Shown piece after piece: positions 1-38,736 of a DNA stretch of 38,736 nt. This stretch comes from a virus: the IMG/VR virus record IMGVR_UViG_3300022707_000823, positions 1 to 38,736 of that record. One strand, given 5' to 3'. Under the pieces are notes generated by a model. The model did not search any database, was not told the DNA's origin, and saw only the letters and a program-made list of their open reading frames with translations. A program made the translations under genes and the position numbers. The first letter of the stretch is position 1; every line of letters starts with the position of its first letter.

Positions 1-1
1 T

Positions 2-574
2 ATCACTAAGGAAGTTCAAGGCGCAGCGGTTTACAACAACGGCTTCGACTCTACGGCTATTATGGTTGATGGAGATGGTGACGAGTTGTTTTCCGCCACT
101 CACTCTAACGGTCCTTCTGGTGGTACTTACTCAAACATTCTTACGATAGCCTCTGATTTAAGTGAAGCTTCATTAGAAGATATGCTTATTCAGATTGGTG
201 AGATTGAGGATGCGCGAGGGCTTAAAATGGACTTACAAGCCATGCGATTAGGCGTCGCTCCCAGTAATACGTTTGAAGCACAGCGTATTTTGCGTTCTGT
301 TCTTCAGAATGACACCGGCAACAACGCTACTAACGCTGTACGGGATATGAATTCAGTACGTGATGGATTCACTGTTAACCCGTTCTTCACTGATGCTGAT
401 GCTTGGTTCTTAACCACTGACGCACCTAACGGCCTGAAGTACTACACTCGCCGTGAAGTGGAATTTGGACAAGACAATGCCTTTACCTCAGAGAACGCCC
501 GTTTCAAATCCAGTGAACGCTACAGCTTTGGATGGGATGATGCTCGTGGAGCTTTCGGTACGCCTGGTCTATAA
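2..574 (+). CDS. Major capsid protein, C-terminal part (5' truncated)
   Basis: The reading frame is open from the left edge of the window, so the true start lies outside and only about 190 C-terminal residues are seen. The tail resembles HK97-fold phage coat proteins: a region that would form the P-domain helix (ASDLSEASLEDMLIQIGE), a loop naming DGDELFSATH, and a C-terminal beta-rich stretch ending YSFGWDDARGAFGTPGL, a pattern common at the end of phage major head subunits. It would form the icosahedral shell. The portal gene at the other edge suggests that portal, scaffold or protease and capsid genes were contiguous in the genome. The family call rests on pattern recognition, not on a search. 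Confidence 0.8.
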   Translation: MTKEVQGAAVYNNGFDSTAIMVDGDGDELFSATHSNGPSGGTYSNILTIASDLSEASLEDMLIQIGEIEDARGLKMDLQAMRLGVAPSNTFEAQRILRSVLQNDTGNNATNAVRDMNSVRDGFTVNPFFTDADAWFLTTDAPNGLKYYTRREVEFGQDNAFTSENARFKSSERYSFGWDDARGAFGTPGL

Positions 575-643
575 CCCTACCTAAAATTGCGTCCCTGATG
601 GGTCAGTTGCGGTTTGAATCCGTGAGGCGCTTTGGAGTACATC

Positions 644-1054
644 ATGTCTGATTTTTCTAAAAAACGTTTAACAATAATGCCCAATGGCTTTGCCACTTTT
701 ATGGTGGATATCAACGCCGAAGAGAAAACCGCAAATTACACCGTAGTGATTACAACTGATTCAGGAAAGGAGTTTATCTCTGTCTTGGACGGTATTGTAT
801 TCACTCTTCCTTCGATTGCTATTGGTAATACAGTGACGTTTACCAACATGGCGCTCGATGGAACGGCAGCATTGAACATTAGTCCTGCGACTCTTGACGG
901 CATTACCTATGCCGGTAGTTCTACGGATAACAAGGACTTAATCAACACTAAAGCCACGGCGAAGAAAGGTGATTCTGTCACCCTGGCTAGCTTAGATGGC
1001 GTCGTTGCATGGCAGGTGGTATCTGTTCGAGGTGATTGGAAGAAGGAATCTTAA
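644..1054 (+). CDS. Small beta-rich virion protein, decoration-like (paralogue 1)
   Basis: A protein of 136 residues directly downstream of the capsid gene. An in-frame TTG lies 12 bases upstream, but ATG 644 is preferred because GGAG sits seven bases before it. The sequence is nearly all predicted beta strand, with alternating Thr/Val/Ile (FTLPSIAIGNTVTFTN) and a terminal motif in which Val-Val-Ala-Trp-Gln-Val precedes Arg-Gly-Asp-Trp. That ending (hydrophobic strand, then R-G-x-W) recurs in the next gene, so the two look like diverged duplicates. Position suggests a capsid decoration or head-fibre base protein; this is inference and no enzymatic motif is visible. Confidence 0.7.
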   Translation: MSDFSKKRLTIMPNGFATFMVDINAEEKTANYTVVITTDSGKEFISVLDGIVFTLPSIAIGNTVTFTNMALDGTAALNISPATLDGITYAGSSTDNKDLINTKATAKKGDSVTLASLDGVVAWQVVSVRGDWKKES

Positions 1055-1384
1055 ATGCCTTGCAAGCCTACTAATTTCCCTAATGGGTTAAATGCTGGCG
1101 CATGTCTTGAAGCAGCACCTGGTGCGATTATTACTCTACCATCGGGAATTGTTGAGACCAATATCGCTTATCAGGTAGTGCCAGCTGATGACATTATAAG
1201 CTGCCTTGGTACATTTACAGTAACGCTACCTCCTATTCTCACAGCTATTAAGCCTGTCACTATTACGAGTGTCACCGGTACCATCACATTGGCTGGTGAT
1301 GCCACAATTCAAACACCCACTTCAGTAACTACAGGATCAAGCGTAACCGTCTACCCGGCTCGCGGACAATGGTTTCATCCATGA
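1055..1384 (+). CDS. Small beta-rich virion protein (paralogue 2)
   Basis: A protein of 109 residues starting immediately after the stop of the preceding gene, implying coupled translation. It shares the layout of its neighbour: a TFTVTLPPIL strand, a middle KPVTITSVTGTITLAGDA segment, then SVTVYPARGQWFHP, whose R-G-Q-W corresponds to R-G-D-W in paralogue 1. The N-terminus has two cysteines (MPCKPTNFPNG and AGACLEA). Its ATGA end overlaps the start of the next gene. The likely role is a structural head or fibre component. No named family was recognised. Confidence 0.68.
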   Translation: MPCKPTNFPNGLNAGACLEAAPGAIITLPSGIVETNIAYQVVPADDIISCLGTFTVTLPPILTAIKPVTITSVTGTITLAGDATIQTPTSVTTGSSVTVYPARGQWFHP

Positions 1385-2961
1385 CTTTCAAAGCTAATAT
1401 TGATCCAGATGCAAGAGGATTCTTTTACGCTGATTCTGGCGATGATACTTGGGATGGACAAACCATAGAGTTGCCTAAAAAAACAATTCAGGCGGCTATT
1501 AATGCGGCTTCTGCCTTATCTCCGTCCCCAGGTGATACGGTTAGAGTAAAGGAAGCCCAAGGCGGTACTTATTCAGACGGTATAACGCTTGCCAACTCGG
1601 TAATATTCGAAGGTCTACAAACAGCAATCATTACTTCTGACGCTGTAGCTGTTACAGCCGCCAATGACATTACTTGTGACCTTCAAGCAGCGATTAACAA
1701 TAGTGTCGGTGGTGTCGGCTTAAGTATTAATGGCAGTGTCAATTTTGCTGCAACTTTAGCGGCAATCCGTGCGCTTGGCGACAATGGTATAGCCGTTGAG
1801 ATAAAAAATACTGTTGATAATATTTTTGTAAAAGGCACTCAAATTGTGCTTGATGGTGATGGTTCAATAGGTTTTAAAATAACATCAAGCCATGTCACAG
1901 CGCTTGATATCGATAGTGATGTTTTCATATTTGGTGATATTAACCAAACCTTTTTTGAATATGACGCTGTTAACACCACAGACCTTTGTGATTTAAACAT
2001 TTCAACCGTAGAGTCTGATTCCGGTGGTGGTGCTGGTGGTTATGTGGGCTCAAAGGGAATAATTGTAAGAAACGGTGATCTTAAAGTACGCATTGGGTCA
2101 TTATCCGCAGAGACTTTTGTGGAAGTGGAGTCAGGAGGTAGGCTATCACTACAAGGGAATGCCATTGAGGGGAATACCGTCATTAAGACTGGTGGGCAGT
2201 GTGTTTATGATTCCCTTTCAATAATTGAGGGTAATTTAAACACAGAAGGGACAGGAATCCTGCAAGCCAGAGTCTCCAATATTATTGGCGATGCAACGTT
2301 GGTTGATACTAGCACTATGTCAATTAAGGCCGATCAGTTTATTGGGGAATTGATTGTTGGTGCATCATCTACGTTGTTTGCAGTCATTGATACATATACC
2401 GGTACGCTGCCCCCTGATGACGGAAGAGTTAACGGAGTTATTAACGGAATACCCTTCGGAAATACCAGACAAAAACCGGAACAAGAACTTGTATTAACAG
2501 GAAGCAGTTTCAATACCCAGTCACCTGTTGGGACTAATAACCCATTGCAAGTGGAATTTGGAGCCGCTCAATTTGGTCCTTCCGACCCTGTGCAAATAGA
2601 CATTTTGGGCAAAATCACTATTAATCAAACAGATCAATATATTGTTGATCTTATATTTCACGTAGGAAGAGCAGGTGCGGGTTCTTTTGCGGTAGTTCTT
2701 TTTCGATTATTAAATAACGGGGTTCAGATAGGAGATTCAATAGCCATCAGACTTGATAACGCCAATACACATTTCCCGGTTGAGATTTCAGAGCCTCTTG
2801 ATTTAACGGCCACTGACACATTGACCGTGGAGATATGGCGCGATCCTTCTGGTTTTGATGCAGGCAGTCTTTTTCCTGAAACACCCACGCTTACAGGGTC
2901 AAATCCTGTGCCTTCGGCTGCTATCACTATATCAATATCCCGATTAACTCAGCCCGTTTAA
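1381..2961 (+). CDS. Pectate-lyase-like beta-helix fibre/spike protein
   Basis: A protein of 526 residues starting at an ATG that overlaps the previous stop (ATGA); an ATG 12 bases upstream is possible but less well placed. Residues 1-65 carry a motif typical of right-handed beta-helix proteins: FFYADSGDDTWDG, then PKKTIQAAINAA and GDTVRVKEAQGGTYSDG, as in pectin-lyase-fold tailspikes. Residues about 70-350 continue as short Gly/Asn/Asp-turn strands suggesting helix rungs. The last 120 residues (from about QIDILGKITINQ) look like a jelly-roll knob, common at the tips of trimeric phage fibres. Location after the capsid genes suggests a head fibre or adsorption protein. Whether it degrades a glycan cannot be told from the sequence. 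Confidence 0.7.
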   Translation: MTFKANIDPDARGFFYADSGDDTWDGQTIELPKKTIQAAINAASALSPSPGDTVRVKEAQGGTYSDGITLANSVIFEGLQTAIITSDAVAVTAANDITCDLQAAINNSVGGVGLSINGSVNFAATLAAIRALGDNGIAVEIKNTVDNIFVKGTQIVLDGDGSIGFKITSSHVTALDIDSDVFIFGDINQTFFEYDAVNTTDLCDLNISTVESDSGGGAGGYVGSKGIIVRNGDLKVRIGSLSAETFVEVESGGRLSLQGNAIEGNTVIKTGGQCVYDSLSIIEGNLNTEGTGILQARVSNIIGDATLVDTSTMSIKADQFIGELIVGASSTLFAVIDTYTGTLPPDDGRVNGVINGIPFGNTRQKPEQELVLTGSSFNTQSPVGTNNPLQVEFGAAQFGPSDPVQIDILGKITINQTDQYIVDLIFHVGRAGAGSFAVVLFRLLNNGVQIGDSIAIRLDNANTHFPVEISEPLDLTATDTLTVEIWRDPSGFDAGSLFPETPTLTGSNPVPSAAITISISRLTQPV

Positions 2962-2978
2962 AATAAAGGTCGAAACTC

Positions 2979-3908
2979 ATGGCAGCAGACGCAACAGAAG
3001 AACAGAAACAGTTAATTCAAATTGCAGCCGCGCTTGGTATTGAGATCCTTGCTACGGGGGACGTTTTTACCAATGAAGAGGTCACGGATAGCTCAGTTAC
3101 TACTCTCTATACCCGTAAAGGCACACAATATACATACACTATTGGAGGTACTATCCCGGGCGGAGGAGATGTGTTCGGTCCAGCTAGTTCTACGGATAAT
3201 GCTATTGTTAGATTTGATGGAGTGACGGGTAAACTCATTCAGGACTCAAATGTTAGTATTGATGGTTTGGGAAATCTCTCATTATCCGGAACAGTAGACG
3301 GTATCAATATAGCTACTGACGTCGCCGCGAATACAGCAAAAGTTACGAATGCTACTCATACAGGCGAAGTTACAGGTTCAGCAGCGCTAACTATCACTGA
3401 TAATATAATTGATGAAGCCAATTTAAAATTAGACACAGGACCGACTGACGATTTTGTACTAACTGCTGATGCGGCGGCTAGTGGCGGCATGAAATGGGCC
3501 GCTGGAGGAGGCGGAGGCGGGATATTCGGCTCAGAGTTTGAAGTATTTCAAAGTTTAGCGCAGTCAAATACGGGCTCTGCATCAGTGGATAAAATAGATG
3601 CTACGACAGCAAGTAAACCAGCAGGAACTTATCGGATAGGTTTCTATTGTGATATTACGAACAGTGATGGTACTGATATCTGGGAAGTGCAATTTTTAGT
3701 TAACGGGACTCCCATTCATCAACACTCGAACGGTGGTGACTTATATCAGAACAAGCCCGATGGAAATAACGATTGGTCATCAGAATCCTCCGTGCATTAC
3801 ATAACGCTCGGTAGCGCAGCTACTATTGACATGAATATTAAATTTGGAACCAATGACAATACAGCCAGGGCGGCGAATGCCACTATAGAAATATGGAGAG
3901 TGAGTTAG
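2979..3908 (+). CDS. Trimeric fibre-like protein with C-terminal knob
   Basis: A protein of 309 residues with AAGG nine bases before the ATG. The N-terminal 70 residues end in a Gly-rich hinge. Residues about 70-110 contain a repeat familiar from phage fibres and virion appendages: ASSTDNAIVRFDGVTGKLIQ, then DSNVSIDGLGNLSLSG. A second Gly-rich linker (six consecutive Gly near residue 180) leads to a C-terminal jelly-roll or TNF-like domain (GTYRIGFYCDIT through ATIEIWRVS). The architecture is shaft, linker and knob. With its neighbour it probably forms capsid-attached or tail-attached fibres for surface binding. The receptor is unknown. Confidence 0.65.
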   Translation: MAADATEEQKQLIQIAAALGIEILATGDVFTNEEVTDSSVTTLYTRKGTQYTYTIGGTIPGGGDVFGPASSTDNAIVRFDGVTGKLIQDSNVSIDGLGNLSLSGTVDGINIATDVAANTAKVTNATHTGEVTGSAALTITDNIIDEANLKLDTGPTDDFVLTADAAASGGMKWAAGGGGGGIFGSEFEVFQSLAQSNTGSASVDKIDATTASKPAGTYRIGFYCDITNSDGTDIWEVQFLVNGTPIHQHSNGGDLYQNKPDGNNDWSSESSVHYITLGSAATIDMNIKFGTNDNTARAANATIEIWRVS

Positions 3909-3911
3909 TTC

Positions 3912-4175
3912 ATGTCTAATTTAGGGAAGAAAAAGAGCACGTTTATATCAGGCGATCATAACGTAATTTCTGATATTAGCGGGCAGAAGTTTAAGAGTTC
4001 GGAAATGGTGAAGAACTGGAAGAATCAATTGGTTAACCGAGTGACTGAATTTGAACCTAAACATCCTCAATTAACCATACGACCCAGACAGGAGAAAATA
4101 GCCGTACAAGAAACCAGAACACAGGGAGCTGACCCTCCTTTACAAGATCCTCCCTTTGACCCGGCGGGTATATGA
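3912..4175 (+). CDS. Conserved-position small phage protein, unknown
   Basis: A hydrophilic 87-residue protein lying three bases after the fibre-like gene and overlapping the start of the gp4-like gene by four bases (ATGA). The N-terminus is Lys-rich (GKKKSTFISGDHNVISD). The C-terminus is Pro-rich and probably disordered (ADPPLQDPPFDPAGI). The ISGDHNVISDISGQKFKSSE motif resembles short proteins found beside head-completion genes in other podoviruses, but I cannot name a family. Tight coupling to the adaptor gene suggests a head-tail assembly role. Confidence 0.6.
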   Translation: MSNLGKKKSTFISGDHNVISDISGQKFKSSEMVKNWKNQLVNRVTEFEPKHPQLTIRPRQEKIAVQETRTQGADPPLQDPPFDPAGI

Positions 4176-5491
4176 CAAGCGCAATTTTACAATCAACAGC
4201 AGGAGATTTAATCACAAGAGCATTAAGAAGCTCTCGTATTATTGCGACTGAACAACCTATTCAAGATAAAGACTTTCAGCAAGGCTTTGACGCTATCGAG
4301 TCGGTGTTGAAACATTGGCAGGCCCAAGGCATACATTTGTGGTCTAAAACCAGTGCTATTATTCCTTTGGTTAAAGATCAGAGAAAATACTTATTAGGCC
4401 CAGGTGGCGATGAGATTGCCGAACTAGACACATTTGTTAACACAACGCTAACTTCTGCTCTTATCGCTACAACCACTACATTGCCTGTAGTTTCAACAAC
4501 TGGAATGGCGGGTGCGCCTAATATACTTTCTCAAGACGTTACGTTAAGCACTCAAGACTGGACCGCTATTAACTCAGCTACATTATCGGTGAGTTCTGGC
4601 ATTCTTATTACTAATGGTGCAGCGGTAGCGGGTGGGGCCGAATTTACTCTCGATACAACGATAGGAAGAACCTATAGGGTAAGGTTTGGCTATACCAAAG
4701 GAACCTCTGTAAGTGCGGTGTTTACCGTCTTAAACGGGGGTGTATCAGCGGACACTACAACATTGACCGCAACTGGAACCGGTGAACTTACGATTACGGC
4801 ACTAACCAGCACGATTACTTTTCGCGCCGAGAATACCAGCGCAGTATCAGGTGAAACGTCTACAGTTTCTTCATTGAATTTTATTGATGAGTCCGAAGGT
4901 GACAGGATAGGGATTGAATTGGATGACGGTACAAGACAATGGACTGACATATTAGATGTATTAAGTTCGACTTCTGTAGAGCTGAAAACGGGGCTCACGG
5001 GCGCCGCGGCTACCAGTAACACCGTTTTCTCTTATGAAATCCAGATAGGCAGACCATTAAGATTATTGAATGCACAATTCGGAGAAACTATTACTGCCTC
5101 AGAAATACCTGTTAACCGATGGTCTGAGGATGAATATTTTGATCAATCTGACAAAGATTCCAGTGGGACTGTCGTAAATTGGTATTACACACCTTCATTA
5201 AATTTAGGTGAATTATTTGTATGGCAAGTCGCCGCGAATGTCAATCAAGTATTAAGATTCAGATACAACCGGCCTATAAACATCCCAACAGCTCAAAGTG
5301 ACTTGTTAGACATACCTTCTGAGTGGAACATGCCCTTACAGTGGGCTATTGCGGCTGAAGTGGGTCCAGGTTATGGACTAAAGGCAGAGAGACAACTGAC
5401 ATTAGAATTGAAAGCGGGCACCACTTTAGACGAAGCTTTAGGACACGATGTAGAGAGAGACTCCATGTTAATACAACCGGACTTTACTTAA
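4172..5491 (+). CDS. P22 gp4-like head-tail adaptor with inserted domain
   Basis: A protein of 439 residues. Residues 1-80 match the helical core of P22 gp4-like packaged-DNA stabilisation proteins (DLITRALRSSRIIA, then a helix ending VLKHWQAQG and ITLW-like HLWS). After about residue 242 the typical strand set resumes (GDRIGIELDDGTRQW), and the C-terminus has the conserved WNMPLQWAIAAEVGPGYGL helix. Residues about 114-241 interrupt this core with a Thr/Ser-rich jelly-roll-like segment resembling carbohydrate-binding modules. The protein would bind under the portal and extend the channel for gp10-like proteins. It is coupled by overlap to both neighbours. Confidence 0.8.
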   Translation: MTSAILQSTAGDLITRALRSSRIIATEQPIQDKDFQQGFDAIESVLKHWQAQGIHLWSKTSAIIPLVKDQRKYLLGPGGDEIAELDTFVNTTLTSALIATTTTLPVVSTTGMAGAPNILSQDVTLSTQDWTAINSATLSVSSGILITNGAAVAGGAEFTLDTTIGRTYRVRFGYTKGTSVSAVFTVLNGGVSADTTTLTATGTGELTITALTSTITFRAENTSAVSGETSTVSSLNFIDESEGDRIGIELDDGTRQWTDILDVLSSTSVELKTGLTGAAATSNTVFSYEIQIGRPLRLLNAQFGETITASEIPVNRWSEDEYFDQSDKDSSGTVVNWYYTPSLNLGELFVWQVAANVNQVLRFRYNRPINIPTAQSDLLDIPSEWNMPLQWAIAAEVGPGYGLKAERQLTLELKAGTTLDEALGHDVERDSMLIQPDFT

Positions 5492-6954
5492 TGGCTGATC
5501 TGCCGTTCGCACAAGGGTTTTACGTCTCGGAATCATTACCGATTTCCAATCAAGAGTGCGTGAACTTTGAGCCTAGACCTGTTGAAACCAATACAGTCAC
5601 ACGAACCGTCTTATTTGGATCGCAAGGTTTATTAGAAAGAGCCTCCGCTAATGCTGATGAGTTCAACCGTGGGTCTGATACCTTAGAATCTATCCTATTT
5701 AAGATAAACGGGAATAAGTTATACCGAGTCGATGAGACTTTTGATGCATTTGGCGTGCCAAGTTATAACGCTGTGAATGTGAGTGGAAGTGAATCTATTT
5801 TAGGGACTGAGCGAGTTGATAGTGCGAGTAACGGAACTCAACTGTGTATTATCGCTCCTGAATTGGATGATAAGTTTAACGCTTGGTTATTCACTGAAGC
5901 CGGGGGATTGGTAAGAATCTCTGATGTTGATTTTGATGGGCCTGTTAACAGTGTTGTTTACATTGCAGGCTTCTTTCTATTCGTTAAGAAAGACGGTAAT
6001 AAGTTCTTCATATCAAGTTTGCGAGAGGGAGCCGATTACAACGCTTTAGACTTTGCTGATGCTGAAGTTGATCCAGATCCTTCAAGAGCAGCCTTTGTCC
6101 TCAATAATCAGTTGTATATTTTAGGCTCGTTGACTATTGAGCCGTTTCAAAACATCGGAGGTGCTGGATTCCCCTTTCAACGTATCGAGGGAGGGGCGTT
6201 ACAAAAGGGCATATTCGCTCCCAGGTCGATTATAGCTCACGGTGAGGCGATGGTATGGGTTGGAGGTGGAGTTAACGAGGGCGCGAGTATATGGCGTTCT
6301 AGCGGGGGTAATCCACAGAAGATATCAACTGATGCTATTGATACTGAAATTCAATCGTATCCTGATAGTGATGTGAGTTCAGCGTTTGCTTTAACGTACG
6401 CAAGAGATGGGAGTTTCTTTGCGGCGTTTACTTTCCCTAATCAACAGACATTTGTTTATAACTTAACGTCTAATCTCTGGAGTCAAAGAGAATCGGTTAA
6501 CTTAGACTTACCCATCCCCTGGCGTGTGAGTACGATTACTAAAGCTTATGGTAAGTTGTTTGTAGGGGATTCTATAAGTAACAAGATAGGCACGATTGAG
6601 AAGGATGTCTTTACTGAATACGGTGAAATACTGAGGGGACGGTTTACGACTCCTCCTTTTGACAATGGAGGTAACTCGTTCTCTGTTGACTCGATTGAAC
6701 TGTTTATGGAAACAGGGAAGGCTCCTGTTACCGGGTTAGACTCAGATCCTGAGATATCAATGGAGTTTTCTATCGACGGAGGTAATACGTTTTCCAATCC
6801 TATTACAAGAAGTTTAGGACTGACAGGTCAATACAGAAAAAGGATTATATGGGATCAATTAGGCCGTGTAGAAAGAGAGATTATGTTCCGATTCTTCGTG
6901 AGTAGCGCGATTAAACGAGTTGTTATTAAGATGGAGGGGAATTTCGATGGCTAA
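5491..6954 (+). CDS. P22 gp10-like packaged-DNA stabilisation / tail hub protein
   Basis: A protein of 487 residues whose ATG overlaps the TAA of the adaptor gene. It begins MADLPFAQGFYVSESLPIS followed by QECVNFEP, a signature of the P22 gp10 family. The middle has the repeated strand pattern expected for a beta-propeller-like tail hub (YIAGFFLFVKKDGNKFFIS; EAMVWVGGGVNEGASIWR; PFQNIGGAGFPFQRIEG). The C-terminal portion (VDSIELFMETG, MEFSIDGG and GRVEREIMFRFFVSSAI) is also characteristic. In P22-like phages this protein sits below gp4 and plugs the packaged head, holding the tail needle and spikes. The length is close to the family's usual size. Confidence 0.85.
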   Translation: MADLPFAQGFYVSESLPISNQECVNFEPRPVETNTVTRTVLFGSQGLLERASANADEFNRGSDTLESILFKINGNKLYRVDETFDAFGVPSYNAVNVSGSESILGTERVDSASNGTQLCIIAPELDDKFNAWLFTEAGGLVRISDVDFDGPVNSVVYIAGFFLFVKKDGNKFFISSLREGADYNALDFADAEVDPDPSRAAFVLNNQLYILGSLTIEPFQNIGGAGFPFQRIEGGALQKGIFAPRSIIAHGEAMVWVGGGVNEGASIWRSSGGNPQKISTDAIDTEIQSYPDSDVSSAFALTYARDGSFFAAFTFPNQQTFVYNLTSNLWSQRESVNLDLPIPWRVSTITKAYGKLFVGDSISNKIGTIEKDVFTEYGEILRGRFTTPPFDNGGNSFSVDSIELFMETGKAPVTGLDSDPEISMEFSIDGGNTFSNPITRSLGLTGQYRKRIIWDQLGRVEREIMFRFFVSSAIKRVVIKMEGNFDG

Positions 6955-7204
6955 TATCCCCTTTCTTGATTTAACACAGCCCATTCAAGACGAGAACGGT
7001 AATTTAACCACTCGATTCAGAACATGGGTCAATGATATGAACCGATTAATTCCCATTGAAGGGGATGGAAGCCCTGAAGGAGTTATTGAGGCTTTAATAG
7101 GCAAGGAATACAGAGATATTTCCGGTGCTACTGGATTGATATTCTACGGTAAGGACTTAGCTGATATTGCAGGCGATAAAAGCAAAGGATGGATTCTATT
7201 ATGA
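6947..7204 (+). CDS. Small virion-cluster protein, unknown
   Basis: A protein of 85 residues. I chose ATG 6947, which overlaps the end of the gp10-like gene, because GGAGGGG lies nine bases upstream; an earlier in-frame start lacks this. The sequence starts ANIPFLDLTQPIQDENGN and ends with a GATGLIFYGKDLADIAG and GWILL motif. Similar short proteins with a P-x-x-x-x-x-x-x-G-N-x-T start occur near tail genes of podoviruses and may mediate virion assembly, but no function is established here. Its stop overlaps the next ATG (ATGA). Confidence 0.65.
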   Translation: MANIPFLDLTQPIQDENGNLTTRFRTWVNDMNRLIPIEGDGSPEGVIEALIGKEYRDISGATGLIFYGKDLADIAGDKSKGWILL

Positions 7205-7683
7205 GGTGTGAAAGGACTTATGACGAAGAGTTGGTACGATCTTTGATTACCCGAAAGGATATATGGGAGACGATTGCCGAAGACGGTCAGAAAATAGAAG
7301 ACTTTACCCCTAATTGTGAAAGTGATTGCTGGTTATTGATGACAGAAGGATCAAAGGTTATAGGATTGTACAATCTACATCCTCATAATTCTTGCACGTT
7401 GGAAATACATGCACATGTAATGCCAGAATGTCGTAAAATGCACTCAGACGAGACAGGAAGATTGGCTTTACAGTGGATATTAGATAACGCACCGAGTATG
7501 TATCAGAAGATCATTGCTCAAGTGCCTGAAATTTACCCAAATGTAAGGAAGTTTTGCGAAAAGAACGGCTTTATACTGGAAGGCACCAACCGACAGTCTT
7601 ACAGAAAGAACGGTGTCATAATGGATCAGTGGTTACTAGGAATTACCCGACAAGAAATACTCAGTTACAAAGAGGTTGCTTGA
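7201..7683 (+). CDS. GNAT-like acetyltransferase-fold phage protein
   Basis: A protein of 160 residues starting at the overlapping ATGA after the previous gene. It has the layout of GNAT-fold proteins: CWLLMTEGSKVIGLYNLHPH as the two central strands, CTLEIHAHVMPECRK as strand 4 plus helix, ALQWILDNAP as the helix and KFCEKNGFILEG (F-x-x-k-x-G-F) as the terminal strand pair. It resembles the DUF2824-type GNAT proteins beside tail genes of P22-like phages. The acetyl-CoA P-loop (Q/R-x-x-G-x-G/A) is poorly conserved, so activity is uncertain. The acceptor is unknown. Confidence 0.7.
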   Translation: MRCERTYDEELVRSLITRKDIWETIAEDGQKIEDFTPNCESDCWLLMTEGSKVIGLYNLHPHNSCTLEIHAHVMPECRKMHSDETGRLALQWILDNAPSMYQKIIAQVPEIYPNVRKFCEKNGFILEGTNRQSYRKNGVIMDQWLLGITRQEILSYKEVA

Positions 7684-8315
7684 TGCCGAAACGCATAGAC
7701 AGAACAGGTGAAAGATTTGGAAAGCTATTAGTATTGGGGCTTGCTGGATTCAGTGGCAACGATAGGCTTTGCCGTGTGCTTTGTGATTGCGGTGTTGAAA
7801 AGGAAATGAGACAGACCTCTCTAACAACTAAAGCTAAGGCGGTTAGATCGTGTGGGTGCTTATCCAAAGGGAATCATTTTAGGTCTCATAATCTAACTCA
7901 CCATGAGTTCTATCCGATTTGGCGAGCAATGGTGTCTAGGTGTTATAAAGAAACGAACAATTCTTATAAAGTTTATGGCGCAAGAGGCATTAGGGTTAGT
8001 GATGAATGGAAAGAAAGCCCTGTCCAGTTTATTGCGTGGCTTCAGGATAACGGCTACACAAAAGGATTGCAGCTTGACCGCATAGATAATGACGGTGATT
8101 ACTCGGCTGATAATTGCAGAGTGACAACGGCAGCAGAAAATAGCCGAAACAAAAGCAACAATGTTAAGCTGAACTTTAAAGGGGAGTCGATTCTTCTCAT
8201 AGATTTAGCCAAAAATCATGGCATTAAGTACGATACAATGTACTCAAGAATATTCAGAATGGGTCTGTCTCCAGAAAAGGCAGTTATTTTTAATCGACAA
8301 GGCCATGCGGTCTAA
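7683..8315 (+). CDS. HNH-type homing endonuclease-like protein
   Basis: A protein of 210 residues whose ATG overlaps the previous stop (TGATG). The N-terminal 60 residues contain two Cys pairs (CRVLCDCG and RSCGC), typical of the zinc module in free-standing phage nucleases. Residues about 80-160 match the pattern YPIWRAMVSRCY, VYGARGIRVSDEW and LQLDRIDNDGDYSADNCR, the D-R-I-D-x-D-G-x-Y-x-x-x-N-C-R signature of this HNH-like group. The C-terminus (ILLIDLAKNHGIKYDTMYSR) looks like a DNA-binding helix-turn-helix. It sits in the late structural operon between unrelated virion genes, as an invading homing gene would. Its stop is one base upstream of a strong ribosome site for the ejection protein gene. 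Confidence 0.8.
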   Translation: MPKRIDRTGERFGKLLVLGLAGFSGNDRLCRVLCDCGVEKEMRQTSLTTKAKAVRSCGCLSKGNHFRSHNLTHHEFYPIWRAMVSRCYKETNNSYKVYGARGIRVSDEWKESPVQFIAWLQDNGYTKGLQLDRIDNDGDYSADNCRVTTAAENSRNKSNNVKLNFKGESILLIDLAKNHGIKYDTMYSRIFRMGLSPEKAVIFNRQGHAV

Positions 8316-8326
8316 GGGGGTCCGAA

Positions 8327-8804
8327 ATGTCAAAAATTAAGGATACTTTTTTTCGGAGGCTCTGAAAAGCGAGCTTCACGCAAGCAGAAAGAATCGATCC
8401 GTCGTGGAATCTCCGAAGTGAGAGGAAAGGCCGAAGAAGCACGCGGTGTCGTTACTGAAGGCTTTGGTAGGGCCGGAGAAACCCTGCGGGCTGGTCAGCA
8501 AGCCGCTTTAGACGTGTTTGGTCTGTCTATTCCTGAACAATTAGGCGCTTTTCAGGGTGGTAATGTGGGCGCTCAAGAGGCTTTATTGGCCGGTGTTCAG
8601 CCGTTTCAGAGTGCTATTTTAGGGACTCCAGGCGCTAATTTGTCAGGATTTCAACCCGTAAGACTACCCATTGATACGAGTTTTGCTCAACAAACTCTAC
8701 CGGGGTTACAACCAGACGCTATCGGTGCTCCCCAGCAGCCTTTTTTACCTCCTAATTTCCAAATTCCTGATTTTGTTAATCCCAAAATAAGGGGTGCTTT
8801 CTAA
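8327..8804 (+). CDS. Internal virion/ejection protein 1, frame broken at a T7 run
   Basis: The ATG at 8327 has a strong GGGGG ribosome site six bases upstream, yet its frame reads MSKIKDTFFRRL and stops at 8363-8365. From the run of seven Ts (8347-8353) the +1 frame continues FFGGSEKRASRKQKES and stays open to 8804. Joined, the two parts give about 158 residues beginning M-S-K-I-K-D-T-F-F-G-G-S-E-K-R-A-S-R-K-Q, the usual start of podovirus internal proteins, followed by an Ala/Gln-rich helical region and a Pro-rich tail. Only six Ts would restore one frame. Either the run is a sequencing or real deletion/insertion site, or expression needs +1 frameshifting or transcriptional slippage. A GTG-initiated short form at 8418 lacks a good ribosome site. 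Confidence 0.7.
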
Positions 8805-10216
8805 TGGCTCAGTTTAGACCTCAGTTTAACCAAATACCTCAACTGGGAGCAATCCCACAAATAGGGGCTCAACAACCATTGCCTGCCGGCCCTATTACTC
8901 AGACGTTACCTGCGGCTAATGATCCTCTGACGGCTCAACCTGGTATAAGCCTAGCCCTTCCTGCCGGGCAAGTTCCAGCGGGGCCGGTACAACCTCTCAC
9001 AGGCCAAGTACAGGCTCAGCCTGTTGGTGCTGCGGTTCCTCTTGACCCTACACAAGCCCCTGTACAACAACCCGGATTTGGATTAACAGCCTCAGAACAA
9101 GCAATAGGCCAAGGTCTAGGTGCAAGTGTGGCCGCTCTTGAAGAAGGAGCCACCATAGCAAGAGGTGATATCAGTACAGGCTTTCAAGGTGCTTTAGATC
9201 AAATTGGTGCAACTCGAGGTGATGTAGCTGCTCAGATTGCACAAGGTCAGCGATTCTTTGATCAAGCCGGGAATGATATTACCGACCAAATCAATCAAGG
9301 CGTGAGTGGGTTAGATCCTTTCTTATCAACGGGACAACAAGCCCAACAACGACAAGCGGCATTATCTGGCGCATTAGGTCCAGAAGCTCAAGCACAGGCC
9401 TTTGCTGAATTCCAAGCTTCTCCCGAACAAGCCTTTTTACAGGAAGAAGGGCAGCGTAACTTACTCAGGAACCAAGCTGCAATCGGTGGTTTAGGTGGTG
9501 GCAATGTCAGGCGTGAACTGTTACGACAAGGTATAGGCTTTGCTGCACAAGATTTAGGCAATCGATTCAACCGTTTAGGCACAGTTGCTGAGAGAGGATT
9601 TGGCGCGGCTCAGAATATTGGTCAATTACGTGCAGCACAGGCCGGGTTAACGGGTCAGATAGGTGCAGGCCAAGCAGGATTATCCACTCAAGAAGCCGCT
9701 TTAGCCAGTTCACTAGGATTGAATGCCTCGCAATTTGAAGCTGCTAAGGGGGTTAATTTAGCTAGTGTTGCCGGGTCTACTGCAACTAATTTAGCTACCA
9801 CATTTACAGGTGCAGGTAGAGATCTTGCTACAGGTCGCACAAGAGCTGGCGAGCTAATAGCCGAAAATCTAGCCGGAACTACCAGTGCTTTGGGTGAACT
9901 GATTGCTGAGCAAGGTAAAGGCATATCAGATACCATTGGAACAGGCGCTGCAAATGTGGCGAATCTCCAAAGTATCACAGGTCAGTTAACCGCTAATCAA
10001 CTACAAACAGTCGCCACAATACTCGCTAATGTAAGTCTGGATGAAGGCGCTAAACTAGCATTTTTAGAACAGGCCGTAGGCAAGGCGCAGGCTGAAGGTA
10101 TTATTAATGCATCCGCAGGGTTAAGAGCAGGAATTCAGCAAGTGGCAGCTGCTGCCGTCGGGGCTGCTGGCGGTGGCGGGTTAACAGGTGCAATAGAAGG
10201 AGGCTTCGGAGTTTAA
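8804..10216 (+). CDS. Internal virion/ejection protein 2 (DNA-transfer type)
   Basis: A protein of 470 residues overlapping the previous stop, with AAGGGG upstream. The first 100 residues are Pro/Gln-rich low complexity. The rest is Ala/Gly/Gln-rich and predicted helical, with long runs lacking aromatic residues (LRAAQAGLTGQIGAGQAG), like the P22 gp7/gp16/gp20 class of proteins stored in the head and injected ahead of DNA. Residues about 205-245 (ASPEQAFLQEEGQRNLLRNQ, then AAIGGLGGGNVRRELLRQG) match a segment seen in many podovirus internal proteins. The C-terminus is a Gly/Ala hydrophobic segment (VAAAAVGAAGGGGLTGAI) that could insert in a membrane. Confidence 0.75.
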   Translation: MAQFRPQFNQIPQLGAIPQIGAQQPLPAGPITQTLPAANDPLTAQPGISLALPAGQVPAGPVQPLTGQVQAQPVGAAVPLDPTQAPVQQPGFGLTASEQAIGQGLGASVAALEEGATIARGDISTGFQGALDQIGATRGDVAAQIAQGQRFFDQAGNDITDQINQGVSGLDPFLSTGQQAQQRQAALSGALGPEAQAQAFAEFQASPEQAFLQEEGQRNLLRNQAAIGGLGGGNVRRELLRQGIGFAAQDLGNRFNRLGTVAERGFGAAQNIGQLRAAQAGLTGQIGAGQAGLSTQEAALASSLGLNASQFEAAKGVNLASVAGSTATNLATTFTGAGRDLATGRTRAGELIAENLAGTTSALGELIAEQGKGISDTIGTGAANVANLQSITGQLTANQLQTVATILANVSLDEGAKLAFLEQAVGKAQAEGIINASAGLRAGIQQVAAAAVGAAGGGGLTGAIEGGFGV

Positions 10217-10217
10217 T

Positions 10218-11534
10218 ATGGTTGACTTTATTTCAGCATTCAGAGGTCCAGGCTCACCGGGAACGCCGGGAGCAGGAACGACAGCTAGTCGTGTATTAGG
10301 CGCACAACAAGCCCGGCAAACTCAACAAGCTTTAGGTGGTCTGCAAGGATTACCCCCTGGTCAAGTGGGCGGTAGTGAGCAACTGGCACAATTGGCACTT
10401 GTTAACCCGGCTATGGCTGCACAGGCCAGCCGGATATTCGGCGATATAAGTCAAAAGCGGCAAGAAGCCTTTTTCCTAGACGCAGCTAAAGTTGATAGAG
10501 CTTTGTCTACAGGCAATATCAATAAAGCAAAGACTATTATTCAGAATAGATTGCGAGATATTGGTACGTTAGGCGGTGATCCTTCCGACACGCAGGAGAT
10601 TGCGACTCTGTTACAGGCTGGAAACCCTGAAAGTATTGCGAAAGCAAAATCTCTAGTAAGAGATACGGTGATCGCTGGTCAATTTGCAAAATTTCTACCT
10701 GAAACTCCAGGACTCGAAAGAATAAAAAGCTCTGAAATTACTGATGGAAACATAGTTGAACGGCGTCCCGATGGGTCATTTAAGACAACTAAAGTTTTGG
10801 ACACCGCAAATGTCAGAGATTCAGGACAAGCTTCAGCCGTTACAAAGATTTATGATAATGGCGCTGTTGTTCAAGCCCTTCCTGATGGACAGATTCGTGT
10901 TACAGACCCCTCCGGCAATGAGGTTAAAGGCGACGAAAGAATATCTGTATTGCAGCAAGCAAGACAAGAGGAGGTGGGGTTTGCACAATTAAAATCTGGC
11001 GCTACTGCGGCAGGAAAGAAAGCCATTGAGCTATCCTCAAATGCTTTTGAACAAATCGAGAAGATTAAGCCTGCTATTGCATTGTTTGACGAAGGCATTC
11101 GATTGCTTGATGAAGGGGCTGCTACAGGAACGGTAATTTCCAAACTGCCCAGTATTAGAGCGACATCCAAACAATTAGATAACCTTCAATCAAGAATGGG
11201 TTTAAATGTTATACAGAACACTACGTTCGGCTCTTTGTCTGATGCCGAATTGGCGTTTGCTTTAAGTTCTGCACTGCCCAAAAATCTTGCGCCAAAGGAT
11301 TTAAGACGCTGGCTGGTTGAAAAACGAGACGCACAGGTGAAACTAATAAGCTATTTACAAGATGTAGCCATATTTTTAGGCACCCCTGGCAATACAGCGG
11401 CAGGGTGGATTGAAGCCCAAAAAGCATTGCAAAGTGTTGACGCGCCTGTTAAGCAGGAAGCGGTTGAACCGGCAGCTATCGAGCCAGAAACGACACAAAC
11501 TGTTGGCAGATTTCAAATACAGGTTATCGAGTAA
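10218..11534 (+). CDS. Internal virion/ejection protein 3
   Basis: A protein of 438 residues following the preceding gene by one base. A Gly/Pro-rich start (AFRGPGSPGTPGAG) leads to Gln/Ala-rich helices. The central part (FEQIEKIKPAIALFDEGIRL; LPSIRATSKQLDNLQSRM) and AELAFALSSALPKNLAPKDL resemble conserved stretches of phage internal or DNA-ejection proteins found between tail-hub and spike genes. No enzymatic motif is seen. Its stop overlaps the next ATG, so the three large ejection-type genes are translationally coupled. The assignment rests mainly on composition and position. Confidence 0.65.
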   Translation: MVDFISAFRGPGSPGTPGAGTTASRVLGAQQARQTQQALGGLQGLPPGQVGGSEQLAQLALVNPAMAAQASRIFGDISQKRQEAFFLDAAKVDRALSTGNINKAKTIIQNRLRDIGTLGGDPSDTQEIATLLQAGNPESIAKAKSLVRDTVIAGQFAKFLPETPGLERIKSSEITDGNIVERRPDGSFKTTKVLDTANVRDSGQASAVTKIYDNGAVVQALPDGQIRVTDPSGNEVKGDERISVLQQARQEEVGFAQLKSGATAAGKKAIELSSNAFEQIEKIKPAIALFDEGIRLLDEGAATGTVISKLPSIRATSKQLDNLQSRMGLNVIQNTTFGSLSDAELAFALSSALPKNLAPKDLRRWLVEKRDAQVKLISYLQDVAIFLGTPGNTAAGWIEAQKALQSVDAPVKQEAVEPAAIEPETTQTVGRFQIQVIE

Positions 11535-13315
11535 TGCCATTATTTAAAGTCACTGATCCCAATACCGGGAAAACAGTACAACTTACAGGAGATTCTCCGC
11601 CCAATGAGCAGGAATTAGAGGAGATATTTTTATCCTTAGTTCCACAACAGGAGGTGCAAGATGTTATTCCAAGTACTGATGTTATTGATAGTGATCTGGT
11701 GGCTGCTGATACCGGAGCCGGATTAGAAATACCGAGAGACGCCCCTGTAACGGGCGCTGATGACCAACAAGACGCTCAAGCGTTAATAGTTCAATTTGAA
11801 GCTGCAAAGGCGTCAGGGGATTTTCAGACTGCGGATAGGCTAAGGCAGCAGATATCTGCCCTTCAAAGTGGTGGCTTCGTTGAGACTGCGGCGACCGTTG
11901 CTAGTGGAGTCATAGCGGAACCAGCGGCAGGAATCGCGGGAATCTTCCAAACCCTCAACCCTTTTGCCGAGCCGGGTGCTGGTGCGGAAGCCGTAGAAGC
12001 CACAAGAAAGGCATTGACATTTGAGCCAAAGACAGAATCAGGACAAATGCAGTTGCGGGCTTTTGGTGAGTTTTTAGAACCTGTTGGCGAGGTTTTCACA
12101 GAAGCAGAGAGAATATTAGGTGATGCGGCATTTAAAGCAACAAATAGTCCAGCAGTTGCTTCTATCGCTGCGACAATACCTGCTGCCGTAGTTGAATTAT
12201 TGGGCTTTGGTGCGGGAAAGCAGTTAGTAAAACAATCACAGAAAGCCAGAAGAGCAGCTAAAGAAGGGGAGATTACGCGCGAGCTATCCGAGTCTGTCCC
12301 TACTATTGACCAATTGAAAGGAGCCTCAAAAGAAATTTATAAAGAGATAGATGATTTAAACGTTGTTGTTAATCCAGAATCATTTAATCGCTTAGTCGAT
12401 GACATTATAGAGACAACAGAAAATGTCGGAATTGATCCCGATATTACGCCCGCTGCGGCCAAGGCAGTAAAGAGATTTGATGAACTGCGCGACCAGACCT
12501 TACCATTGTCAGAAATAGATAAGCTGAGAGAAGTCGCACAAAACGCAGCAGGGTCTCTTAATAAAAGAGAGTCGGCTATGGGTATACGCATTATCGACTC
12601 GGTTGATCAGTTTTTAGACAATGCGGATGTCTCTGATTTTAGTCGAATAGATGGCCCCGTTGAGGAAATCAGCAAACGTTATAGAGTGGCACGTGATTTA
12701 TGGGGTAGGGCAAGACGATCAGAATTAATTGAAGAGGCTTTTGAAAAAGCTAGAAATCAAGCATCTGGATTTGAGAATGGAATCAGGACTCAATTTAGAC
12801 AAATACTAAACAACAAAAAACAGAAACGCTTTTTCAACAAAGAAGAAAGGGCGGCGATGGTTAGAGTGGTTCGCGGAGGACCGAAAGAGAATTTCGCCAA
12901 GTTAGTAGGAAGGTTGGGGTTTTCTGAACAAGGCGCTACAAACATACTAGGTGGAGCTATTGGTGCGACTGCTGGAGCCGCTGTACTTGGTACGCCTGGA
13001 GCAGTATTAGTTCCTGCTATTGGTACTATATCAAGACGATTAGCTCAAAGAATGACGGCTAGAAACGCTGAATTTGCCGACGAAATCATACGGGCAGGTA
13101 AGGACGCAAGAAAGATTACCAAGGCGTATATTAAAAACACGCCCAAGGGATTAAGAGATCCTGCTGAGTTATCAGAATTATTAATGAGGCCCACTCTCGA
13201 TATAACGGATATTCCAGATATAACGTTAGCTAAAAAGGCTGCGGAAATAGTTAGACAAAAGAGAGGCGCGCTAGTTGGTATTCTGGCCCCTAACGCATTA
13301 CAGGAAGAGAACTAA
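11534..13315 (+). CDS. Internal virion/ejection protein 4 with membrane segment
   Basis: A protein of 593 residues. The N-terminus MPLFKVTDPNTGKTVQLTGD followed by PPNEQELEEIFLSL is a recurrent N-terminal module of large internal virion proteins in podoviruses. The middle is helical and charged, with coiled-coil-like stretches (QFEAAKASGDFQTADRLRQQ; a second around residues 350-420). Near residues 475-500 a Gly/Ala-rich hydrophobic segment (ILGGAIGATAGAAVLGTPGA) could cross the inner membrane during ejection. It corresponds by position to P22 gp16-type proteins. No lytic transglycosylase motif was found. Confidence 0.68.
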   Translation: MPLFKVTDPNTGKTVQLTGDSPPNEQELEEIFLSLVPQQEVQDVIPSTDVIDSDLVAADTGAGLEIPRDAPVTGADDQQDAQALIVQFEAAKASGDFQTADRLRQQISALQSGGFVETAATVASGVIAEPAAGIAGIFQTLNPFAEPGAGAEAVEATRKALTFEPKTESGQMQLRAFGEFLEPVGEVFTEAERILGDAAFKATNSPAVASIAATIPAAVVELLGFGAGKQLVKQSQKARRAAKEGEITRELSESVPTIDQLKGASKEIYKEIDDLNVVVNPESFNRLVDDIIETTENVGIDPDITPAAAKAVKRFDELRDQTLPLSEIDKLREVAQNAAGSLNKRESAMGIRIIDSVDQFLDNADVSDFSRIDGPVEEISKRYRVARDLWGRARRSELIEEAFEKARNQASGFENGIRTQFRQILNNKKQKRFFNKEERAAMVRVVRGGPKENFAKLVGRLGFSEQGATNILGGAIGATAGAAVLGTPGAVLVPAIGTISRRLAQRMTARNAEFADEIIRAGKDARKITKAYIKNTPKGLRDPAELSELLMRPTLDITDIPDITLAKKAAEIVRQKRGALVGILAPNALQEEN

Positions 13316-13968
13316 TGGCTGTTCGATATTCAGATCCATTTACCCGTTATTTAAACGATAACTTCGTAGGCATTCCAGGTGCTGAGTTGTTTTTTTATGA
13401 GCCGGGACAAACTACAGTCTTAAAGGATACGTTTAAAGACGAACTTGGAGTTACAGCAAATACTAACCCGGTTGTCTCTGATGGTTTCGGCACCATTCCT
13501 GATATCTTTTTAGAAGGAACTTATGGAGTTGAATTAAGATTATCGCCTGAAAACTCAGGTGAGAAAGGTGTATTAATTAATGCGGCTGATCCTGTTACCG
13601 GAGAGTCTTCGGCGGGCCAATTCACGGATTGGGACGAAACTGTTACCTACACTATTGGAAAGATACGCCGTGGTGATGACGGTTGTTATTATAATTCTCT
13701 CGTCAATAACAATGTAGGCTTCAATCCTACCAATGAAGGCAATCCATCCAAGTGGGAAAAAATACTCTTCGTTAGAGTGTATAATGCCTTTATTACCTAT
13801 GTACTTAATGACGCGGTGAGAGCCTCAGATGGAGAAGACTACCAATTAACATCAGCTACCAGTTTAGGAAATGACCCAACGACAGACAGCCAAAAGAACT
13901 GGACGAAACAAACACTAACGCCCGTAATTACCTCTGCGGCTAAACTGTTCGCTTATAGGAATTTATAA
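13315..13968 (+). CDS. Tailspike/adsorption protein: head-binding-like domain plus two chitin-binding-like modules
   Basis: A protein of 217 residues. Residues 1-85 follow the N-terminal head-binding pattern of P22-type tailspikes: VRYSDPFTRYLNDNFVGIPG, AELFFYEPGQTTVLKDTFKD and VVSDGFGTIPDIFLEGTYGV. Instead of a beta-helix there follow two CBM5/12-like modules: FTDWDETVTYTIGKIRRGDD with YYNSLVNNNVG, and VYNAFITYVLNDAVRASDG with a matching YQLTSA and NW ending. Such W-x-x-x-x-x-Y-x-x-G/N-D-x-V modules bind polysaccharide. The protein is short for a spike and may be an adaptor to which other adsorption proteins attach. Confidence 0.7.
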   Translation: MAVRYSDPFTRYLNDNFVGIPGAELFFYEPGQTTVLKDTFKDELGVTANTNPVVSDGFGTIPDIFLEGTYGVELRLSPENSGEKGVLINAADPVTGESSAGQFTDWDETVTYTIGKIRRGDDGCYYNSLVNNNVGFNPTNEGNPSKWEKILFVRVYNAFITYVLNDAVRASDGEDYQLTSATSLGNDPTTDSQKNWTKQTLTPVITSAAKLFAYRNL

Positions 13969-13969
13969 C

Positions 13970-14386
13970 ATGACTGCTACATCGACCAACAAAGACCCTA
14001 TTTTTCTGACTGACACAAAGAATCCTTCGGTTACTATTACCAACGCTATCGGGACGGCTGTGCAGCAAATCTTTACTGCTAATGCGGATGGTGGCGCTAT
14101 TACTTCATTGTCTGCAACGACTGACGATACATCAGCAGTTACAGTTGTAATAGGAATAAACGACGCGACAAACAGTTTTACATTGGGTGAGGTTATTGTC
14201 CCTGCAGGAGCTGGAACGGATGGAATAACTGCAGCTAAAAATCTCCTTGATTCTACCAAATTGCCTATTCTGGATGCGGACGGCTCCTTAATTCTTGAGG
14301 GTACGTTCATTCTTGAAGTTAATGTTAAATCAGGGGTGACGGCAGCGAAAACCATTGATATAACAGGGGTTGGAGGGAATTATTAA
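13970..14386 (+). CDS. Beta-rich virion protein, unknown
   Basis: A protein of 138 residues one base after the preceding stop, with AGGA upstream. It is Thr/Val/Ala-rich with regular strands (PSVTITNAIGTAVQQIFTAN; SAVTVVIGINDATNSFTLGE), consistent with a small beta-sandwich virion component. The adsorption-gene context suggests a tail-tip or fibre-associated structural subunit. I do not recognise a family. Confidence 0.6.
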   Translation: MTATSTNKDPIFLTDTKNPSVTITNAIGTAVQQIFTANADGGAITSLSATTDDTSAVTVVIGINDATNSFTLGEVIVPAGAGTDGITAAKNLLDSTKLPILDADGSLILEGTFILEVNVKSGVTAAKTIDITGVGGNY

Positions 14387-15285
14387 TGGCCTCTTTTAAC
14401 AAATTCCCGACTAAAGTCGATGATGATTCGGCTTCGGTTACTGAAACTCCTACATTGCGAGGCGAAGCGTTACCTACGTTTTTTGGTGGGAACCTACCCA
14501 ACTCGGCCCCTGGTTATGCATCCTCTGTAGGTAGTACGATACTTTTGCCTATCACCGATACGGCAACGGTATCAGCTGTTGATGTGACTGGAAGTACTTT
14601 GTGGAGTTTCACAATTGCGTCATTTTCTGCGGCAATCACTGGACAAATAACGAGTTGGGTCGGTTTCCACATGAACGTTGCGGGCACGGCTTTAGAGAGC
14701 AAGGCGCTCGACAACGCGACAACAAATGACACATTCTACACTTTCTCCATTAATGTCAGCGGAACCATAACTGAAACAGGCAACAGTCAACCCACAACTG
14801 ATTTTGTCATTGAGCCGCAATGGAGCGACTTCGGCACTATGCAACCGGACGGTTCGGGAGGATTTAAAATCTTTTCTGGTGGGTCGACGGTAGCCAATTC
14901 TCAATTCGCCGTTATAAATAGTGCTGGAGCGTTCACCACACAACCCACGTTAGTATTCACTAATGCTAATGCAGCAGCGGGTGTTGGAATGTACGAAACA
15001 ACCGGTGGTAAGATTTTAGGGCCATTAGGCAGTAGTCCAACTACCGACAATACTACAATAAACGTATCCAACAAAACCGACACCGCGGTTGTTGTTCTAC
15101 CTTATAACGCCGTGAAGGCAATAGACGGCCAGGGTAACGGGTTCTTTTTCCTCAGATGGCAAGATTTTATCATTACGTGGGATACCTCGGCGGCGGAACA
15201 ACAGGAAGGGCGATTTAAATACACCGAGGGTCAAGTGGATACTTTTGCTGATGACTTATTGGCTTATGGAGGAACACCAGCATGA
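14386..15285 (+). CDS. Virion structural protein, unknown (adsorption module)
   Basis: A protein of 299 residues overlapping both neighbours by one to four bases. The sequence is dominated by Ser/Thr/Ala/Phe beta strands (SWVGFHMNVAGTALESKALD) with the C-terminal motif GFFFLRWQDFIITWDTSAAE. It lacks signal, membrane or catalytic motifs. Position in the spike/adsorption block suggests a structural tail protein. The function is inferred from context only. Confidence 0.6.
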   Translation: MASFNKFPTKVDDDSASVTETPTLRGEALPTFFGGNLPNSAPGYASSVGSTILLPITDTATVSAVDVTGSTLWSFTIASFSAAITGQITSWVGFHMNVAGTALESKALDNATTNDTFYTFSINVSGTITETGNSQPTTDFVIEPQWSDFGTMQPDGSGGFKIFSGGSTVANSQFAVINSAGAFTTQPTLVFTNANAAAGVGMYETTGGKILGPLGSSPTTDNTTINVSNKTDTAVVVLPYNAVKAIDGQGNGFFFLRWQDFIITWDTSAAEQQEGRFKYTEGQVDTFADDLLAYGGTPA

Positions 15286-15674
15286 TAGTACAATTTACTT
15301 CGGGCCCGGTTCCTGACTATGCGCCTTTTGGTGGGATTGGAGAATTTGAGCGTACTGTGATTATAGCGGGAAAGTGTATAGGCGAATGGTCTGGTTCTTT
15401 ACCGTTCCCTGGACTTACTCAATACACAGGCAAATTCCCTCCGTCAGAAACGAAAAGCAGCTATACCGGTCCAGGGTTCTATCAGTCTTTATCTACGGCT
15501 GAGCGTGAATTACTGATTAACAAATCCAAGTCTTCAGATGCCGCCGGGGCTATTTTTGAATCGATCAAATTAAACGGTCTTGATTTTAATCAATCTTCTG
15601 ATTTGGATATAGGAGACAGAATGGTTCTCGCAGGGATATTAACCCAAACAAGTTTAGATGAGTTGGTCGGGTAA
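15282..15674 (+). CDS. Small virion protein, unknown
   Basis: A protein of 130 residues. GGAGG lies nine bases before the ATG, which overlaps the upstream stop (ATGA). Features include a Gly/Pro-rich start (SGPVPDYAPFGGIGEFERT) and a central FPGLTQYTGKFPPSETKSSY region. The C-terminal helix ends ILTQTSLDELVG. Two conserved-looking segments suggest a folded domain but no family was recognised. The stop is coupled to the next ATG (TAATG). Confidence 0.55.
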   Translation: MIVQFTSGPVPDYAPFGGIGEFERTVIIAGKCIGEWSGSLPFPGLTQYTGKFPPSETKSSYTGPGFYQSLSTAERELLINKSKSSDAAGAIFESIKLNGLDFNQSSDLDIGDRMVLAGILTQTSLDELVG

Positions 15675-16075
15675 TGAACTGTGCAACGATTGAAGAGACA
15701 TTGCATTCTGTTGCTAAAGGTGAGTTGTACGCACCACCTGAATTCATCGCAACCCCTTTAGAGGTATTGGATACTATTTGTAACGGATGTGGGGCCGCGG
15801 GCAGTAAGTTTGATTTCGTGCCTGATACGATGTACGGGGTTTGCATGTGTTCAGTCTGCAACCTGCATGATTTTATGTACTTCAAAGGTAAAACTATTGA
15901 AGATAAGGAAGAAGCTGATCGAGTCATGTTGAATAACTTTATGCGTATTATCAACAAAGTAAAAGGCTGGAGGAAGTTATTTAGAATAGCCATGAGACGC
16001 CGAGCCATTAAATATTACGAAGCTGTGCATTATTGTGGTGGACCCGCCTTTTGGGAGGGTAAGAATGATTGTTAA
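15674..16075 (+). CDS. Phospholipase A2-like phage protein
   Basis: A protein of 133 residues opening the probable lysis region. The core motif CNGCGAAGSKFDFVPDTMYG is followed by CSVCNLHDFMYFKG, whose C-x-x-H-D resembles the catalytic His-Asp pair and adjacent cysteine of prokaryotic phospholipases A2. Its C-terminal part (RRRAIKYYEAVHYCGGPAFW) is conserved in a family of short phage proteins I have seen near lysis or tail genes. A role in membrane disruption at lysis or entry is plausible but unproven. There is no signal peptide. The stop overlaps the next gene by 11 bases. Confidence 0.6.
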   Translation: MNCATIEETLHSVAKGELYAPPEFIATPLEVLDTICNGCGAAGSKFDFVPDTMYGVCMCSVCNLHDFMYFKGKTIEDKEEADRVMLNNFMRIINKVKGWRKLFRIAMRRRAIKYYEAVHYCGGPAFWEGKNDC

Positions 16076-16496
16076 TCAATTCAGAGACTATAAACAGGAC
16101 TGTACAGAATCTGAATTGTTTATTGATGGCGGCGAAAGATATTGTTATGTACTGGAAGATGTCGGCAGACCTCACGGGGTAAAGGTTCCACGTGAAACAT
16201 GTATTCCTGAAGGTCACTACAAGGCCGTAATCACCCGTAGTAATCGATTTAAGAAAGATATGATCTTACTCTACAACCAAGATGATATGTCAGTAGAGCG
16301 CTTTGGAATACGTTTCACCGGCATTAGAGTGCATGGTGGAAATAACACCGAACACACAGCAGGATGTCCTTTAGTGGGATTTAAACGATCAGAAGGGAAA
16401 GTGTACAATAGTGCCAGTGACGAGTTAAGAAAACGAGTTCAGACAGCGATAGATGCTGGTGAAACCATCGATTGGATTATTACAGAGGCAATATAA
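16065..16496 (+). CDS. DUF5675-like protein, possible cell-wall enzyme
   Basis: A protein of 143 residues. ATG 16065 is chosen because GGGAGGGT lies just upstream, rather than a GTG 30 bases earlier. The pattern YVLEDVGRPHGVKVPRETCI, then GHYKAVITRSNRFKK and the strongly marked GIRVHGGNNTEHTAGCPLVG is typical of DUF5675. The H-G-G-N...G-C arrangement recalls the catalytic His/Cys of L,D-transpeptidase-like folds, so a peptidoglycan-directed activity is possible. In this lysis region it is the best candidate for a wall-acting enzyme, because no standard endolysin is seen. That role is inference. Confidence 0.6.
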   Translation: MIVNQFRDYKQDCTESELFIDGGERYCYVLEDVGRPHGVKVPRETCIPEGHYKAVITRSNRFKKDMILLYNQDDMSVERFGIRFTGIRVHGGNNTEHTAGCPLVGFKRSEGKVYNSASDELRKRVQTAIDAGETIDWIITEAI

Positions 16497-16603
16497 TGGG
16501 CGCAATGACTAGAGCCATCGCAAAGCGCAAGCCAAAGAAGAGTAAAGCTAAGAAGTCGGGCCATAAATCGAGTCATAAACCGAAGAAAACACGGAAGACT
16601 TAG
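16496..16603 (+). CDS. Tiny Lys-rich basic protein
   Basis: An open frame of 35 codons that starts on the stop of the DUF5675 gene (TAATG) and ends one base before the next ATG, so it is tightly packed in the operon. The product begins MGAMTRAIAKRKPKKSKAKK and nearly half its residues are Lys or Arg, with His/Ser spacers. Similar short, very basic phage proteins may bind nucleic acid or membranes. No family was recognised, and a coding call rests on spacing and composition. Confidence 0.5.
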   Translation: MGAMTRAIAKRKPKKSKAKKSGHKSSHKPKKTRKT

Positions 16604-16604
16604 G

Positions 16605-17096
16605 ATGAGTGAATTTTATCTCTGGTTGTTATCTGCGGCTATATGTATTTTCGCTTGTTGGCGGAAGAATCCAGCGGCTATGTGGTTCGGTGCTCTAATC
16701 TTTTTACATGATTTTTTATTAGGTCACTTAGCTGAATCTGATCCTATGGCGTGGTTGGTAACAGGAGGGATATCTTCAACATTATCAATGGCAGGTTGTT
16801 ATTATCTTCGGAAAGGAATAAATGACACGATAGCTTTTTGGCTGGCTGGTCTTTCAGCAATCTGTCTTTTCGTTAATATAATTTGTATTGTTGTTTGGTT
16901 GCAAGGGTACTTCATGGAAGGATTTAACTATGTATTCGCGGGGATTCTTTTAACCAGCATCGCCGTCATCTTGAAAGGAGACAGAGGTGGACTGGGAAGA
17001 AGTGGAAGGGACCGTGTGGGGGATCATGTTTACCGTCTCACTGATAAAGTTGCTAATCGTGTGGTGGGGCTGGAAAATAGAGAGACGCCTGAATGA
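16605..17096 (+). CDS. Multi-spanning membrane protein of the lysis region
   Basis: A protein of 163 residues with about four hydrophobic segments near residues 3-18, 25-40, 50-67 and 77-125 (for example LAGLSAICLFVNIICIVVWL). The last 40 residues are hydrophilic and Arg/Gly-rich (GGLGRSGRDRVGDHVYRL) and overlap an alternative frame that looks more protein-like, so this tail may be simple overrun. Holin or antiholin function is possible from position and topology but is not shown. The stop overlaps the next ATG (ATGA). Confidence 0.6.
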   Translation: MSEFYLWLLSAAICIFACWRKNPAAMWFGALIFLHDFLLGHLAESDPMAWLVTGGISSTLSMAGCYYLRKGINDTIAFWLAGLSAICLFVNIICIVVWLQGYFMEGFNYVFAGILLTSIAVILKGDRGGLGRSGRDRVGDHVYRLTDKVANRVVGLENRETPE

Positions 17097-17211
17097 TCGA
17101 AGAACTGAAGCAGAAAATTTTGTCCGACCCGAATGTTCCCGATGTAGCTCAAGGGGCGTTGGGTGCGAGTTTGGGCACAGCCGGTGTAGCCGATTTGACG
17201 GGAGTGATTGA
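16987..17211 (+). CDS. Nested small membrane protein overlapping two genes
   Basis: A GTG-started frame with AGGAG eight bases upstream, lying inside the 3' part of the four-spanning membrane gene and running over the start of the next one. Its first 42 residues look real: an acidic start DWEEVEGTVW, one membrane helix GIMFTVSLIKLLIVWWGW, then a basic KIERRLNDRR segment. The remainder (Cys/Arg-rich, from about residue 46) is probably read-through in a frame dominated by the next gene. Nested reading is common among phage lysis genes (holin/antiholin, Rz/Rz1). Coding status is moderately supported. Confidence 0.42.
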   Translation: MDWEEVEGTVWGIMFTVSLIKLLIVWWGWKIERRLNDRRTEAENFVRPECSRCSSRGVGCEFGHSRCSRFDGSD

Positions 17212-17386
17212 TTTATTCGGATCAACCTTTTCGATTCTCTTAGCTTTCGCTGGTTTAATTGTCACCATACTCTCAGGTATAAACTTGTGGCACAAAATCA
17301 AACAAAGCAAAATCAAGACTGAACGGGATCACCTGGAACTTGAACAACTTCGCAAACAGTTGAGAGATACGGTTCAAAAAGGCTAA
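17093..17386 (+). CDS. Single-spanning membrane protein, holin- or spanin-like
   Basis: A protein of 97 residues. The N-terminal 40 residues are soluble (IEELKQKILSDPN). One strong membrane helix spans residues about 45-66 (FSILLAFAGLIVTILSGINL). A charged coiled-coil-like tail follows (KQSKIKTERDHLELEQLRKQ). This topology occurs in phage holin-like and spanin-like proteins. As the last + gene of the late block it probably takes part in lysis. Which component it is cannot be decided. Its 3' end overlaps a convergent small frame on the other strand. Confidence 0.58.
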   Translation: MIEELKQKILSDPNVPDVAQGALGASLGTAGVADLTGVIDLFGSTFSILLAFAGLIVTILSGINLWHKIKQSKIKTERDHLELEQLRKQLRDTVQKG

Positions 17387-17480
17387 ACGCAAACCTCATA
17401 CCTCCACATGCCAATACAGTGCAAATAATCATTAGCGTAACCTGATGTCCAAAGGTTAAATTTTCCTTTTCACTGTTCAT
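17313..17480 (-). CDS. Small membrane protein antisense to lysis gene end
   Basis: A frame of 55 residues on the minus strand, with GAGGTG seven to eight bases before the ATG. It begins MNSEKENLTFGHQ and has one hydrophobic helix VTLMIICTVLACGGM, then FAFSLFEPY. The first 31 residues lie in otherwise empty sequence, and the rest is antisense to the end of the 17093 gene. A good ribosome site and a membrane helix favour coding, but the antisense tail weakens it. It would be the last gene of the leftward early operon. Confidence 0.4.
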   Translation of the reverse strand: MNSEKENLTFGHQVTLMIICTVLACGGMRFAFSLFEPYLSTVCEVVQVPGDPVQS

Positions 17481-17665
17481 TTCAACACCTCATTAGTTAA
17501 TAGTGTGGTTTCGTATAATTAAGCCAATGTGTTAATCGCCAACCTTTATCTCTTAAACGGCCAATTTATGATACGGGGGAGCTGTTTAAAAGACATCATA
17601 CGCTTGAAGCATGTAGACCACTGCACACCCTGAGGAAACGCTACTTAGTAGCACGGCGAATCCCC
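17481..17665. other. Convergent intergenic stretch with possible structured element
   Basis: Between the small minus frame and the HslV-like gene lie about 185 bases without a convincing gene. The segment 17575-17666 can be closed by GGGGGA pairing with TCCCCC. Inside it are a perfect five-pair hairpin GCTAC-TTA-GTAGC (about 17639-17653) and a smaller CAT/ATG plus GCT/AGC hairpin. It does not fold as a tRNA and I see no U-run terminator. It may be a structured RNA on either strand, or just the spacer between opposing operons. Confidence 0.3.
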
Positions 17666-18094
17666 CTATTTAAACGTATAAGATTGAATCCTTCCCCCGG
17701 TGTTAGTATCCCTCTTTGATGCGATTTTAACAGCCTTGATAGCAGTGGCTCCGGCATCCATTGCACCCATAGCTAATTCCCACCCGCTTCCTCCAGTCCA
17801 CGGTTCTTCTATCTTTAGAAATAATTTTGACGTATTTGGCCATAAAGCAAATGCATCGCCGTTCTCAGTAATGCCTATCAAATTTCCTTCAATTTCTGGA
17901 GGGGATTCCTTTTCTCCACTTCGCACCCATGCAATAACTTCGTGCATAGCAGGAACACTACCGGATATCGCGACAGCCGAAAACCTGCCGACAGACAAGT
18001 ATAATTTTTTAACCCTATAGGAAATTACTGTGCCATTTGCTGATGCCATGCTATCAACTGCCAGTGTCTTACCGTCCCAAGCTATTGTTGTCAT
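17666..18094 (-). CDS. HslV/proteasome-like Ntn hydrolase
   Basis: A protein of 142 residues starting M-T-T-I-A-W-D-G-K-T-L-A-V-D-S, close to the start of HslV and other proteasome-type peptidases. Removal of Met would expose a catalytic N-terminal Thr. Asp14 and Lys29 or Lys30 stand where the HslV active-site Asp and Lys are expected. AVAISGSVPAMHEVIAWVRS matches the helix-forming G-G/S-x region after the first strands, and GGSGWELAMGAMDAGATAIK resembles the conserved G-S-G-x-x-x-A segment. It is somewhat shorter than HslV (about 175). A phage-coded self-processing peptidase is plausible; partner ATPases and targets are unknown. Confidence 0.72.
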   Translation of the reverse strand: MTTIAWDGKTLAVDSMASANGTVISYRVKKLYLSVGRFSAVAISGSVPAMHEVIAWVRSGEKESPPEIEGNLIGITENGDAFALWPNTSKLFLKIEEPWTGGSGWELAMGAMDAGATAIKAVKIASKRDTNTGGRIQSYTFK

Positions 18095-18095
18095 A

Positions 18096-18323
18096 TCATT
18101 CCTCTCCTATCACTGTTATCTTACAATCATCATTCAGTGTTATTACACCTTCAATATTACTTTTAACTGTGCAAGTGAGCATCACGGTTCTGGTTGATTC
18201 TATTGGTGTAGATATTTGCTCTTCCCACATTAAAAAGTAAATAGCAACAAACACGCTCGCCATTATTGCCAAAGTTATAGCCATTACCATCAAAACGCGA
18301 GCCACATCCCTTAGGAATTTCAT
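18096..18323 (-). CDS. Small single-spanning membrane protein
   Basis: A protein of 75 residues in the leftward operon, one base upstream of the HslV-like gene start. After a basic start (MKFLRDVARV) a strong membrane helix covers residues about 10-33 (LMVMAITLAIMASVFVAIYF). It is followed by a short extracytoplasmic-looking part with two cysteines (VMLTCTVKS and DDCKIT) that could form a disulphide. No family was recognised. Confidence 0.6.
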   Translation of the reverse strand: MKFLRDVARVLMVMAITLAIMASVFVAIYFLMWEEQISTPIESTRTVMLTCTVKSNIEGVITLNDDCKITVIGEE

Positions 18324-18334
18324 CTCATCTCTCC

Positions 18335-18601
18335 TTATTTGGCCGCATACTTTTTAGCTATAACCACCCTGTCTGGGCATTCACACCGGGGAATTCCATG
18401 ACGTTTTAATATACTACTCATTGTCTCGCGACATATTTCAAACTTCTCCGCTACAGACCCAATCTGCGCCATTTTCCTGGCTTTTGAGTATCTTTCTTTA
18501 AGCTCCCAAAGCTCTGCAACGATTATGTCAACGTCTGCATTATTTGATAGATAGAGTTCAATGGCTAACTTCTCTTCATGCTCTGTAAGATTACTTTTCA
18601 T
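18335..18601 (-). CDS. Helix-turn-helix protein, possible regulator or NinH-like
   Basis: A protein of 88 residues. ATG 18601 is preferred over an upstream GTG-like start because GGAG lies seven bases before it inside the end of the rusA-like gene. The sequence has an N-terminal helical part (LTEHEEKLAIELYLSNNADV) and a predicted HTH near residues 52-70 (GSVAEKFEICRETMSSILKR). A CxC pair follows (PRCECPDR). Position beside rusA resembles the small nin-region proteins of lambdoid phages. The DNA target is unknown. Confidence 0.6.
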   Translation of the reverse strand: MKSNLTEHEEKLAIELYLSNNADVDIIVAELWELKERYSKARKMAQIGSVAEKFEICRETMSSILKRHGIPRCECPDRVVIAKKYAAK

Positions 18602-18932
18602 CACTATTCTCCAGTTCTTTGATCTCAAAATAGATGTATTCTTCCCCTTTTTTTACATGATCAACGTCCACTACCGCGCGCTTAATTCGATTGTCATTAA
18701 ATCCATACTTCTTTTGCAGGATATCGACAAAGGGTTTTATCGGATTATCCCAGTCTGCCAGCTTATTGCTCTGTCCAAAGCGTAGATATATCTCTAAATA
18801 CCCATCAGGTATCACCATTGGTCGCAGGAGCAACAAAGCCATGTTTTCATAGGTCTTATATGCCTTCGTCTTAAAACGTCGTCCCTGCCACGCCTGATTG
18901 ATGGTGAGGGGCTTAATATCGACTCTAGGCAA
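18591..18932 (-). CDS. rusA: RusA-family Holliday junction resolvase
   Basis: A protein of 113 residues reading from a TTG that overlaps the preceding stop (junction TTGCCTAG). The RusA signature is clear: SNKLADWDNPIKPFVDILQK followed by YGFNDNRI. Asp60, Asp62 and Asp70 are candidate metal ligands, and the N-D-x-x-I end is typical. RusA dimers cut four-way junctions symmetrically, which fits the Rad52-type annealing protein and exonuclease in the same operon. The length matches the family (about 110-120). An ATG start is absent, so TTG initiation is inferred from the gene overlap and the MPRV-type N-terminus. Confidence 0.85.
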   Translation of the reverse strand: MPRVDIKPLTINQAWQGRRFKTKAYKTYENMALLLLRPMVIPDGYLEIYLRFGQSNKLADWDNPIKPFVDILQKKYGFNDNRIKRAVVDVDHVKKGEEYIYFEIKELENSDEK

Positions 18933-19227
18933 CGGTAATCAACCCCTTTTCAATCATGCGCTGTAATGTCCTGTAGTGGCCTCTACGCATGCATTCCTCA
19001 AGATCAATCCCTGGTATAAAGATATCCCCACCAGCGTTGAATCGTCCATCAATCATGTCATGGCAAGAGGAACACCCGTAAGCGGCCCACCAATCCGGTG
19101 ATTTCTGCCCCATTCCAGAGTCAGAAGGAAGATGGCATAGAACGACTGTTTCAGGGTTCCCGTTGCAATAAGGATGAATCTGTAAGGTGCATTCCTCTCC
19201 CTTGGCACTCTTTCGTAGTTTGCTCAT
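18925..19227 (-). CDS. YbcO-like (DUF1364) nuclease
   Basis: A protein of 100 residues starting at an ATG that overlaps the upstream HNH stop (ATGA). The sequence LRKSAKGEECTLQIHPYCNG, NPETVVLCHLPSDSGMGQK and the Cys/His set CSSCHDMIDGR match the DUF1364/YbcO family of small HNH-related nucleases in lambdoid prophages. The two C-x-n-C/H clusters probably bind a structural metal. With RusA directly downstream it fits a DNA-processing module. The family assignment is firm; the biochemical role in this phage is inferred. Confidence 0.8.
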   Translation of the reverse strand: MSKLRKSAKGEECTLQIHPYCNGNPETVVLCHLPSDSGMGQKSPDWWAAYGCSSCHDMIDGRFNAGGDIFIPGIDLEECMRRGHYRTLQRMIEKGLITVA

Positions 19228-19835
19228 GCCAAATGTTTCCATGCAAGTCGTCGCCGTATACTTCCGACAGTGGACGGGGCTATATCATAATCCTGCGCTA
19301 TCTCCCGCTCTTTTCGTTTGTCTTTTCTGATAAGCAAGACTTGCCACTCTTTTAATACGGAATTTGACCTATTTTCACCTACACAGACTACATGCCTGCC
19401 TCTCTTTACCATGTCGTTGGAGTTGTCTTGTTGTGTTCCCGCGTACAGATGGTCAGGATTTATGCATATCGGATTATCGCAGTGGTGACAAACAAGCATC
19501 CCTTCTGGAATTTCTCCAATATGAAACGTATAACTCAATCGATGCGCCCTAATCCTTTTCCCTTTGAAATGAGCGATACCGTAGTCTTCTTTAGTCATTT
19601 TTGTTCCGGTCCATTCCCAGCATCCAGAGTCAACCACCACGTAACGTGAAAGAACTTCTTCTACTGACTGACACACTATTATTTTGGGGTTCTTCACCGC
19701 CCTACATAGCTTGCAGTAAGGAAACAGCTTGTCTGGGCGCAAATTGTCTTTGTTAAACTCTGAATGGAGTCTTATTACAGAGCATTTTATGCATCTCTTA
19801 TGCCCTGCTGGAATTTTCATTATTGACGTTGTCAT
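19224..19835 (-). CDS. HNH homing endonuclease with zinc-finger N-terminus
   Basis: A protein of 203 residues with GAGG five bases before the ATG. Residues about 12-50 have two Cys pairs (KRCIKCSV and PYCKLCRA) forming a zinc module. Residues about 70-145 give the HNH_3 pattern GCWEWTGTKMTKEDYGIAHF, RAHRLSYTFHIGEIPEGMLV and CHHCDNPICINPDHLYAGT, with His-His and N-P-D-H catalytic region residues. A C-terminal helix-turn-helix (REIAQDYDIAPSTVGSIRRR) gives DNA specificity. It sits together with the YbcO-like gene between two copies of a short junction sequence, as expected for a mobile or mosaic cassette. Confidence 0.82.
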   Translation of the reverse strand: MTTSIMKIPAGHKRCIKCSVIRLHSEFNKDNLRPDKLFPYCKLCRAVKNPKIIVCQSVEEVLSRYVVVDSGCWEWTGTKMTKEDYGIAHFKGKRIRAHRLSYTFHIGEIPEGMLVCHHCDNPICINPDHLYAGTQQDNSNDMVKRGRHVVCVGENRSNSVLKEWQVLLIRKDKRKEREIAQDYDIAPSTVGSIRRRLAWKHLA

Positions 19836-19912
19836 ATTGACCTCTTTATGCTGTATGTCCGGTCTACAGTCTTATTACAGCCCTTAGCTTTGCATTTATG
19901 GACTCTAGGCAT
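19832..19912 (-). CDS. Very short Cys-pair frame, possibly a gene remnant
   Basis: A 26-codon frame (MPRVHKCKAKGCNKTVDRTY, then SIKRSI) whose start overlaps the DUF551 stop and whose TGA overlaps the HNH start. It has one C-x-x-x-x-C pair and a basic composition. Its first four codons mirror the first four of the rusA-like gene, and the DNA around both starts shares GCCTAGAGTC. It may be a translated leader, a zinc-ribbon scrap left by insertion of the HNH/YbcO cassette, or a coupling peptide. Support is weak. Confidence 0.3.
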   Translation of the reverse strand: MPRVHKCKAKGCNKTVDRTYSIKRSI

Positions 19913-20144
19913 CGTTATACTCAGGTGGAGCAGGTAAATGCATCCAATGGGTAGGCTCTACCACCCACCCCTCTTTGTCCTTCCACATTTCCACTACGAA
20001 AGGATAGTTAACGCCATTTTTCCCCGACATACAGCCATAGCCAATTCTCCAGGGTTCGGCATCGTTGCACCACAGCAATACATTGTGCGTTCTTTCATGG
20101 GTGCTTTTAGGCGGTAATTCATCTTCTACGCTGATCCATTTCAT
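19905..20144 (-). CDS. DUF551 family protein
   Basis: A protein of 79 residues beginning MKWISVEDELPPKSTHERTH and ending THWMHLPAPPEYN, the paired W-I-x-x-x-x-x-L-P and T-H-W-M-x-L-P motifs that define DUF551. These small proteins are frequent in early regions of enterobacterial and related phages. Their function is not known; the conserved Trp/Pro ends suggest a compact ligand- or protein-binding fold. It belongs to the leftward early operon with closely spaced neighbours. Confidence 0.8.
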   Translation of the reverse strand: MKWISVEDELPPKSTHERTHNVLLWCNDAEPWRIGYGCMSGKNGVNYPFVVEMWKDKEGWVVEPTHWMHLPAPPEYNDA

Positions 20145-20170
20145 TATCTTTCCTTACTGGTTATAGAGGG

Positions 20171-20380
20171 TTAGTCAGTGGTATTGTTTCTCATAATTAC
20201 CGGGGTGCCATTAAACGCACCTACAGATTGAGAGTTTTCAAATAAATCCCTGGCTAAGAGATCCATAATTTTCTGGGTTTCAGGTGGTTGCAAATCTTGA
20301 ACCAAATGCATAAAGCTCATGAATGCATTCTCAAGGTTATGGATACGCTTTTCTAGATTTGTTATAATTTGATCTGACAT
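20171..20380 (-). CDS. Small coiled-coil protein, unknown
   Basis: A protein of 69 residues. ATG 20380 is chosen since GGAGG is five bases upstream; the longer form would start inside that ribosome site. Residues 5-27 form an amphipathic helix with heptad spacing (IITNLEKRIHNLENAFMSFM). No known domain is visible. It is the first gene after a candidate internal promoter of the leftward operon. Confidence 0.6.
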   Translation of the reverse strand: MSDQIITNLEKRIHNLENAFMSFMHLVQDLQPPETQKIMDLLARDLFENSQSVGAFNGTPVIMRNNTTD

Positions 20381-20418
20381 TTCGACCTCCATACAAGGTT
20401 ATTAATGTAAGTGGTGGG

Positions 20419-20452
20419 TAGTAGTTATCGCTACTATCTGCCCGATATTATA
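20419..20452 (-). promoter_or_regulatory. Internal leftward promoter with hairpin leader (candidate)
   Basis: On the minus strand a perfect TATAAT lies at 20447-20452, in the only sizeable gap of this operon. The -35 region is poor. Directly downstream the leader can form a six-pair hairpin TAGTAG-CGATAA-CTACTA (20419-20436). The arrangement suggests a secondary promoter for genes from 20380 leftward, possibly with leader control. Confidence 0.4.
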
Positions 20453-20462
20453 CCTTATTGAG

Positions 20463-20777
20463 CTAGATATTTCCTCTTCTCCTGTCAGCGCTGCGGGTTC
20501 GCCAGATGTCTACACGGATGTTAATTGTTTCTCTTTGAGTGCCGAGTATTTCCATATCTAATACAGAGTTTTTGTACTCTTCCAGGGCTTCAAGGTGTTC
20601 CGGTGAGGCTTCAGCAATGGCTTGTTTCTCGGCTACGCTACCTGTTCCGACCTTTAACAATGCTTGAGCTTTAACCACTTTCAGCTTCTTATCGAGATAC
20701 TTAACATTAGCTTTAGATTCAGCATAAGGAATATCCGAGTCGACTAGAAACTGTACGCATTCATCCATTGTTTTCAT
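20463..20777 (-). CDS. Early-region helical protein, unknown
   Basis: A protein of 104 residues, largely helical and charged. It begins MKTMDECVQFLVDSDIPYAE and continues with a Lys-rich segment YLDKKLKVVKAQALLKVG. The C-terminus is basic (RTRSADRRRGNI), which could contact nucleic acid. Similar proteins occur next to recombination genes in phages of Gram-negative hosts, but I cannot assign a function. It is one base from the next upstream gene. Confidence 0.6.
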   Translation of the reverse strand: MKTMDECVQFLVDSDIPYAESKANVKYLDKKLKVVKAQALLKVGTGSVAEKQAIAEASPEHLEALEEYKNSVLDMEILGTQRETINIRVDIWRTRSADRRRGNI

Positions 20778-20987
20778 CTATTTATCCCTTAGCACCAGTC
20801 CTATTGAGTGATGAAAGCTAGACAACAAGTCTCTGTCCCTGAAAGTAAAACCAGCCGTTTCCTCGCCATTAATCATAAAGGTTAAATATGTCCATTCATC
20901 GCGGTCGCCTTTTCTGATACTGAATGCATCCAATCCGTCAGAAACTTCTATGTTGAAATTTCTATCCCTGTAACTATCGCCCATCAT
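20778..20987 (-). CDS. Small early protein, unknown
   Basis: About 70 residues. The start is placed at the first of two tandem ATGs because AGGAG lies four to seven bases upstream; the frame continues eight codons further without a ribosome site. The body is a compact alpha/beta pattern (NFNIEVSDGLDAFSIRKGDR; LTFMINGEETAGFTFRDRDL). No family was recognised. Confidence 0.58.
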   Translation of the reverse strand: MMGDSYRDRNFNIEVSDGLDAFSIRKGDRDEWTYLTFMINGEETAGFTFRDRDLLSSFHHSIGLVLRDK

Positions 20988-21031
20988 TTCTCTCCTATGT
21001 AAAAAGGCCACCCGAAGATGGCAAAGACCTG

Positions 21032-21235
21032 TTAGTTAATAACTCTGTATCCGCAGTTATATTTAGCAACATCCCCGAAATAGTAATCAGGACCGTCAAC
21101 AGGGTCGCTCCCGTCACAATAAAAATATCCTGCTGAATAAGTGGCCTTTATTGGGTCAGAATGTAGAGGATTGCTTTCATTTGGGTACAAAACTATTTGA
21201 GCGCCCTCTTCGATATCTTCAAATACTGTATACAT
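21032..21235 (-). CDS. Small aromatic-rich early protein, unknown
   Basis: A protein of 67 residues with AGGAG seven bases upstream of ATG. It is acidic and rich in Tyr, Gly and Pro (IEEGAQIVLYPNESNPLHSD; YSAGYFYCDGSDPVDGPDYY) and contains two cysteines. No recognised family. The strong ribosome site and tight spacing support it as a gene. Confidence 0.55.
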   Translation of the reverse strand: MYTVFEDIEEGAQIVLYPNESNPLHSDPIKATYSAGYFYCDGSDPVDGPDYYFGDVAKYNCGYRVIN

Positions 21236-21258
21236 CTCTTCTCTCCTATTAGGTGTTA

Positions 21259-21453
21259 TTACGTAGCGTCGATAATTTCAGGTACTGTTATACGAATCCT
21301 GGTGAGCCCGTCACTCCTTACAATTCTTGTGCCTATTCCAATAGACATTCCTTTGTCGTTTTCAATTTCCACAAATGCAGGATTTTGCGGCTCGGAATCG
21401 TCAAGAATAATGTTAATAGCCCAATCCTTGGATTCTGGTTTGTTAATACTCAT
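21259..21453 (-). CDS. Small early protein, unknown
   Basis: A protein of 64 residues with AAGGAG six bases before the ATG. The strand-rich sequence (WAINIILDDSEPQNPAFVEI; IGIGTRIVRSDGLTRIRITV) suggests a small beta fold. No motif gives a role. It lies between the exonuclease gene and another small gene of the leftward operon. Confidence 0.55.
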   Translation of the reverse strand: MSINKPESKDWAINIILDDSEPQNPAFVEIENDKGMSIGIGTRIVRSDGLTRIRITVPEIIDAT

Positions 21454-21481
21454 GCGAAACTCCTTATTGGTTAAACATGAT

Positions 21482-22171
21482 TTATCTGAAGTTAATCCGG
21501 TTATATATATTGATCACAGTCTCAACATCGTATTTATTGTATTCCGCCACTCTTTCTACATTCCCATCCTTAACGAAATCCCACACCTTAGAACCGTCAA
21601 TATCATCTGGCTTTCCTTTCATACCTAGAGCTTTGGCTAGATTGTCTTGGCTGATACGTTGACCAAATCCAGCCCAGGCTTGCATATTGTCATAGTAATC
21701 AGACTTGTGACGACCACCAAAAGGAAGTTTAAAAGGAGGTTTAGCGCCAAGGATAACGGCTCTATGCCACATAAATTTAAGATCCCATGCGACGTTATGA
21801 CCAACAAAGTAAGGCTGTGACTTGTGCGCTCGCTCTTCGCAAAGCTCCTCTATCTGGTAATAAACATCGCTTAACAGTTCAGACTCAGTTCGCATACCAT
21901 CTAGTCTTCGATATTCAACTATAAGCTTTTCACTATCAGAGAATGCTATTGATATGATTTCACCAGCTCCCCCATCTAAAGCCGTTTTACGATAAGCCTC
22001 TTCAATGGCTGCATCCTTGACTCCTTCGTATTTCCCTGCTCCGTTATGCCAATCAGAAATAGTTTCTGCCTTCTTCATGGTTGCTGGTGCTTCGATAGTT
22101 TTAGCAATCTCTGCTTTAGTTTCAGCTTCTGGTTGAGTAGGGATGGTTTCAATATCGATAAATATGTTCAT
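21482..22171 (-). CDS. PolB-type 3'-5' exonuclease (DEDDy)
   Basis: A protein of 229 residues. ATG 22171 is selected, with GGAGG seven bases upstream, and overlaps the stop of the Rad52-like gene. The DEDDy motifs are visible: ExoI MNIFIDIETIP (Asp6, Glu8), ExoII YFVGHNVAWDLKFMWHRA (Asp in A-W-D) and ExoIII VAEYNKYDVETV (Tyr and Asp). The layout matches the stand-alone exonuclease family related to the PolB proofreading domain. Coupling to an annealing protein suggests an exonuclease/annealing recombination pair, although it would degrade 3' ends, unlike lambda Exo. Confidence 0.82.
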   Translation of the reverse strand: MNIFIDIETIPTQPEAETKAEIAKTIEAPATMKKAETISDWHNGAGKYEGVKDAAIEEAYRKTALDGGAGEIISIAFSDSEKLIVEYRRLDGMRTESELLSDVYYQIEELCEERAHKSQPYFVGHNVAWDLKFMWHRAVILGAKPPFKLPFGGRHKSDYYDNMQAWAGFGQRISQDNLAKALGMKGKPDDIDGSKVWDFVKDGNVERVAEYNKYDVETVINIYNRINFR

Positions 22172-22608
22172 TTTGCTTCCTCCGGTATGGCCCATTTGGG
22201 CAAGTTAGGTGTCATTTTTATAGCGTGAGACTTTCCTTTTGGTTCGAGTGGGCACCATATATTTTCAAGATAATAGAGATATCGACCGACACCCCACAAC
22301 ACAGCCGCGCGCTTGAAGGCATCGGAAAACTTACCCTTCTCGCCTTCGACTTGAGTTTCGCCGGCTCCATTGCTTCTCCATATCCATTCATCTTCGATTT
22401 TAATTCCAATTCTGCAACACCCATCGAAAGGATATTCAACCTGCCAATGATCACCGCAGACATCATCAAACCGTTTCATTACGTCTCTGGCATTCAAATA
22501 AGCAAGCGCAATACCTTTGGACTTATCCTGCGTAGTTGCACCTACTCTCCAATGAATCAAATTAGGATCGAACGGTGCTTTAAGCCTCTGCGTGATAGTT
22601 AATTCCAC
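22168..22608 (-). CDS. Rad52-type single-strand annealing protein
   Basis: A protein of 146 residues starting at GTG with AAGGGGG upstream. The core pattern IHWRVGATTQDKSKGIALAY, then VMKRFDDVCGDHWQVEY, IWRSNGAGETQVEGEKGKFS and DAFKRAAVLWGVGRYLYYL matches the Rad52/Rad22 domain of phage annealing proteins (D-A-x-K-R-A-A-x-x-x-G-x-G-R-Y-L-Y). These proteins form rings on single-stranded DNA and promote annealing in replication-linked recombination. It is coupled by overlap to the exonuclease downstream and by 29 bases to the small gene upstream. Confidence 0.85.
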   Translation of the reverse strand: MELTITQRLKAPFDPNLIHWRVGATTQDKSKGIALAYLNARDVMKRFDDVCGDHWQVEYPFDGCCRIGIKIEDEWIWRSNGAGETQVEGEKGKFSDAFKRAAVLWGVGRYLYYLENIWCPLEPKGKSHAIKMTPNLPKWAIPEEAK

Positions 22609-22762
22609 AACTCCCCCTTACACTTAATTCAGTTTGTATTTGCTCCATTTCATATTGAGCCCCAAATCCTCGCTCAAAGGCATCAGAGGCGCTTACAGGA
22701 CATTCTTTACCCTCTCTACAGGCTATCTGCCCTGCTATGAATTCATCACTGAAATCGCTCAT
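22580..22762 (-). CDS. Small acidic early protein, unknown
   Basis: A protein of 60 residues with GGAGG four bases before the ATG. The sequence DFSDEFIAGQIACREGKECP followed by SASDAFERGFGAQYEMEQI resembles a short helical protein type seen at the head of phage recombination operons. No function was recognised. Its 3' end overlaps the start of the Rad52-like gene by 29 bases, which supports co-translation. Confidence 0.6.
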   Translation of the reverse strand: MSDFSDEFIAGQIACREGKECPVSASDAFERGFGAQYEMEQIQTELSVRGSCGINYHAEA

Positions 22763-22908
22763 ACGTCCTCCTCATGCATTCTATTGGCTAATGCAACCGT
22801 TAAAATTAGACTTGATCCAATGGCCTCTTGAATAACGCCGTGTGATATGAATTTAACCAACCACTTATTACGATTAGGAAGCCAGCGTTTAAGTATTATT
22901 TTCATCAT
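22759..22908 (-). CDS. Short basic/membrane-like small protein
   Basis: A 49-codon frame linking two genes: its start overlaps the stop of the upstream gene (GAGGTAATGATG) and its TGA overlaps the next ATG. The N-terminus is basic (MMKIILKRWLPNRNKW) and the middle is hydrophobic (AIGSSLILTVALANRM), suggesting weak membrane association. Tight overlaps at both ends are the main reason to accept it as a gene. Confidence 0.5.
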   Translation of the reverse strand: MMKIILKRWLPNRNKWLVKFISHGVIQEAIGSSLILTVALANRMHEEDV

Positions 22909-23092
22909 TACCTCGATTAAAATATGCGCCAGTTACAGCATTTATGATTTTTTGTTCAACACTTTCCAGCTCCCGCAATCCGCCACTTTCCTGTTGATTG
23001 CCTTTCTGGGCTATATTTCTGCGAGATTTTATAAGATTCATCAGTAGTTCGTTATGTCTTGAAAGTAATGAGTCATCGATATCAATCTTCAT
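22889..23092 (-). CDS. Small early protein, unknown
   Basis: A protein of 67 residues, second gene of the leftward operon, overlapping the stop of the first. It is charged and helical (DIDDSLLSRHNELLMNLIKS; LRELESVEQKIINAVTGAYF). No family was recognised. The overlap chain with both neighbours supports coding. Confidence 0.55.
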   Translation of the reverse strand: MKIDIDDSLLSRHNELLMNLIKSRRNIAQKGNQQESGGLRELESVEQKIINAVTGAYFNRGNDENNT

Positions 23093-23409
23093 TGCCCAAA
23101 CTCCTCTATTCTTTTCATGTGGCCTATTACTTGTCTGCGAACTATTGCACCAAGAGCCGCATCACTTTCCAACCTTCCGAAATATCCGCCGTTATCCTTT
23201 AGCTCGTCATTCAGCAGTATAAGATTGGCAATAGCTAAGGCTCGTTCCTCGTCAAAAACTTTAACTTTCTCTGCTATTTTTTCTCTTTGCTTCTCTGTTT
23301 TGCAATACCGACTGTCATCAAAGGGGTACACAACACCGTCAGCGCTCAAGGCTTCCCAGATAGCGTCAGTGTTTTGTAGTAGTTTCTTTACTTCGGTAGA
23401 TAAACTCAT
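23089..23409 (-). CDS. First gene of leftward early operon, unknown
   Basis: A protein of 106 residues. ATG 23409 is chosen because GAGG lies seven bases upstream; the longer frame would begin inside the promoter. It is helical, with a Lys/Glu-rich core (TEKQREKIAEKVKVFDEERA) and a C-terminal segment SDAALGAIVRRQVIGHMKRI. Being first after the strong leftward promoter, it may act very early in infection. Function unknown. Confidence 0.6.
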   Translation of the reverse strand: MSLSTEVKKLLQNTDAIWEALSADGVVYPFDDSRYCKTEKQREKIAEKVKVFDEERALAIANLILLNDELKDNGGYFGRLESDAALGAIVRRQVIGHMKRIEEFGQ

Positions 23410-23440
23410 GTGATTTCCTCTTTCTTGTTTATTTGAGTTA

Positions 23441-23468
23441 ATAATACACCAATAAATCATACTGTCAA
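23441..23468 (-). promoter_or_regulatory. Leftward sigma70 promoter
   Basis: On the minus strand a perfect TTGACA (23463-23468) is separated by 16 bases from TATTAT (23441-23446). It faces the leftward operon, whose first ribosome site lies about 25 bases beyond. This is the best-matching promoter of the region. It overlaps the putative operator shared with the rightward promoter. Confidence 0.75.
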
Positions 23469-23484
23469 CACAATAATAGTTGTG
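23469..23484. promoter_or_regulatory. Inverted-repeat operator candidate
   Basis: A dyad CACAA-TAATAG-TTGTG lies between and against the two divergent -35 elements. A further TTTGTGC copy follows at about 23497-23503. A dimeric HTH regulator, most simply the product of the adjacent gene at 23531, could bind here and control both operons. The dyad is visible directly; the binding is inferred. Confidence 0.45.
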
Positions 23485-23509
23485 CGCGTCAATTAATTTG
23501 TGCTATCAT
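23480..23509 (+). promoter_or_regulatory. Rightward promoter, extended -10
   Basis: TTGTGC (23480-23485) as -35, an 18-base spacer and TATCAT (23504-23509) as -10, preceded by TG at the extended -10 position (TGCTATCAT). It would start transcription a few bases before the AGGAGG ribosome site of the HTH gene. The -35 is weaker than the leftward one, and the two promoters are nearly back to back. Confidence 0.6.
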
Positions 23510-23530
23510 ATGTGAAACACAGGAGGCTAT

Positions 23531-23749
23531 ATGTCTAATCGCAAAACAAGAGAGCAAGTCATTAAGATGGTAAAGAAGTACATTCGTATCCATTTCGAGA
23601 ATAATCAATCGAAGGCTGCGGAAGCCTGGGGAGATCATAGAAACGTGGTCTATGAAGTATTAGCGGGTAGGCGAAACCCTACTAAGAAGATGCTGGCGAC
23701 TCTGGGATTAAAGAAAGATTCAACCACTTTTTACGTGAGGGCAGACTGA
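23531..23749 (+). CDS. HTH DNA-binding regulator, Cro-like by position
   Basis: A protein of 72 residues with AGGAGG four bases before ATG. The segment NNQSKAAEAWGDHRNVVYEV followed by LAGRRNPTKKMLATLG is a clear helix-turn-helix of the XRE/Cro type: S-x-A-A-x-x-W-G as helix 2, L-A-G-R-R-N-P-T as the loop after the recognition helix. The C-terminal strand (STTFYVR) is also Cro-like. As the first gene of the rightward operon beside a dyad operator it is probably an autoregulated early switch protein. No CI partner is seen. Confidence 0.75.
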   Translation: MSNRKTREQVIKMVKKYIRIHFENNQSKAAEAWGDHRNVVYEVLAGRRNPTKKMLATLGLKKDSTTFYVRAD

Positions 23750-23952
23750 TGACTAACAAAGTAAGCGGAGCAGTAGCAGAGTTCTTTATGAATCAATGCG
23801 TAGGCGAGTCGAATGGACACATGGCGCTGATACCTAATAACCCTGTCTTGTATGGATTATGTAAGGCGCATGGAGTTGAAACCCCTAAGGATTTCGCGGC
23901 GTTCCTACAGGATATTGTCAATAATATAGACCGTGAAGGAGAAGTATCATGA
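23749..23952 (+). CDS. Small early protein, unknown
   Basis: A protein of 67 residues whose ATG overlaps the stop of the regulator gene (TGATG). Mixed helical sequence (SGAVAEFFMNQCVGESNGHM; VETPKDFAAFLQDIVNNIDR). No recognised motif. It is overlapped by the next gene (ATGA), which supports it as part of the rightward operon. Confidence 0.58.
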   Translation: MTNKVSGAVAEFFMNQCVGESNGHMALIPNNPVLYGLCKAHGVETPKDFAAFLQDIVNNIDREGEVS

Positions 23953-24158
23953 ACTATCACGAAATGTCAGAAGCGATAAATGATGCAAGACTCACACAGC
24001 GCGCGTTCGATTCCTACATAGGTGATCTTGCAAAGCTGCTGGTGGGAAATCTCAGAGCTGTGAACAGGGATGATATGTGGAGTTCTAATCAAACTCTTGT
24101 AAGCCTAAAGCGCGAGCTAACTCAATTCAATGCAGCTACTCGTACATGGAAATCATAG
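23949..24158 (+). CDS. Small early helical protein, unknown
   Basis: A protein of 69 residues starting within the ATGA overlap with its neighbour. It is helical and polar (HEMSEAINDARLTQRAFDSY; SLKRELTQFNAATRTW). Similar short proteins of the form M-S-E-A-I...A-x-x-A-D/E-x-x-x-x-x-x-A-x-x-L are frequent in phage early operons, but the role is unknown. Confidence 0.58.
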   Translation: MNYHEMSEAINDARLTQRAFDSYIGDLAKLLVGNLRAVNRDDMWSSNQTLVSLKRELTQFNAATRTWKS

Positions 24159-24167
24159 GGGAAGATA

Positions 24168-24470
24168 ATGAATGAGCCATATTTTCAAGTTTCTGAAGAT
24201 ATCATATTGGCGAGCGTAGACAGTCCAGAACTAAATGGTGACTATGCAATAGAAGATATTCTTCCTCCAGGACAAACATTTGACCCTTACTGCCCAGGCG
24301 TTCCCATGGAGGCTGGTGATTGGGCCTATAAATTAGTGGGGATTGACATTCCGAAAAGTCACTCTCCGGGGTGTGTCTGGTGGAGTCAGTGCGCTCTACG
24401 CAAGAAGCACAAACCTTCTACTCAATCATTCTCTAACCTAATCACTAACATAGAACCAATAGAGGCTTGA
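24168..24470 (+). CDS. Early protein, unknown
   Basis: A protein of 100 residues with GGGGAAG upstream. It is Pro/Cys/Trp-containing (EDILPPGQTFDPYCPGVPME; HSPGCVWWSQCALRKKHKP). Three cysteines and the W-W motif suggest a compact fold, perhaps metal-stabilised. No family was recognised. It ends one base before the ssb start. Confidence 0.55.
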   Translation: MNEPYFQVSEDIILASVDSPELNGDYAIEDILPPGQTFDPYCPGVPMEAGDWAYKLVGIDIPKSHSPGCVWWSQCALRKKHKPSTQSFSNLITNIEPIEA

Positions 24471-24471
24471 T

Positions 24472-24882
24472 ATGAATATTTTCACATTTACCGGGCATTT
24501 GGGCAAAGATTGCGAAGTAAAGTCTACTCCATCAGGAACAACCACCTGTGAGTTCTCTGTGGCCGTATATAGTGGCTATAAGGACAACGAAAAGACAACC
24601 TGGGTTCAATGTACCGTATTTGGCAAACGTGCTGAGGGTGGCCTTCCTGCGCTTTTAACGATAGGTCAGAAAGTAGCTATTAGTGGCGAGCTTACTCAGG
24701 AGACATGGGAGAAGCAGAACGGAGGTACAGGGTTCAAGTTAAAAGTTGTGGTGAATAGCCTGGATTTGATTGGAGCGAGAGAGCAATCGTCACAAGAGGC
24801 GGCACCTCGGCAACAAGCCCCGCAGCAGCAAGCACCACAACAACAGAGTATGGATGAAGACTTAGACAGAATCCCTTTTTAA
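24472..24882 (+). CDS. ssb: Single-stranded DNA-binding protein
   Basis: A protein of 136 residues with an OB-fold typical of bacterial SSB: NIFTFTGHLGKDCEVKSTPS, CEFSVAVYSGYKDNEKTTWV, QCTVFGKRAEGGLPALLTIG and VAISGELTQETWEKQNGGTG. A Gln/Pro-rich linker (residues about 105-126) leads to the acidic tip DEDLDRIPF, the peptide that recruits replication and repair partners. It serves replication and the recombination module. The fold and tip are complete. Confidence 0.9.
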   Translation: MNIFTFTGHLGKDCEVKSTPSGTTTCEFSVAVYSGYKDNEKTTWVQCTVFGKRAEGGLPALLTIGQKVAISGELTQETWEKQNGGTGFKLKVVVNSLDLIGAREQSSQEAAPRQQAPQQQAPQQQSMDEDLDRIPF

Positions 24883-24907
24883 TTAACAGGTATTGGAGGA
24901 TGGCGTG

Positions 24908-25459
24908 ATGGGTAGAGAAATCAGAAGAGTAATAGCTAATTGGGAACACCCAAAAAGAGATCGAGGAGGTTATCAGCCAATGTTTGACCGGGTTGCCTCA
25001 GAGAGGTTTATCGAATGGCTGAAAGAGTTCGAAGATTTCAAACGCGACGACTTGGAAAAATCGGCCAAGGAATACGGATATGATATTAACGATCCATATT
25101 CAGCTTATTGTGATTGGAACGGAGAACCACCAGACCCTCACTACTACCGGCCAAGCTGGGACGAATCTGAGGCTACATGGTGGCAAGTCTATGAGACGGT
25201 AAGCGAGGGAACACCCGTAACACCGCCATTCGAGACGCAAGATGAACTAATTGATTATCTTGTTGAAAACGGTGATTACTGGGATCAGATGCGCAGAAAT
25301 GAAAAAAGGGGTCATTTTATGAGTACGAGCAGCGATCCGTGGAGCAGAGAGATGGCTGAGAAGTTTGTCAAGGGTCCAGGCTGGGCTCCATCTGCCGTAA
25401 TTGTAGACGGCGTTGTTAAAAGTGGCGTGGAAGCTCTTTCGTTAACCCTTAATCAATAG
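24908..25459 (+). CDS. Conserved phage protein with WEHP motif, unknown
   Basis: A protein of 183 residues. ATG 24908 is chosen, with GGAGG eight bases upstream; a TTG start 15 bases earlier would overlap that site. The N-terminus REIRRVIANWEHPKRDRGGY is followed by QPMFD, and the middle has many Trp/Tyr/Pro (CDWNGEPPDPHYYRPSWDES; ATWWQVYETVSEGTPVTPPF). Proteins with this W-E-H-P start and aromatic core are widespread in phages of Gram-negative hosts. Their function is unknown to me. Confidence 0.65.
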   Translation: MGREIRRVIANWEHPKRDRGGYQPMFDRVASERFIEWLKEFEDFKRDDLEKSAKEYGYDINDPYSAYCDWNGEPPDPHYYRPSWDESEATWWQVYETVSEGTPVTPPFETQDELIDYLVENGDYWDQMRRNEKRGHFMSTSSDPWSREMAEKFVKGPGWAPSAVIVDGVVKSGVEALSLTLNQ

Positions 25460-25470
25460 TGGAGGTAGTT

Positions 25471-25692
25471 ATGAAAACACTGTGTAGCCAGCGAGAATGT
25501 ATGGAATTTGGTTGTGCTTTCCCTGATTGTCTTGACGATGAATCAAAAGCAATGGTCGAAAAATGCGCGGGATGTCGAGAGATAGTCGATGGGAAAATGT
25601 ATCCCTCTCACGAAGGGTCAAGTCGGTGTGAATCTGGATCGATAGCTAGCGGCGGAAACAAGGCTCATTGTTCTTGTGATGTATGTTTCTAA
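25471..25692 (+). CDS. Cysteine-rich small protein
   Basis: A protein of 73 residues starting at the ATG with GGAGG five bases upstream. It has twelve cysteines, with C-x-x-x-x-F-G-C (CMEFGCAFPDC), CAGCREIVDGKMYPSHEGSS and CSCDVC clusters. This suggests one or more zinc-binding knuckles. No named family was recognised. It lies directly upstream of the TnpB-like gene. Confidence 0.6.
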   Translation: MKTLCSQRECMEFGCAFPDCLDDESKAMVEKCAGCREIVDGKMYPSHEGSSRCESGSIASGGNKAHCSCDVCF

Positions 25693-25720
25693 CCCCTGTA
25701 GACCATAGGAGATTGATAGG

Positions 25721-26788
25721 ATGGACCTGAAAGAGAAGATCAAGATCAAAACATTAAAGGTTCGAGTCAAGGATAAACACGCCTCCAAGCTGCGAGAAAT
25801 GGCGCGTGACGTGAATTTTATATGGAACTACTGCAATGAACTGAGTAGCCGGTCTATCCGAGAAAAACAGAGCTTCATGTCTGGGTTCGACTTTCACAAG
25901 TATATGGCCGGATCAAGTCAATTCTTCACGGTAAACGCCGACTCAATAGCGCTAGTGGCTTGTGAATATGCAGCCAAAAGAAAGCAGGCAAAGAAGAATA
26001 TTCTAAGATGGAGGAAGTCTCACGGCTCTTGTAGGTCATTAGGATGGATACCCTTTCAATCTAAGGGCATTAGATGGAATGATGGCGCTATCCGATACTA
26101 TGGCATGGATTTTGATATATGGGATAGCTATGGACTCTCGGAGTACAAGTTCAGGGCTGGTAGTTTCAACGAGGACGCCAAGGGTCACTGGTATTTCAAT
26201 GTTGCTGTAGAGGTCGATCCAGCGCAGTCAAAGGGTACTGGGTCAATAGGTATTGATTTGGGTCTCAAAGAAACGGCTACATGCTCTACTGGCGAGGTTT
26301 TACCGGGCAGGCAATACCGGAAGCTCGAAGATAAGCTTACAACGGCACAGAGGGCTAATAACAAGCCCAGGGTCCGCGCTATTCACGCCAAGATCAAGAA
26401 TAGACGGAAGGATGATGTTCACAAATTCACTACGAAATTAGTTGCAGAGAATGCCGCTATTTTCGTGGGCGATGTAAGCAGTAAAAAGCTCATTAAGACG
26501 CGCATGGCTAAATCAGTACATGATGCTGGCTGGCACATGCTCAAGACTATCCTGGAGTACAAGTGCGATTACGCAGGGGTAGTTTTTGAAGTTGTTAATG
26601 AGATGTACACCACCGTAACCTGTAGCGCGTGTAAAAACCGCACTGGCCCTAGTGGCCTGGAAGGATTACGAATAAGAGAATGGTCCTGTGAGTGCGGTGT
26701 CACTCATAACCGTGATGTAAATGCGGCGAAGAACATTCTTGCGGTCGGGCATGACCGTCTTGCTGAAGAAAGAGCGAACGCGGCTTAG
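25721..26788 (+). CDS. TnpB-like (IS605 OrfB) RNA-guided nuclease homologue, altered RuvC-II site
   Basis: A protein of 355 residues with a ribosome site (AGGAG) and close spacing in the early operon. Order: N-terminal wedge-type region with VNFIWNYCNE near residue 31; RuvC-I SIGIDLGLKETATCS (Asp179); a bridge-helix-like basic stretch; RuvC-II region AAIFVGDVSSKKLIKTRMAK; zinc ribbon TCSAC and WSCEC (Cys301, 304, 323, 325); RuvC-III HNRDVNAAKNI (Asp332). The usual RuvC-II Glu (V-x-E-D/N-L) is Gly250 here. Glu290 or Glu294 could substitute in a rearranged site. No TnpA gene or clear transposon ends flank it, so it may be domesticated. Confidence 0.85.
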   Translation: MDLKEKIKIKTLKVRVKDKHASKLREMARDVNFIWNYCNELSSRSIREKQSFMSGFDFHKYMAGSSQFFTVNADSIALVACEYAAKRKQAKKNILRWRKSHGSCRSLGWIPFQSKGIRWNDGAIRYYGMDFDIWDSYGLSEYKFRAGSFNEDAKGHWYFNVAVEVDPAQSKGTGSIGIDLGLKETATCSTGEVLPGRQYRKLEDKLTTAQRANNKPRVRAIHAKIKNRRKDDVHKFTTKLVAENAAIFVGDVSSKKLIKTRMAKSVHDAGWHMLKTILEYKCDYAGVVFEVVNEMYTTVTCSACKNRTGPSGLEGLRIREWSCECGVTHNRDVNAAKNILAVGHDRLAEERANAA

Positions 26789-26826
26789 GTGTCAATCTAG
26801 TAGGAAGACATGGGATTAATTACACG

Positions 26827-26852
26827 TTGACAGATAAGAAGGATAGATAATG
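26827..26852 (+). repeat. Leader repeat, degenerate copy (TTGACA...GGATAGATAATG)
   Basis: The sequence before the gene at 26850 carries TTGACA followed by GGATAGATAATG, the same TTGACA-to-start leader found before the gene at 27078. It is a shorter, degenerate relative of the repeats at 27036 and 27634. The GGATAG part supplies the ribosome site. It points to duplication of small-gene leaders in this stretch. Confidence 0.45.
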
Positions 26853-27038
26853 TTTGAATCCAAAGAGTGGGACCGGCTAAAGATATATCGAAAGGGTGAG
26901 ATAGTTAGAGTCGAGGAGTGCGGGTTTATCTCTGTTTTTGGCAAAGATTCAGGATTTGGTTATCCAGGGGATAATATAGGTAAGTTTCCCCCTGAGAATC
27001 TTGGATATTGGCATAAATTAGTTAAAGTGAAAGGTTAA
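26850..27038 (+). CDS. Small early protein, unknown
   Basis: A protein of 62 residues with AAGGAT upstream. It begins MFESKEWDRLKIYRKGEIVR and has a Gly/Phe/Pro-rich centre (GKDSGFGYPGDNIGKFPPEN) ending YWHKLVKV. This may be a small SH3-like or beta-barrel fold. No family was recognised. It is the first gene downstream of the TnpB-like gene. Confidence 0.55.
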   Translation: MFESKEWDRLKIYRKGEIVRVEECGFISVFGKDSGFGYPGDNIGKFPPENLGYWHKLVKVKG

Positions 27039-27069
27039 TTATACCACATACCTATTGACATAAATTGAG
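27036..27069. repeat. 34-base regulatory repeat, copy 1
   Basis: TAATTATACCACA, six variable bases, then TTGACATAAATTGAG. The same elements recur with identical spacing at 27634-27667. On the minus strand it contains the extended -10 TGGTATAAT; on the plus strand a perfect TTGACA. Here the plus strand lacks a good -10, so its main activity could be leftward, antisense to the gene at 26850. Confidence 0.6.
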
Positions 27070-27077
27070 GATAGATA

Positions 27078-27161
27078 ATGGATATTGAGATATTAAAAGT
27101 AGTCGGCTTTCTTTTGCTTGTGTTTTTTATTCACGGTATAGCTTCAGATGATTTCTCATAA
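27078..27161 (+). CDS. 27-residue membrane microprotein
   Basis: A short frame (MDIEILKVVGFLLLVFFIHG, then IASDDFS) with GAGG eight bases upstream. It is one hydrophobic helix with an acidic N-terminus and acidic tail. Its leader repeats that of the gene at 26850. Such tiny membrane proteins are common in phage early regions. Support comes from the ribosome site and the helix. Confidence 0.45.
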   Translation: MDIEILKVVGFLLLVFFIHGIASDDFS

Positions 27162-27171
27162 GGACTTTCCA

Positions 27172-27414
27172 ATGCTAAAGAAACAACTAATGTCTATTAT
27201 TGCCGACATTCACCACGACAGAGGCTATCTACAAAAAGAGCTGGCCGAGATATTATGTATTACTCAACCTAGGGTTAGTGCGTTGATGCACGGTATGGAC
27301 TCGCAGTTCTCGACGGGGATGCTGTTCAGGTTCCTTTCTAAACTGGGTTATCAATTTGATTTCGGATACAACTATGAAACTAGGGGTGTATTTGTGTCGA
27401 CGAGAAAGAGTTAA
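27172..27414 (+). CDS. XRE-type HTH regulator
   Basis: A protein of 80 residues. ATG 27172 has AAGGA upstream; an ATG at 27148 would overlap the microprotein. The HTH is clear: GYLQKELAEILCITQPRVSA followed by LMHGMDSQFSTGMLFRFLSK, the Q-x-E-L-A...Q-P-R-V-S-x-L-M-x-G pattern of the short XRE group often seen as antitoxin-like or phage regulators. The C-terminus has a strand pair (YQFDFGYNYET). A control role in the early region is likely; the operator is unknown. No toxin partner is adjacent. Confidence 0.75.
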   Translation: MLKKQLMSIIADIHHDRGYLQKELAEILCITQPRVSALMHGMDSQFSTGMLFRFLSKLGYQFDFGYNYETRGVFVSTRKS

Positions 27415-27629
27415 TCAGGATCTTCGGATGAGAGTAATTGCATCTCAAGGCGCTTAATAAGCCATAGAGCCGTACCACCATCGGCATACGAGGAACAAAA
27501 GTACTCTTCTCCGTCTTTGTCATACCCTACGATAACAACGCCCTCAAGCTCTCCTATGGCGTTCTTAAGAACTTTGTCGGGATCGATGTCTAACTTGGTA
27601 ATTCCGCCGATTTCAATAACATTATTCAT
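27411..27629 (-). CDS. Small leftward protein inside rightward region, unknown
   Basis: A protein of 72 residues on the minus strand. ATG 27629 is chosen because a TATAAT stands seven bases ahead of it, and no ribosome site precedes any start. The sequence (NNVIEIGGITKLDIDPDKVL; VVIVGYDKDGEEYFCSSYAD; WLIKRLEMQLLSSE) resembles short phage proteins with a G-x-D-x-x-G-x-x-Y-x-x-S-S strand pair. Its position suggests leaderless expression. It is the only minus gene within the rightward early block, and its 3' end abuts the XRE gene. Confidence 0.6.
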   Translation of the reverse strand: MNNVIEIGGITKLDIDPDKVLKNAIGELEGVVIVGYDKDGEEYFCSSYADGGTALWLIKRLEMQLLSSEDPD

Positions 27630-27633
27630 GCTG

Positions 27634-27667
27634 TAATTATACCACAAATTGATTGACATAAATTGAG
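27634..27667. repeat. 34-base regulatory repeat, copy 2 (two opposed promoters)
   Basis: The same TAATTATACCACA - six bases - TTGACATAAATTGAG element as at 27036. On the minus strand the extended -10 TGGTATAAT (TATAAT at 27636-27641) faces the gene starting at 27629; transcription would begin at or next to its ATG, predicting a leaderless mRNA. On the plus strand TTGACA (27653-27658) is followed by TAATAT at 27675-27680. Confidence 0.6.
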
Positions 27668-27680
27668 TAACAACTAATAT
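27653..27680 (+). promoter_or_regulatory. Promoter of the replication genes
   Basis: A perfect TTGACA (27653-27658), 16-base spacer and TAATAT (27675-27680), with an overlapping TATATA. It lies about 100 bases upstream of the O-like initiator gene and is the last promoter-like signal before it. Divergent to the promoter of the small minus gene. Confidence 0.6.
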
Positions 27681-27778
27681 ATACACGCGGCTTATCTTTG
27701 AGTAGCTCTTGAAGAGACAGCCTACCACCAACCGGGTTGCCGCATTCTTAATAGGTTGGACTACAAGGTTGGCGAATA

Positions 27779-28468
27779 ATGAAACATCCTCCAAAAACCG
27801 TAGTTATCGATTGGCTCAATACAATTTGGGAAACTAATCTCCCTTATCAAGCCAAATATCTTGCCTGTTATCTGCGCAAATTTATGAACTCTCACAACGA
27901 TATGGCATACCCAAGCTATGCTCGTATTATACACGAAACCGGGTTATCCAGGTCGACAATTGCTCGCTATATGGAGACTCTGGAAGAGGAAGGATGGATA
28001 GTCAGAGACAAGGGAAATGTGGGCAAAAATACTACTTATACGGCCTGTTTTCCGACTAGTGTCACACAGAGACTAGTGTCAGAGAGACCCGAACTAGTGT
28101 CACAGGGACACTCAACTAGTGTCAGAGAGACACACGAATTAAACAAAGAATTAAACAAAGAAGTAAACAATAGTGGTCCGCGCAGTAAATTCAGCATGTT
28201 TTCAGACTGGAAACCAGAACGTCAAACATGGGAGGCCAATTGCTTCAGATCAGGAATTAACCCTGATTACTCTGATCAACAATTACATGAATTTACTTTG
28301 TACTGGGATGACGACAAAACATGGCTTCTCGAAAACCAGTGGCAAGGTAAATTAATTAACTCATTACGAAACCAACCTAAACAACCTGATCAACTTAAAA
28401 AAGAATTCACCCCTATCTCTGATGACGACTACAAGGAACTCGAAGATGCGTTCTCGCAAAGAAATTGA
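27779..28468 (+). CDS. O-like replication initiator
   Basis: A protein of 229 residues. Residues about 10-85 form a winged helix-turn-helix (YPSYARIIHETGLSRSTIAR, then YMETLEEEGWIVRDKGNVGK) like those in lambda O-type initiators. The middle is a linker encoded by the origin repeats. Residues about 145-200 resemble the DnaT C-terminal DNA-binding domain (FSDWKPERQTWEANCFRSGI; FTLYWDDDKTWLLENQWQGK). The protein would bind the iterons in its own gene and bring in the helicase loader. GG-rich ribosome sequence upstream is weak. Its end overlaps the next gene by 23 bases. Confidence 0.78.
   Translation: MKHPPKTVVIDWLNTIWETNLPYQAKYLACYLRKFMNSHNDMAYPSYARIIHETGLSRSTIARYMETLEEEGWIVRDKGNVGKNTTYTACFPTSVTQRLVSERPELVSQGHSTSVRETHELNKELNKEVNNSGPRSKFSMFSDWKPERQTWEANCFRSGINPDYSDQQLHEFTLYWDDDKTWLLENQWQGKLINSLRNQPKQPDQLKKEFTPISDDDYKELEDAFSQRN
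28055..28171. other. Predicted replication origin (iterons plus A-rich repeats)
   Basis: Within the initiator gene there are four perfect ACTAGTGTCA copies starting at 28055, 28072, 28093 and 28115 (spacing 17, 21 and 22). Directly after them come two tandem GAATTAAACAAA copies (28136-28147, 28148-28159) and a third, GAAGTAAACAAT. This reproduces the design of lambda ori: initiator iterons followed by a purine-rich, easily melted tract, located inside the O gene. The repeats are seen directly; origin function follows by analogy. Confidence 0.8.
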
Positions 28469-28913
28469 TGACATCACGTATAAATTACAAGAAACCTTAC
28501 TTTTTTACGGCAAGGAACTTGAAACGCGCTTCAGGAATATCTGGTTGACCGCCTTAGCGTCGTTCGACACTGATATGATACTAGGGGCCTTTGATGAATA
28601 CATTGCCTCAGAGGATGGTAAATACGCTCCTAAACCCGCCAGCATAATTAAGATACTCAATGTCAAACGAGGGGCAGATAGCTGGAATCGGAGATATTCT
28701 AAAGATAACTTTGCGAAACCGGGTGAAAGTAGACCGATTATTGCGAAAGCCTGGGCCACGTACATGAAATTTGCTTACGACTGGATGACACCGGGGCAGA
28801 AGCCAGACATGGATTTAGAACAATGTCTTGAGATCGTTAATCAAGAGGCTAAGAAATACAACAATCCCGACGCAATTAAAGTTGAACACCGATTACCTGA
28901 AGTATGGGCTTAA
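28446..28913 (+). CDS. P-like helicase-loader candidate
   Basis: A protein of 155 residues. ATG 28446 is used because AAGGA precedes it; it overlaps the initiator stop. It is helical: KLQETLLFYGKELETRFRNI, WLTALASFDTDMILGAFDEY and KPASIIKILNVKRGADSWNR, with a C-terminal MTPGQKPDMDLEQCLEIVNQ. Proteins with a W-x-x-A-L...F-x-x-Y...P-x-P-A-x-I-I-x-I core occupy the lambda P position in many phages. Helicase loading is inferred from order and pattern; no ATPase motif is visible. Confidence 0.6.
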   Translation: MRSRKEIDDITYKLQETLLFYGKELETRFRNIWLTALASFDTDMILGAFDEYIASEDGKYAPKPASIIKILNVKRGADSWNRRYSKDNFAKPGESRPIIAKAWATYMKFAYDWMTPGQKPDMDLEQCLEIVNQEAKKYNNPDAIKVEHRLPEVWA

Positions 28914-28923
28914 CAGAGATTGG

Positions 28924-28966
28924 GCTGAAGGTCTATTAACCGATAATTTACTGGAGCAGAAAGATG
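28924..28966 (+). repeat. Gene-end/leader repeat, copy 1
   Basis: This leader reads in one frame as AEGLLTDNLLEQKDG and contains the ribosome site CTGGAG for the gene at 28964. Closely related versions occur at 29210-29251 (as the real C-terminus AEGLTDTHLLEQK) and 30254-30292 (ADLLTNNLLEKQ then stop). The shared reading implies that the leaders are the 3' ends of former related genes. Confidence 0.55.
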
Positions 28967-29251
28967 GATGAACTTTATGTGACAAGACCCATTAAACCAA
29001 GAAAGCGTCATTTTTGCAGGGTATGTGGTGAAGCAATTGAGGTCGGGGAAGATTGCAGCACTTATAGCGGTGTTGAGTCTGGAGAAGGATTTTACAGGTT
29101 ATATTTCCATCCTGAATGCAGCGCACACTCTAAAAAATGGGATTGGTGGGATTGGGATCGACACATGCCGGGCGATGTATCAAGAAAAGAAGTTAGAGAT
29201 ATTGAGCTGGCTGAAGGTCTGACAGACACTCACCTATTGGAGCAAAAATAG
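28964..29251 (+). CDS. Zinc-ribbon-like small protein
   Basis: A protein of 95 residues with GGAG nine bases upstream. The motif HFCRVCGEAIEVGEDCSTYS followed by YRLYFHPECSAHSKKW is a C-x-x-C...C...H-x-x-C pattern typical of treble-clef or LIM-like zinc ribbons in phage proteins. The C-terminus AEGLTDTHLLEQK recurs as relics elsewhere in this region. It may bind nucleic acid or protein. The target is unknown. Confidence 0.65.
   Translation: MDELYVTRPIKPRKRHFCRVCGEAIEVGEDCSTYSGVESGEGFYRLYFHPECSAHSKKWDWWDWDRHMPGDVSRKEVRDIELAEGLTDTHLLEQK
29210..29251 (+). repeat. Gene-end repeat, copy 2 (in frame)
   Basis: The last 13 codons and stop of the zinc-ribbon gene (AEGLTDTHLLEQK). It matches the relic leaders at 28924 and 30254, including the shared starts GCTGAAGGTCT and TGGAGCA. 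This copy is the functional, in-gene version. Confidence 0.5.
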
Positions 29252-29253
29252 AG

Positions 29254-29344
29254 TTTATTCTAAATATAATCAAATAAAGGCTAGACAATGTAGCAATGTA
29301 ACCTTATAATGATTACATCAACTACAAAGACGGAGCAAAACAAA
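29254..29344 (+). promoter_or_regulatory. Strong sigma70-like promoter before the 29345 gene
   Basis: TAGACA (29282-29287), 17-base spacer and a perfect TATAAT (29305-29310). Transcription would start near 29317, leaving about 28 bases of leader with GGAG nine bases before ATG 29345. This location excludes the ATG at 29309, which lies inside the -10 element. It would separately drive the accessory block to about 30904. Confidence 0.7.
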
Positions 29345-29494
29345 ATGTTCGCACATTACAGCAAGCAAGGGTCAACTCACTATATGACAATTTCTAAAAC
29401 TGTTAGACCTGTTGGATTGACAGAGGTTTTTAGTTGTAAGAAGGAAGCTGTTGCTTACGCTAAGAAGGTAAACGCAAAGCCTTGGAATTTTTAA
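29345..29494 (+). CDS. Small protein, unknown
   Basis: A protein of 49 residues with GGAG upstream; the longer frame starting at 29309 lies inside the promoter. It begins MFAHYSKQGSTHYMTISKTV and ends with Lys-rich KKEAVAYAKKVNAKPWNF. The strand-strand-helix layout suggests a tiny ferredoxin-like or DNA-contacting domain. No family was recognised. Confidence 0.58.
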   Translation: MFAHYSKQGSTHYMTISKTVRPVGLTEVFSCKKEAVAYAKKVNAKPWNF

Positions 29495-29518
29495 CAACAT
29501 TGTTAAGGAGAAAATAAA

Positions 29519-29710
29519 ATGGCACGCCACATAGACATCGTTACAGCCGACAAGGCTGAATGGGATAAGGCTAAAGACAAGGCGGTTGCTCTTGGCTATG
29601 AACTAAGAGGCGAAAGTCGCTTGTATGCTTCATCGGGCGCTTTAATTGGGTGTTGGGATGACGGCCCATGTAGCGGCGGCTGGTTCTACTATTTCACAAT
29701 GGCTGCATAA
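29519..29710 (+). CDS. Small protein, unknown
   Basis: A protein of 63 residues with AAGGAG eight bases before the ATG. The sequence (RHIDIVTADKAEWDKAKDKA; YASSGALIGCWDDGPCSGGW) has two cysteines in a Gly-rich loop and a terminal FYYFTMAA strand. It resembles small orphan proteins in phage accessory regions. Function unknown. Confidence 0.58.
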   Translation: MARHIDIVTADKAEWDKAKDKAVALGYELRGESRLYASSGALIGCWDDGPCSGGWFYYFTMAA

Positions 29711-29730
29711 GCGGCTTTAAGGGGGAAAAT

Positions 29731-29907
29731 ATGAAGCCACAACCCATCACTGACTACATCAAAGCCAATCACCCCTCTAAGGCTGCATTTGCTCGATCTC
29801 AGGGCATAACGCCTCAACTGCTAACCAAGTGGATCAATAAGAACTTTATCGTCGTAGGCACCACCATATACAGCCCACGGCGAGAAGTTATTAGCGAGTG
29901 TAAATAA
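29731..29907 (+). CDS. Cro-like HTH protein (58 residues)
   Basis: A small protein with AAGGGGG seven to nine bases upstream. The N-terminal 40 residues read ITDYIKANHPSKAAFARSQG then ITPQLLTKWINKNFIVVG, a minimal helix-turn-helix of the Cro/YdaS-like kind (K-x-x-F-A-x-x-x-G-x-x-x-Q-x-x-x-x-W). The end (IYSPRREVISECK) matches the C-terminal strand of Cro-like proteins. Its stop overlaps the next ATG (TAATG). It may regulate the accessory block. Confidence 0.62.
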   Translation: MKPQPITDYIKANHPSKAAFARSQGITPQLLTKWINKNFIVVGTTIYSPRREVISECK

Positions 29908-30254
29908 TGAATAACTGGAAAAGCGTAACACACACCAATCTTTTACCCGAAGCAGGAAAGTGGGTTAATTTACATGTAGATCACCGACTGAACCCGCAAG
30001 ATTTCATGTATCGGACTATGGGTGTTGAGATGCTGGCTGGACCCATTGAAGAGGTCACAGTGGGACAACTCAGGTATGTCGACTCTGATGGACATGCTTA
30101 TTGGCAAAGAGGTGAGTTATCAAGTGGTATTCCACTCGAAGAAATTAAAAACGTGTCTATGTGGCAGGAACTTCCTGATTTACCGCAGTTTCACGAAGCT
30201 GAGAATGGCTGGGGAATATTTGATTGCGAACACCGGAATTATGAATCTATTTAG
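29907..30254 (+). CDS. Accessory-block protein, unknown
   Basis: A protein of 115 residues coupled to the HTH gene. It starts NNWKSVTHTNLLPEAGKWVN and is rich in Trp, Glu and His (WQRGELSSGIPLEEIKNVSM; WGIFDCEHRNYESI). No motif is known to me. The stop lies at the start of a relic gene-end repeat, suggesting a recombination boundary. Confidence 0.56.
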   Translation: MNNWKSVTHTNLLPEAGKWVNLHVDHRLNPQDFMYRTMGVEMLAGPIEEVTVGQLRYVDSDGHAYWQRGELSSGIPLEEIKNVSMWQELPDLPQFHEAENGWGIFDCEHRNYESI

Positions 30255-30292
30255 CTGATCTATTAACTAATAACCTACTGGAGAAACAATGA
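30254..30292 (+). repeat. Gene-end/leader repeat, copy 3
   Basis: Reads ADLLTNNLLEKQ followed by TGA and carries the CTGGAG ribosome site of the gene at 30289. It is clearly related in sequence and frame to the copies at 28924 and 29210. It now serves only as a leader. Confidence 0.5.
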
Positions 30293-30666
30293 TGAACAAG
30301 ATGGAATTGTTATGTACGAGAGATAATATCAGTATGGAAGAGGCATATGATTATGATTTCGACCCACCAAAGCCTCTAGGTGAATTCCCGCATATCAACT
30401 GTAGTGATGTTTTCTTTTGGGGATGCGCTGACAGTGAGGTTATTCTGGAAGAAGATATTAAGGATTTCGATAAGGCGCTAAAAGATTGCGACGATAATAA
30501 CGATGCTGGACAACTTCTGTACTGCGCAAGAAAAATGAAAGAGAGGCCACAAGGAGCATATTATTCATTGATCCCTGAAAAATATTGGTCACTATTCAAC
30601 GAGGCGGGCCCAGAAAAAGAAGTTGGGTTTGGCAACCCTTACGCAATAGGAGAATATGATGATTAA
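30289..30666 (+). CDS. Acidic accessory protein, unknown
   Basis: A protein of 125 residues with GGAG seven bases before the ATG. It is strongly acidic (EEAYDYDFDPPKPLGEFPHI; ILEEDIKDFDKALKDCDDNN) with several cysteines and aromatics (FFWGCADSE). Such acidic small proteins can mimic nucleic acid, as several phage anti-restriction and anti-CRISPR proteins do, but no specific match is seen. The next gene overlaps its stop. Confidence 0.56.
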   Translation: MMNKMELLCTRDNISMEEAYDYDFDPPKPLGEFPHINCSDVFFWGCADSEVILEEDIKDFDKALKDCDDNNDAGQLLYCARKMKERPQGAYYSLIPEKYWSLFNEAGPEKEVGFGNPYAIGEYDD

Positions 30667-30904
30667 GTTTAAATACATAATCGGAGCCAACATAGAGCTA
30701 GCAGTAGAAGCCAACATCCTACCAGCCGAACCTGACGTTAATTACGCTGGAGGAGTCGATATACTATCCGTCAAACTCCCTAACGGTGATGACGTAGAAA
30801 CCGATGATATCTATATCTACAACAAGATCGACATGGACTCCCTGGACGAACTATTGGAAGAATGCGCTATGGAGAAGGCAGGGGAGGATTCATGGCCACC
30901 ATGA
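30656..30904 (+). CDS. Acidic small protein, last gene of rightward early block
   Basis: A protein of 82 residues starting with AGGAG six bases upstream, overlapping the end of the previous gene. After a beta-strand start ([20 protein letters not shown]) it becomes acidic ([36 protein letters not shown]). No family recognised. It is followed by about 150 bases without a gene, holding only a small palindrome (30952-30967). Confidence 0.55.
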
Positions 30905-31020
30905 TGATTATTCCCTGCCGCTAGTAGTAAGATGGCTTTGCCACGAATGTCACATGGCTTGGCATGTAGCTAATGGTCACGGGCTGAATGGATAGTGCAA
31001 ATGTTTTAATGCCATCAGTG

Positions 31021-31029
31021 TGTTAGAAT
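31021..31029 (+). promoter_or_regulatory. Candidate promoter of the second fibre module
   Basis: An extended -10 TGTTAGAAT sits about 30 bases before the fibre gene; the -35 region is weak. The stretch 30905-31058 has no gene. A late promoter needing an activator is possible. The same TG-T-TA pattern occurs before 35129. Confidence 0.35.
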
Positions 31030-31058
31030 AAGGGAATACACAGTAAACACGGTGATCT

Positions 31059-32171
31059 ATGGCTTTAAGTGTAACGATGCCAGCTCAAACCAATGACGGC
31101 AATGCCTACAGTTGGCTATCCACTGATCTAGGGGCTTCTGCTGTTGTTTCTGGCACAAAAGGAACTTTCGCAGATAATACTAAGTTTAGAGTGGAAGGTA
31201 TAGGCTTTGGTCCAGCGCCAGAAATACCAAGATACGAAAACTTTGCAGGCGGTGTTGCTGATGCTGATGTACTGACCACCAATACTATTTTTGATGTCGT
31301 TCCAGCCGTTAAAGCTACGTTTTCGTCAGATGCCCGATCCGGCGCTTTGTCTATGAATACTTACCAAGACAACGGTGCTAGTTTTGGTGGTGCAGGCGGT
31401 ACACTTGACTACGGCGAAGGTGTAACAGAGATGTTCGTTTCTTATGCTACAAAGATTCCTGTTGGTGCAAAATTCCCCCATTCAGATGCCGCTAATGCCG
31501 CTTCTCCTCTTAATGATTATTCTGTAGGAGGTACTGTCAGCAATTATAAAATATTCTGGCAGGATGACGGAAACACAACAGACAAGAACGACATTGTAAT
31601 ACCCACACAGAATAAAGCCACAGGAGGCGTGAACAGTGGATGGGAAATAGCGGGTAATGATTTACCCTCTAAGCATGACTTCGGGTTCGACCCCGCCTTC
31701 TGGGAATTCGGAGCTTGGGTTAGAATAGAGTGCTGGATGAAGGCTGGGGCGACCCCCGAGGTAGATGCGGGCAATTTATACTTTAGCGCATCCAACAGCG
31801 TAGCCAATGTTGAAGATACTGTAGTGAATATTACACCCGTTATATTTTCTGGTGGTAACTCTCCGTTTCAATGGTCAAGGGGTAACTTTGGTTTCTTTAC
31901 AAGAGGAAATACAACTGGTGATTCTATTGAAACTCTTATCGATGATTTCTACTTTGTGAAGGGAGCCAACGCTTCCTCGAGGATTATCGTCGGAGATGCC
32001 TCAACCTATGCGCTCTGCAAGAAATCGGCCCTTTGTACAATGTTAGATTGGAGTAATGGAGGCACTAATTTCATTGCAAGAACAGCCGACTTAGACCTGG
32101 GTGGTCCTTTATGGATACATCATGTAGTCGGTGAAAACACAACAGTCCTCAGTGTGCAGGTGTCATCCTAA
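31059..32171 (+). CDS. Virion/fibre-module protein 1, lectin-like
   Basis: A protein of 370 residues. The Gly/Asn/Ser/Thr-rich strand pattern, aromatic clusters (FGFDPAFWEFGAWVRIECWM) and the segment GDSIETLIDDFYFVKGANAS resemble jelly-roll or concanavalin-like polysaccharide-binding or lyase folds. No catalytic set could be picked out. Coupled to the larger fibre gene, it is probably an appendage component. It lies apart from the main structural block. Confidence 0.6.
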   Translation: MALSVTMPAQTNDGNAYSWLSTDLGASAVVSGTKGTFADNTKFRVEGIGFGPAPEIPRYENFAGGVADADVLTTNTIFDVVPAVKATFSSDARSGALSMNTYQDNGASFGGAGGTLDYGEGVTEMFVSYATKIPVGAKFPHSDAANAASPLNDYSVGGTVSNYKIFWQDDGNTTDKNDIVIPTQNKATGGVNSGWEIAGNDLPSKHDFGFDPAFWEFGAWVRIECWMKAGATPEVDAGNLYFSASNSVANVEDTVVNITPVIFSGGNSPFQWSRGNFGFFTRGNTTGDSIETLIDDFYFVKGANASSRIIVGDASTYALCKKSALCTMLDWSNGGTNFIARTADLDLGGPLWIHHVVGENTTVLSVQVSS

Positions 32172-34750
32172 TGGCTCTAGTAACCTCTTTTCTAAACCTA
32201 GATAATGTAGGATCTGAGGACGGATTAACAAAGGCCACGGGTTGGAAAACCATGTTGACGTGGGCTACCAACGAAGCCACTAATCTTGTCACTGATGGCG
32301 ACACTCATAAGGTTCTAATCAGTGGTTCTGGTGCAGATGTTTTAATAGCGACTGGGATAGATTTCGCAGCATTAGGTTGGACAACGGGTGCATCTAACAA
32401 TATTTTAATGACTAATGATGTAGCGGACCGTCATGCAGGTATTTTTGATTCCGGCAAATATCACTTAAAAGCACAAAACACTACTAATAACTTTATAGCT
32501 ATTAGTACTATCGGTGAGTTTGTAGACATTGAACACTTACAGTTTGTTCTTGACGTTTCAACAAATTTTAATGCTAACTCCACTTTAATACGAAGAAATG
32601 ACACAGGTTCAGCTACATTTACAAACGCCAATATTTTCAAAAACATATCATCGTCTACTAATTCGAACCTGGTTGGACTTACTCACGGGTCTGCTACTGG
32701 GCAGACTTTTGAAGACAGCAATAATGTATATATTGATTTCGATAATTCAGGGACTTTCACATTCGGACTCGGTGTAGAGGGTGATTTTACTGACGTAGAG
32801 TCATATAACGAGACATTTATAGGGTGTAAAGTAGGTGTTGCTAGCAACGATCTTCACCTTATAAAAAATTGTATCTTCCAGGGTTGCACCACAGACATAT
32901 CATCCACCAATGGTATTGATTCCAATTCTGATTTTAACTTGACAGACAGCGCCACAGCCTTCCCAACAGGCTCAAATAACGTTAACAGTGCGACGCTCAC
33001 TTTTGAAGATGCAGCTAGCGACGACTTCCATCTAGCATCAGGTGATACAGCCGCTATAGGCGCAGGAGTCGGCCCCAGTACTGATTCTAACGTACCTTTA
33101 GTAGACGTTGATGGTGATGTAAGGTCAGGTACTACTACGGACATAGGTTATGATTTAAGAGTCGCCGGACCTAATATTTCAGATGTAAACACTACAAATA
33201 TTATTACCAATGGCAGTAATATAACCACCAATGGTAGTGCTTTAGATACCACCACCTTACTCACTACAACGAACGGAACGGTCAGCGATACTCAATCTCT
33301 GTCTAATCAAACCGAGCCCGCTATAGGCCCGAACGCATTAGTACACACTAACGTACCGTTTACCGATGCCAATCAAATAGTTAAAGTACGTGCTACGGAC
33401 GGATCAAACCCGAATGAGATTGTAGTCACTAAAAACGTCGCTTCAGGAAGGTCTTTAGTCACTGGTGTATTTGTTGATAACACAGATGATTCGTTGTTTG
33501 GCCTATTATCAGTAGGAACAGCAAGTGATGACGACCAATTAGACGTTCCGACATTAACTGACAACGGTAAGACAGTCACGTATAATGCGGATGGAACCTT
33601 TTTCATCACAGCACCTACGTTCCCTGATCAACTATCGGCTGTAAGGTATTGGAATCAAACAACCTGGGGTGCGGCACAGAATGTATCGATTACAGAAAGT
33701 GGAGCTGTAGTGACTAATGGACTAACAGGCCCTCTTACCTCTTCACTCACTGGACCTTTAACTTCAGGGTTGACATCGGGTGCAGCTATTCAGCGGATTT
33801 TCATAACCCTCGACCCTGTGCTTAATGGCTTTTACGAGTTAGCTAACTCGTGGACAGCTTCAGGTGACTTCGAGATTGAGTTTCAGTTTAGTACTACTGA
33901 TTCGTCCGCTGTAAAAAGAATTCTAGGTGGGCCTACTAACAATCAGGATGAGATTATTTGCTTTATGTTGGCAAATGGTATTGTCACGTTTATTGTTCGT
34001 ACTGGAGTTGTTGAAAGTCCGGTGTTATTTACTGTGGCTGCGTATAATGATGGTAAATTACACACAGGTAAGATAGGTTTTTCAGGAACAACAATGTCTC
34101 TTCAAGTAGATGACGCGACCCCTGTAACGGGAACGCATACTCGTGATGGAAATGAGACAGTCTCATTGATTGGAAACAGGGCAAATAATGCTGATTTCTT
34201 CGACGGCGTAATAGCCAACGTTAAATTCACTGACCTAGTTACTTCAAACAATACTTTCACCTTTGCGCTTGATGAAGTTACGGCCAACACAGAGACAGCC
34301 GCAGAGGGTGGAAATAGCGTCACTTACACCAACATACCCACAGGAGCGCCAGACAGAGAATTATTTACTTTAGTAGGGGATGAATGGTTAGAGGGTGAAG
34401 TCTTAACAAACGGTGACTTTGCAACCGATACTGATTGGACAAAAGGAACGGGTTGGACAATTTCTGGTGGTAAGGCATCAAGCGATGGAACTCAGGCCGG
34501 CGATTCTGATCTTACACAAACCTCTGTTATATCAGGGTTAAGATACCAAACTGTATACACCAGCGAGTCAGTTTCAGCAGGTAATTCTACTATTTTAGTC
34601 GGAACCACAGAAGGCACAGACAGACCAGCGGCTGGAGAATTCACCGAGAACATTACCGCAGCAGGAACATTAGCCGGTATAAGGGCGGACGTTAACTTTG
34701 TTGGTGATATTACAAATATAAGCATCAAGCGAATTCTCGAGGCTCCATAA
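32171..34750 (+). CDS. Large fibre/spike: beta-helix, linkers, LamG-like and CBM-like domains
   Basis: A protein of 859 residues. Residues about 40-340 form a right-handed beta-helix: short rungs, then DGDVRSGTTTDIGYDLRVA, the usual end of pectate-lyase-fold repeats (D-G-x-x-R...D-I-G). A Thr/Asn linker (TTNIITNGSNITTNGSALD) precedes an Ig-like part. LTGPLTSSLTGPLTSGLTSG is a fibre-like repeat. Residues about 540-700 resemble a LamG/concanavalin domain (VLNGFYELANSWTASGDFEI; GKIGFSGTTMSLQVDDATPV). The last 110 residues look like a CBM4/9-type module (LTNGDFATDTDWTKGTGWTI). This is probably the main receptor or glycan-degrading spike. Confidence 0.72.
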   Translation: MALVTSFLNLDNVGSEDGLTKATGWKTMLTWATNEATNLVTDGDTHKVLISGSGADVLIATGIDFAALGWTTGASNNILMTNDVADRHAGIFDSGKYHLKAQNTTNNFIAISTIGEFVDIEHLQFVLDVSTNFNANSTLIRRNDTGSATFTNANIFKNISSSTNSNLVGLTHGSATGQTFEDSNNVYIDFDNSGTFTFGLGVEGDFTDVESYNETFIGCKVGVASNDLHLIKNCIFQGCTTDISSTNGIDSNSDFNLTDSATAFPTGSNNVNSATLTFEDAASDDFHLASGDTAAIGAGVGPSTDSNVPLVDVDGDVRSGTTTDIGYDLRVAGPNISDVNTTNIITNGSNITTNGSALDTTTLLTTTNGTVSDTQSLSNQTEPAIGPNALVHTNVPFTDANQIVKVRATDGSNPNEIVVTKNVASGRSLVTGVFVDNTDDSLFGLLSVGTASDDDQLDVPTLTDNGKTVTYNADGTFFITAPTFPDQLSAVRYWNQTTWGAAQNVSITESGAVVTNGLTGPLTSSLTGPLTSGLTSGAAIQRIFITLDPVLNGFYELANSWTASGDFEIEFQFSTTDSSAVKRILGGPTNNQDEIICFMLANGIVTFIVRTGVVESPVLFTVAAYNDGKLHTGKIGFSGTTMSLQVDDATPVTGTHTRDGNETVSLIGNRANNADFFDGVIANVKFTDLVTSNNTFTFALDEVTANTETAAEGGNSVTYTNIPTGAPDRELFTLVGDEWLEGEVLTNGDFATDTDWTKGTGWTISGGKASSDGTQAGDSDLTQTSVISGLRYQTVYTSESVSAGNSTILVGTTEGTDRPAAGEFTENITAAGTLAGIRADVNFVGDITNISIKRILEAP

Positions 34751-35088
34751 TGGAATTCTACACACTCTACACAGTAGACGCCACACCAGCCGAACTATTA
34801 GCCAAGTACCCTACACCAGCAGAATATACTCACGGCAATACAGACTTTTATATATTCTGTGAGTCACTAGAAGAGGTAACCGGAATACCTGCTGTGGACC
34901 CTGAAGAGGTGGACAAGCAGGGTTTCAATTACCCATTTGATGCCAGCGGAACGGGATTAACAGAAGCGGCCTTAAATGGTAGGATGAACGCACTATTCGC
35001 AGGGCCAGCATCTACGAAAGAAATACATATGAGCAGGCATCAAGGTAAATACATGTGGCGTTCAAAGTGGAAGCCGGAAGATATTTAA
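34750..35088 (+). CDS. Small protein after fibre gene, unknown
   Basis: A protein of 112 residues overlapping the fibre stop (TAATG). It starts EFYTLYTVDATPAELLAKYP and contains HGNTDFYIFCESLEEVTGIP and a basic end MSRHQGKYMWRSKWKPEDI. It could be a fibre chaperone or base subunit by position. No family recognised. Confidence 0.55.
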   Translation: MEFYTLYTVDATPAELLAKYPTPAEYTHGNTDFYIFCESLEEVTGIPAVDPEEVDKQGFNYPFDASGTGLTEAALNGRMNALFAGPASTKEIHMSRHQGKYMWRSKWKPEDI

Positions 35089-35095
35089 CTAACCA

Positions 35096-35104
35096 TGTTA
35101 TACT
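35096..35104 (+). promoter_or_regulatory. Candidate promoter of the packaging/head genes
   Basis: Extended -10 TGTTATACT in the gap between the fibre module and the packaging genes; no convincing -35. It could provide separate late expression of terminase, portal and capsid genes. Confidence 0.35.
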
Positions 35105-35128
35105 GCAAGAACTCAACAGGATAGGATT

Positions 35129-35410
35129 ATGGCAAGAGATAGAGAAATTAAATTAACTTTCACCGTAGATGGTAGCAAGGATATTCTGGTTCGAGGTGAG
35201 ATGCAGATTAGCGTACAGGGCGACTTCGGTAGTGGAACGTTAAGTCACTTTCCATTAACGAGCGAAGGCGTAGGCGTGGCAGAAAAGATTTTAACCTCGG
35301 CTGAAGACTACGCGAGCAAGGTGCAGAACAACCGATTTACATTAGCCAGCTCAACCAATCCTGATTTAACTGTTATTCTCATCCCCATTATTCCTCATAG
35401 GACAGGCTAA
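35129..35410 (+). CDS. Small protein before terminase, unknown
   Basis: A protein of 93 residues with AGGATAGGA upstream. Strand-rich (REIKLTFTVDGSKDILVRGE; GEMQISVQGDFGSGTLSHFP) ending LIPIIPHRTG. This may be a small beta-sandwich protein of the virion or of assembly. Its stop overlaps the next start. Confidence 0.56.
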   Translation: MARDREIKLTFTVDGSKDILVRGEMQISVQGDFGSGTLSHFPLTSEGVGVAEKILTSAEDYASKVQNNRFTLASSTNPDLTVILIPIIPHRTG

Positions 35411-35532
35411 TGGCTAGACATGCAAAAGCCGTCGGTAGGAAGATACGAAAACTGAAGAAGGAAGGTAAAAGCCAAAAGCAGGCCGTTGCACAAGCGATCA
35501 ATACCGTAAAGAGACGGAAGAAACGTAAGTAA
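35410..35532 (+). CDS. Tiny basic protein (DUF6496-like)
   Basis: A 40-residue product starting on the previous TAA (TAATG): MARHAKAVGRKIRKLKKEGK, then SQKQAVAQAINTVKRRKKRK. The G-K-S-x-K-Q-A-V-A-x-A centre and Lys/Arg-rich ends match the small DUF6496-type proteins often found beside terminase genes. A nucleic-acid contact is likely. It is too short for many automated calls, but the pattern is clear. Confidence 0.62.
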   Translation: MARHAKAVGRKIRKLKKEGKSQKQAVAQAINTVKRRKKRK

Positions 35533-35557
35533 TATCAAGCACATAGAGGCACAAAGC

Positions 35558-36025
35558 ATGCCGGCAGGAAGACCCACCAAACACAAAGTAGAATACAACG
35601 AACAAGCCTATAATTATTGCTTGCTAGGCGCTACTGACCAAGACTTAGCCGACTTCTTTAATGTTGAAGAGAAGACGATTAACAATTGGAAGAAGGATCA
35701 CCCTAAATTTTTACAGTCCTTAAAAGGCGGCAAGGAAGATGCTGATGCTATTGTGGCTAAATCATTATTCAAAAGAGCCACAGGATACAAGGCTGAACCT
35801 GAAGTAAAAGAAGAGACAGATGCTGACGGTAAGTTAAAATCCACAACAACAACAATAAAGACTGTAGGCCCTGATACTACGGCTGCAATATTCTGGCTAA
35901 AGAACCGCAAATCCAATGTATGGCGAGATAAACACGAAATAGACCACAGTGGAGAAGTCGGCGTAACATTCGATCTTAACTACGGATTACAGAAAGACTT
36001 GGGAATACCTCGTGAAGAGGATTAA
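35558..36025 (+). CDS. terS: Terminase small subunit
   Basis: A protein of 155 residues with AGAGG upstream. It begins MPAGRPTKHKVEYNEQAYNY and has a DNA-binding helix-turn-helix LLGATDQDLADFFNVEEKTI then NNWKKDHPKFLQSL, the usual head of P22- and lambdoid-type TerS. The C-terminal part (GPDTTAAIFWLKNRKSNVWR; DKHEIDHSGEVGVTFDLNYG) matches the conserved ending N-x-W-R-D-K-x-x-x-x-H-x-G. It recognises the pac or cos site. It overlaps the large subunit gene by 14 bases. Confidence 0.88.
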   Translation: MPAGRPTKHKVEYNEQAYNYCLLGATDQDLADFFNVEEKTINNWKKDHPKFLQSLKGGKEDADAIVAKSLFKRATGYKAEPEVKEETDADGKLKSTTTTIKTVGPDTTAAIFWLKNRKSNVWRDKHEIDHSGEVGVTFDLNYGLQKDLGIPREED

Positions 36026-37601
36026 ATACGAAGCAGGCCCTACCGCTCAACTATTCCATCGATCAGAGAAAGTCTGTAGAGGTTTCATGGGGCCGGTAGG
36101 TAACGGCAAGTCAGTCGCTTGTATTATGGAAGGCTTAAGATTATCTCAAGACCAATGGCCTAACTCTGAAGGTATACGTAAGTCCCGAGGGGTTATAGTA
36201 CGTAATACCAACCCTGAACTAAGAACCACTACACTAAACACCTGGAAGCAATGGGTACCTGAGCAGATAGCTCCTGTTGTCATGCATCCTCTGATTACGT
36301 GTCGATTCAAACAACGACTCGCTGATAAGACCACGATTGATTTAGAAGTCTATTTCCTCGCAATGGATAAAGACGATGATGTTAAGAAGCTCTTATCATT
36401 AGAGACAACGTGGATATTTCTCAACGAGGTGCGAGAACTCCCTTATTCAGTGGTTAAAGCTTCGAGAGAGAGAATAGGCCGATATCCTGCGGTGGTGGAT
36501 GGTTACGAAGATGTCTATGAAAAGGGCAAACTAGTCTACGAGGCTCCAAGAGACTCAAACGGTCAATACTCACCCTGTAAACGAAAGTCTCTGATAATGG
36601 ATACCAACCCGCCTGATGACGACCATTGGTGGTATCAATTGGCTGAAGAAGGATGTTTACGCAAGGCTGATAACAAAAGCCAAGCTAGGAAAGAGACTAA
36701 AAGGATATTTGACTTCTTCCGCGGTCCTCCTCCACTAGTCAAGAATGATGATGGAACCTATCGACAAAACCCACAGGCTGAGAACATTGCCTTTCTGCCC
36801 GGGGGATATCAGTATTACAAAGACATGATAGCGGGCAATACTCAAGATCATATCGACGTAATGGTATTGGGGAATTATGGTGTGATTAAGGAGGGTCGGC
36901 CTGTTTACCCGGCTTATAATGATTTAATCCACTGTCCACAAGACGGAGCAAAAGCTTTAAATGATCTGCCTATTTGTTTAGGATGGGACTTTGGCCTAAC
37001 TCCTGCATGTATTATCGGTCAGCTCACACCGACAGGACAGATGAGGATATGTGCGGAGTTGTTCACTGAAGACATGTTTGTCAGAGAATTTGCAAGGGAT
37101 GTAGTGAAACCTTTCTTACAACAGTACTTTAACAAGTATGAGATAGGGTTTAGTCTCGCTGATCCTGCCGGTAACAACCGAGGAGAAGGCGAAGGTACGA
37201 GTGCAATTGGTATACTGAACGATGACTATCCACCCCCTGAAGGCGAGAAGCCATTAGACATGGGGTTTTATACCGAGGCTGCACCAACCAACGACCCAAC
37301 GAAACGAATCGATGCTGTGAATAGGTTTATGACCAAGATGATTGACGGTCAACCAGGGTATGTATTGAACAAAGCTTGTAAACTGTTGAGAAAGGGCAAG
37401 AATGGTGGCTATGCTTACAAACGAGTAGCCGTAGCAAGCTCTGAAGAACGCTTTAGAGACAAGCCGGACAAGAACAAATACTCTCACACCTCAGACGCTG
37501 AACAGTATTTAGCATTAGGTTTTGTCGGTGGTTATGTAACAGAAAGAGTAGATGATTTCTACAATGATGAACCTGAAGACGTAACAGCAATGGGATATTA
37601 A
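36012..37601 (+). CDS. terL: Terminase large subunit
   Basis: A protein of 529 residues starting at GTG 36012, which leaves the conserved start KRIKYEAGPTAQLFHRSEKV. Walker A is GPVGNGKS (residues 27-34); Walker B TTWIFLNEVRE is near 132-142. The C-terminal nuclease region shows ICLGWDFGLTPACIIGQ (first Asp), and GFSLADPAGNNRGEGEGTS, as in RNase H-like terminase nucleases. It packages concatemeric DNA through the portal. The length is typical for TerL. The GTG start is supported by the gene overlap. Confidence 0.92.
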   Translation: MKRIKYEAGPTAQLFHRSEKVCRGFMGPVGNGKSVACIMEGLRLSQDQWPNSEGIRKSRGVIVRNTNPELRTTTLNTWKQWVPEQIAPVVMHPLITCRFKQRLADKTTIDLEVYFLAMDKDDDVKKLLSLETTWIFLNEVRELPYSVVKASRERIGRYPAVVDGYEDVYEKGKLVYEAPRDSNGQYSPCKRKSLIMDTNPPDDDHWWYQLAEEGCLRKADNKSQARKETKRIFDFFRGPPPLVKNDDGTYRQNPQAENIAFLPGGYQYYKDMIAGNTQDHIDVMVLGNYGVIKEGRPVYPAYNDLIHCPQDGAKALNDLPICLGWDFGLTPACIIGQLTPTGQMRICAELFTEDMFVREFARDVVKPFLQQYFNKYEIGFSLADPAGNNRGEGEGTSAIGILNDDYPPPEGEKPLDMGFYTEAAPTNDPTKRIDAVNRFMTKMIDGQPGYVLNKACKLLRKGKNGGYAYKRVAVASSEERFRDKPDKNKYSHTSDAEQYLALGFVGGYVTERVDDFYNDEPEDVTAMGY

Positions 37602-38736
37602 ATGTCAATCCAACAACTAGTCGACCAAATAGACGTAGTAAACATCGCTGAAGACCTTGATGAAGAAGTACTTAGGACTTTAGGCTCTGATGTTATTACG
37701 CGATTCGATCAAGATTGGGGCTCGATGAAAGACTGGCGTGAGGCTGTCGACTTCGGATTAGAATTAGTTAAGCAAGAATTGCACCCAAAATCCACACCTT
37801 GGCAGGGCGCAGCTAATTTCAAGTCTCCCATACTCACTGAAGCCGCATTAGCCTTTGGTGATCGTGCCTCCCTGGAATTGCTGAGAGCAAGAGATTTAGT
37901 CAAGGCTGATGTCATTGGTAAGGATGACGACCAAGGAACAAAGAAGAATAGAGCTGAACGTGTCATGGAGGATATGAACTATCAAATCAATTATAAAATG
38001 AAGGAGTGGCGACCTGATCAAAAGAGAATGCTTTATACACTCCCCAACATAGGATCGATGTTTAAAAAGGTAATCTTTGACCCGTTGTTGGGAAGAAACA
38101 AATCTCATATCATTCATTACCCTAACTTTGCCATCAATCAGGCCACCACAGAGCTTGATAGCGCGCGTTCGTTCACTGACATACTCGATAGGTCAAAGAA
38201 TGATGTAATCGTCAACCAGCGGGCTGGATTGTGGCTTGACGTGGACCTATACGCTGAGGACTCAAAAGGAGATACAGGTTCTAATGAAAAAGAGGATGTT
38301 CAAGACGCTGTAGACAACCCTAATGCCTTCTTAGAACAGTATTGTTTCGCTGATTTAGACGATGATGGGTATGACGAGCCCTATATTGTGACTGTTCACC
38401 AACAAAGCAAAAAAGTAGTAAGAGTCGTCGCTCGATATGACATTGAATCCATTGTCGTTACGGATGATACCGATAAAGTCTTCTCGTTGGGTAAGGTAAT
38501 GGATGAGCAGAGGACTGAACAGCAAGCCTTTGAGCAGAGTTTGAATATCGAGGAACAAGAAACTAAGAATGACTTCAAAGCCTTTGATTTAGTACGCATT
38601 GACCCTAATCAACCCATAGTTCAATATGGATTTATTCCCTCTCAAGACGGTACCTTCCTAAACTTGGGGTATTTCCACATATTGGGTGGTGTGACGATGG
38701 GTGTTAATACCACTACCAATCAATTATTAGACGCCG
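37602..38736 (+). CDS. Portal protein, N-terminal part (3' truncated)
   Basis: The frame runs 378 codons from ATG 37602 to the right edge without a stop. It begins MSIQQLVDQIDVVNIAEDLD and has portal features: ELHPKSTPWQGAANFKSPIL, MLYTLPNIGSMFKKVIFDPL and RNKSHIIHYPNFAINQATT, with near the edge VTMGVNTTTNQLLDA, a motif typical of P22-like portals. It would form the 12-subunit packaging and ejection channel. The remaining part lies beyond the window, or at the far side of the missing segment before the capsid gene. Confidence 0.88.
   Translation, partial: MSIQQLVDQIDVVNIAEDLDEEVLRTLGSDVITRFDQDWGSMKDWREAVDFGLELVKQELHPKSTPWQGAANFKSPILTEAALAFGDRASLELLRARDLVKADVIGKDDDQGTKKNRAERVMEDMNYQINYKMKEWRPDQKRMLYTLPNIGSMFKKVIFDPLLGRNKSHIIHYPNFAINQATTELDSARSFTDILDRSKNDVIVNQRAGLWLDVDLYAEDSKGDTGSNEKEDVQDAVDNPNAFLEQYCFADLDDDGYDEPYIVTVHQQSKKVVRVVARYDIESIVVTDDTDKVFSLGKVMDEQRTEQQAFEQSLNIEEQETKNDFKAFDLVRIDPNQPIVQYGFIPSQDGTFLNLGYFHILGGVTMGVNTTTNQLLDA

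What the first reader, a model, noticed from the sequence alone, without database searches (positions are those of the whole stretch)
25721..26788. Phage-borne TnpB-like protein with Gly at the RuvC-II glutamate position
The protein has the RuvC-I Asp (179), four zinc-ribbon Cys and RuvC-III Asp (332) of TnpB, but the motif that normally reads V-x-E-D/N-L is FVGDVSS with Gly250. It may therefore be a dead, guide-dependent repressor or use an alternative glutamate (Glu290 or Glu294). It has a proper ribosome site within an early operon, with no TnpA and no obvious transposon ends, which suggests domestication. From memory, nuclease-dead and active-site-rearranged TnpB relatives have been described elsewhere; I have not checked their relation to this one.
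Basis: partly seen in the sequence, partly recalled or inferred. Interest (0 to 1): 0.72.

Follow-up and report, generated by a model that had tools for sequence, protein, structure and literature searches.

The report
Immobilised phage TnpB, shifted catalytic glutamate
A phage carries a gene for an RNA-guided DNA-cutting protein (TnpB) whose catalytic glutamate sits at a different but already described position, so it is probably still a nuclease rather than a dead repressor; the unusual point is that the transposon ends that once made it mobile are largely gone.

Summary
The ORF at 25721-26788 is a full-length TnpB. Gly250 does sit where ISDra2 TnpB has its RuvC-II Glu, but this is a family trait, not a local lesion. 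All 99 relatives at 38-61% identity from phages, plasmids and chromosomes have Gly there and Glu at the position of Glu294, six residues before the zinc-ribbon CxxC. That is the "Ealt" arrangement already described for a D-phi-G TnpB clade and for Fanzors. Glu290 varies freely. D179, E294, D332 and the four Cys are all present, so "nuclease-dead repressor" is not supported. The relatives are TnpA-less or TnpA-bearing IS200/IS605-type elements. An empty site in plasmid pDK1 fixes their ends: TTTAT|LE ... GGATGTCAA|guide. The window copy keeps a strongly covarying reRNA hairpin inside the ORF and the TGTCAA end. It has lost the terminal right-end hairpin, the GAAT box and any detectable left end, and the record has no TnpA. 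It is therefore immobilised in the phage operon with an intact protein. Most likely it is still an RNA-guided nuclease, acting homing- or competition-like, with guide TCTAGTAGGAAGACATGG. No target was found. New member of a known kind.

The parts
25721..26788 (+). tnpB, 355 aa, Ealt-type RNA-guided nuclease; RBS AGGAGA at 25707-25712
   Evidence: AlphaFold2 model pLDDT 90.5, VIA Z 24.8 to ISDra2 TnpB and 24.4 to mimivirus Fanzor2
26255..26257 (+). codon of RuvC-I Asp179 (DLG = D-phi-G)
   Evidence: invariant in 60/60 aligned relatives
26468..26470 (+). codon of Gly250 at the canonical RuvC-II Glu position
   Evidence: Gly in 99 of 100 aligned rows; the one exception (28% id) has Glu; aligned to the ISDra2 Glu
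26600..26602 (+). codon of Glu294, relocated catalytic Glu (Ealt), just after strand 288-293 and six residues before CxxC
   Evidence: rule in PMC10711439
26621..26695 (+). zinc ribbon Cys301, Cys304, Cys323, Cys325
26714..26716 (+). codon of RuvC-III Asp332
   Evidence: invariant in 60/60 relatives
26741..26758 (+). reRNA hairpin A (GCGGTC GGGCAT GACCGT), inside the ORF
   Evidence: 100% of cells paired in 41 distinct sequences, covariation 1.164 vs 0.224 in shuffles
26759..26788 (+). degenerate right-end region: GGAAT box replaced by AGAAA, terminal hairpin reduced to a weak stem
   Evidence: -3.7 kcal/mol against a family median of -14.4
26789..26795 (+). GTGTCAA, retained end of reRNA scaffold / right end (family: GGATGTCAA)
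   Evidence: family alignment and exact IS end from an empty site
26796..26815 (+). predicted guide TCTAGTAGGAAGACATGGGA
   Evidence: starts right after the TGTCAA end as in the relatives; inferred, no RNA data

Best explanation
This is an Ealt-type (D-phi-G) TnpB that entered the phage as part of an IS200/IS605-like element, probably TnpA-less. It has since been fixed in the early operon by loss of both transposon ends. It most likely still works as an RNA-guided DNA nuclease: the 3' part of its mRNA (hairpin A to TGTCAA) serves as reRNA and the next ~16-20 nt as guide. D179, E294 and D332 form the metal site. Since it cannot transpose, its probable role is homing- or drive-like: cutting the tnpB-less allele or related DNA in co-infection. 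Shown: family, residues, conservation, fold, end loss. Inferred: reRNA processing, cleavage, target and role.
For: Family and fold. Gly250/Glu294 in 99/99 relatives, with reciprocal E/R in the one distant outlier. 93 of 98 family-conserved columns kept, within the range of mobile copies. Covarying hairpin A kept. TGTCAA kept at the exact place. Terminal hairpin, GAAT box, left end and TnpA missing. Relatives are real IS, with an empty site giving TTTAT|...|guide and a TnpA beside one. TnpB as a gene drive on IS-free plasmid copies is published (PMC11870625).
Against: The reRNA 3' scaffold is weakened (fold z -0.27 against a family mean of -1.97), so the RNA may no longer work. No target with or without TAM was found. 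No TTTAT lies directly upstream, so the ancestral target cannot be reconstructed. No close relative exists for a selection test.
Confidence: 0.62

Rival explanations
1. Decaying passenger: the IS jumped into the phage, lost its ends, and the tnpB ORF is drifting with no current function.
For: Terminal hairpin and left end are lost and reRNA stability is at background; long terminal branch 0.475; other phage copies with short or lost right-end hairpins are scattered in the tree.
Against: 355 codons open at about 40% divergence; 93/98 conserved columns and all catalytic and zinc residues kept; ribosome site and tight operon spacing.
Confidence: 0.22
2. RNA-guided regulator: the protein binds but does not effectively cut, repressing a host or phage promoter, as TldR does.
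For: Phage-borne, immobilised, operon-embedded; TldR in prophages is the published precedent (PMC13418256).
Against: TldRs are defined by RuvC inactivation; here D-E(alt)-D and the zinc ribbon are complete. No promoter target found.
Confidence: 0.1
3. Still mobile in trans: a host TnpA could mobilise it as an IS1341-like element.
For: Relatives without TnpA did move.
Against: The right-end hairpin, GAAT box and left end that relatives share are missing. This excludes mobility only if IS608-like end rules hold (rules from memory).
Confidence: 0.05

Closest known systems
D-phi-G Ealt TnpB clade (Yoon et al. 2023, PMC10711439)
   Same: RuvC-I DLG, no Glu at the canonical RuvC-II site, Glu six residues before the zinc-finger CxxC
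   Different: This copy has lost transposon ends; that clade is described from IS elements
TnpB of TnpA-less IS on Pseudomonas plasmid p1160-VIM (L012) and relatives in Salmonella phage LPSTLL and Acinetobacter phage HFM1
   Same: 53-59% identity, same motifs and hairpin A, same TGTCAA end
   Different: They keep a recognisable right-end hairpin (partly degenerate in HFM1), and L012 also the left end
Fanzor2 (mimivirus, PDB 9b0l)
   Same: Fold, Z 24.4 over 332 residues; relocated Glu as published for Fanzors
   Different: Fanzors have DPG in RuvC-I; here DLG
TldR
   Same: Phage-borne, domesticated TnpB relatives
   Different: TldR RuvC is inactivated; here it is complete

Membership tests
TnpB (RNA-guided endonuclease family) | Profile match above curated cut-off and TnpB fold | tested here: met
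   NF040570 203 vs 100 bits; VIA Z 24.8 to ISDra2 TnpB
Ealt (D-phi-G) TnpB clade | D-phi-G in RuvC-I and ExxxxxxCxxC, no Glu at the canonical site | tested here: met
   DLG at 179-181, E294 MYTTVT C301SAC, Gly250
Ealt (D-phi-G) TnpB clade | E294 coordinates the metal with D179 and D332 | not testable with these tools
   Only secondary structure and pLDDT returned: E294 just after strand 288-293, Gly250 at end of strand 244-251; coordinates not given
Fanzor / pro-Fanzor | DPG in RuvC-I | tested here: not met
   DLG in this protein; Asp179, Leu180 and Gly181 invariant in 60/60 relatives
TldR (TnpB-like nuclease-dead repressor) | Mutated RuvC active site | tested here: not met
   D179, E294, D332 present
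Intact IS200/IS605 element | Left and right ends with sub-terminal hairpins | tested here: not met
   LE profile finds none; right-end hairpin -3.7 vs median -14.4 kcal/mol. The LE profile finds only 28 of 98, so LE absence alone is weak
Intact IS200/IS605 element | TnpA (Y1) nearby | tested here: not met
   No PF01797 match in the record
Cas12f / type V CRISPR | CRISPR array | tested here: not met
   No direct repeats of 22 nt or more within 150 nt in the window
Functional RNA-guided nuclease | Guided cleavage | not testable with these tools
   Needs a cleavage or plasmid-interference assay

The most novel reading that the evidence does not exclude
A phage-domesticated, immobile Ealt TnpB with a remodelled, shortened reRNA acts as a fixed-guide RNA-guided weapon or regulator. 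It would be one of several independent phage captures, with similar short-ended copies at L019, L061, L053 and L002.
Probability: 0.2. Interest if true: 0.6.

Novelty: new member of a known kind. Interest (0 to 1): 0.33.

Why it matters
It turns a puzzling "missing catalytic residue" into a clean example of the relocated-glutamate active site shared with Fanzors. It also points to phage-held TnpBs that have lost mobility but kept the protein, so whether phages use TnpB for themselves can be tested. It warns that calling TnpBs "dead" from the canonical Glu alone will misfile a widespread family (99 relatives collected here all lack it; the query matched 3,482 plasmid and 384 phage records at E 1e-5, counting all TnpB-like matches).

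Tried and rejected
Glu290 as the catalytic residue: variable (E, K, D, I, R). Nuclease-dead TldR: active site complete. CRISPR effector: no array. Guide target: none in viral contigs (18-mer), in the window, in phage records (only E=7 matches), or in 294 genomes of one order (2 genomes with a match, a chance level like the reversed-pattern control); the true host is unknown. Empty site for this phage: neighbours 24893-25459 and 27779-28468 gave one unrelated phage and none, and no near DNA match exists. Residue-level geometry from the model: coordinates are not released by the tool. dN/dS: no relative closer than 61%. A link between the upstream 188-aa gene and TnpB/Cas12-like genes (seen in L102): further phage homologues were found but gave no support in the annotation shown; their surroundings were not read. 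A first attempt at an LE/RE alignment with RNAalifold over the whole 185 nt gave mis-registered rows and was replaced by anchored hairpins.

Full report
The thing itself. The ORF 25721-26788 encodes 355 aa with a ribosome site and sits between a 77-aa ORF and a 62-aa ORF on the same strand, in a region with SSB, DnaT/replication-initiation and HTH genes. It is TnpB by every library used and the AlphaFold2 model (61-row alignment, pLDDT 90.5) matches ISDra2 TnpB (Z 24.8) and mimivirus Fanzor2 (Z 24.4) over nearly the whole length.

The active site. ISDra2 TnpB has Glu where this protein has Gly250. In 99 relatives from viral contigs, plasmids and chromosomes this residue is always Gly, and the residue aligned to Glu294 is always Glu; the one distant outlier in the same alignment has Glu at 250 and Arg at 294. 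Such reciprocal occurrence is what a relocation predicts. Yoon et al. define Ealt as a Glu six residues before the zinc-finger CxxC and describe two Ealt clades, D-phi-G and DPG (PMC10711439). This protein is D-phi-G plus Ealt (DLG; E294-MYTTVT-C301). In the model Gly250 is at the end of strand 244-251 and Glu294 follows strand 288-293, so both sit at C-terminal strand ends, as an RNase H-like site needs; Glu290 lies early in its strand (the argument from strand ends is inference). Glu290 varies in the family.

The relatives and their ends. Relatives occur as stand-alone genes and beside an IS200/IS605 TnpA (L014); one Acinetobacter genome holds at least five full-length copies. Comparing plasmid p1160-VIM (L012) with the empty site in pDK1 (L103) gives exact ends: TTTAT | CAGTCGGGCC... 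left-end hairpin ... right-end hairpin GGATGTCAA | flank, 1172 bp, no TnpA. By the established rule for IS200/IS605 (stated in PMC10711439, and from memory for IS608) TTTAT is the TAM and the right flank is the guide.

The reRNA. Inside the ORF, codons 341-346 form a 6-bp hairpin (A). Across 41 distinct versions all 246 base-pair cells are paired, covariation 1.164 against 0.224 for shuffles and at most 0.27 for slid partners. The window keeps it perfectly. The 41 were chosen as rows that register with the hairpin; of 96 rows placed by the protein alignment alone, 96% of cells pair. The family's terminal right-end hairpin (median -14.4 kcal/mol) is reduced to -3.7 in the window, the GGAAT before it has become AGAAA, and GGATGTCAA has become GGTGTCAA. 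The left-end profile finds nothing upstream, although it finds only 28 of 98 family members and is weak evidence alone; no TTTAT occurs between 25400 and 25720 (sequence). No TnpA is in the record. So the copy is immobilised.

State of the protein. It keeps 93 of 98 columns that are at least 90% conserved in the rest of the family, in the middle of the range of the others; D330N is the only change beside the catalytic set, and N occurs there in an experimentally solved relative, LaTranC. On a FastTree it is a lone long branch nested among IS copies, and the other copies with weak right ends (L019, L061, L053, L002) lie elsewhere, which suggests repeated independent loss of ends in phage contigs.

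How it probably works. Shown: family, residues, fold, hairpin, end loss. Inferred: the 3' end of the tnpB transcript is processed into a reRNA ending in TGTCAA plus a guide TCTAGTAGGAAGACATGG; the RNP cuts TTTAT-flanked matches using D179-E294-D332. For an immobile copy the sensible pay-off is drive-like: cutting tnpB-free alleles, as demonstrated for IS200/IS605 on plasmids (PMC11870625). I found no target, and the weakened scaffold leaves room for decay (rival, 0.22).

Novelty. The relocated glutamate is published for TnpB and Fanzor; rearranged TnpB catalytic sites were also surveyed by Altae-Tran et al. 2023 (known to me; listed in the references of PMC13418256; not read here because it is not held). 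The phage-immobilised state of this particular copy was not found described, but is a modest variation. I file it as a new member of a known kind.

Noticed in passing
L102 6465-7010 and 7022-8422 (IMGVR_UViG_3300025326_000023): CRISPR-like array (36-nt repeats GGCGCAGTAGATGACTAAGAgGCTTGGTGATGCGAG, about 36-nt spacers, 8 copies) beside a 466-aa protein with weak TnpB/Cas12u3/Cas12f matches; degenerate repeat copies also at 8399 and 8471, at the 3' end of the gene. Possibly a compact phage type V system.
   Followed up: partly
L001 5971-8441: Two different TnpB genes of the same family side by side on one viral contig, 43% and 45% identical to the window protein.
   Followed up: no
Klebsiella plasmids, e.g. 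L106 1501-1595: Stand-alone ~95-nt copies, 91-94% identical, of the right-end/reRNA part of the L014 element without a full tnpB; may be remnants or guide RNAs working in trans.
   Followed up: no
L019 around 7059-7080, L023/L024 around 7050-7075: TnpB copies whose right end runs directly into the likely start codon of the next phage gene (GCCAATGAGC, GTCATATGAGC): ends fused to phage operons.
   Followed up: no
window 26827-26852 and 27055-27080: A 26-nt direct repeat (81%) TTGACA...GGATAGATAATG ahead of two small ORFs: a repeated leader or ribosome site.
   Followed up: no
window 7554-8315 and 19224-19835: Two ORFs resembling proteins of other fetched phage loci and probably HNH-type homing endonucleases; from sequence look only.
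   Followed up: no
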